Source: Deltaproteobacteria bacterium (GTDB lineage Bacteria; Myxococcota_C; UBA6777). Taken from it: a stretch of DNA of 36,719 nucleotides. The notes beneath the pieces are model-generated. The model did not search any database. It saw only the letters and a list, made by a program, of their open reading frames with translations, and was not told the origin of the DNA. Position 1 is the stretch's first letter. Each line of letters begins with the position of its first letter. Positions 1-36,719 of the stretch are shown piece by piece. The position numbers and the translations under genes were made by a program. Location: positions 1 through 36,719 of the forward strand of contig PCBK01000047.1 of NCBI GenBank assembly GCA_002731275.1, written 5' to 3'.

Positions 1-1
1 A

Positions 2-691
2 CTTGCAGATTCAGCAAATCTACATAGCCTTATAGAACTCGATCTTGGAGGGAATCGGTGCGGAGTTGAAGGGGCGATAGCATTGGCGAATTCTCCAAGC
101 CTGAAAAAACTCAAAGAACTTAAACTCAATGGTAATCATATCGGAAAAGATGGCATGAGAGCGCTTTCGGAGTCTTTCACTCTAATGTCTTTAAAGATTT
201 TGGATGTTTCCGAAAATGGAATAGGGGTAGAGGGGACGAAAGCATTAGCGAATTCTTCAAGTCTGAAAAATATTATAGAGTTAGGGGTCTGTAGAAATGG
301 AATAGGGGATGAGGGGCTCGGAGTTTTGGTTCATTCTTTGAATCTGAAGAATCTTGTGAAACTTTACTTAACAGACAATGGAATAGGATATGAGGGGGTG
401 AGAATGCTCGTTGATTATTCAAATCTCATACATGTTACGGAACTTGAACTTTCTTTTAATAATATCGGATATGAGGGAGTGAGAATGCTAGCCAATTCTG
501 AAAATCTGAGAAGTCTTTCGTATCTAGGCCTTAGTTCTTGTGGCATGAGGAATGAGGGAGCGATTGTATTGGCTCACTCTCCGATATTGAAAAGTCTTGC
601 AAATGTCAATGTTTCGGGGAATGTCATCGGATTAAAAGGAATGAAGGCATTGGATGAATGTTCAAATCGAGGAGGTCTTGCATCATTTTGA
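2..691 (+). CDS. Leucine-rich-repeat protein, 5' end outside window
   Basis: This frame is open from the first bases of the window, so the gene is truncated at the window edge and the true start is not visible. About 229 codons are present. They form repeats of roughly 24-28 residues with the pattern L..L..L.L..N.IG.EG...LA, the ribonuclease-inhibitor/NLR-like LRR type (LRR_6). Such repeats build a curved protein-binding surface, so the expected role is protein interaction; the ligand cannot be read from sequence. Several TTG and ATG codons lie inside the repeats, but none is a credible start because repeats continue upstream. A similar LRR array occurs at the C-terminus of the fusion protein at 19842-23342, so such modules are re-used in this genome. 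Confidence 0.8.
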   Translation, partial: LADSANLHSLIELDLGGNRCGVEGAIALANSPSLKKLKELKLNGNHIGKDGMRALSESFTLMSLKILDVSENGIGVEGTKALANSSSLKNIIELGVCRNGIGDEGLGVLVHSLNLKNLVKLYLTDNGIGYEGVRMLVDYSNLIHVTELELSFNNIGYEGVRMLANSENLRSLSYLGLSSCGMRNEGAIVLAHSPILKSLANVNVSGNVIGLKGMKALDECSNRGGLASF

Positions 692-846
692 TCCAGGAGT
701 CGTCCAAAATATGGTTGTCCAAGGACTCATTATCAAACACCTTCATCTTCTGCCTCCTCTGTTGAAAATGTAGGTGTTTTTCTCTCTGTTTTTTTGAAAA
801 GCCAAGGACAATGTATTTGTTACTCAGTGCTTGAAATAAAGGAGGG
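692..846. other. Intergenic gap after LRR gene
   Basis: A 155-bp stretch between the LRR stop codon and the transposase remnant. I see no convincing ORF, hairpin terminator or promoter in it. It probably contains degraded flanking sequence of the adjacent insertion-sequence fragment. Confidence 0.4.
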
Positions 847-1064
847 ATGAGCTACAAAGAGTTTAAGAAAGGGGATGGCCGATAGGCTCGGGAGAAGTGG
901 AGAGTGCGCATCGATATATTCCGCAAAAAAGGATGAAATTGCCCGGAGCGTGGTGGAAGAAGGAGCACATCAACCTGATGTTGGCGATGAGAGTGGTCTG
1001 AGCGAACGGATGGTGGGATAGTTTTTGGGCGGAAAAGGATCAACTCCTTGAGATCGCATCGTAA
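847..1064 (+). pseudogene. ISKra4-type transposase, C-terminal remnant (frameshift + stop)
   Basis: The 847 frame reads MSYKEFKK. After one frame change near the A/G run at 865-874, the frame starting at 873 reads GWPIGSGEVESAHRYIP and then QKRMKLPGAWWKKEHINLM. It ends with an ANGWWDSFW segment and a TAA at 1062-1064. From memory, the GWPIGSG-E-E signature followed by RMK.PGxxW and RW..FW is the C-terminal catalytic region of ISKra4-family transposases. The copy is dead: it has lost its N-terminal two thirds, carries a frameshift, and has an in-frame TGA at 999-1001 where the family usually has an Arg codon (CGA to TGA fits). No terminal inverted repeat was recognised. Conventional ORF calling misses it because the coding frame is broken. 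Confidence 0.75.
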
Positions 1065-1356
1065 ATGCGAAAATCAACAGCTTTTAATCGCACCCGGTTT
1101 TTGGTATGTGCATGATGCCAGTAAACTCGCTTTTTGTGAATGTGGGTTTGTTATCCACACCCGCTTGGGGTTTTCACCCCAAACCCCACGATGCTGACGC
1201 ATCGTCTGTTTTACGCCTTCGGCGTGGAAAAAGGGATTTTAGTGGAAGGAAGAGAAAGCGAAGCGTTAGAAAATAGGAGCGTAGCGACTCAACTATTTGG
1301 GAAGGCAAGCGAAGCGCGCTTGGGTCTTTTCAAAAGACCCATTAGAAAGGATTTGT
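1065..1356. other. Hairpin-rich non-coding region
   Basis: No credible gene. A run of short perfect inverted repeats is visible: TGTGG/CCACA (1141-1159), GGGG/CCCC (1167-1180), ACGCC-TTC-GGCGT (1213-1225), CAAGCG/CGCTTG (1306-1322) and a 21-bp palindrome (1321-1341). Short variants of GCGAAGCG/GCGTAGCG recur between 1257 and 1318. This could be a structured RNA, a decayed mobile-element end or a packed set of palindromic repeats; the sequence alone does not decide. Confidence 0.5.
1321..1341 (-). terminator. Palindromic hairpin downstream of 1357-1866 gene
   Basis: TGGGTCTTTT-C-AAAAGACCCA is a perfect odd-length palindrome 15 bp beyond the stop codon of the minus-strand gene at 1357-1866. 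Its position suits a transcription terminator. It lacks the usual following U-tract, so intrinsic termination is uncertain. Confidence 0.35.
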
Positions 1357-1866
1357 TCAGGAGGGGGTAAGGAGAAGAATACCTTTTTCGATTTCGTCTT
1401 TCATGTATTGAATGCCCCACTCAAGGGACTCTTGTTTTTCTGCAAGCTGCAACCACGTAAGCCAAAGTTCTTTGTCCATGACTTTTTTGCCGTTTTCATC
1501 GAAGCCATTGATGTTGAGAGGTCCCCATAACCGGTAAATGGCCCCGAGGGCTTCATTTTGAACGATGTCTGGAAGTGCAAGCAATACGGAAGACATCTTT
1601 TGAGGTTGGTATTTGGCTGATTCTTTAAAGAAATCTTGCAAAAGGACCGATATATTACTTGCCAAATATGGATGTTCTTTTTGTAAAAGCTCAGAAGCAT
1701 CGTTGATAAAGATGTTTTCAAGCAAGGGGAGAATCTCTGGTGCTTCTTGTTGGAGTTTGTCTAGTCGTGTGTTCCAAGAAAATGCCATTCCACCTTTTGT
1801 CATGTGGACGCTATCTGGGTATGCGTGCAAAATATTGATGATTTCTTCATGTTTTGTTGTTTTCAT
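1357..1866 (-). CDS. Hypothetical protein, 169 aa
   Basis: An intact ORF starting MKTTKHEEIINILHAY, with a good ribosome site (AAAGGAAGG just upstream of the ATG). The product is soluble, without signal peptide or membrane segment, acidic-to-neutral and rich in Leu, Glu and Lys. It is probably mostly helical, with amphipathic stretches such as LPLLENIF and LWLTWLQLAEKQ. I do not recognise the family. A bacterial small cytosolic partner or immunity-type protein is possible but unsupported. It stands alone: a hairpin follows it and IS66 lies about 260 bp upstream. A candidate promoter is listed separately. Confidence 0.65.
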   Translation of the reverse strand: MKTTKHEEIINILHAYPDSVHMTKGGMAFSWNTRLDKLQQEAPEILPLLENIFINDASELLQKEHPYLASNISVLLQDFFKESAKYQPQKMSSVLLALPDIVQNEALGAIYRLWGPLNINGFDENGKKVMDKELWLTWLQLAEKQESLEWGIQYMKDEIEKGILLLTPS

Positions 1867-2128
1867 CGCCTTCCTTTTGGTGTTGTGAGGTTCTGATTTG
1901 AGAGCAACGACAATAGCATGTCAAATCAAGCTAGAACAAAGACGTTTCAGGAACACCATCTCAAAAATGTGCATCGTGCGAATGGATTTTATCGATAGAA
2001 CCGAATGTTTTTGTTATATGCTACATTTGACTTTCATCGCACAGCCCTCTTTGTTGTGTTTTTCTGGAGGAATGAATCGTTTAGGCCAAGCTACTTCTGC
2101 AAGAGCATAGTGTCTACTCTCTTTTTTT
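1867..2128. other. Intergenic region between hypothetical gene and IS66
   Basis: 262 bp without a convincing gene. It holds the candidate promoter for the 1357-1866 gene. Next to the IS66 end it contains a T-rich run (2122-2128). On the minus strand there is an ORF-like stretch of about 30 codons after the IS end, which I could not assign to a family. Confidence 0.4.
1910..1939 (-). promoter_or_regulatory. Candidate sigma70-type promoter for 1357-1866 gene
   Basis: On the minus strand, TTGTTC (1934-1939), an 18-bp spacer and an extended -10 TGC-TATTGT (hexamer 1910-1915) lie about 44 bp upstream of the start codon. The -35 is weak and the extended -10 moderate. Confidence 0.35.
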
Positions 2129-2153
2129 GTAACCGGACGAGCGGGTACGTCTT
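2129..2153 (+). repeat. IS66 left terminal inverted repeat
   Basis: A 25-bp end starting GTAACCGG, matched by the inverted copy at 4406-4430 with four mismatches (positions 9, 15, 16 and 18). Confidence 0.85.
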
Positions 2154-2186
2154 TGAAAAATCCTGTGTGTTGATATGATGGTAGGT

Positions 2187-3647
2187 TTATTTTTGTGTAG
2201 AAGCCCAGTTTTGAGGGAGTAAATCTTCGATGTCTTCGGAGGGATGTGTTTTGATTCGAGTCAAAACATCTGTCAGGTAGGATTGGGGATTTATCCCGTT
2301 CGCTTCGCACGTTGCGACGATTGATTGCAACATCGCAAGATTTCTTCCTGCTTTTTCATTTCCCACAAATAGAAAATTCTTCCGTCCCAAAGCTATCGTT
2401 CGCAGCGCCCGTTCCGAGATATTATTGTCCAATGACAATTTCGCATCGCCTAAAAAGCAAATCAAACTCTTCCAATTTTTCAGAGTATACTGAATGGCTT
2501 TTCCCATCGGGCTTTTCGGAGGGTGAAGACCATTCTTTTCAAGCAACCACTCTTCCCATCTTCCCATGATTTGAACACTGAATTGTTTTCTCAACTCCAG
2601 ATGGGCATCTTCTCCGACAATTCTGAGTTCAACGGCTTTGTACTCAACTCTGTACAACTCTAAAATTTGCTCGAGAGCATGACGAGCATCATTTGGTTCT
2701 GTGTGGACTGCCTCGAAGAATTTTCTTCTTACGTGAGCGATACAACCGACTCTTTCACGACCTTCCGGAACGGACACCGAGTTGTAACCGCCGTAACCAT
2801 CGACCTGAAGTTTTCCTTTTGTATTTCCCAAAACTTGTTCGGGAGTTTCTCGGCTCCGTGACGTCGAGAAAACAAACACTAAGGTTGAATCCGCGATGAA
2901 AGTCCACATCCAACCTTTTTTACATCCACCTTTTTTCTGGATATTGATCGCTGTCTCATCGGCATTCACGTACTCTGAGCACGCGACATGGTTTTTCATT
3001 CTATCGTAGATAGGCTTCAAAAGCTCTGCACATCGATGAAACAGGTCTTTTAGTGTACTTCGATTGAGCGGGACGCCCGCTCTTTTGAGGATTTTCTCTT
3101 GTCGATAGAGTGGAATAGAGTCAGCACATTTTTGAACAACGACGTGTGCGTGAAGTCCGGGGCCATAGTGTGTTCCTTCAGTGACTCTTGCGATGTTCGG
3201 GGCTGTTACAACATGACCACCACACTTACATGCCTTTTTCTTTCGGACATGTCGTCTTTTCACTAGTTGTGCCGGGATAAATTCAAACTCGATGCTGACT
3301 TGACCTTCGCCAAGTTCTGAGTAGTTACTTCCACCGCATGACGGACATTTCAGTTGTCCATCTTGTACTTCATGGATGATTTCGACTTCAGGAAGCTCTG
3401 CTTTTTCTTCCCGTTTCTTCGCTCTTTTCGCTTGTGTTTCTTTGTTTTTCTGTGCTTTGTCTTTTTTGGACGTTTTACGGATGGCCTTTTCTACAGGCTC
3501 GATCTTCTCGGACTTTCTTTCAAAGATAAGCTTACGAAGAGCGGCAAGCTCGGCATTTTGTGATTGGATGGTTTCTTGGAGCTTTTCAATAAGCTCGTTT
3601 TGGCGGGCGATTGTCTCGGTGAGTTGTCGAAGCAGTTCGTTTTGCAT
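2187..3647 (-). CDS. tnpC: IS66 transposase TnpC (DDE)
   Basis: A 486-residue DDE transposase of the IS66 family, which cuts and joins the element ends. The N-terminus is a coiled-coil leucine-zipper-like helix (ELLRQLTETIARQNELIEKL) followed by a basic linker. A zinc-binding segment follows (CPSCGG ... CKCGG). The catalytic core has acidic residues in VNADETAINI, VDGYGGYNSV and the final Glu in DNNISERALR. The C-terminal IS66 extension (ILTDVLTRI-type, here SYLTDVLTRIKTHP) is present. Length and motif order are normal, with no internal stop, so the gene looks functional. It starts 43 bp after tnpB. Confidence 0.95.
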   Translation of the reverse strand: MQNELLRQLTETIARQNELIEKLQETIQSQNAELAALRKLIFERKSEKIEPVEKAIRKTSKKDKAQKNKETQAKRAKKREEKAELPEVEIIHEVQDGQLKCPSCGGSNYSELGEGQVSIEFEFIPAQLVKRRHVRKKKACKCGGHVVTAPNIARVTEGTHYGPGLHAHVVVQKCADSIPLYRQEKILKRAGVPLNRSTLKDLFHRCAELLKPIYDRMKNHVACSEYVNADETAINIQKKGGCKKGWMWTFIADSTLVFVFSTSRSRETPEQVLGNTKGKLQVDGYGGYNSVSVPEGRERVGCIAHVRRKFFEAVHTEPNDARHALEQILELYRVEYKAVELRIVGEDAHLELRKQFSVQIMGRWEEWLLEKNGLHPPKSPMGKAIQYTLKNWKSLICFLGDAKLSLDNNISERALRTIALGRKNFLFVGNEKAGRNLAMLQSIVATCEANGINPQSYLTDVLTRIKTHPSEDIEDLLPQNWASTQK

Positions 3648-3690
3648 TGTTCCATCCTTGCCAAAATCGTGGCACGAATGAAATCACAAA

Positions 3691-4044
3691 TCAAGTCTTT
3701 TTTGGTCTCCATCGATTTGGACGGTGAATACGAGATATATCGACACCAGCCAAAAGCATGGATAGTTGGTCACTCTCCAAAAGCACGGTCTTCTCGTTCT
3801 CTTTTTGAAGAGGTCTTTTGAATGTCCCCTTTTCAAGGGACTTATAGTAAAGGACAAATCCTCCATTGTCCCAAAATAGGATTTTTGCCTTGTCTCGTTT
3901 CCTGGACAAAAAGACGAAGAGATGGCCGCTGTAAACGTCAAGACCGACTTTTTTAACAAGTGAAGAAAGTGTGTAGACTCCTTTTCTCATATCGGTGGGC
4001 TCGGTGGAAAGGTAAATACGAACGCTGGAGGGAATTGAAATCAT
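3691..4044 (-). CDS. tnpB: IS66 accessory protein TnpB
   Basis: 117 residues, the IS66 Orf2 family, recognisable by YLSTEPTDMRKGVYTLSSLV, the VFLSRKRDKAKIL strand and the WDNGGFVLYYKSLEKG motif. Its biochemical role is not settled, but it is required for transposition of several IS66 elements. It overlaps tnpA by 4 bp (ATGA type), indicating translational coupling. Confidence 0.93.
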   Translation of the reverse strand: MISIPSSVRIYLSTEPTDMRKGVYTLSSLVKKVGLDVYSGHLFVFLSRKRDKAKILFWDNGGFVLYYKSLEKGTFKRPLQKENEKTVLLESDQLSMLLAGVDISRIHRPNRWRPKKT

Positions 4045-4346
4045 GACAATTTGGAAAGTTCATGAGCAAGTGTTGCGAAGAATCGAGCATCAGGGGATTG
4101 TACAAACTCAACGACGATGTCATTTGGCAAATACATACTGACATTCGAGCTTTCAGAAGGATTCATCGATTTGACTTCGAGGAAGTCGACGTTTTGTGCA
4201 ACTTGTTGGTCTCGGAATTTGTAAATCCAATATCGGAGGGTGGCGACATTTATGTCGTGTTGCTCGGCGAAGTCACTTTGCGTAAGGCCAGAGACTTCGA
4301 ATTGTTCGATGATTGGTCGCCAGTGTTCGGAACGATTGTAAGCCAT
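4041..4346 (-). CDS. tnpA: IS66 accessory protein TnpA
   Basis: 101 residues with an N-terminal helix-turn-helix (WRPIIEQFEVSGLTQSDFAEQ, then NVATLRYWIYKFR), the IS66 Orf1/transposase-8-like fold that probably binds the element ends. An AAGGAG ribosome site lies about 8 bp upstream of the ATG. It is the first gene of the element and reads away from the right end. Confidence 0.9.
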   Translation of the reverse strand: MAYNRSEHWRPIIEQFEVSGLTQSDFAEQHDINVATLRYWIYKFRDQQVAQNVDFLEVKSMNPSESSNVSMYLPNDIVVEFVQSPDARFFATLAHELSKLS

Positions 4347-4405
4347 ATTTTTTTCTCCTTCGGTTTGATATTTTGAAGGAGCTTGCTTCTTTTCACTTCC
4401 TTTTC

Positions 4406-4430
4406 AAGACGTTCTAGCTCGCCCGGTTAC
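4406..4430 (-). repeat. IS66 right terminal inverted repeat
   Basis: The inverted partner of 2129-2153. Read inward on the minus strand it starts GTAACCGGGCGAG. Confidence 0.85.
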
Positions 4431-4451
4431 TTTTGGAGCGTCCGTTGTTGT

Positions 4452-6035
4452 ATGGTCCTCTCTGTGTTCCTTTTGATGCAGGTGTCGTGTACACAAAGCA
4501 GTTCCCTGGTAGAACAAATCGGTGATGCTTCTGCTCCTGAGGGACGAGTCGAAACAAAGATTGTGGAGGATGGCAAAGATGAACAAGATACCTGTTCCAA
4601 GAGAGTTGAACGTTGCAATGGACGTGATGATAATTGCAATGGCTTGATTGACGAAGACATTCCTCCTGTCTCGTGTTTGCCGAAAGGGGTAGACAAGTAT
4701 TGTGCAAAGGGACAAAGCATTTGTCTCCCTGAACGCCGACGGTTTTCTCTTTGTGGAGAGTTTCAAGTCCCCATCTCTCCGTCCTGTACTCCATCACAAG
4801 ATCTCGATTGTGATGGGAAGCCTGACGCGGCCACCTTCGGAAACAAAAGCAAAGACAGTCACGAAAATGAAGTATCCAATGTATACTGGGTGTTAGCTTC
4901 ATCCCAAAGCAAAGAAAAGACATTCGCTCTGGTCGTGCTGCGAAGAGACAATACGACGAACCTGGAGTTGTGGACTTTTTCTGATGGAGTGATGCGGAAA
5001 CCTGTCGTCCTGGAGAGTGATAGGTCTCCACACAGCCCACTTTTAAACGCTTCTTCTTATTTTCACAGCAGGGTCTTTGCCTTTGGTACGTCTGTACTTG
5101 CCGGATATTGTACAAGAGGATTCCAAAAAGATACGTGTTCACTCTATCGTATCGCGATAGATGAGCGAACCTTTGTGCGGATTGGTGTTCCTCCTTTGCC
5201 TACAAATAGGATGTATGTGGACTTTTTCTTTCGAGAGGATGTCTTTGTTTGGATGAGCCTGGAGAGCGATGTTCTTAAGAATGGAAATCCCGGTGACATT
5301 GCCTCTGAATTGGCCTTCTATTCACTTGATACACAGACAAATCAATTTACATTGCGCTCGCTTCCGAAAGTCACAGTGAAAACGCGCAAGATTGACGTGA
5401 CAATTCAAATCCCCATCGTAGGGATGGAGAAAATGCCGTCGAATCAATATGTGTTGATGCTTCGGAGTTCTTCTCGCTCCGAGAAAAATGAGCAGACACA
5501 AGAGTTGAATGTGTTGATTTATCAGCAACAAGAAAAGAAGTGGAGCTCATTTTCACACTCATCCACGAAGTTTTTCGATGCCGTGGGGAAGACATCTCTT
5601 AAAGAGAATCTTGTCTGTGTGCCTGTCATCTTCTCTGACAAGAACTCTGTTGTTCTTGAGATGACTTGGAAGTTGGGTTCTCTTTGCTTTGATACTGTCA
5701 ACAAAAAGTGGAACCAACACATCCTACATACTTTGGAGCATGGGGCTATCCGTGCAAAAGGTCTGTTTAAGGGACCTTCGTCGCTGATTTTTGCGGTGAT
5801 GAAGAGAGTTTGCGATGGTGGAGTGGGTGGCTTGAGGTTGTTCTTTTTTGATGACACAACAGGGGAAAAGAAAGAGTTCCTGCTCTCAACAAGATCTGTC
5901 CCGATGAATGTTGTCCTCGATGAACATGGTGAAGATCTTCTGTTGTTTTGGCGTTCAGGAAATTTTACGAGTTGTGCGGATGGTGGGGAGAGGTTGAAAT
6001 CACACTGGGTACGTTTTGGTCGCTGCTCCCCTTGA
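4452..6035 (+). CDS. Probable lipoprotein with MopE-type metal-binding motif
   Basis: About 527 residues. The N-terminus MVLSVFLLMQVSC looks like a short lipoprotein signal with the lipidated Cys at residue 13, but it has no basic n-region. Residues 55-69 read CNGRDDNCNGLIDED, the putative metal-binding motif shared with MopE-like surface proteins of Myxococcota, and several Cys follow (PVSCLPKG, YCAKGQSICL). The rest shows repeated beta-strand patterns with W and F, compatible with a propeller-like extracellular domain; this is inference. The frame is open upstream to 4383, but bases to 4430 belong to the IS66 end, so I chose the first ATG after it. The nearest SD-like GGAG is 13 bp away, which is poor. 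The insertion probably removed the native promoter and perhaps a few N-terminal codons. It converges with the trp operon, with 26 bp between stop codons. Confidence 0.75.
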   Translation: MVLSVFLLMQVSCTQSSSLVEQIGDASAPEGRVETKIVEDGKDEQDTCSKRVERCNGRDDNCNGLIDEDIPPVSCLPKGVDKYCAKGQSICLPERRRFSLCGEFQVPISPSCTPSQDLDCDGKPDAATFGNKSKDSHENEVSNVYWVLASSQSKEKTFALVVLRRDNTTNLELWTFSDGVMRKPVVLESDRSPHSPLLNASSYFHSRVFAFGTSVLAGYCTRGFQKDTCSLYRIAIDERTFVRIGVPPLPTNRMYVDFFFREDVFVWMSLESDVLKNGNPGDIASELAFYSLDTQTNQFTLRSLPKVTVKTRKIDVTIQIPIVGMEKMPSNQYVLMLRSSSRSEKNEQTQELNVLIYQQQEKKWSSFSHSSTKFFDAVGKTSLKENLVCVPVIFSDKNSVVLEMTWKLGSLCFDTVNKKWNQHILHTLEHGAIRAKGLFKGPSSLIFAVMKRVCDGGVGGLRLFFFDDTTGEKKEFLLSTRSVPMNVVLDEHGEDLLLFWRSGNFTSCADGGERLKSHWVRFGRCSP

Positions 6036-6061
6036 GTGTTTGGGAGGTGAGTCTTTTGGGC

Positions 6062-7075
6062 TTAGCTCTGGAGACGACGGCGGAATGCAAAGGTCTCCAT
6101 ACACGCCTTGATCAGCTGGCTGAATTCTGGGAAGCTCAACGTCTGTTGTCCATCAGAGAATGCCTCTTCTGGCTTCTCGTGGACTTCGATAATCAACCCA
6201 TCACAACCTGCCATCACCCCTGCGAGTGCCATGTCAGAGACAAATCGCCTCAACCCAATCCCGTGGGATGGATCGACGATCACAGGCAGGTGTGTTTTCT
6301 CTTTTAGGATGGGCACGGCGTTTAGATCCAGCGTGTTGCGATACGCCTTCTCATAGGTCCGAATACCACGCTCACACAACATCAAGCGCTCATTCCCACT
6401 GGAGAACACGTACTCAGCCGATTGTAACAGGTCTTCGATCGTCCCAGACATCCCTCTCTTGATCAGGACAGGCTTATCGACCTTGCCAAGCTCATGGAGC
6501 AAGGCGAAGTTTTGTGAGTTTCGTGCACCAACCTGATAGATGTCGACATAATCGTGCATTGGTTCAATTTGTTCGACCGCGAGGACTTCGGAGATGATTT
6601 TGATACCGTACTCTTTCGCACATTTGTACCACGTCTTGAGACCATCCATCCCAATCCCCTGGAAGGAATAGGGGGATGTTCGTGGTTTGTAGACACCACC
6701 CCTCATGATCTTGACGCCATTTTCACTGAGATGGGCGAGGATGCTCTTGATCTGTTCCTCACCCTCAATAGAACACGGACCCGCCATCATCGTAAAGTGT
6801 CCCGCGCCGATAGGGACGCCGTCGACGTCGATCTTGGAGGTGCCGACCTTCCACTTTTTGGACACGAGCTTGTAGGCATCTGAGACACGATGGACATCGC
6901 GGACACCATCGAGATGACCGATTCTTCTGATGTCGAACTCGCTCTTGCCGATCGCCACGAGGTAGTGTTGATGTTGGGTCTTCACCTCTGTCGCCTTGTA
7001 GCCGAGCGCCGCGACTTCTTTCTGGATGTCGGACAACAGCGCGTCCTGGATGTCGTGTTCGAGTTGGATAATCAT
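6062..7075 (-). CDS. aroF: 3-deoxy-7-phosphoheptulonate (DAHP) synthase
   Basis: This enzyme condenses phosphoenolpyruvate with erythrose 4-phosphate, the entry step of the shikimate pathway. The protein is 337 residues, of the type I-beta (Thermotoga-like) class. Residues 1 to about 85 form a small ferredoxin-like/ACT-like regulatory domain (MIIQLEHDIQDALLSDIQK...), followed by the TIM barrel. Signatures seen are MMAGPCSIE, MRGGVYKPRTSPYSFQG, VGARNSQNF, PVLIKRGM and DPSHGIGLR. The N-terminal domain normally mediates aromatic amino-acid feedback in this class. It is the last gene of the trp operon and overlaps trpA by 4 bp (ATGA), so flux into the pathway and its tryptophan branch are co-expressed. 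Confidence 0.93.
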   Translation of the reverse strand: MIIQLEHDIQDALLSDIQKEVAALGYKATEVKTQHQHYLVAIGKSEFDIRRIGHLDGVRDVHRVSDAYKLVSKKWKVGTSKIDVDGVPIGAGHFTMMAGPCSIEGEEQIKSILAHLSENGVKIMRGGVYKPRTSPYSFQGIGMDGLKTWYKCAKEYGIKIISEVLAVEQIEPMHDYVDIYQVGARNSQNFALLHELGKVDKPVLIKRGMSGTIEDLLQSAEYVFSSGNERLMLCERGIRTYEKAYRNTLDLNAVPILKEKTHLPVIVDPSHGIGLRRFVSDMALAGVMAGCDGLIIEVHEKPEEAFSDGQQTLSFPEFSQLIKACMETFAFRRRLQS

Positions 7076-7872
7076 GTGTCGGACTCCACCGTGTGTGAGG
7101 GGCGAATATTGCGGACGAATGTATGGACCGTCGTCTTCAGGTCGTCTTTTCCATGTTGCAGTGCCTTGATGAATGCGCTGCCGATGATCGCGCCTTGGGT
7201 ATGTGTGACGGCCTTCTCGTAGCTCTCCTGGTCATGGATGCCAAAACCAACGATGAGCGGATTGGACAGCTTCATCTCCTGAATCCGTCGGAAATACGCG
7301 GTGCGTTGTTCGTCGACATCGAGCTTATTCCCTGTGATGGAGGCTGTTGAGACGATGTACAAAAAGCCCGTCGTGCAATCGTCGAGCTGTCGAATGCGCT
7401 GCGCAGATGTCTGTGGTGTGACCAAAAAAACTGTCTTTAGATCGTGCGCTTCAAACAAGTCTTTGTACTCTTCTTCGTACTCTGTGAGAGGAAGGTCTGG
7501 CAAAATCAGACCGTCTATCCCGACCTCTTGACAGTCCTTCACAAAACGCTCCACACCATATTGCAAAACGGGGTTGAGATAGCCCATCAGCAAGACTGGA
7601 ATCTCGACGGCTGGTCGGAGCTCTTTGAGCTGTTCAAACAGGAGGGGGAGGGTCATCCCTTGTGAGAGGGAGACCTCATTACTTTGCTGGATGGTTGGCC
7701 CGTCGGCGAGTGGATCGGAGAAGGGAAAACCCAACTCGATCATGTCTGCGCCTGCGTCCTGAAGGTGCTTACAGATCGCGATGGTGTCTTGTGTCTGTGG
7801 ATATCCTGCGGTGACGAAGACGGACAGGAGTTTGTGCTCTTTGGCGAAGGCCTGGGTCATACGATGTGCCAC
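7072..7872 (-). CDS. trpA: Tryptophan synthase alpha chain
   Basis: This subunit cleaves indole-3-glycerol phosphate to indole and glyceraldehyde 3-phosphate, passing indole to TrpB. At 266 residues it has normal length. Seen are the catalytic Glu in ADMIELGFPFSDPLADGP, the second acidic site in GLILPDLPL and the phosphate-binding GFGIHDQES and GAIIGSAF segments. The GTG at 7872 is preferred as start because AAGGAG lies 8 bp upstream; an ATG five codons in is the alternative. Only 3 bp separate it from the trpB stop. Confidence 0.95.
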   Translation of the reverse strand: MAHRMTQAFAKEHKLLSVFVTAGYPQTQDTIAICKHLQDAGADMIELGFPFSDPLADGPTIQQSNEVSLSQGMTLPLLFEQLKELRPAVEIPVLLMGYLNPVLQYGVERFVKDCQEVGIDGLILPDLPLTEYEEEYKDLFEAHDLKTVFLVTPQTSAQRIRQLDDCTTGFLYIVSTASITGNKLDVDEQRTAYFRRIQEMKLSNPLIVGFGIHDQESYEKAVTHTQGAIIGSAFIKALQHGKDDLKTTVHTFVRNIRPSHTVESDT

Positions 7873-7875
7873 GAT

Positions 7876-9063
7876 TTACTCCTTTTTGTCGAGGTATGTG
7901 AGGTAGGTCTGCATGTCTTTGTCACCACGCCCTGAGAGATTGACGACCACGACATCTTCAGGTTTACATGACAGCTTGGGCAGGTATGCGAGGGCATGGG
8001 CTGTTTCGAGTGCCGGGATGATGCCCTCTAGTTGGCTCAACTCGATCGCGGCTTCGACGGCCTCTGTGTCCGTCACGCTGACGTAGGAGACGCGGCCTGT
8101 GTCGTGAAGGTGTGCGTGTTGTGGTCCAATCCCTGGGTAATCGAGTCCTGCGGAGATGCTGTGGGCTTCTTCGATTTGGCCGTCTGCTGTTTGCATCACG
8201 AGTGTGCGGCTGCCGTGCAGGACGCCCTCTGAACCTGTCGCGATGGTCGCGGCAGTGCAGCCACTCGCGAGTCCTTCTCCTGCCGCCTCGATACCAAACA
8301 GCTCGACGTCTGCTTCGTCGAGATAGTGGTAGAATGCGCCGATCGCGTTGCTACCACCACCGACACAGGCGAGCAGCTTGTCCGGGCAGGGACGTCCGAT
8401 GTGTGTTTGGAGTTGTTCTTTGAGCTCTTTGCTGATGACTGATTGGAAGCGCGCGACCATGTCCGGGAAGGGGTGAGGACCGACGGCTGAACCGATGATA
8501 TAGTGCGTGTCACTGGGATTGGAGATCCAGTCCCTCATGGCTTCGTTGGCGGCGTCTTTGAGGACTTTGCTGCCTGACGTGACGGGCACGACTGTGGTGC
8601 CGAGCATCTGCATTCTCTTGACGTTGGGCGCCTGTCGATTCATGTCGATCTCGCCCATATACACGAAGCATTCCATATTCATCAGGGCGCAGGCCGTCGC
8701 TGTCGCGACGCCGTGCTGCCCTGCACCTGTTTCGGCGATGATACGTGTCTTGCCGAGTTTCTTGGCCAGGAGGATCTGACCGATGGCGTTGTTGATCTTG
8801 TGGGAGCCTGTGTGGTTGAGATCTTCTCGTTTGAGGAAGATCCGCGCGCCTATTTTTTCGGAGAGTCTGGTGGCTTCGTAAAGAGGCGTTGGGCGCCCGA
8901 TGTAATCGCGAAGGAGCATCTGGAAGGTCTCCTCAAAACTCTCCTCCTGCAAGATCTCGTTGTAGCTCTGCTGAAGCTCTTCGATATTGGGGTGCAACAT
9001 CTCGGGGATGTAGGCTCCACCAAATCGCCCAAAAAATCCTCGTTTATTCACAGCGTAGGACAT
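7876..9063 (-). CDS. trpB: Tryptophan synthase beta chain
   Basis: This PLP enzyme condenses indole with serine to give tryptophan. The product is 395 residues from the ATG at 9063 ([21 protein letters not shown]). That start has AGGAAAGG upstream and matches the family N-terminus; an upstream start at 9096 would overlap trpF and lacks support. Seen are the PLP lysine in [13 protein letters not shown], the [12 protein letters not shown] block, [10 protein letters not shown], the phosphate-binding [10 protein letters not shown] and NLSGRGDKD near the C-terminus. It is the standard short TrpB1 type, expected to pair with TrpA. Confidence 0.96.
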
Positions 9064-9076
9064 CTGTTTGCCTTTC

Positions 9077-9742
9077 CTATATCTCTTTCGCATCAAGCCC
9101 GTGGAACATCTGCTTTAGACGCTCAAATGACTTAAAGCCTGGTCTCAATTCAAATTGGCTGTTGAGGTCCACACCACACAGCGCCGGCCACAGCTGGGCG
9201 CGTCTCTTGATCTCTTCGGTGTGCTCTGTGTTGAGTCCCCCTGACAAAAAGAAGGGGTGTGTGAGTGGATACGCTTCCAAGAGGTCCCACCGAAAGGTCC
9301 GCCCTGTTCCGCCGTATTGTTTGCTCTTGGTGTCGAACACAAATCGCGCACAGCTCTGTGTGTAGGGAGTGAGCACATCAAAGTCGAAGTCCTCATCCAC
9401 ACCAAAGGCTTTCCACAACGTCAATGATGGGAGCAGCTCGCGTATGTGTACACAGCGCGTCGCCGATTCATCACCGTGAAGCTGGAGTATGTCCAGATCG
9501 TAGCGTTCAACGTACATCTGAAGGTCTTCGTCGGAGGCGTTGACAAAGACGCCGACCTTTTTGGTGTGTGGAGGGAGTTGTTTGAGTGCGGAAGGGTCGA
9601 GTGTGTCACCTGCAAAGCGTTTGGAGGGAGGGTAGAAAATAAACCCCATAAAGTCGGGTTCAAGGGTCGCAATCTCAGCGATATTCTGTGTCTCTCTCAT
9701 CCCACAGATCTTGCGCAGGAGAGGCGAATGTGACGCTGCCAC
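9077..9742 (-). CDS. trpF: Phosphoribosylanthranilate isomerase
   Basis: Catalyses the Amadori rearrangement of phosphoribosylanthranilate to CdRP. 221 residues, a single TIM-barrel protein. The catalytic Cys is in LRKICGMRE and the catalytic Asp in [20 protein letters not shown] and FFLSGGLN provide substrate and phosphate contacts. The GTG start is supported by AAGGAG 8 bp upstream. It follows trpC by 10 bp. The C-terminal VDLNSQFE-type ending resembles Bacteroidota homologues as I remember them. Confidence 0.94.
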
Positions 9743-9752
9743 AGTTGGCTCC

Positions 9753-10556
9753 TTATGCTTCTTCTGCGAGTCGTTTGACGTCTTGGATCAGTCGCGCACA
9801 GGTCCTGTGTGGCTGGCTCGTTTTCATGAAGGAAGTACCGATCAAGAATCCACGAAAACCCGACTGTTTGAGCGCATGAATGGACTCCGCTGAGGAGAGG
9901 CCACTTTCGGAGATCTTGACGAACTCATCGGGGATGTGAGGAGCGAGTGTGTGGGAGCGTTCGATCGAGACGGAGAAGTCGTCGAGATTGCGGTTATTCA
10001 CACCTACAACATCGACCTTCTCGTGGAGTGAACGTTTGAGTTCATCTTCATCGTGGACTTCGAGCAGGACTTCGAGTCCGATGCTCTTGGCGAATGTCGC
10101 GAGTCGTGCGATCTCTTCTGGAGAGAGGCTACGTGCGATCAACAAGATGACATCTGCGCCGATCGAGCGGGCTTCGATGATCTGGTACTCGTCGATGATA
10201 AAGTCTTTGCGGAGGATTGGGCAAAAGTTGAATTTGCGGGCCACTTCGAGGTCTTTGTTGCTCCCGCCAAAGTAGGCCTCGTCAGTCAGGACGGAGAGGG
10301 CGGAGGCGCCTGCTTGCATGTAGCCGATGGAGAGCTGTTCGACGTCTACAGAGGGATGCAGGGTCCCTTGTGAGGGAGAGCGTCGTTTGATCTCTGCGAT
10401 GATGCCTGTGAGGTCATCGCGTTGCAGGTAACTCTTGAAGGAGACCGTTGGTGTCTCAAAGAAGACACTCTGTTCGAGCAATCTCGTGGGGTAGAGTTCT
10501 TTGCGTTCGGCGACTTCTTTGCGTTTGTGGGCGACGATTTCTTCGAGGATATTCAT
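9753..10556 (-). CDS. trpC: Indole-3-glycerol-phosphate synthase
   Basis: Closes the indole ring from CdRP. 267 residues. Catalytic Lys and Glu positions are visible in GIIAEIKRRSPSQG, LRKDFIIDEYQI and LLEVHDEDEL. VVGVNNRNLDDF, ISESGLSS and FLIGTSFMK complete the barrel active-site and phosphate loops. It is monofunctional, with no fused TrpF. The start ATG overlaps the trpD stop by 4 bp (ATGA), so translation is probably coupled. Confidence 0.96.
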   Translation of the reverse strand: MNILEEIVAHKRKEVAERKELYPTRLLEQSVFFETPTVSFKSYLQRDDLTGIIAEIKRRSPSQGTLHPSVDVEQLSIGYMQAGASALSVLTDEAYFGGSNKDLEVARKFNFCPILRKDFIIDEYQIIEARSIGADVILLIARSLSPEEIARLATFAKSIGLEVLLEVHDEDELKRSLHEKVDVVGVNNRNLDDFSVSIERSHTLAPHIPDEFVKISESGLSSAESIHALKQSGFRGFLIGTSFMKTSQPHRTCARLIQDVKRLAEEA

Positions 10557-11557
10557 GGTGCTTTTTGACTTTCTTCGACGAAGGTGGTGAATGCGTGAAG
10601 GGCGCGCTTGGAGAGCAAGGTCTCTCGCGCTGTTTCAAAGGCTTCTGTGCGTGATATGGTGGGACGGGCGCAGTGAATGGCCATTCCTGCGTTGGCGACG
10701 ACGACATCTTGTTGGGCTTGTGTGCCTTCGCCTTGTAAGACGTTCATAAAGATCTTCGCAGAAGAGGCGACATCTTCGCCGCCGTAGAGGTCTTCTTGTG
10801 CGAGCTGTGAGAAGCCCATGTCACGAGGTGTGAGGAGCTGTTCACCCAACGCGGAGTGGATTTTACATGGACCTGTCAGCGAGATCTCATCATAACCATC
10901 GAGAGAGTGGGCGATTGTAAAGTCCATCTCTTCTTGTTGCAGCAGGTAGGTGTAGAGGCGTGCGAGTTCGAGGTTGAAGACGCCGATCAATTGTCTCTTG
11001 GGCCGACTTGGGTTGACGAGTGGGCCGAGCATATTAAAGAAGGTCCTGATGCGCAGCTCCCGTCTGATCGGCGCGACATGTTTCATCGCTGGGTGGAAGA
11101 GGGGGGCATGGAGGTAACAGATACCGGCTTTGTCGAGGCAACGTTTGAGGGTGTCGATATCGGCTGTGAAGTTCGCGCCGAGATGGAGCAAGACGTTGGA
11201 TGAGCCACAGACAGAGGAGACGCCATTGTTTCCGTGTTTGGCGACATTGACGCCGCTACCTGCGACGATAAAGGCCGAGAGTGTGGAGATGTTGAAGGTG
11301 TCTTTGCCATCACCACCAGTCCCACATAGATCGAGCGCGTCGTACTCTGAGAGGTCAACAGGGGTGCAGAGATCGAGCATCGCGTTGCGAAAACCTTGCA
11401 GCTCCGAGACGGTGATGCTTCTCATGCGGAAGGCTGTGAGGAAAGAGGCGACCTGTGCGGGAGGATATGTTTGTGCGGCGATCTCCTTGAGTGTCTCACG
11501 AGCTTCTTCGCGGGACAGGGATTCGTGGTCAAACAGACGATTGAGTAAGGCTCTCAT
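10553..11557 (-). CDS. trpD: Anthranilate phosphoribosyltransferase
   Basis: Transfers phosphoribosyl from PRPP to anthranilate. 334 residues from the ATG at 11557 (MRALLNRLFDHESLSREEA), which matches the family N-terminus. The frame is open a further 34 codons upstream, but those residues are low-complexity and lie in the repeat-bearing gap. AAAGG sits 7 bp before the chosen start. Diagnostic segments are DLCGTGGDGKDTFNIST (PRPP and Mg binding), AKHGNNGVSS and the GPLVNPSRPKRQLIGVF loop. It is not fused to a glutaminase domain; TrpG is encoded separately upstream. Confidence 0.95.
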   Translation of the reverse strand: MRALLNRLFDHESLSREEARETLKEIAAQTYPPAQVASFLTAFRMRSITVSELQGFRNAMLDLCTPVDLSEYDALDLCGTGGDGKDTFNISTLSAFIVAGSGVNVAKHGNNGVSSVCGSSNVLLHLGANFTADIDTLKRCLDKAGICYLHAPLFHPAMKHVAPIRRELRIRTFFNMLGPLVNPSRPKRQLIGVFNLELARLYTYLLQQEEMDFTIAHSLDGYDEISLTGPCKIHSALGEQLLTPRDMGFSQLAQEDLYGGEDVASSAKIFMNVLQGEGTQAQQDVVVANAGMAIHCARPTISRTEAFETARETLLSKRALHAFTTFVEESQKAP

Positions 11558-11803
11558 GAGGTACCTTTGGCGCGAATGGTTTTGGGTTTTTTGAGACCGT
11601 ACAGCGGTTCTCTCTGCGACAAGAACGTTTTGTGGCTTTGGACTTTTCTCTATGACCAACAGGAGAGGAGTTTGTATCCAGTGCTGTCAGGGTGTAATGG
11701 TCTCTGCAACAAAGTTCATGTGTTATGTTTTTTCGGTAGGGTCGGGCCTTGTGTCCGACCTCAATGTTGTGTTTTTTCGTAGGGTCGGGCCTTGTGTCCG
11801 ACC
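11558..11803. other. trpG-trpD gap with duplicated hairpin repeat
   Basis: This 246-bp gap is the only sizeable one in an otherwise gap-free operon. Its trpG-proximal end contains two near-identical repeat units, listed separately. The rest shows no gene. It may destabilise or partly terminate the transcript between trpG and trpD, or may simply be an insertion of repeats. Confidence 0.55.
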
Positions 11804-11809
11804 TCAATG
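11727..11809. repeat. Tandem pair of 39-40 bp hairpin repeats at trpG 3' end
   Basis: Unit 1 is 11727-11766 and unit 2 is 11771-11809. They are identical except for one inserted G. Each contains the stem GGTCGG/CCGACC around a GCCTTGTGT-type loop. The last bases of unit 2 (TCAATG) overlap trpG: on the minus strand they supply its final His codon and the TGA stop. The motif looks like a small dispersed palindromic repeat. Confidence 0.85.
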
Positions 11810-12373
11810 CATCCAATTTCGAAGCATTTGTTTTCCTTCTGGTGTCAGGACACTTTCGGGATGAAATTGAATGCCTTTGACATCGTACTGTGTGTGAGAG
11901 AGGGCCATGATGTTGTGTTCTTCGTCCTCAGCGGTGATCTTGAGGCAGGCAGGCAGGCCTTCTCGTTGGACGAGCCAGGAATGATAGCGTCCTCCGATGA
12001 ATGTCTCGGGGATATTGGCAAAGAGCTCTTCATCTTTGTCGAGGACGTTGATGGGTGTGCCTTTTCCGTGGACGACGTCCTTCATGTTGAGGAGGGTGCC
12101 GCCAAACGCCTCAGCGATACCTTGGTGGCCGAGACAGACACCGAGGATGCTCTTCGTTGGGGCGTAGCGTTTGATCAACGCGGGCATGATCCCGGCTTCT
12201 TCGGGGATACCTGGTCCAGGTGAGAGCAAGATCTTGTCGTATTGTTCGACCTCATCGATGGTCAGCTTGTCGTTTCTGATGACGTCGAGTTGTGCGCCAC
12301 CGATGTCTTGGAGGTAGTGGACGAGGTTGTATGTAAATGAGTCGTAATTGTCGAGTACGAGGATGCGTTTCAA
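11804..12373 (-). CDS. trpG: Anthranilate synthase component II (glutamine amidotransferase)
   Basis: Supplies ammonia from glutamine to TrpE. 189 residues, class I glutamine amidotransferase. The nucleophile is in GVCLGHQGIAEAFGG and the His-Glu pair in GIQFHPESVLTP; the oxyanion region is LSPGPGIPEE. The start is a TTG one base after the trpE stop (TGA-G-TTG), with GAGGAG inside the trpE end as ribosome site, so translation should be coupled to trpE. The stop codon lies within a repeat unit. The sequence recalls Bacteroidota TrpG (YAPTKSILGVCLG, GRYHSW). Confidence 0.95.
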   Translation of the reverse strand: MKRILVLDNYDSFTYNLVHYLQDIGGAQLDVIRNDKLTIDEVEQYDKILLSPGPGIPEEAGIMPALIKRYAPTKSILGVCLGHQGIAEAFGGTLLNMKDVVHGKGTPINVLDKDEELFANIPETFIGGRYHSWLVQREGLPACLKITAEDEEHNIMALSHTQYDVKGIQFHPESVLTPEGKQMLRNWMH

Positions 12374-12374
12374 C

Positions 12375-13796
12375 TCAAATCTCCTCTGCCATGGCCAGGG
12401 CTGTTTTCAGCGCGCGCAGTTTGTTGTTGACCTCTTGTAGCTCACTGTGTGGATCGGAGTCGGCGACGACACCACCGCCTGCTTGTGAGTGCAAGACGTT
12501 TTGCTTGCTCAAAAATGAACGGATGATGATGGCGTGGTTGCAGCTCCCATCAAAGCCGATATTTCCGATCGCGCCACCGTAAGCGCGGCGACGACCTTTC
12601 TCGTAGCGGTCGAGCAGCTCAAGGGCTCTGTATTTGGGGGCGCCACTGAGCGTACCCATTGGGAAGGTGTCACTGAGCAACGAGACGACCTGCGCTTGTG
12701 CTCCCATCGTGCCGGTGACTTTTGAGGTCAGGTGGATGACGTGAGAGTAAAGCTGAACTTGCTTAAAGACTTCGACGTGGACGTCATGACAGTGTTTGCT
12801 CAGGTCATTTCGCGCGAGGTCGACGAGCATGACGTGCTCAGCGTTCTCTTTAGGATCGAGTCGAAGGGCTTCGATCGCCTGCATGTCGACGTCCTGATCG
12901 CCTGTGCGTTTGTACGTCCCAGCGATTGGATGAAGGGACGCCTTGTTGTTTTGGATCACGAGTTGGGCTTCTGGTGACGAACCAAAGAGCTTGAAGTTAC
13001 CGTAGTCGAAGTAAAAGAGATAGGGGGAGGGGTTGATCGAACGCAGGGCCCTGTAGACGTTGAACTCATCACCTTGGAAGGGTTGTGAGAAGCGTCTGGA
13101 GGGGACGATCTGGAAGACATCACCACGGAAGATATGTTTTTTGCACTGCTCAACGGCGTCGATGTACTCGTCCTCTACAAAGTTCGAGAATTCTTCCCCG
13201 TCGACTTTGAATGGATAGCTTGGGAAGTCTTTGTGGTCGATGAGATATTCGAGCTGTGTGAGCGGTGCGTTGTCTTCGGGACTCCCTTTGAGGGTATTTT
13301 CGATCAAAAAGAGTTCATTCTTGTAGTGGTCGATGGCGATGATGAAGCGATAGACATTGTAGATGATGTCGGGGATATCGCGGCTGTCATCTGGATCGTC
13401 CTGTACGTTGAGTTCATCGAAGTACCGGATACAATCGTACGCCATGTAACCAAAGAAGCCGTTGGCGAGGAAGTCAAACTCTGGTGGACATTCGTTGGAG
13501 AATTGGTCACAAAAGGCTTGTAATCTTCTCTCGACATCTTTTCTTTCGGTGATGGGGTGGGTGTATTTGGTTCCATCGGGGTAGTGTTCGTGGATCTGTT
13601 CGTGAGCGACTTTAAATTCGCTGATCGGATCACAACAGATGTAGGAGAAGCAGCGTTCACCGGGTTGGTAATCGGCGCTCTCAAGGAGGATGCTGTTGGG
13701 GTATCGGTCGCGGATGCGTAAGTAAATACTGACAGGTGTTGTGGTGTCAGAGAGTCTCTTCTTGATCGTACTATGAAATGGATAGGTCACTGGCAT
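12375..13796 (-). CDS. trpE: Anthranilate synthase component I
   Basis: Makes anthranilate from chorismate with ammonia from TrpG. 473 residues from the ATG at 13796 (MPVTYPFHSTIKKRL). A TTG at 13865 would add 23 residues without ribosome-site support. The N-terminal domain carries SILLESADYQ, the tryptophan feedback site (LLES). The C-terminal chorismate-utilising domain shows IVPSRRF, SPYLFYFDYG, SPEAQLV, PIAGTYKRTGD, DLARNDLSKHC, GTLSGAPKYRALELL and RRRAYGGAIGNIGFDG. TPVSIYLRIRDRYPNS and FSYICCDPI resemble Bacteroidota TrpE as I remember it. It is the first gene of the operon. A TTGACA at 13860-13865 lacks a good -10 partner, so the promoter is unresolved. No leader peptide with clustered Trp codons was found in the 92 bp upstream. 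Confidence 0.95.
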   Translation of the reverse strand: MPVTYPFHSTIKKRLSDTTTPVSIYLRIRDRYPNSILLESADYQPGERCFSYICCDPISEFKVAHEQIHEHYPDGTKYTHPITERKDVERRLQAFCDQFSNECPPEFDFLANGFFGYMAYDCIRYFDELNVQDDPDDSRDIPDIIYNVYRFIIAIDHYKNELFLIENTLKGSPEDNAPLTQLEYLIDHKDFPSYPFKVDGEEFSNFVEDEYIDAVEQCKKHIFRGDVFQIVPSRRFSQPFQGDEFNVYRALRSINPSPYLFYFDYGNFKLFGSSPEAQLVIQNNKASLHPIAGTYKRTGDQDVDMQAIEALRLDPKENAEHVMLVDLARNDLSKHCHDVHVEVFKQVQLYSHVIHLTSKVTGTMGAQAQVVSLLSDTFPMGTLSGAPKYRALELLDRYEKGRRRAYGGAIGNIGFDGSCNHAIIIRSFLSKQNVLHSQAGGGVVADSDPHSELQEVNNKLRALKTALAMAEEI

Positions 13797-13888
13797 ACTT
13801 TTTCTCTGTGTTGGGGCGAGTGCAAGAGCTACATCTGAAGTGTCGAATCTTGATGACTTTGTCAAGGGGGTGGGAGGAGGGGATGGGT

Positions 13889-14620
13889 TTACTTTTTGCT
13901 GTTGAGTTGTTGCCAGGTTTTCATCACCCGCGTCCGTACGATGGGGGTCCAGAGCTTGTAGCCTTTGCGATTCATGTGGAGTCTATCCCAGACGAAGATA
14001 TCGCGGCGCAGTCTACCGGATGACGTGTGCATGGCTTTACTGACGTCGATGTATTCGACATCTTTTTGTGTGGCGATCCACGATTTTATCGAGGCGTTAG
14101 CGACTTTAAACAGTGGCCAGCGTCGATAGCGTAGGAGGGATGGTTTGATCGAGATGTAGAAGAAGCGTGTCCCAGGGAGTCTTTGTCTGATCTTGGTGAT
14201 GACAAGCTCTAGGTGGGTGACGACCTTCTCGACACTGACACCTGCGGAGAGGTCATTTTCACCTGAGTAGATCACGACGATCTTTGGTTTGTACGGAAAG
14301 ACGATACGTTCATCGTAATGAAGGATGTGTCTGATGTGTGAGCCACCAAAGCCTCTGTTGATGACGGGTAGTGGCTTCATGTCGCGTTTGAGGGTCTTCC
14401 AGTAGCGTATGGACGAGCTGCCGATAAACAGGATACCACCTTTGGGCGGGAATTTTCGACGTTCTCGACGTTCATACTGTCTGATCTGCCATTCCCAGAA
14501 GGTGTGTCTGGTCATCATGACATTTTTGACGTACATTCCGCCCATAAAGAGGACCCCAATGAGTCCCGATGTGGCAAGCAAGATAAAGGGCCAGCGAGCG
14601 CGTTTCTTGGTGGTCGTCAT
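13889..14620 (-). CDS. Membrane-anchored SGNH/GDSL-type hydrolase
   Basis: 243 residues from the ATG at 14620 (MTTTKKRARW), preceded by AAAGGA. A longer frame to 14707 has no ribosome site. Residues 11-31 form one hydrophobic segment after a basic start, so the enzyme is anchored at the inner membrane or exported with an uncleaved signal. SGNH blocks are clear: FIGSSSIRYW (Ser near residue 68), NRGFGGSHI (Gly), YSGENDLSAG (Asn) and WDRLHMNRKGY (Asp and His dyad). The family contains esterases, lipases and carbohydrate O-acetyl esterases; the substrate is unknown. It lies 92 bp upstream of trpE in the same direction, so it could share a transcript with the trp genes. Confidence 0.85.
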   Translation of the reverse strand: MTTTKKRARWPFILLATSGLIGVLFMGGMYVKNVMMTRHTFWEWQIRQYERRERRKFPPKGGILFIGSSSIRYWKTLKRDMKPLPVINRGFGGSHIRHILHYDERIVFPYKPKIVVIYSGENDLSAGVSVEKVVTHLELVITKIRQRLPGTRFFYISIKPSLLRYRRWPLFKVANASIKSWIATQKDVEYIDVSKAMHTSSGRLRRDIFVWDRLHMNRKGYKLWTPIVRTRVMKTWQQLNSKK

Positions 14621-14727
14621 CGGCTGTGTCCTTTCGTGTTGTGGAGGGGTTGTGGCCCCTTTCTTCTGTGGGCAAATTTTGATATCGTCGCGTCCAAACC
14701 CAATCACTGTGGGTGTTGTCTCGTATC

Positions 14728-14734
14728 AAGGAGG
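14728..14734 (+). promoter_or_regulatory. Ribosome binding site fixing the start of the aldehyde dehydrogenase
   Basis: AAGGAGG lies 9 bp before the ATG at 14744. It decides against the much longer frame that is open from 14504 and overlaps the divergent SGNH gene. Confidence 0.8.
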
Positions 14735-14743
14735 TTACCAGTG

Positions 14744-16126
14744 ATGAGCACACAATTTCAAGTCCGAAATCCATACAACGATGAAGAAGTTGGCAGTTAT
14801 ACCTACGCATCCGCAGAAGAAGTGGCTGATGCTTTGGACAAACTTAAGCGCGGAAAAAAAGTCCTTCGTGGCATTCCTGCGTTCCAACGTGCGGAGATTC
14901 TTCACAAGCTTGGTGAGCTACTTGAGACACATCAGGACGAGCTTGCGAAGTTGATCGTCAGTGAGATTGGTAAGACGCTCAAGGAGAGTCGCACAGAAGT
15001 TGCACGTGCAGCTGTGACGGCGAGGGCGTCTGGTGATGAGGCCAAGCGCATGTCTGGAGAAGTGCTCGACTCCGACGCGTATCCTCCCAGTCGTGGTCGT
15101 CTCGGGATTGTCCGTCGTCAGCCTCTTGGTGTGGTCTTGGCCATCACGCCGTTTAACTTCCCGATCAATCTCGCGATGCACAAAATTGGACCTGCGTTTG
15201 CTTCGGGCAATACAGTCTTCTTTAAGCCTGGACCACAGAATTACTTCTCCGGTAAGCGCCTCGTTGAGTTGTGCTACGAAGCTGGTATGCCCGAAGAGAC
15301 CCTGCAGCTTTGTGTTCCTGACATCCCTGAGCTGACAAAGGTGATCGAAGGCGATGATGTCCAGGTTATCAGCTTTACAGGTGGTGTCCCTACGGCGAAC
15401 GCGATCGCGCGGAACGCACGTGGGAAGAAGCTGCTCTTTGAGCTTGGTGGCAATGATCCATTGATCGTGATGGACGACGCAGATCTGGATAAAGCTGTCG
15501 AGACGGCGATTGCCCAGCGCTTTGGGACGGCTGGACAGCGATGTACAGCGGCCAAACGATTGATGGTACACAAGGACGTTTTCGAGGCATTCCGGGATAA
15601 ACTCGTCGAAGCGACCAACAAACTCGTCGTAGGCGATCCGATGAGTGAAGATTCTTACATCGGTCCTGTCGTAAGTAGCCACGCTGCAGATGTCGTGATG
15701 GCGCGTATTGAGCAGGCTGTTGCGGACGGTGCGAAGCTACTCGCAGGTGGAAAGAGAGAGGGCAACGTCATCTGGCCAACCATCCTCGAAGGCATCACCA
15801 TGCAATGTGAACTTTGTGCTGATGAGACCTTTGGGCCAGTCATTCCCCTGCTACAATTTTCCACGATTGATGAAGTGATCGAGCTTGTGAATATGTCCGA
15901 ATTTGGGCTTCAGTCAGGAGTCTTTACCAATCAAATGGATGTCGTGATGCGTCTATATGAGGAGTTAGAAGTGGGCTCAATTGCAGTCAACGATGGCCCT
16001 GGTTTTCGCGCAGAGCACTTTCCATTTGGTGGGGTGAAAAACAGTGGGCTCGGACGTGAAGGGATCAAGTACGCGATCGAAGAGATGACATATTATAAAT
16101 CACTCGTACTGCCCCGCTTCATGTAG
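14744..16126 (+). CDS. Aldehyde dehydrogenase (lactaldehyde/phosphonoacetaldehyde-type)
   Basis: Oxidises an aldehyde to the carboxylate with NAD(P)+ in the cytosol. 460 residues, ALDH superfamily. Seen are the N-terminal NPYNDEEVGSY, the cofactor region ITPFNFPINLAMHKIGPA and SFTGG, the general base Glu in LFELGGNDPLIV and the catalytic Cys267 in TAGQRCTAAKR. ETFGPVIPLLQF and FPFGGVKNSGLGREG follow. The C-terminal GREGIKYAIEEMTYYKS resembles lactaldehyde, phosphonoacetaldehyde and non-phosphorylating GAPDH-like branches; the substrate is not determined. The gene is divergent from the SGNH hydrolase, with a 123-bp shared upstream region, and converges on the AAA+ gene. Confidence 0.92.
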   Translation: MSTQFQVRNPYNDEEVGSYTYASAEEVADALDKLKRGKKVLRGIPAFQRAEILHKLGELLETHQDELAKLIVSEIGKTLKESRTEVARAAVTARASGDEAKRMSGEVLDSDAYPPSRGRLGIVRRQPLGVVLAITPFNFPINLAMHKIGPAFASGNTVFFKPGPQNYFSGKRLVELCYEAGMPEETLQLCVPDIPELTKVIEGDDVQVISFTGGVPTANAIARNARGKKLLFELGGNDPLIVMDDADLDKAVETAIAQRFGTAGQRCTAAKRLMVHKDVFEAFRDKLVEATNKLVVGDPMSEDSYIGPVVSSHAADVVMARIEQAVADGAKLLAGGKREGNVIWPTILEGITMQCELCADETFGPVIPLLQFSTIDEVIELVNMSEFGLQSGVFTNQMDVVMRLYEELEVGSIAVNDGPGFRAEHFPFGGVKNSGLGREGIKYAIEEMTYYKSLVLPRFM

Positions 16127-16174
16127 AAGAGTGCTCTTGGTGGGCCTATTTCTTTCGACGTGTGTATTGGAGCT

Positions 16175-18406
16175 TCATTTTGCATGTTCTGGGTTGAGTT
16201 GATTGAGGGTTTCGTTGAGGAGGGCGCCTGTCACGTGTCCTTGTTGAAGGATGGCTTTGTATGCGCTTTGTAGGGTGACCTCTTTGATCTGGCGACCATT
16301 GAGGGGATACGCTGAGAGTTCTTTTATCTTCACACTTTCGTCTGTTGGGACTGCGTCGGAGATGTATAGCTCCCAAAGCTGTTGTCGCAGCGCATGTGTC
16401 GGCGTATGTAATTGGATGTGGTGGTGGACCTTTCCAGTCAAGGACACATCGAGTCGATCGGCGTGACGGGTCGTAAGCAATACGATGTCGGAGTGTCGTT
16501 CCATCCAGTGGACGAGTAACTTGGCCGCGATAGAGCGCGCCTTGGTCTCTGTTTGCGCGAAGAGCGCGTCTACATCGTCAAACAAAATGATCGCGTTGGT
16601 TTGTTTGGCTTTGCGGAAGATCGTCTCCAGGTGGCGCTCTGTCTCGCCTGTTTTGTCGGAGACTGTTGTGGGGATGGCCTCTATCAGGAGGGGTCTATTC
16701 AGCTCACATGAGATGGCTTCAGCGCAGAGTGTTTTTCCGCAGCCTTCGGGGCCTGACAGGAGGATATATGTCCCTCTGCCGTATGTGAGTTGTTGTCCGA
16801 TCTTCCAGCGGTTGGTCGCGATACGTTGGTTGCGAATGATGGAGATGAGGTCTTCGAGTTGTTGTCGTGTGTTATCAGGGAGAACAACTTGTGTGAGTCG
16901 TACCTTTGGGAAGTCGAGATAGGGGTCATCTGAGCTGTCAGGTGATGTGAGTTGTTCTTGGGCGGCATTTTCGAGATGTTCCATCGTGATGGAGGGCTCA
17001 TCGACGTTATCATGAAGGGCAGAGGCGACAGCCATCAAGACGGCATTTTTGATATATCCCCCGGTCATTTGGAAGCGATCGGCGAGCTTCTTGAGGTCGA
17101 CATCTTTGTGGATAGGTGCGTTGTCTGGCAGGTGTTTTTTCCAGATCTCGTGCCGCGCCTGTCTATCGGGTTCAGGGAATTCGACTTTGACGAGGATACG
17201 TCGATCGAGGGCTGGGTCGAGGGATTCGGGGAGGTTGGTCGCGAGGATCGCGACACCTTCGAAGCGTTCCAGCTCAGTCAGGAGGAGTGTCATCAAGGCG
17301 TTGCCGTTGTGACGGCTACCAAAGAGGACTTCACACTCGTCGAAGAAGAGGAGCGCATCTTGAAGTCGAGCTTCTCGAAAGAGTCGTGGTAGATAGCGAT
17401 CGGCCTCGTAGTTTTGTAGGAAGGTGGGGATATCGACATTGAGGATGCGTTTTTTCATGCGATTGGCGATGGAGTGTGCCATCATCGTCTTACCTGTGCC
17501 GGGTTTTCCGTAGAAGAGCATCAGGATACCACGACCGTATCGGATAATGTCGTCAAAGCCCCATTCTTTTCGGCACTGGAGGTAACGGTCATGGTTTTCG
17601 ACGACGGAGAGGATACGTCGTTTGCTCTCTGGTTCGAGGACGACTTGTTCGATGGAGACTTTGGGTTCTTCGACGGAGGAGAACTCCAGAAAGTCATCAT
17701 CGATGGTGTTGTCTCCGAGGAGGAAGCCAAATGTCCTGTTGGAGATCTGAATGGATGCTGAGAGCAGGTCACGTGGTGTTGAGTAGCGGCGATTGAGCTC
17801 GACGCTGAGAAGATCGTGAGCGAGCAGGGGGGCTTGTGGCGCGAAGTGGCTACGACGGATGATGCGTTCGGAGAAGTCGAGTTCACAGAAGTTGAACGCC
17901 AACTCGACACTCAATCCACTGCCGTAGTAGCCGTCTTGTTCGAGTTTTCCGTAGATGTTGTCGAATTTTCGTGAGAAGCAGGGCGCCATAGCAAGGAGTA
18001 GGAGTGTGCGTTCAAAGTCGTCGAGATCGTAGAGGTCACAGAGGCGGTCGATTGCGAGTTGTGGATGTCCGAGTCTTTGTTCGGCGAGTCGGGCATCAAT
18101 TGAGCCGCGTTTGTCCTCTTCTTTTTCTTTGAAGCCGAGCATTTTTTCTTGCAAGATCTGAATGGGATCTTCGTGTAGGTCGTAGCTTTCGTCTTCGTGG
18201 TCACCACTTTCGATGGTGGCGAGTTTGTGTTTGAGTTCGATCCGTCGTGCGCGAGCTTCGATCCAGCTGAGTTCTTCTTGGAGGTACTGGAGATCGGTTG
18301 TGAAGGGTGGTTTTCCTTTGGGGGAGGATGGGTGGCTCTTGAAAGCCCCACCATTTTTGGGTTTGGGGAAGAGTGATAGTTCTTTTCGTGACTTGGGACG
18401 TGCCAT
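16175..18406 (-). CDS. Tandem AAA+ ATPase with N-terminal helical/winged-helix region
   Basis: 743 residues. Residues 1 to about 45 are basic and low-complexity. Residues 45-250 are helical (LQYLQEELSWIEARARRIEL, LYDLDDFERTLLLLAMAP) and resemble the variant winged-helix region found before the AAA module of ATPases associated with contractile injection systems. The first AAA domain has Walker A GKPGTGKT at residues 300-307, Walker B LLFFDECEVLFG and RHNGNALMTLLLTELERFEG. The second has GPEGCGKT from residue 552 and Walker B IILFDDVDALF. A normal sensor-1 Asn is visible in the first (LATNLPES), while the second has LLTTRHADR, so the second domain may be weaker. Such ATPases remodel protein complexes. 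No sheath, tube or baseplate gene is nearby, so it is an orphan. Confidence 0.85.
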   Translation of the reverse strand: MARPKSRKELSLFPKPKNGGAFKSHPSSPKGKPPFTTDLQYLQEELSWIEARARRIELKHKLATIESGDHEDESYDLHEDPIQILQEKMLGFKEKEEDKRGSIDARLAEQRLGHPQLAIDRLCDLYDLDDFERTLLLLAMAPCFSRKFDNIYGKLEQDGYYGSGLSVELAFNFCELDFSERIIRRSHFAPQAPLLAHDLLSVELNRRYSTPRDLLSASIQISNRTFGFLLGDNTIDDDFLEFSSVEEPKVSIEQVVLEPESKRRILSVVENHDRYLQCRKEWGFDDIIRYGRGILMLFYGKPGTGKTMMAHSIANRMKKRILNVDIPTFLQNYEADRYLPRLFREARLQDALLFFDECEVLFGSRHNGNALMTLLLTELERFEGVAILATNLPESLDPALDRRILVKVEFPEPDRQARHEIWKKHLPDNAPIHKDVDLKKLADRFQMTGGYIKNAVLMAVASALHDNVDEPSITMEHLENAAQEQLTSPDSSDDPYLDFPKVRLTQVVLPDNTRQQLEDLISIIRNQRIATNRWKIGQQLTYGRGTYILLSGPEGCGKTLCAEAISCELNRPLLIEAIPTTVSDKTGETERHLETIFRKAKQTNAIILFDDVDALFAQTETKARSIAAKLLVHWMERHSDIVLLTTRHADRLDVSLTGKVHHHIQLHTPTHALRQQLWELYISDAVPTDESVKIKELSAYPLNGRQIKEVTLQSAYKAILQQGHVTGALLNETLNQLNPEHAK

Positions 18407-18698
18407 GGGACTCCTCTATGGATGAAGTTGTTATCGGTGTAGATCATAGTGATTTTTGTGGGAGAGTGAAAGGGGGAAATGTTTGCTGTGATATAGGTCG
18501 AGGTTTTCACCTGGGTACATAGCCATTCGTATCTCAATTCCGAACATTTTTGTGCCATTGGGTCCCTTTCTTTTCTTGGAGGTGGTTTTTGGTGGCTCCA
18601 GGTTCGTGTCTTCTCTACGCTAAGACGGACTCTCGATTCAATGAGTTCCATTGCAGGCGCTGATGTTTGCGATGTTTGAGGCACAAGGAGTGAACCAA
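18407..18698. other. Divergent intergenic region, AAA+ ATPase / metalloprotease
   Basis: 292 bp without a supported gene. It holds the candidate minus-strand promoter at 18443-18471 and, at its right end, the AAGGAG ribosome site (18685-18690) for the metalloprotease. I found no clear plus-strand promoter or operator. Confidence 0.45.
18443..18471 (-). promoter_or_regulatory. Candidate promoter for the AAA+ ATPase gene
   Basis: On the minus strand, TTTCAC (18466-18471), a 17-bp spacer and TATGAT (18443-18448) lie 37 bp upstream of the start. The -10 is good and the -35 weak. A GAGGAG ribosome site follows. Confidence 0.35.
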
Positions 18699-19619
18699 AT
18701 GGACCGAAAGACAAAGTGGATATTCCGAGGATGTATGATGTTGGCATTCTGCCTATCGCTGACGCTGCTCGCCGATGCAGCTTGGGCCAGGTGTCGTCGT
18801 GGATGGCGTTCATATCGCGCAAAGAACGGAAGGAGCTTTTGCTGTCCTCCTGGAACAAAAGGATATTATCGCGGTTACCGTGGAATTTCCTGTAAACGTG
18901 TTGCTCGTCGTGGGAGGCGGAGAGGCTATCGACGACCGACACGGAGAAGCTATAGGCGTCCAACACGCCGCCCTCGCTTCGAGCGTGCCGGGTATGCTGG
19001 AAGTCTACGATTTTCGTTCAACAGTATCCAGGCAAACGCGGCTGTCAGGCGCGTCAAGACAAAGTATTTCCACCGAAAGCGTTGTCGAGTCGTTGGACTC
19101 TACGGTCGCAGCGCGCAAAAGTTTCGTAGCGCCGCGGCGCGCATCAATCGAGTCATTTCATCACGTGGTTTTAGCAACGCAATGCACATGCACCATCGGT
19201 ATTATCGACGATGGGAGCGATATAACGGTTCGACCAAGAAGATCTTGTACCACATCCAACGTCGGCGCTGGAAGGTCGTCGTCAACAGCTTCGCTCGCAC
19301 ACGCAAGTATCCCTGTCGTGCTGATGTCGCTAATGGCCACACCAACGCATTCGCCAATCTCGGCGTCGGATTTCTCTTGATCTCCAAAAATTACCTGAAT
19401 CGTGCAAATGTTCGAGATCTCGCACGCACTGTTATTCATGAAGCGATGCATACCCTCGGGTACAGTCACAGAGGTCTTCCTGCGTGGCGCAAACGCTACA
19501 ACAACACCGTTCCTCCTTTTGTCGGTTGCTTAGTCAAATATTGGAACAACGCCGCATACCGAAGCCGTTCTGCGCAGGCCAAAATCGTTCGGTACTGTAC
19601 GACAGGTGGGGGCAAGTAG
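18699..19619 (+). CDS. Secreted Arg-rich HExxHxxGxxH metalloprotease-like protein
   Basis: 306 residues from the ATG at 18699, which has AAGGAG 8 bp upstream; a longer frame from 18651 is less likely. Residues 1-32 form a signal peptide (basic MDRKTK start, hydrophobic LAFCLSLTLLADAAWA). A Cys-rich and Arg/Tyr-rich region follows (CRRGWRS, SFCCPPGTKG, repeats of RRPTRRSY). The C-terminal half contains HEAMHTLGYSH, where His247, Glu248, His251 and His257 fit the metzincin zinc site HExxHxxGxxH. A Met-turn is not obvious. The mature protein is extremely basic, suggesting binding to a polyanion such as DNA, polysaccharide or cell wall. The likely role is an exported zinc peptidase; the substrate is unknown. 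Confidence 0.75.
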   Translation: MDRKTKWIFRGCMMLAFCLSLTLLADAAWARCRRGWRSYRAKNGRSFCCPPGTKGYYRGYRGISCKRVARRGRRRGYRRPTRRSYRRPTRRPRFERAGYAGSLRFSFNSIQANAAVRRVKTKYFHRKRCRVVGLYGRSAQKFRSAAARINRVISSRGFSNAMHMHHRYYRRWERYNGSTKKILYHIQRRRWKVVVNSFARTRKYPCRADVANGHTNAFANLGVGFLLISKNYLNRANVRDLARTVIHEAMHTLGYSHRGLPAWRKRYNNTVPPFVGCLVKYWNNAAYRSRSAQAKIVRYCTTGGGK

Positions 19620-19627
19620 AGGTTTTA

Positions 19628-19684
19628 TTGTGGGGGATAATGTTTGAAGAAGCGGTAAATTGTGGGGGATGATGTTTGAAGAAG
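19628..19684. repeat. Two 25-bp direct repeats, 32-bp period
   Basis: Copies at 19628-19652 and 19660-19684 share TTGTGGGGGAT.ATGTTTG with a single mismatch. They lie directly downstream of the metalloprotease gene. Confidence 0.85.
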
Positions 19685-19715
19685 GGGCGTACATTGCCCG
19701 ATAAATGGACGCCAG

Positions 19716-19755
19716 AAGGGGCCATCTGAAGGGGCATCTGAAGGGGCATCTGAAA
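19716..19755. repeat. 12-bp minisatellite AAGGGGCATCTG
   Basis: Three consecutive copies (19716-19728 with one extra base, 19729-19740 and 19741-19752) and the start of a fourth. Confidence 0.85.
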
Positions 19756-19775
19756 GGGCAAGTGGCAACTTGCCC
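19756..19775. terminator. Perfect 8-bp stem hairpin GGGCAAGT/ACTTGCCC
   Basis: The stem at 19756-19763 pairs with 19768-19775 across a GGCA loop. It lies between converging genes and could stop transcription from either side, but no T-run follows. Confidence 0.35.
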
Positions 19776-19836
19776 AATGAAAATGCAGCCCAATGAAAAC
19801 GCAGCCCAATGAAAACGCAGCCCAATCAAAAGATGT
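19773..19836. repeat. 16-bp minisatellite CCCAATGAAAACGCAG
   Basis: Units at 19773-19788, 19789-19804 and 19805-19820, with a diverged fourth from 19821. They abut the 3' end of the 19842-23342 gene. Confidence 0.85.
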
Positions 19837-19841
19837 GGTGT

Positions 19842-22800
19842 TTATGCGGTGCGATATACGCTGTAGATTTCGTTGATGTATTCAGGTTGGAGGGTTCGTT
19901 TTTCGATGTCTTCGAGAGAAGGCGTCATGGCTCGGTTTTGTTCGATGCGAGCTTTGATCTCCTCACGTACAAGTTCGTTATGTGCCTTGCTGAACTGTGT
20001 AAAGCGCAGCTTCAGGAGCCGTGGGTTTTGGCGCAATGCATCTCGCAGTGCGTTCAGTCCGCGCTGAGAGATATCATTATGCAACAAATCCACACTGCGT
20101 AAGGTGGGATGGCTTGCGATCAACTCTGCAATTGTCTCGGCACCTTCATCACCAAGGACATTCCCAGACTCACCAAGTGCATCCGTCCCACGCATGAATC
20201 CAAGGTCAAGATGGAGCAGATTGGGATGCTCGTGCAAAGCATCCACCAAGGCTCGCGCACCTTTCGAGCTGATGCGATTGGACGCGAGACCCAGACGTTC
20301 GATGCTCGTGTTGTGCTTGAGACCTTCGGCCAGATAGCGAACACCTTCATCACCGAGTCGATTGCACGAGATGTACAATGTCGTCAACTCACTCGTTGTG
20401 ATAGCGTCTGCGACAGCTTTTGCACCTGACGCTTTGACACCATTCGCGCAGAGATAGATGTGGCGCAAAGAGCGGTTGGACGACAGACCTTTTGCCACTT
20501 CGATGACACCATCGTTGAGCAATCCACAATTGAGCACATCTAACACCTCAAGGGTCTGATTGTGCGTGAGCAGATCACGTAAAAGAGGACCACTGTCGGG
20601 ACCAAGCGGGTTTCGCTTGAGCCAGAGGTGACGGACTTGCGTGTCTTGTGAGAGCGCTTCAGTGATCCATTTGAGACCCTTTGCTGTGAAGCGATTTCCT
20701 GCGATATACCAGATGTCCAACACAGATCGTCCGCTCTTGATATAGTCTGCGATCGCTTTGGCACCATCGTCACCAACAATGTTGTTTCCAAGCAGCAAGC
20801 GCGTCATGTACTTGTTCTTATCCATCGCGTCGAGCAAAGGCTCGATACCTTGTGGACCCACGACCTGTTTACATAGATCAAGTCGACCATCAGGAAGACA
20901 CGTTCCGCGCTCGAACTGCTCCATTTTCTCAGGCTTCTCTTCATTGGCAAGCCATGAAAAGAGCGGCGAGAATTCTTTGAGCGGACGTGGCAACACAGGC
21001 TCCGGCTCTGGATGAAGGATCGCCGAAGAGATCGGCTCATCGAGCAGGTGCAATCGTTCGTGATTGCGCTGCTTGTTGAATTTGCGGCGCAGATGAAGCT
21101 GGTTGTCCGAGTAGTGTAAGGACAGTTGTGCGAGGGCGTTACGCAGCTCCATGATCCATTTGCGATACAAGCGGTAACAGATCTGCTTGGTATAGGCCTG
21201 CGGATCTTCACCCTCCTGGAGTCCTTCCTGTCGACCTTCATGGAGTGGATTGAGCTTCTTCGCGATATCGCGAGCTAGCTCTGTTTTGCGGTCCAACGCA
21301 CCTTTGACACGGGGCGCATGTGTCGCACATGAGGTGGGCCACTCGCTTGCGTATTCACCATCTTCGTTCTCGATGAGGGTTGTTAGACGTGCGCGGTCTT
21401 CCTGGATCTGTTGGACGTACACGTCGACAATCGCCTCGTGAATGAGGGCAAACGATGTGTGCCAATTAGTGTGTTCCTGTTGTTCTCTCCAGGTCGCGAG
21501 CTGGCCGGCCCATTGATTGATCAACTCCCAGGCTTCCAGTTCAGCGAGGTGTCGAAGCAGCACATCGACCTTGTCCAGACCAAGCGCCACAAAAGCTGTC
21601 AACAACGCAAGAGATTGTGTTGTGTCCTGTGTCTTGTGTGCCAAAGCGATGGACAATCGATCCTCCGTCTGTAGCGTCTCGACCTCCGATGTCTCACCGT
21701 CTTTGAACAGCGTTTGGCAAGCTGCGAGTTGCTGTGGGGTGTACCACTGCGTGAGGATGTCCAAAGGGGCATTTGATTCGTCGAACCAATCGACCTTTTG
21801 CTTGAGATCTGCGTGTTGGGGCAGTGTACGTTGGGCTGGATCGATATAGGGTTTGCAGAAACCTTTCATGAACGTCTTGATCTCATCGAGAGGCCATTTG
21901 TCAGGGACAAAGTGTCCACCGCTGTGTTCGATGATCTGCGGCGTTTGAAAGCAATGTGCGAGCGCAAATGTACGATCTGGATCGACGAGCAGGTCATTTT
22001 GTCCGACCACGTGAAGAGACGGCAGGCTGATGCTGTTGGGTTGCAACAACTCATCGTGTTGTGCCGAGCGGGAGGGGAATCCCGAGATACACACGACAAA
22101 CTGAAGTCCCAACGCCTTCTCTGGTTCCATCGCGGCGACAAGTCCTGTCAGCGCTCCACCTTGTGAGAAGCCGATGATCCCATCAAATGGACCGTGTTGT
22201 TTGCACATTTGTTCGATGTACGCGAGTGAGACATCAACACCTTCGTACTGTGTGTTGCCTTCATCGGCGTTCCACCAAATACGTTGATGCTCTGTGTCGC
22301 GAAGGCGTCCAAACGCAGCGTAAACAGCTTCCTTGATATCTCCCTTGGGAGAATAAGGAAGTGGTGCATTGGCGTACACGATGTCAGCGATATCTGCGAG
22401 TTGTTTGCGCATCTTTTTGGTGCGCGCTCGCATCAAGCGAGCATTTTGGCGAAAACTATGCAAGAACAGGAGCTTGAGTTTTTGTACTCGCGTCTCGTTG
22501 GTGTGGTCTTCGTCCGTTGTGGATTCGGTTGTTTGCGTCTCAGTGTGTTCTTGTGTGGGGGACTTCACTGAGCGCGCAAAGCGGCTCTTTGTGTGTTTGA
22601 TGTACTGTTCTTCTGCAGGCGTTGATGTTCGTCCGAGCAGGGGATTTCTGTACGGGTATTGACCAAATTGTTCGAGCAGATCGACGTGTTTGTTTGCAGC
22701 ACGGAAGGCTTTCACAAAGGACTTCTTTTGTGGGCCTTGTGTTTCATTCATGAGTGTCGCGAGCAGGAGCGAGGCCTGACGTGCAAGTGTGACATCCTCG

Positions 22801-23342
22801 ATATGCTCAAGCACAAAGTAGACGAACATACGCTCTGCTGGTGCGAGAATGTGGCAGAGGTCTTGATCGATGAGCTGTTGTGCGAGCGCGAGCGCTTGGG
22901 TGTCGTATGCGAACATCTTCGCGGTCCCTCGGAAGATATGGCGAGGGAATTGGTCGAAGAGAATGATCAGCGCGAGGACACCGTGTGGGGTCTGCTTGAG
23001 GATGTCGAGTGTGCCTGCGTCTGCGAGATGAAGGTGCTCCAAAAAGCGCGTCTTGATCTCTTGGTCGACATCTTGGGAGGGGCGGAACCACTTGTTTCCG
23101 TCGTGTCCGTAATCGTTGTCTTGTGGGTTGGTGTGTGTACCGAACCAGTAACACAAGATCTCGTCTGCAAATTGTCCGATGAGTCCTTTGGGGAGGATAC
23201 GCCCGAATGTGCGTTGTTCCCACTGGGAGGGGAGTGGCTCTGCGTCTTGTTGGAGGTAATCTTTGAACGCAGAGAGCGTGTGCGTTGGGTTAGTTTGTTT
23301 GGGTATAGGGGGTTGGTTTGTATTGGATGTCATGGTGGTCAT
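19842..23342 (-). CDS. DUF924 - FSH1-type serine hydrolase - LRR fusion protein
   Basis: 1166 residues. Residues 40-235 match the DUF924 family (YWFGTH, WF.....D, LALIILFDQFPRHIFRGTAKMFAYD, PAERMFVYFVLEH), a TPR-like helical fold of unknown function. Residues 285-500 match FSH1-type alpha/beta serine hydrolases: LLFLHSFRQN, nucleophile Ser393 in GFSQGGALTG, acid in VGQNDLLVDP and His in HSGGHFVP. Residues 505-810 are helical and unassigned. Residues 830-1135 are NLR-like LRRs (LLLGNNIVGDDGAKAIADYI and following). There is no signal peptide, so it is presumably cytosolic. The hydrolase triad appears intact. It could be a large sensor-effector protein with the LRR as recognition module, but that is inference. 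The start is either the ATG at 23342 or the one at 23333; both have only a modest GGAG. A possible small ORF overlaps the start. Confidence 0.85.
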   Translation of the reverse strand: MTTMTSNTNQPPIPKQTNPTHTLSAFKDYLQQDAEPLPSQWEQRTFGRILPKGLIGQFADEILCYWFGTHTNPQDNDYGHDGNKWFRPSQDVDQEIKTRFLEHLHLADAGTLDILKQTPHGVLALIILFDQFPRHIFRGTAKMFAYDTQALALAQQLIDQDLCHILAPAERMFVYFVLEHIEDVTLARQASLLLATLMNETQGPQKKSFVKAFRAANKHVDLLEQFGQYPYRNPLLGRTSTPAEEQYIKHTKSRFARSVKSPTQEHTETQTTESTTDEDHTNETRVQKLKLLFLHSFRQNARLMRARTKKMRKQLADIADIVYANAPLPYSPKGDIKEAVYAAFGRLRDTEHQRIWWNADEGNTQYEGVDVSLAYIEQMCKQHGPFDGIIGFSQGGALTGLVAAMEPEKALGLQFVVCISGFPSRSAQHDELLQPNSISLPSLHVVGQNDLLVDPDRTFALAHCFQTPQIIEHSGGHFVPDKWPLDEIKTFMKGFCKPYIDPAQRTLPQHADLKQKVDWFDESNAPLDILTQWYTPQQLAACQTLFKDGETSEVETLQTEDRLSIALAHKTQDTTQSLALLTAFVALGLDKVDVLLRHLAELEAWELINQWAGQLATWREQQEHTNWHTSFALIHEAIVDVYVQQIQEDRARLTTLIENEDGEYASEWPTSCATHAPRVKGALDRKTELARDIAKKLNPLHEGRQEGLQEGEDPQAYTKQICYRLYRKWIMELRNALAQLSLHYSDNQLHLRRKFNKQRNHERLHLLDEPISSAILHPEPEPVLPRPLKEFSPLFSWLANEEKPEKMEQFERGTCLPDGRLDLCKQVVGPQGIEPLLDAMDKNKYMTRLLLGNNIVGDDGAKAIADYIKSGRSVLDIWYIAGNRFTAKGLKWITEALSQDTQVRHLWLKRNPLGPDSGPLLRDLLTHNQTLEVLDVLNCGLLNDGVIEVAKGLSSNRSLRHIYLCANGVKASGAKAVADAITTSELTTLYISCNRLGDEGVRYLAEGLKHNTSIERLGLASNRISSKGARALVDALHEHPNLLHLDLGFMRGTDALGESGNVLGDEGAETIAELIASHPTLRSVDLLHNDISQRGLNALRDALRQNPRLLKLRFTQFSKAHNELVREEIKARIEQNRAMTPSLEDIEKRTLQPEYINEIYSVYRTA

Positions 23343-23472
23343 TGCTCCACGTATGCGTTTGTGAATTGGAATTCTGAATGGATGGGGTCACTCGCCTAGC
23401 TCTACGACTGGACCAACAACCACCGCGCCAGCCGCGGCATGCTCTCATTTGATCGACACTCCATGCTCTCAT
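23290..23472 (-). CDS. Possible 60-residue leader ORF overlapping the fusion gene start
   Basis: On the minus strand an ATG at 23472 has an excellent ribosome site (AAGGAG, 7 bp spacing), better than that of the following large gene. It encodes MRAWSVDQMRACRGWRGGCW and then a basic, polar tail. The frame ends inside the first 20 codons of the fusion gene, in another frame. The 11-bp repeat ATGAGAGCATG occurs twice and encodes both MRAW and MRAC. It could be a leader peptide coupling translation into the large gene, or it could be fortuitous. I know no homologue. Confidence 0.3.
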   Translation of the reverse strand: MRAWSVDQMRACRGWRGGCWSSRRARRVTPSIQNSNSQTHTWSNDHHDIQYKPTPYTQTN

Positions 23473-23634
23473 GGGGATTCTCCTTGTATTCCATCTCATT
23501 TTGGATGGATGTGTTCATTACAAATCAAGATGTTTGTTGCTTGTTACGTGAAGACGTGAAGAGTGGTTCGTTTTTTCTGGGGGGAGAAGGGGGACTGTGT
23601 AGGTTGATGAGATGAGTTGGGGGATATTTGCTAT
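23343..23634. other. Intergenic region upstream of the fusion gene
   Basis: 292 bp. It contains the possible leader ORF, the two 11-bp direct repeats (23438-23448 and 23462-23472) and a GC-rich hairpin CCGCG/CGCGG (23423-23437). Nothing else recognisable was seen. Confidence 0.45.
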
Positions 23635-24639
23635 CTAGCTCGTGAAGCCAAAGACACCGAGGAGGCTGGGGAGCCATCGTGAGGATTCGTGTTCTTTGTT
23701 GTGATCGGGGTTGTATTTGTCCGTCGCGAGCATCTTGCTGAGGGGGTATTGCTCGGCTTTGTCGATGTGTTTGAGGATCATCTTTGCGATGGGTTTGCGC
23801 AGCTCTTTTGGCAAGTCGTGTCCCATCCCTTTGATGGTTTTGAAGCTCGCGTTGGGGATCGCTTTGGCTGTCGCGAGACCGTGTTCAATAGGGACAAGTG
23901 GGTCATCCATCCCATGAATGACCATTGTCGGTTGCTTGATGGTGCGAAGAAGCTCTGTGCGGTCACCACTCGCGATGATGGCACCGAGATGTCTCGCGAA
24001 TCCGTCTGTATAATCGGAGCGCTCCATATCACGGATGAGTTCTTCTCTTTTTTCATCGTCTGGGACTGGGTAGTCTGGTGAACCGATGATATCCCAGGTC
24101 TCCATCGAGTATTTGAGTTGGTCTTCTACGGAGTTGGGTTTGGAGCGGTTGTGTACAAAGTGTTTGATGACTTTGGGGTCTGTTCCAGGGAGCTTTGGGG
24201 AGCCTGTGCTGGACATAATGGAGGTCAGGCTACGAATTCTGTGGGGGTGGTTGGCCGTGACGTTTTGGGCGATCATACCGCCCATCGAGATACCGATAAC
24301 GTGGGCGCTGTCGATGTGGAGTTCGTCGAGGAGGTCGATGACATCAAGTGCCATGTCATCGAGATCGTAAGGAGCACTGGGTCGAAGGCCAAGCTTTCTC
24401 ATGAGGAGCATATAGCCGAGGTTGGGAGAGCCAAGCTCGTCGAATTTTTTGGAATGTCCTACGTCGCGATTGTCAAACCGAACGATGTGGTAGCCAGCAT
24501 CTGCGATGTCCTGACAAAATGAATTTGGCCACCCCGTCATCTGCGTGTTCAATCCCATGATCAAGACAATCGTGGGGTCGTTTGGGTTGCCAAATGTGTC
24601 GTATACCAAGCTCACTCGTTCAGTTGCAATCTCGTTCAT
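23635..24639 (-). CDS. Alpha/beta-fold hydrolase (RdmC-like esterase family)
   Basis: 334 residues, cytosolic. IVLIMGLNTQMTGWP contains the oxyanion region, RFDNRDVGHS is typical of this esterase group, and the nucleophile is Ser118 in VIGISMGGMIAQ. The acid is in VIHGMDDPLVP and the His in GMGHDLPKE. The family includes methylesterases and haloperoxidase-like hydrolases; the substrate is unknown. A C-terminal tail of about 40 residues (after KMILKHIDKAEQ) extends past the fold. It is the last gene before the 292-bp gap, in the same direction as the fusion gene. Confidence 0.88.
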   Translation of the reverse strand: MNEIATERVSLVYDTFGNPNDPTIVLIMGLNTQMTGWPNSFCQDIADAGYHIVRFDNRDVGHSKKFDELGSPNLGYMLLMRKLGLRPSAPYDLDDMALDVIDLLDELHIDSAHVIGISMGGMIAQNVTANHPHRIRSLTSIMSSTGSPKLPGTDPKVIKHFVHNRSKPNSVEDQLKYSMETWDIIGSPDYPVPDDEKREELIRDMERSDYTDGFARHLGAIIASGDRTELLRTIKQPTMVIHGMDDPLVPIEHGLATAKAIPNASFKTIKGMGHDLPKELRKPIAKMILKHIDKAEQYPLSKMLATDKYNPDHNKEHESSRWLPSLLGVFGFTS

Positions 24640-24751
24640 GACATTCTACCTCTGTGTAGTCTATATTCCTCCAAAATGGTGCATTTCCATTTAACTTGTG
24701 CGCTCTGAGTAGACTCGATTTCGCAGGAAATGCAGTGCGTCGACATATGAA

Positions 24752-24780
24752 AGTATAGGCATGCGAACCAAAGTACGCAA
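24752..24780 (-). promoter_or_regulatory. Candidate promoter for the alpha/beta hydrolase
   Basis: On the minus strand TTGCGT (24775-24780), a 17-bp spacer and TATACT (24752-24757) lie about 112 bp upstream of the start. The promoter would lie within the first copy of the 31-bp repeat family. Confidence 0.35.
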
Positions 24781-24898
24781 CTTTTTTTTGAGCGTATGTC
24801 GTTGTTGAATATAGGAAAGGTAAATGAAAACAAGGCAGGTGCGAACTAAAGTGCGCAGTTGAAATTTAGGTGCGAACGTGTCTTCGCAGTTGCAATTT
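24757..24898. repeat. Three copies of a ~31-bp TGCGAAC...CGCA repeat
   Basis: Copies are at 24757-24785 (diverged), 24837-24867 and 24868-24898; the last two are directly adjacent and 24/31 identical. Each has a dyad, TGCGAA/TTCGCA in the third copy. The third copy encodes the last ten residues of the N-formylglutamate amidohydrolase-like protein, and its TAA stop (24866-24868) spans the junction of copies two and three. Confidence 0.75.
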
Positions 24899-25615
24899 GT
24901 GCAGTACTTTTGCGATGCGCGAACCCACTTTTTTGGCTTTCTCAGGGGTGTCGATCAGATCTTGTCGGACTTCAAATTCGAGATAGATCAGATTGTGTGC
25001 GCGGCCGTGTCTGTTGGCTGAGTAAATGAGGTGATCAAATCCGGAGTATGGTTCATTGAGGGCTGTGACAAATCCTTCCTCTTCGAAGAGGGTGGCGACA
25101 CGTTTGGCGATCGCTTCGTGATCGTCATAGAGTACACCGATCTCCATGGGTCTGAGCTCTTCACCGAGTTTGGGCGTAAATGAATGCATGGAGAGAAGCA
25201 AGACATCGCGATCCATATCGAGTCGTTTGTGGAGCGCTTGATCAATGGCTTCGTGGTATGGATCGTGGTACATCTCAAAACGTCGTTGGCGCTCTGCGTC
25301 GTCGATGTTTCTGTTAAAGGAGGGGGTGTATCCTTCGACATCTGTGCGAATCCAGGTGCCATCTTCAGGTTTTCTGTTGGGGTCACAAATCAGTCGAGAG
25401 AAGCGAGAGAAGAGTCCAAAAGAAGAGGTCTCATCGATGAGTGAGCGCGATGTATCAGCAATCCCAATATCCCAGCCCCAGTGTGTTTGAAGCCAGGGAT
25501 GATCTTCTTCTGTTGCTTGCATTGGGGGAGGGATGAGATTTGTGGCGTGTTCAACGATCACGATCAAAGGCGCGGCGAGTGTATCATCTCCGTATGTTTC
25601 AAAAGCTGCTTCCAT
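24866..25615 (-). CDS. N-formylglutamate amidohydrolase-like protein
   Basis: 249 residues with a strong AGGAGG ribosome site. The family hydrolyses N-formylglutamate to glutamate and formate, the last step of one histidine-degradation route; many members are of unproven substrate. Seen are IVIVEHATNLIPP, the metal-site region HWGWDIGIADTSR, SRLICDPNRKPEDG, VLLLSMHSFTPK, IGVLYDD and LNEPYSG. The C-terminal ten residues (KLQLRRHVRT) are encoded by a short repeat, so the native C-terminus may have been replaced. A histidine ammonia-lyase lies 4 kb away, but no urocanase or imidazolonepropionase is present, so a histidine-utilisation role is not established. Confidence 0.82.
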   Translation of the reverse strand: MEAAFETYGDDTLAAPLIVIVEHATNLIPPPMQATEEDHPWLQTHWGWDIGIADTSRSLIDETSSFGLFSRFSRLICDPNRKPEDGTWIRTDVEGYTPSFNRNIDDAERQRRFEMYHDPYHEAIDQALHKRLDMDRDVLLLSMHSFTPKLGEELRPMEIGVLYDDHEAIAKRVATLFEEEGFVTALNEPYSGFDHLIYSANRHGRAHNLIYLEFEVRQDLIDTPEKAKKVGSRIAKVLHKLQLRRHVRT

Positions 25616-25943
25616 GTAGCCTCCTGCTGTTTGTGTAAGGTCTATTTTTGAGTGAACAGCCTCTGTGTCGGCGATTCACGAAAGTGAACAGGTTGGCATC
25701 TGTAGAGCGTTCTGTCAATCGTCGTGAAAATAGATCGATAAAAAGCGAAGTTGGTTGGTCAGCACCCATCCAAACATGAAGGAACCCGCGTTTTCTCATG
25801 GGTGCAGTGTTTTTTTCAGAAACCTTCTCACTCGGTTTGTCAAGTGGTACCACTTACGGGGGATTCACAATATTCTCATTCTTTTTTCACTTGATACCCC
25901 CTATATTTGAGTCGTGTTGTGGCTGTTCCAAGGAGATAACGAC
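25616..25943. other. Divergent regulatory region, amidohydrolase / barstar-like gene
   Basis: 328 bp without a gene. It contains the hairpin TTCAC-GAAA-GTGAA (about 25676-25689), a perfect 14-bp palindrome AAGTGGTACCACTT (25842-25855) that looks like an operator, and a plausible -10 TATATT (25902-25907) 17 bp after a weak TTCTTT for the barstar-like gene. Confidence 0.5.
25842..25855. promoter_or_regulatory. Operator-like palindrome AAGTGGTACCACTT
   Basis: A perfect 14-bp palindrome about 46 bp upstream of the candidate -10 and 88 bp before the barstar-like start. Its size and symmetry suit a dimeric regulator; which one is unknown. Confidence 0.4.
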
Positions 25944-26231
25944 ATGAGTGAACAGATCATCTACTTGAATGGGAAGGCTTTTCGTGATTGGCGGACGTTT
26001 GCTAAGGAGCTCAAGCGTGTCTTGTGTTTGGATGATTCTGTGAACGTGTTGAATGCCAATGTACTCAACGATGTGTTGTATGGTGGGTATGGGATTTTGT
26101 CCTATCGGGTGCCGTACACTATCGTCTGGCGCAACTTTCAACGTTGCAAGAAAGTCATCCCTGAAGACGTACTCGCTGAGATGTGTGCTCTTTTTCTCGA
26201 CAACCCATACATCACCCTTGTCTATGAGTGA
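25944..26231 (+). CDS. Barstar-like protein
   Basis: 95 residues starting MSEQIIYLNGKAFRDWRTFA, with AAGGAG upstream. The order is strand (IIYLNGKAF), helix (FAKELKRVL), a loop, strand (YTIVWRNFQRCKK), helix (EDVLAEMCALFL) and strand (ITLVYE). This matches the small alpha/beta fold of barstar-family ribonuclease inhibitors, notably the VWRNFQRCKK stretch. In classic barstar the barnase-binding Asp residues lie in a NLDALWD helix. By eye the equivalent here is VLNDVLY, so those residues are not conserved. No barnase-like toxin is adjacent. It could be an orphan immunity protein or a divergent regulator. It forms a pair with the small membrane protein 21 bp downstream. Confidence 0.6.
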   Translation: MSEQIIYLNGKAFRDWRTFAKELKRVLCLDDSVNVLNANVLNDVLYGGYGILSYRVPYTIVWRNFQRCKKVIPEDVLAEMCALFLDNPYITLVYE

Positions 26232-26252
26232 GGTCGCCTGTTGGAGGAGAGA

Positions 26253-26546
26253 ATGGAAGAAAAGTCCGAAGGATACGAACAGGTGAACGCTACTGACTTG
26301 TCGGTTCGGTGGTGGTACGTGCTGTGGATGGTGTGCTCTCGTTTTTGTGTGGTGATAGGGGGTGGGGTCGCTTTGTATGGTTTGTACACACTCTACGAGG
26401 CGAGCAAGCAGACTGGTTATGGGACGCTTGGCGGGATGGAAGGCGCTGTGATGTTGCTCTTGGGGGCTGTGTTCACGTTGTTTGCGTTGCCGTTTGAGTG
26501 GTTTCGGACACGTCGATTTGAGTCACGAGAAGAGGTCTCTCTTTGA
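26253..26546 (+). CDS. Small membrane protein, two predicted helices
   Basis: 97 residues from the ATG at 26253, with GGAGGAG just upstream (tight spacing); a TTG at 26241 is an alternative. Two hydrophobic segments are visible, WWYVLWMVCSRFCVVIGGGV and AVMLLLGAVFTLFALPFEW, separated by about 25 polar residues. No family is recognised. It is probably co-transcribed with the barstar-like gene. The 3' end overlaps the end of the convergent dehydrogenase gene by 24 bp. Confidence 0.65.
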   Translation: MEEKSEGYEQVNATDLSVRWWYVLWMVCSRFCVVIGGGVALYGLYTLYEASKQTGYGTLGGMEGAVMLLLGAVFTLFALPFEWFRTRRFESREEVSL

Positions 26547-27305
26547 GAAAGGAGCTTTGAGGAAGCGCCACGCGATGCCCCACCCTGTGAGCCACTTGAT
26601 GTTCTTGCCGTGTTGTTGGTTGGCGATGATTTGTTTGGCCAAGTATGGGGTGACATCTTCGACGCGGTCTGCGAGGATGTTGGACATCTTTTTGGTACGT
26701 TCATCCATATACTTATTGTCTTCGCCTGTATATAGATCTGTCAAGACGATACCTGGATTCAGGAATCCAATTTTGACAGGTGTGTCTTGTGCTTCTTTGA
26801 TCATAGCCTTTGTGAAGTATGTCAGCGCAGCTTTGGTCGAGGCGTATGTTGTGAGACCTGGAACGACTGGACCTGCGCTGCCTAATCCTTCCATATTGTA
26901 GATGTAGCCATGTCCCTGAGACAACATGCCTTTCATCGCGATTTGGCAGGCATAGAAGACACCGAGGTAGTTGGTTTGGACGACCGCAGCGACTTCCTCT
27001 GGTGAGAGTTCCCACCAAGACATCCTCTCTGCGCTGACAGCAGCGTTGTTGATCCAGATGTCAACACCTCCAAACACTTTGACAGTGCCATCCCAAAAAG
27101 CCTGAAGAGCCTCAACATCGCTTACATCACAGGGCATACCAAAGATATGTTCTTTTGTACCATGTGGGTGGAGTGCTTCTTTGGCGTTGTTGACACTTTT
27201 TTCACTGCGTCCGCAGATCGCAACTTTGTGTCCTTGCTTTAAGAACTCTTTGGCCAATCCAAGCCCAATACCTCGTGTGCCACCTGTGATGACGATTCGT
27301 TTCAT
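26523..27305 (-). CDS. Short-chain dehydrogenase/reductase (classical SDR)
   Basis: 260 residues from the ATG at 27305 (MKRIVITGGTRGIGLG), with AAAAGGAG upstream; an upstream ATG at 27344 lacks such support. The NAD(P)-binding TGGTRGIG motif, DVSDVEAL, the NNAAVS motif, catalytic YASTK and the preceding substrate loop are visible. The usual catalytic Ser position is within NMEGLGSAG. The C-terminal part (WLTGWGIAWRFLKAPF) is hydrophobic and may associate with membrane. The substrate is unknown. It is divergent from the polysaccharide deacetylase, with a 174-bp gap. Confidence 0.9.
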   Translation of the reverse strand: MKRIVITGGTRGIGLGLAKEFLKQGHKVAICGRSEKSVNNAKEALHPHGTKEHIFGMPCDVSDVEALQAFWDGTVKVFGGVDIWINNAAVSAERMSWWELSPEEVAAVVQTNYLGVFYACQIAMKGMLSQGHGYIYNMEGLGSAGPVVPGLTTYASTKAALTYFTKAMIKEAQDTPVKIGFLNPGIVLTDLYTGEDNKYMDERTKKMSNILADRVEDVTPYLAKQIIANQQHGKNIKWLTGWGIAWRFLKAPFSKRDLFS

Positions 27306-27479
27306 GACGTGCTCCTTTTCGTGATGTTCTCGTTGTTGCTTCATTTATCACGTTGAAGACATTGTATCCACATTATTTTTTCAGGCATACTTTTTGTTAA
27401 AAGGCTTGGTATTGTTTGGTGAGATGAGAGAATATGATTCTTTCCGTTTGTTATATACACACTGAAGGAGTTTACGAGA

Positions 27480-28415
27480 GTGTACCACTTGTCGAAATGT
27501 ATCGTGCAAAATTCACTTTTCATGGCAGTTGTTCTTGTCTCTTTGTGTCTCCTCCCAAGGCGGGGGAATGCCGCTGAATATGCGATCACAATGGATGATC
27601 CACACCTCTATCAAACACCTCTTTTGACAGCAGGCGAGCGAAATGCTCGGATCCTCAAACTGCTCAAAGCCACTGGAAAAAAGGCGATGTTGTTCGTTTG
27701 TGGGAAACGTATCGCCAGCCCTAACGGCAAGAGGCTTTTGCATTTGTGGAGTCAGGCTGGTCATCTGCTCGCCAATCATTCCTACTCCCATCGATACTTT
27801 CACTCTCGTAGGATGTCGCTCAAGCGCTTCGAGCAAGATGTGATGAAGAATCACAACATGCTACTTGGCTATGGGGCGTTTGTACGGTTTTTTCGTTTCC
27901 CGTATTTAAAGGAGGGGAACACCCTTACCAAACGGGATGGGATGAGGCGCTGGATGAAGTCCATGAAGTACAAAAATGGGCACGTGACCATCGATGCTTC
28001 AGACTGGTACATCGATCAAAGAATGCGAATGAAGCTCAAGCAATCCACAAAAACACCGCTCAAACCGTATCGAAACTACTACTTGAAGCATATGTGGGGA
28101 CGTGCCCAATACTACGATTCCCTTGCCAAACAACTTTGGAGACGTCCTGTTAAACACACGATCTTGCTTCATCACAATCTACTCAACGCCTTGTTCTTAG
28201 GGGATTTGATACAACACTTTGCCTCGAAAGGTTGGAAGCTGACAGACGCCGACAAGGTGTACAATGATCCACTTTACGCTCGTGTACCCAAACGTCTACC
28301 TTCGGGGGAGAGCCTGATCTGGTCTTTCGCTCGGGAGAAAGGCCTCAAAGGTCTGCGATATCCAGCTGAGAGTGGTCGGTACGAGAAGAAGCCGATGGAT
28401 GCATTGGGACTCTAG
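27480..28415 (+). CDS. Secreted polysaccharide deacetylase (CE4/NodB-type)
   Basis: 311 residues. A GTG start at 27480 is supported by AAGGAG 9 bp upstream. The N-terminus carries a signal peptide (LFMAVVLVSLCLLPRRGNAA), so the enzyme is exported. The CE4 motifs are present: ITMDDPHL (catalytic and metal Asp), LANHSYSHRYF (metal His pair), FFRFPYLKEG, VTIDASDW and HTILLHHNLL. The family removes acetyl groups from glycans such as peptidoglycan or chitin-like polymers. The TMDDPH variant is typical of a subgroup with unknown substrate. It is divergent from the dehydrogenase and is followed after 201 bp by the bilin reductase-like operon. Confidence 0.85.
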   Translation: MYHLSKCIVQNSLFMAVVLVSLCLLPRRGNAAEYAITMDDPHLYQTPLLTAGERNARILKLLKATGKKAMLFVCGKRIASPNGKRLLHLWSQAGHLLANHSYSHRYFHSRRMSLKRFEQDVMKNHNMLLGYGAFVRFFRFPYLKEGNTLTKRDGMRRWMKSMKYKNGHVTIDASDWYIDQRMRMKLKQSTKTPLKPYRNYYLKHMWGRAQYYDSLAKQLWRRPVKHTILLHHNLLNALFLGDLIQHFASKGWKLTDADKVYNDPLYARVPKRLPSGESLIWSFAREKGLKGLRYPAESGRYEKKPMDALGL

Positions 28416-28616
28416 AGGATACAGAGCATCACAGTACAACAGAGAGGGAAGACAAGGGCAAAGCCCACGCCTGGGGGAAATCATTTCCTTTGATCGAAAA
28501 CCCTCCGAATTCTTGGTGGCATTGTATATCGATTTGTGGTAAGGGGGTGCCTTGAGGCGCTGATAGATTGTGGGCCTCAATGTGTGCGGTTCAATGTAAT
28601 GGATAGGGAGAGACAC

Positions 28617-29408
28617 ATGGCAGATCGCCAGATGATCGATTTAAGAGAGTTATTCGAACGAATCAACCGAGCTGTAGGTGGAATGCTGGACTCCTATGAG
28701 TTCTCCAAGATACCAGTCCCATCAAACATGCTCAGACGATTTGTCTTCGAAGGCAAAGAGATAGCCGTTGACGTACACGCGTGGCAAGGCAATGAGCTCG
28801 CGTTTGGTCGGGTCATTCACCTCGACGCAGGTGACGACCTTCAAATCTTCAACCTGCTCTTTTATCCCATTGTCTCCTCTCCTGCGCCGGCCATCATGTG
28901 CGAGATCCTTGCGGTCAACCAACAAGTCCAACTCTTTGTCCTGGATGCCTATCCCACCAACGCCAAACACCACGTTGAGAGTGTCCTTCGTCCCATTCGA
29001 GAAGCCAAAGAACAACTCGCCGGGCGCGAAATTATCCGAGATATCCCAGAGTGGGGTGAGAAGGTCTTTTCAAAACATGCGCTCTTTCTGCGTCCCCAAG
29101 AGGGAGGGAAGATCGAGCACGTTGCTGAGCTTGTCTTGTTGCTTGAATCGCTCTTTGAGCCGTGGCTTCAATCACTTCCACAAGACGAAGGAGAGCATGA
29201 GGTCGATGACATGACCGTTCTCCGTCGCAAAAGACACATCCTCGTCCATGCACAACACGAACCTCTCGGACCCTACCTTGCGCGTATCGCTGATCCCGAA
29301 TGGATGCGACTCTTTTTGATGGAGATCCTCTTCCCTGTCTGGCTGAAAGAGGGTGATGTCCCCGCACCCTGGCTCGAACAATCCCCCCTTCAAAAAACAG
29401 TACAATAA
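28617..29408 (+). CDS. Ferredoxin-dependent bilin reductase-like protein (divergent)
   Basis: 263 residues from the ATG at 28617, with AGGGAGAG upstream. The family (PcyA/PebA/HY2) uses reduced ferredoxin to convert biliverdin into phytobilins. Similarity seen by eye: RVIHLDAGDDLQIFNLLFYP followed by PAPAIMCEILAV and LFVLDAYP (the central sheet), then DIPEWGEKVFSKHALFLRP, and a C-terminal EPLGPYLARIADPEWMRLFL helix ending in EILFPVW. In PcyA the catalytic Asp follows a GCD motif; here the equivalent appears to be Glu96 (MCE). The PcyA His88 position appears to be Asn79. The reaction may therefore differ from PcyA. There is no heme oxygenase, phytochrome or ferredoxin nearby. It is the first gene of a three-gene unit. 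Confidence 0.65.
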   Translation: MADRQMIDLRELFERINRAVGGMLDSYEFSKIPVPSNMLRRFVFEGKEIAVDVHAWQGNELAFGRVIHLDAGDDLQIFNLLFYPIVSSPAPAIMCEILAVNQQVQLFVLDAYPTNAKHHVESVLRPIREAKEQLAGREIIRDIPEWGEKVFSKHALFLRPQEGGKIEHVAELVLLLESLFEPWLQSLPQDEGEHEVDDMTVLRRKRHILVHAQHEPLGPYLARIADPEWMRLFLMEILFPVWLKEGDVPAPWLEQSPLQKTVQ

Positions 29409-29459
29409 CCAATCAATTTATGTCGGCCTTTTCTCTTTCTCTGGCCAATGGAGTCTTGT

Positions 29460-31019
29460 ATGGAGCCATTACTGATCACAGGTGAATCCCTCAAAGTAGA
29501 CGATGTTGTCGCTGTCGCAAATGGTCGGAGGGTCGAACTTTCACCGGATGTATTGCCCCAGATCAAACGTTCGCGAAGGGCTGTTGAGACGCTCGTCAAT
29601 GAGAAGCGCGTTGCGTACGGTATCACAACGGGCTTTGGGCACTTTAAGGACAAGATCATCCCACCTGAAGAGGTCAAACAGCTCCAGCTCAATCTCGTCC
29701 GTTCACATGCCGTTGGGGTCGGACCTGCGCTCTCACGTGAGGCCGCCAGAGCGATGCTGCTCGTGCGCGCCAATACATTGGCGAAGGGATTCTCAGGAGT
29801 CCGTCCTGTCGTGATCACGACGATGCTCGACATCCTCAACGCGGACATCTACCCACGTATCCTCTCACAAGGCTCTCTTGGCGCAAGTGGTGATCTCGCG
29901 CCGCTCGCTCATCTCGGCATGGTCCTGCTCGGTGAAGGGGAGGTCTTTGTGGATGGCGAAGCTGTCCTTGCAGCAGATGTCTTCGCAAAGCACGGTATTC
30001 AGCCGCTCGAACTGCAAGCCAAAGAAGGACTCGCGATTCTCAATGGGACGACCATGATGGTCGGACTCGGTGCCTTGCTCGTGAGGCGTGGGATCAACCT
30101 CCTCATCACAGCTGATATCGCAGCCTGTTTGAGCCTCGAAGCGCTCAAGGGAACGGACCGGGCTTACGACCATCGCGTCCACGCGGTCCGCCCCCACCCT
30201 CGCCAAGCTGACTGTGCTGCTTTCTTGCGCAAGCTCCTCGAAGGGAGTCAATTCTTGCGCGATGATGATCCACTCAACGTTCAAGATCCATACACGCTTC
30301 GTTGTGTACCACAAGTCCACGGAGCTGTCCGTGACGCCGTTGCGTATGCGCAGTGGGTCATCGATATCGAGCTCAACGCGGTCAACGATAACCCAATCAT
30401 CTTCACAGAAGAAGGTTCCGACGAATTTGACGTCATCTCTGCTGGAAATTTCCACGGGGAACCGATCGCTTTTGCCGCTGATTACATGAAGCTCGCGTTA
30501 ACTGACTTGGGCAACATGAGTGAGCGTCGTATTGCCCGTCTCGTCGACGCTGATTGTAATCAAAGTGTCCTGCCGATGTTTTTGACCGAGTATGGTGGCT
30601 TGCAAAGTGGCTTTATGATCGCGCAGTACACGGCGGCGTCATTGGCGTCTGAGAACAAATCCCTTGCTCACCCTGCAAGCGCCGACAGTATCCCGAGCAG
30701 CGCAAATACAGAAGACCATGTGAGTATGGGGGCGATCGCGGTACGCAATCTGGAGAAGGTGCTCAATCACGTCGAACATATCGTGTCTATTGAGTTGATG
30801 GCGGCGGCGCAGGGCATCGATTTCCGTCGCAAGAGGATGGGACGACCTGATGCTGCACTTGGCGCTGGGACATCAGCGGCGTATGCGTGTCTGCGTGAGG
30901 CTGTTCCATTTGTCGATGAAGACGTCTATTTTGCGCCACTGATGCAGAAGGTCAAAGACCTCGTCGAATCAGCAGAGATCAAACTACGTGTCGAGCAAAC
31001 ACTCGAAGGAGCTGACTGA
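29460..31019 (+). CDS. hutH: Histidine ammonia-lyase
   Basis: 519 residues. Converts L-histidine to trans-urocanate and ammonia using a self-formed MIO cofactor. I choose the second ATG (29460): a GGAG precedes it and the resulting numbering reproduces the classical one. Tyr53 is in AYGITTGFG, His83 in LVRSHAVGVG (the Ser-His pair typical of histidine rather than tyrosine selectivity) and the MIO triad is Ala142-Ser143-Gly144 in SLGASGDLAPLAH. VNDNPIIF and DSIPSSANTEDHVSM are also present. The gene follows the bilin reductase-like gene by 51 bp and precedes the HExxH gene by 4 bp, so it is in an operon with neither of the usual hut partners (urocanase, imidazolonepropionase). Confidence 0.92.
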   Translation: MEPLLITGESLKVDDVVAVANGRRVELSPDVLPQIKRSRRAVETLVNEKRVAYGITTGFGHFKDKIIPPEEVKQLQLNLVRSHAVGVGPALSREAARAMLLVRANTLAKGFSGVRPVVITTMLDILNADIYPRILSQGSLGASGDLAPLAHLGMVLLGEGEVFVDGEAVLAADVFAKHGIQPLELQAKEGLAILNGTTMMVGLGALLVRRGINLLITADIAACLSLEALKGTDRAYDHRVHAVRPHPRQADCAAFLRKLLEGSQFLRDDDPLNVQDPYTLRCVPQVHGAVRDAVAYAQWVIDIELNAVNDNPIIFTEEGSDEFDVISAGNFHGEPIAFAADYMKLALTDLGNMSERRIARLVDADCNQSVLPMFLTEYGGLQSGFMIAQYTAASLASENKSLAHPASADSIPSSANTEDHVSMGAIAVRNLEKVLNHVEHIVSIELMAAAQGIDFRRKRMGRPDAALGAGTSAAYACLREAVPFVDEDVYFAPLMQKVKDLVESAEIKLRVEQTLEGAD

Positions 31020-31023
31020 GAAG

Positions 31024-32928
31024 ATGTTCAAATCATTCCCGCACCCCACACAAGATGTCCTCCCAATGGAATCTCCACGTACATGGTTACCGACGCCAGA
31101 GCGCTTGACTGAGGCTTGCCAAGAGGCGATTATTTCCGGTCCTGACGGTGACTTTGTCGCTTCTCTGGAAGGGTTGGGGTGTCCACCAGAAGAGCTCCTT
31201 GTGACACCATTCTCTGCGAGAGTGGGGGCGATGGCAGCGGCGAAAGGTCTCTCCTTTTTTCACCATGAGCTGCGCGGTCGACTGCCTGTGCCTGACGCGC
31301 TGATGCCTGAGGTCGAAGTGTGGGAATCTGGCGGGCTTCCTGTGTGGCAAGAGGGTGTTCTTATCGAGCCCAAATACTTCTCGTTTTTTTTGGACGCACC
31401 CTTTGTTCCTTATAATCCAAACTACCGCAGAAAGTGGCGGGCACATGAGTTGATTCATAGCCTCTCAGGGTTTTTTTGGCGCCCTGATATGACGCGCTTT
31501 GAATGCTATATGGGCGCGCGACTGGACGAACTCTTACCGATTGTACACTGGTATGGGCTAGATGAGATGTTCCGGCCTCGCTGTGAGAAGCACATTGGTA
31601 AACGTCTGTATCGCGATCTTTGTCCTGATTGTGAAGCGCTCGCGCGGCCATTTTGGGAACATGATGAATCATTTGTCGACGCCCAGAGTGAGACGGCGAC
31701 ACTTTGGGCGAGGCGCGCACATGACCACTTTGCAGAAGAGTGGGATGCGATCATCAAAGAGTATGAGACTGGCCAAAGGGTCGAGACGCCACGAGGCCAA
31801 TTGAACGCATCCTCTGATGCTGTTGGTTATTTGATGAGTCATTGGCCTCGCCTGACTGCGTGGTCGTTTGGTTCGTGGGTCGAGCTCTTTTTGCGCGATG
31901 GAGTGGATTATCATTCTTCTGTGAGTGGTTACATGGGTGCTATCACCGATGTTTCCAAGCAATTGTTCACAGGTGAATGGGCTGCATCTTCGACACAAGC
32001 AGAGGCGATGAGAGCACGTCGTCTGTTGCAAGATATTGGCGCGAGGACCTTTTTGGCGCTGGAGTGGTTACCGGAGCATGCAAGGTCCACACAGCGGATT
32101 GAAGACGCGATGATGCCGCTCCTCGAATCGGCTGCTTCTTTGTCTCATGAGCTACTTGAAAAGCCCACATCGATTGAAAAGCTGGATGAGCTGGTTTCTA
32201 CTATCTTCACGACATTCCAGTCGCAATTTGGCAACCTCGAAGGTGTCCCTGAAGAGCTCAAGAGCAATTTTGTGGCCTTGGGAGTAAGCTATCGTCATCA
32301 TGCGTTGTCTGGACTTCATGATGACGTGGAGGCTGCCGGCCTCTCTTTGATCCGCGAAGGTTTGCTTACTGCGGCGCCTGCGCGACATGGGACACTTGCA
32401 CCACTCTTGGAAGACGACGTCTTACGTGCTTTTGTCCGCTCCGACGTCTTTTTGGGAGAAGGGCGATTGCTTCAGCGTTTGGTCTCTTGGGTTGAAGGGT
32501 TGCCTGCTGAGCAGAGAGCGTGTGATGCGCAAAGTCTGGAGCGTTTGCAATTTGAAGCGTGGTTGCGCAACGAGCCTATCCAAGACAAAGAAGCAAAGCA
32601 CTTCTCAGTGTTGGTCGAAGATGTCCAGGACATCTCAGAAGGTCGTGGTGAGTTTCGTATGCACCATACGTTTCGTTGTGCTGCGTGGAGCGCGAGTTTG
32701 ATTGAGGAGATCCTTGGGGAGGTGATTGAGGGAGAGCGTGCTGTGTTGGGGGTGATTCATCGTGGTGGTGAGCAAGCATTGTCGTTATTTGGTGACACAA
32801 CAGAAGAAGTCATCGCTCATATCCGCTCTGGTGTATCAGCAAAGGACTGGCTGGATGAACGGTATCTCGAAGATTTGGAGATCTTGCTGGAGAACGCTTT
32901 TGTGTGTTGGTTTCCTGTGCCTCGTTGA
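31024..32928 (+). CDS. HExxH-motif protein of unknown family
   Basis: 634 residues, starting 4 bp after the hutH stop. I recognise no family. Residues 141-145 read HELIH inside RKWRAHELIHSLSGFFW, and Glu160 in TRFECYMGARLDE is a candidate third zinc ligand, a gluzincin-like arrangement. A possible second metal site is CEKHIGKRLYRDLCPDC. Large helical stretches follow. There is no signal peptide or membrane segment, so it is probably cytosolic. The C-terminal portion (about 510-634) is mixed alpha/beta. The tight coupling to the ammonia-lyase suggests action on the same substrate or product, or processing of a partner. The function is not predictable from sequence. Confidence 0.75.
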   Translation: MFKSFPHPTQDVLPMESPRTWLPTPERLTEACQEAIISGPDGDFVASLEGLGCPPEELLVTPFSARVGAMAAAKGLSFFHHELRGRLPVPDALMPEVEVWESGGLPVWQEGVLIEPKYFSFFLDAPFVPYNPNYRRKWRAHELIHSLSGFFWRPDMTRFECYMGARLDELLPIVHWYGLDEMFRPRCEKHIGKRLYRDLCPDCEALARPFWEHDESFVDAQSETATLWARRAHDHFAEEWDAIIKEYETGQRVETPRGQLNASSDAVGYLMSHWPRLTAWSFGSWVELFLRDGVDYHSSVSGYMGAITDVSKQLFTGEWAASSTQAEAMRARRLLQDIGARTFLALEWLPEHARSTQRIEDAMMPLLESAASLSHELLEKPTSIEKLDELVSTIFTTFQSQFGNLEGVPEELKSNFVALGVSYRHHALSGLHDDVEAAGLSLIREGLLTAAPARHGTLAPLLEDDVLRAFVRSDVFLGEGRLLQRLVSWVEGLPAEQRACDAQSLERLQFEAWLRNEPIQDKEAKHFSVLVEDVQDISEGRGEFRMHHTFRCAAWSASLIEEILGEVIEGERAVLGVIHRGGEQALSLFGDTTEEVIAHIRSGVSAKDWLDERYLEDLEILLENAFVCWFPVPR

Positions 32929-32976
32929 TCCTACCTGTTGATAGATCATCTTCTTTTCGCTTGCGTAAAAGATACT

Positions 32977-33003
32977 TTGCACAGGGTTGATTTGTGGTAT
33001 GCT
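32977..33003 (+). promoter_or_regulatory. Candidate promoter for the DUF2330-type gene
   Basis: TTGCAC (32977-32982), a 15-bp spacer and TATGCT (32998-33003) lie 58 bp upstream of the start codon. Reading the -35 as TTTGCA gives a 16-bp spacer. Only moderate agreement with the consensus. Confidence 0.3.
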
Positions 33004-33061
33004 GCCAGTCAAATCTACTCATCGTCCAAGTGTACTCCGACAAGAGCGAAAAGGAGAGTGA

Positions 33062-35530
33062 ATGAAAAGGCAAGGCCGGTTCTTTGTTCTAGCGTTGTTG
33101 GCGTCATTTCTTCCGATACATACGAGCGCGCAAGCCGATCCCTGTGGGATGGTGCCGCCTGTGTATACGGGAGGTGGCGACCCGATCAAGCGTGTTGGGC
33201 CCCAAAAAACGTACGTTTTCTACAGAAAGGGGGTCGAGAGTTTTGTGATTCGCCCTGGTTTCTCTGGAAAGGTCGACAACTTTGGGATGTTAATTCCGTT
33301 TCCATCTCCACCTGCCATTCGTAAAGTCCCCGATCATATCTTCTCACACATCAGCGCGGCCATCGACCCACCCGAAGTGATCGTCAGGCTCTGGCGAAGA
33401 CGCCATCGTAGGTATCGGAAGATGTCAATCAAGTTGTCTCCTGCACAACCCACCGAGAAGAAACTGGCTGTTGATGCTGTTAAGGTGCTCAAACAAGAAG
33501 CGGTCGGTATGTACGAAGTCGCGGTCTTGCAAGCTGGGAGTCCCAAGGCGCTGAAAGGTTGGATGGCGCGTCATAGCTACAAGTACCCCAAAGGGATGGA
33601 CAAAGTCACTTTGGATTACATCAAGGCCAAGTGGTGTTTTGTGGCGGTTAAAGCGCGCGTTGCTGGTAAAAAGAGCGTCACACCTCGTCCTGGTATGAGA
33701 AGCGCAAAGGCGAAGTTTCCGAAAGGTGGTTCTTTCACTGGGAACGTTCAGGCGATGGGATTTCGTTTTCGTACGAAGAGGCTTGTTGTGCCGATGAGGT
33801 TATCAGCGTTTAACAAAGGTCGATTGCGCAATATCGTCTATCTGTTGACAACAGGACCTCGTCGAATCCGTTCGATCCCCAAGCGATATGTGATGAGACA
33901 GCTCAGGGGGCGACAATTGTATGATAACGTCACAAAACTGTTGCCGATTCGCGTGCTCGGTGGGACTGTCGCGAAGATCCCTAATTATCGTTGGCCTTCT
34001 ATCCAAAGGCGACGAAATCCAGTGCCCAAAAATGGTCTCGCGAGGGATCTGTTCGCTGGTGATTTGATGTCATCACAGATTGGTAAACTCTCCCTACCCC
34101 ACGAAGAGAGAAAGAAGATGCTCTTACGTATAGGTGAGCGTCTGGGACTTCGTGGTAAGCATCTTGATAGACTCCACCGACAGGCCATCCGGGATCAGAC
34201 TGAGCAAACGACGAAGAAGTCCCTCCACCTATTAAAAAGAATGACCCTGACTGTTGTGGATGGTGATTTTCCACGCGAAGTCATCGCGAAAAAGAACCTC
34301 ACCTTTGCCTACTACAAGATGCCTCCTGCGAACAACGACAGTACCAGCTACAACGCCCGTCGATTAGGACCTGGGAGCAGAGGAAGGGGGGTCGTCTCTC
34401 GTTATGCTGGACCCAAGAAGTATCGCGTGAAGCCTAAGCAGAGTATCGCGCAGAAAGCGCCTCCTCGTCGCAAAATCAAGAGAAGACGTGCGCGTTTCTT
34501 TTACAAGTTGATCGATCAGATGCAAGACGCCAAAAAGGTGAATGAAGCGGTCCAAAAGATCGTACGAGCTGGAAAGCAGTCGATTCCATTCTTGTGGGGG
34601 GAGGTCGTCGAAGGTGTTGATCTCGTCCGTCGTGGTTGGTCGATTGTTGCGCTCACGGAGCTTTGGAATTCGAAACTTAACAAGCAGGTGACGGCTCTTC
34701 ATCAGGATCGCAAGCAGCCAATCCTCGTGAGGACGTGGGGGGCGGCGGCAAGGATCCAGCAGACAAAGACGATCAACGACTTGATCGCGTTACGTTCACT
34801 TGGATATCGTTTTCCACCGACCAAGCGACCGATTCGCAAGAGGTTGCTCGCGTTGTTGCCACCTCTACGTTCGCTCAATACGAAAAAAATGCTCTCGATG
34901 ACATCGAAGTTTCCGATGTTGCGTAAGCGCTTCTCCCGGATGATCCTGAAGAAGCCACCCAAAGACCTCGTTCATGTAATGTTGACAGCCAAAGACAACA
35001 AAACACGTCGCCTAGCTGCAGGTTATATCGCTGCGATGGCACCTCGACGCTGGCCTCGCTGGAGACGTTGGAGACGCCCCAAGCCTATCGTCAAAAAGAA
35101 TTCTAAAAAGGAGCGAGCTTTGCTTCGCAAGGCTCGAAAGGTCGGAGATGCGATTGCTGATGGTGTGTCCTTTACCAAAGGCGCGAAGAAAACGCCTTGG
35201 GATGGTGGTGCGTTGTTTGTTCCATCGATTGACTGGCAAAAACCACAGGCCAAACGGCTCGTTGGTCAGCTCATTCGTTGGTATGTGTGGGCAGAGCTTC
35301 ATAAAAATACCGGCCTTCAGCAGCAGATACATAATAATATTCGCAGTTTGAGCCTCGCGAGAGCGGCGGGGTATCGTTCACCAGGTTGGCGGCGAGCAGG
35401 GATCTCGACATGGTTACGTATTTGGAAACAAGCGGCCGGTTGTCGCGAGGTCAAGCAGATCTTGCGCCAACAGTGGGTCTCTCAGAGTCCAAGTTCCTCC
35501 CAACTTCTTGAGCGTTTGGGTTGTCGTTAG
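33062..35530 (+). CDS. Secreted DUF2330-type protein with basic C-terminal extension
   Basis: 822 residues, with AAAAGGAGAG upstream. The signal peptide MKRQGRFFVLALLASFLPIH...AQA precedes a mature N-terminus ADPCGMVPP. Residues 25 to about 400 resemble the DUF2330 family: an early Cys, TYVFYRKGVESFVIRPGF, then GMLIPFPSPPAIRKVP. The second half has no family I recognise. It is strongly Lys/Arg rich with many RRR/KKR runs, and has a helical region (VNEAVQKIVRAGKQSIPFLW, then TALHQDRKQPI) that could be HEAT-like; this is inference. The protein would be exported. Function is unknown. It lies 13 bp upstream of the TSRP-linker gene and is probably co-transcribed with it. Confidence 0.75.
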   Translation: MKRQGRFFVLALLASFLPIHTSAQADPCGMVPPVYTGGGDPIKRVGPQKTYVFYRKGVESFVIRPGFSGKVDNFGMLIPFPSPPAIRKVPDHIFSHISAAIDPPEVIVRLWRRRHRRYRKMSIKLSPAQPTEKKLAVDAVKVLKQEAVGMYEVAVLQAGSPKALKGWMARHSYKYPKGMDKVTLDYIKAKWCFVAVKARVAGKKSVTPRPGMRSAKAKFPKGGSFTGNVQAMGFRFRTKRLVVPMRLSAFNKGRLRNIVYLLTTGPRRIRSIPKRYVMRQLRGRQLYDNVTKLLPIRVLGGTVAKIPNYRWPSIQRRRNPVPKNGLARDLFAGDLMSSQIGKLSLPHEERKKMLLRIGERLGLRGKHLDRLHRQAIRDQTEQTTKKSLHLLKRMTLTVVDGDFPREVIAKKNLTFAYYKMPPANNDSTSYNARRLGPGSRGRGVVSRYAGPKKYRVKPKQSIAQKAPPRRKIKRRRARFFYKLIDQMQDAKKVNEAVQKIVRAGKQSIPFLWGEVVEGVDLVRRGWSIVALTELWNSKLNKQVTALHQDRKQPILVRTWGAAARIQQTKTINDLIALRSLGYRFPPTKRPIRKRLLALLPPLRSLNTKKMLSMTSKFPMLRKRFSRMILKKPPKDLVHVMLTAKDNKTRRLAAGYIAAMAPRRWPRWRRWRRPKPIVKKNSKKERALLRKARKVGDAIADGVSFTKGAKKTPWDGGALFVPSIDWQKPQAKRLVGQLIRWYVWAELHKNTGLQQQIHNNIRSLSLARAAGYRSPGWRRAGISTWLRIWKQAAGCREVKQILRQQWVSQSPSSSQLLERLGCR

Positions 35531-35543
35531 TGAGAGGAGATAG

Positions 35544-36344
35544 ATGATGAAGACCATTCAAACGTATTGGTGGTCAGGTTTCTTGGTCGCTTGTGCTGGC
35601 TTGCTTCTGTTTGGGGTGTCGGATAATTCGTGGTTTGCGATGGATGTTGAAGCGAAGAAGCAGACGTCTACAACGCAGCCTACGAGTCGTCCTGTCAAGG
35701 TTGCGACATCGCGTCCGACGAGCCGCCCTGTGTTGGCTGACGAGCTAAAGCCACCTCAGAAAGGCGATGAGAAAGAGGATTGTGATACAGGTTGTGGTGC
35801 TGTGAAGCCAAGCACCATTCCCAAGTTGACGCGGCAGATGTATGACACATATATGGCAAAGTATGCCGAAGAAGCCCTTGTGGCAGGTTCTCCCGGACTC
35901 GAAGGACTTTTGTTTTACGGATACAAGACACGCAAGTGGCTTGAGAAGACGCCCCCAAAGCGTCTCTCTGCAGAGCGTTTGGCGTTTTTGAAGCAGGAGT
36001 TGTCACGTGATCATGTGCGGATTGGGCTTCGTATTGTGAACAAGAGGGGTGAGAATCGCGTGTATATCGCACCCAAACGTGTCCCAATACATGGTCATTA
36101 CACATTGTATGCGGATAAGCACCCTGGGATTCCACAGCCATCTTTTGGTGGGAAACTCAAGCGTGTCGGTTTGTATCACATCTGGGTCCGCATATGAGCG
36201 GAGGGAACCCACTTTGTGGCAGGACCGTGGTTCACGGTTCAAAAAAGCGGTACGCAATGGACAAAGCTCGACACCATCACTGTAAGTGATGGGAAAACTC
36301 ACGAAACTGCAGACGTCGAAATCCAAGTCCAATTCGACAAGTGA
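35544..36344 (+). pseudogene. Secreted TSRP-linker protein interrupted by in-frame TGA
   Basis: The ORF from 35544 runs 217 codons to a TGA at 36195-36197. The same frame then continues without another stop for 48 codons (AEGTHFVAGPWFTVQKSG ... VEIQVQFDK) to a TGA at 36342-36344. The continuation reads like the final strands of the same beta domain. The N-terminus has a signal or anchor (WWSGFLVACAGLLLFGV), then a QPTSRPVKVATSRPTSRPV linker common in exported proteins of this lineage, then CDTGCG. A nonsense change of an Arg or Trp codon is the simplest explanation. A hairpin (ACCGTG/CACGGT, 36224-36238) lies shortly after the TGA. If the first stop is real, the product is a 217-residue truncated protein. 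Confidence 0.65.
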
Positions 36345-36360
36345 AATGGGCTTAAGGGGA

Positions 36361-36379
36361 TGTTTACACCGTGTAAACA
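36361..36379. promoter_or_regulatory. 19-bp palindrome TGTTTACAC-C-GTGTAAACA
   Basis: Perfect arms around a single C, located 17 bp after the extended end of the TSRP-linker gene. Either an operator for a dimeric regulator or a hairpin; no T-run follows. Confidence 0.4.
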
Positions 36380-36412
36380 GGGAGAGTTTATACTGGTTCT
36401 AGGGGGGTTGTG

Positions 36413-36547
36413 CTTGTGTCTTCGCAAAATACATCCACCCCTTCAACAAACCTCTCCATCCTCTCGAAGGGGGAGCATTTATACTGTATTCACGGGGGAT
36501 ACTCGAATGCTGATCCAGGGGCAGTTGCACTTGTGTCTTCGCAAAAT
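36413..36547. repeat. 18-bp direct repeat CTTGTGTCTTCGCAAAAT
   Basis: Identical copies at 36413-36430 and 36530-36547, with weaker flanking similarity (TTTATACT occurs before both). Confidence 0.8.
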
Positions 36548-36693
36548 GCACCCGAACATACGATTATAATCCCTCATGAATATACGTATGTCGCAAGCGA
36601 CATCCTCCTAACGCTCGATTGCTCGGTAAACATATGCGGTTGTCATTTGCTTCATTCACTTTGCAACGACCCCTTCTACAAACCTCTCCATCC
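36437..36693. repeat. 25-bp direct repeat (ACCCCTTC..CAAACCTC type)
   Basis: Copies at 36437-36461 and 36669-36693 differ at one position. They interleave with the 18-bp repeat, suggesting duplication of a larger intergenic block. Confidence 0.8.
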
Positions 36694-36719
36694 CCCTGAG
36701 CCTTCGGCTCTTCCCCCTT

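Follow-up and report, generated by a model that had tools for sequence, protein, structure and literature searches.

What might three adjacent genes for a bilin reductase-like protein, a histidine ammonia-lyase (HAL), and a protein with an HELIH motif do together? The initial annotation of this locus had considered a joint pathway, leading to a linear-tetrapyrrole, urocanate-derived, or modified-peptide product. The window, i.e., the whole stretch of 36,719 nucleotides that we analyzed, is contig C52 of the assembly G000 (10.75 Mb in 200 contigs; completeness, 94.65%; contamination, 5.5%), which we compared with four further genomes of the phylum (G001 to G004; n = 5 in total, all from one family). 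The coordinates, the common strand, and the gaps of 51 bp (FDBR-HAL) and 4 bp (HAL-P0003) originally given for the three head-to-tail genes were all correct (Table 1), where an in-frame ATG at 29448 is a possible alternative upstream start for HAL and a GTG start at 30988 would make P0003 overlap with HAL. The three genes are probably co-transcribed as one unit. Their GC3 and codon usage fall inside the range of the remaining genes in the window, which gives no indication of a recent foreign origin, and the presence of HAL and P0003 orthologs in the phylum's other genomes makes contamination an unlikely origin of the contig. Elsewhere in the window, the − strand carries an aromatic/tryptophan biosynthesis run (6062-13865), whose genes we take, from an assignment by eye, to be trpA, trpB, trpF, trpC, trpD, trpG, a trpE-like gene, and an aroF-type synthase gene.

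Table 1. Position, strand, and basis of assignment of the three genes in the window.
Feature	Position	Strand	Basis
FDBR (P0001), pre-PcyA-like	28617..29408	+	PF05996, PDB profile matches, Foldseek, residue map and tree
HutH, histidine ammonia-lyase (P0002)	29460..31019	+	TIGR01225, orthologs, hutU (C41) and hutI (C23)
P0003, phylum-specific conserved protein, putative metalloprotein	31024..32928	+	Orthologs in 5/5 genomes; conserved motifs

The first protein, P0001, is almost certainly a member of the ferredoxin-dependent bilin reductase (FDBR) family. A PF05996 profile search bore out the original description as bilin reductase-like, with a match over nearly the full length (profile positions 10-228 of 228; 77.2 bits against a cut-off of 31; E = 2e-21), and a PDB profile search with P0001 and its relative from G003 matched PebB, PebA, PcyA, phytochromobilin synthase, and PcyX. 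The proposed structural comparison with PcyA agreed: Foldseek ranked PcyA first (E = 5e-10) for the predicted structure of P0001, a low-confidence model with a mean pLDDT of 58. The reading frame is intact, with 263 codons. When P0001 is aligned to the cyanobacterial sequences of PcyA, PebA, and PebB, its Ile67, Asn79, Glu96, His214, and Glu215 fall at PcyA Glu76, His88, Asp105, Asn219, and Asp220, respectively, i.e., the PcyA set of Glu76, His88, and Asp105 is absent. Two of these replacements, Asn79 for His88 and Glu96 for Asp105, had been read correctly from the sequence; the third, Glu215 at Asp220, is new. P0001 has the PF05996 fold and motifs in common with PcyA, PebA, PebB, and PebS, and Asn at position 88 in common with PebA and PebB, but it differs from these enzymes in carrying Glu at both catalytic Asp positions and in its context, which is neither photosynthetic nor phage.

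The closest relative of P0001, and the only close one found, is the FDBR of G003 (33% identity), which has Val, Asn, Glu, Asp, and Glu at the five positions in the same alignment, such that Asn/Glu/Glu at PcyA positions 88/105/220 is common to both. The two proteins form one clade (support, 100/100) with terminal branches of 1.51 for P0001 versus 0.57 for the G003 protein, in a tree that excludes the published pre-PcyA references and whose deeper order is unsure owing to long branches. An FDBR was present in two of the five phylum genomes, G000 and G003, and a non-exhaustive contig scan with two short patterns returned the presumed G003 record SBHC01000040.1 as its sole hit. P0001 is a fast-evolving and isolated FDBR in a non-cyanobacterial bacterium. 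In the same tree, the seven PF05996 proteins of each of two small genomes from one family (G046 and G323; loci L032-L049) grouped with G191, apart from PcyA and from PebA/PebB; these may be the RCCR-like group from Schekmanbacteria that PMC10151467 mentions.

The FDBR gene of G003 (contig C54, locus L012) adjoins a heme oxygenase gene, within a run that also encodes a protein kinase, a ParA-like ATPase, two V4R proteins, a Phycobilisome-family globin, and a 2Fe-2S protein. The kinase and the ParA-like ATPase were assigned by eye and are presumed to be such. G003 holds two paralogous HO/Fe-S/V4R/V4R/BBAG/ParA/kinase clusters, at L012 and on contig C58 (L028), and only the former includes an FDBR. 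The neighborhood of the G003 FDBR matches the published gene context of the pre-1 and pre-3 FDBRs, an HO/Fe-S/V4R/V4R/BBAG cluster (Rockwell, Martin and Lagarias 2023, PMC10151467). As reported there, Glu76, His88, and Asp105 are all missing from pre-1, Asp105 is retained in pre-2 and pre-3, and position 88 is Asn in pre-2 and Thr in pre-3. Like P0001, the pre-PcyA proteins are FDBR family members from outside the cyanobacteria that lack the Glu76 and His88 of PcyA, and pre-2 has the same Asn at position 88, whereas pre-2 and pre-3 keep the Asp105 that is Glu96 in P0001. Since all three residues are missing from P0001 as from pre-1, it is closest to pre-1 by residues, and it is these residues, rather than a tree with pre-PcyA references, that point to pre-1. 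The gene context differs: Pre-1 and pre-3 genes lie in the cluster, whereas the P0001 gene lies outside any such cluster, with no heme oxygenase, Fe-S, paired V4R, or BBAG genes found around it in the window. Across G000 as a whole, no BBAG-1/3-type globin was detected, and the search for V4R gave one sub-threshold match, nothing above the cut-off, and no V4R pair.

A probable source of biliverdin is encoded elsewhere. The initial annotation had noted that no heme oxygenase or phytochrome gene is nearby, which holds for the neighborhood but not for the genome, where both are encoded on contig C101 (locus L071, 7077-10165). The heme oxygenase gene (7077-7634; 186 residues) abuts or overlaps a bacteriophytochrome gene, after which lies a gene for a PAS/histidine-kinase-like protein. 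A whole-genome PF01126 search had overlooked this heme oxygenase, which was found by reading the phytochrome region; it nonetheless passes the PF01126 cut-off (29.5 bits against 23; E = 8e-7), so that a G000 devoid of heme oxygenase is rejected, and it has an aligned His16 and an LEGST motif in common with the two heme oxygenases of G003. The phytochrome comprises PAS, GAF, PHY, HWE kinase, and receiver domains. Its N-terminal SNCDKEPVHIPG stretch contains a Cys, and its GAF domain contains SPIH; in G000 and G003 alike, the phytochrome retains the N-terminal Cys and shows SPIH or SPVH rather than a GAF Cys. An N-terminal Cys with SPIH is the arrangement of biliverdin-binding bacteriophytochromes and does not call for an FDBR product. 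With a heme oxygenase and a biliverdin-type bacteriophytochrome side by side on C101, biliverdin is probably available in G000.

The second protein, P0002, very likely acts as the HutH of a dispersed histidine degradation. It scores 631 bits with the TIGR01225 hutH model (cut-off, 539) and keeps Tyr53, His83, and the MIO triad at 142-144 (Ala142-Ser-Gly), as had been noted, together with Asn195. The aminomutase, TAL, and PAL models stayed under their cut-offs, and a tyrosine/phenylalanine lyase or an aminomutase was rejected. Orthologs with 71-73% identity occur in G001, G002, and G003, which makes four of the five genomes with G004 as the exception; none of them is located near an FDBR or a P0003 ortholog, and the G003 copy adjoins aroB. 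The usual hut genes, previously described as absent, are indeed missing from the neighborhood, where an FGase-family protein (24866-25615) falls far under the hutG cut-off, but hutU on C41 and hutI on C23 score above the cut-offs of TIGR01228 and TIGR01224, respectively. A cut-off-passing hutI is present in G000 to G003 and not in G004, the same distribution as that of the P0002 ortholog, and hutU was found in three of the four genomes with that ortholog and not detected in G003. Given the hutH score, the orthologs, hutU and hutI in G000, and the co-occurrence with hutI, P0002 is most simply an ordinary HutH, which resembles known HutH proteins in passing the equivalog cut-off and in its active-site residues and differs from them in that its gene lies outside a hut operon. 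G000 encodes a second HAL-family enzyme (C157, locus L027, 6945-8465) that is under the hutH cut-off, has 37% identity to P0002, and is closer to the HALs of G003 C26 and G004 C526, which have neighboring genes in common.

The third protein, P0003, remains what it had been called, an unassigned HELIH protein: The motif spans residues 141-145, and the family has no Pfam, NCBIfam, PADLOC, or PDB match. Orthologs (41-47% identity) are present in all five phylum genomes, with H141-E-L-x-H145 and C187/H190/C200/C203 (C-x2-H...C-x2-C) invariant among the five, and no homologs were found in 381 other genomes, viral contigs, or plasmids. In the structure model, pLDDT is about 30-40 over the HELIH motif, and no fold match came from such a model. 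We regard P0003 as a putative zinc protein that is phylum-specific among the genomes searched. Since it occurs in three genomes without a detected FDBR, it is not dependent on gene 1.

Conservation of the trio beyond this genome had been set beforehand as the test of a joint pathway, and the trio is not conserved in G001 to G004. No two of the FDBR, the HAL ortholog, and the P0003 ortholog are adjacent in these genomes, among which G002 and G004 have fragmented assemblies with only partly visible neighborhoods; the three families are distributed over two, four, and five of the five genomes, respectively, and always at different places. A literature search for an FDBR together with a histidine ammonia-lyase found no paper. 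The trio as a conserved pathway is thereby rejected, and in all likelihood it is a genome-specific arrangement whose members share no pathway. The common strand, the short gaps, and the probable single transcript would also suit a biosynthetic unit in which P0003 acts as a processing metalloprotein and whose product is linked to a bilin or to urocanate, yet this is very improbable: Within the phylum it is largely refuted, as none of the relatives pairs even two of these genes; the HAL has a HutH-level score and is accompanied by hutI and mostly by hutU; and P0003 is found where the FDBR is not.

We favor, with a probability of roughly 0.7, the explanation that P0001 is a reductase of the pre-PcyA type that has been orphaned and now sits, with an unrelated HutH and P0003, in a lineage-specific operon. 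Its ancestor would be a pre-PcyA FDBR of the kind encoded alongside HO/Fe-S/V4R/BBAG genes; the P0001 gene would since have left that cluster, and it probably shares a transcript with two genes to which it is unrelated, gene 2 being a presumed housekeeping HutH of dispersed histidine utilization and gene 3 the putative zinc protein. Biliverdin from the C101 heme oxygenase would be the most likely substrate, reduced with ferredoxin-supplied electrons and a proton relay in which Glu96 and Glu215 may replace the usual catalytic Asp pair. That P0001 actively reduces biliverdin is somewhat favored. This explanation rests on five genomes of the phylum, and several points speak against it. The long branch of P0001 means that its activity could have been lost or changed; the gaps of 51 and 4 bp are as expected for a functional operon; and there is no obvious bilin acceptor in G000, given that neither a BBAG-1/3-type globin nor an above-cut-off V4R protein was found and that the phytochrome is of the biliverdin type.

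P0001 might also be the remnant of a lost pre-PcyA cluster, either decaying or already without catalytic activity. This would account for that long branch, for the replacement of both Asp105 and Asp220, and for the missing BBAG and V4R partners, but we consider it unlikely, as the 263-codon frame is intact with an almost end-to-end PF05996 match, the change from Asp to Glu is conservative and recurs in the G003 FDBR within a complete cluster, the codon usage resembles that of the neighboring genes, and G000 still encodes a heme oxygenase. Rather more doubtful is that the Glu/Glu FDBRs form a lineage with altered regiochemistry or another open-chain tetrapyrrole, and with a novel acceptor, in a phylum from which photosynthesis is not known. 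P0001 could, as another possibility, supply the phytochrome with a reduced bilin chromophore, and a phytochrome and an FDBR do co-occur in exactly G000 and G003; with n = 5 genomes and with phytochromes that have the N-terminal Cys and SPIH/SPVH of the biliverdin-binding arrangement, this is the least probable reading of all.

The proposed three-gene pathway is, overall, not supported, and what keeps its interest is, instead, a diverged FDBR outside its cluster in which both catalytic Asp residues are Glu, as in the cluster-bearing relative of G003. G003, with the full cluster, and G000, with none, provide a sister pair for a reductase leaving its cluster. As an orphaned pre-PcyA-type reductase, P0001 would extend the distribution of this type to an under-sampled phylum of large genomes, for a group that is thought to be the origin of cyanobacterial pigment synthesis.
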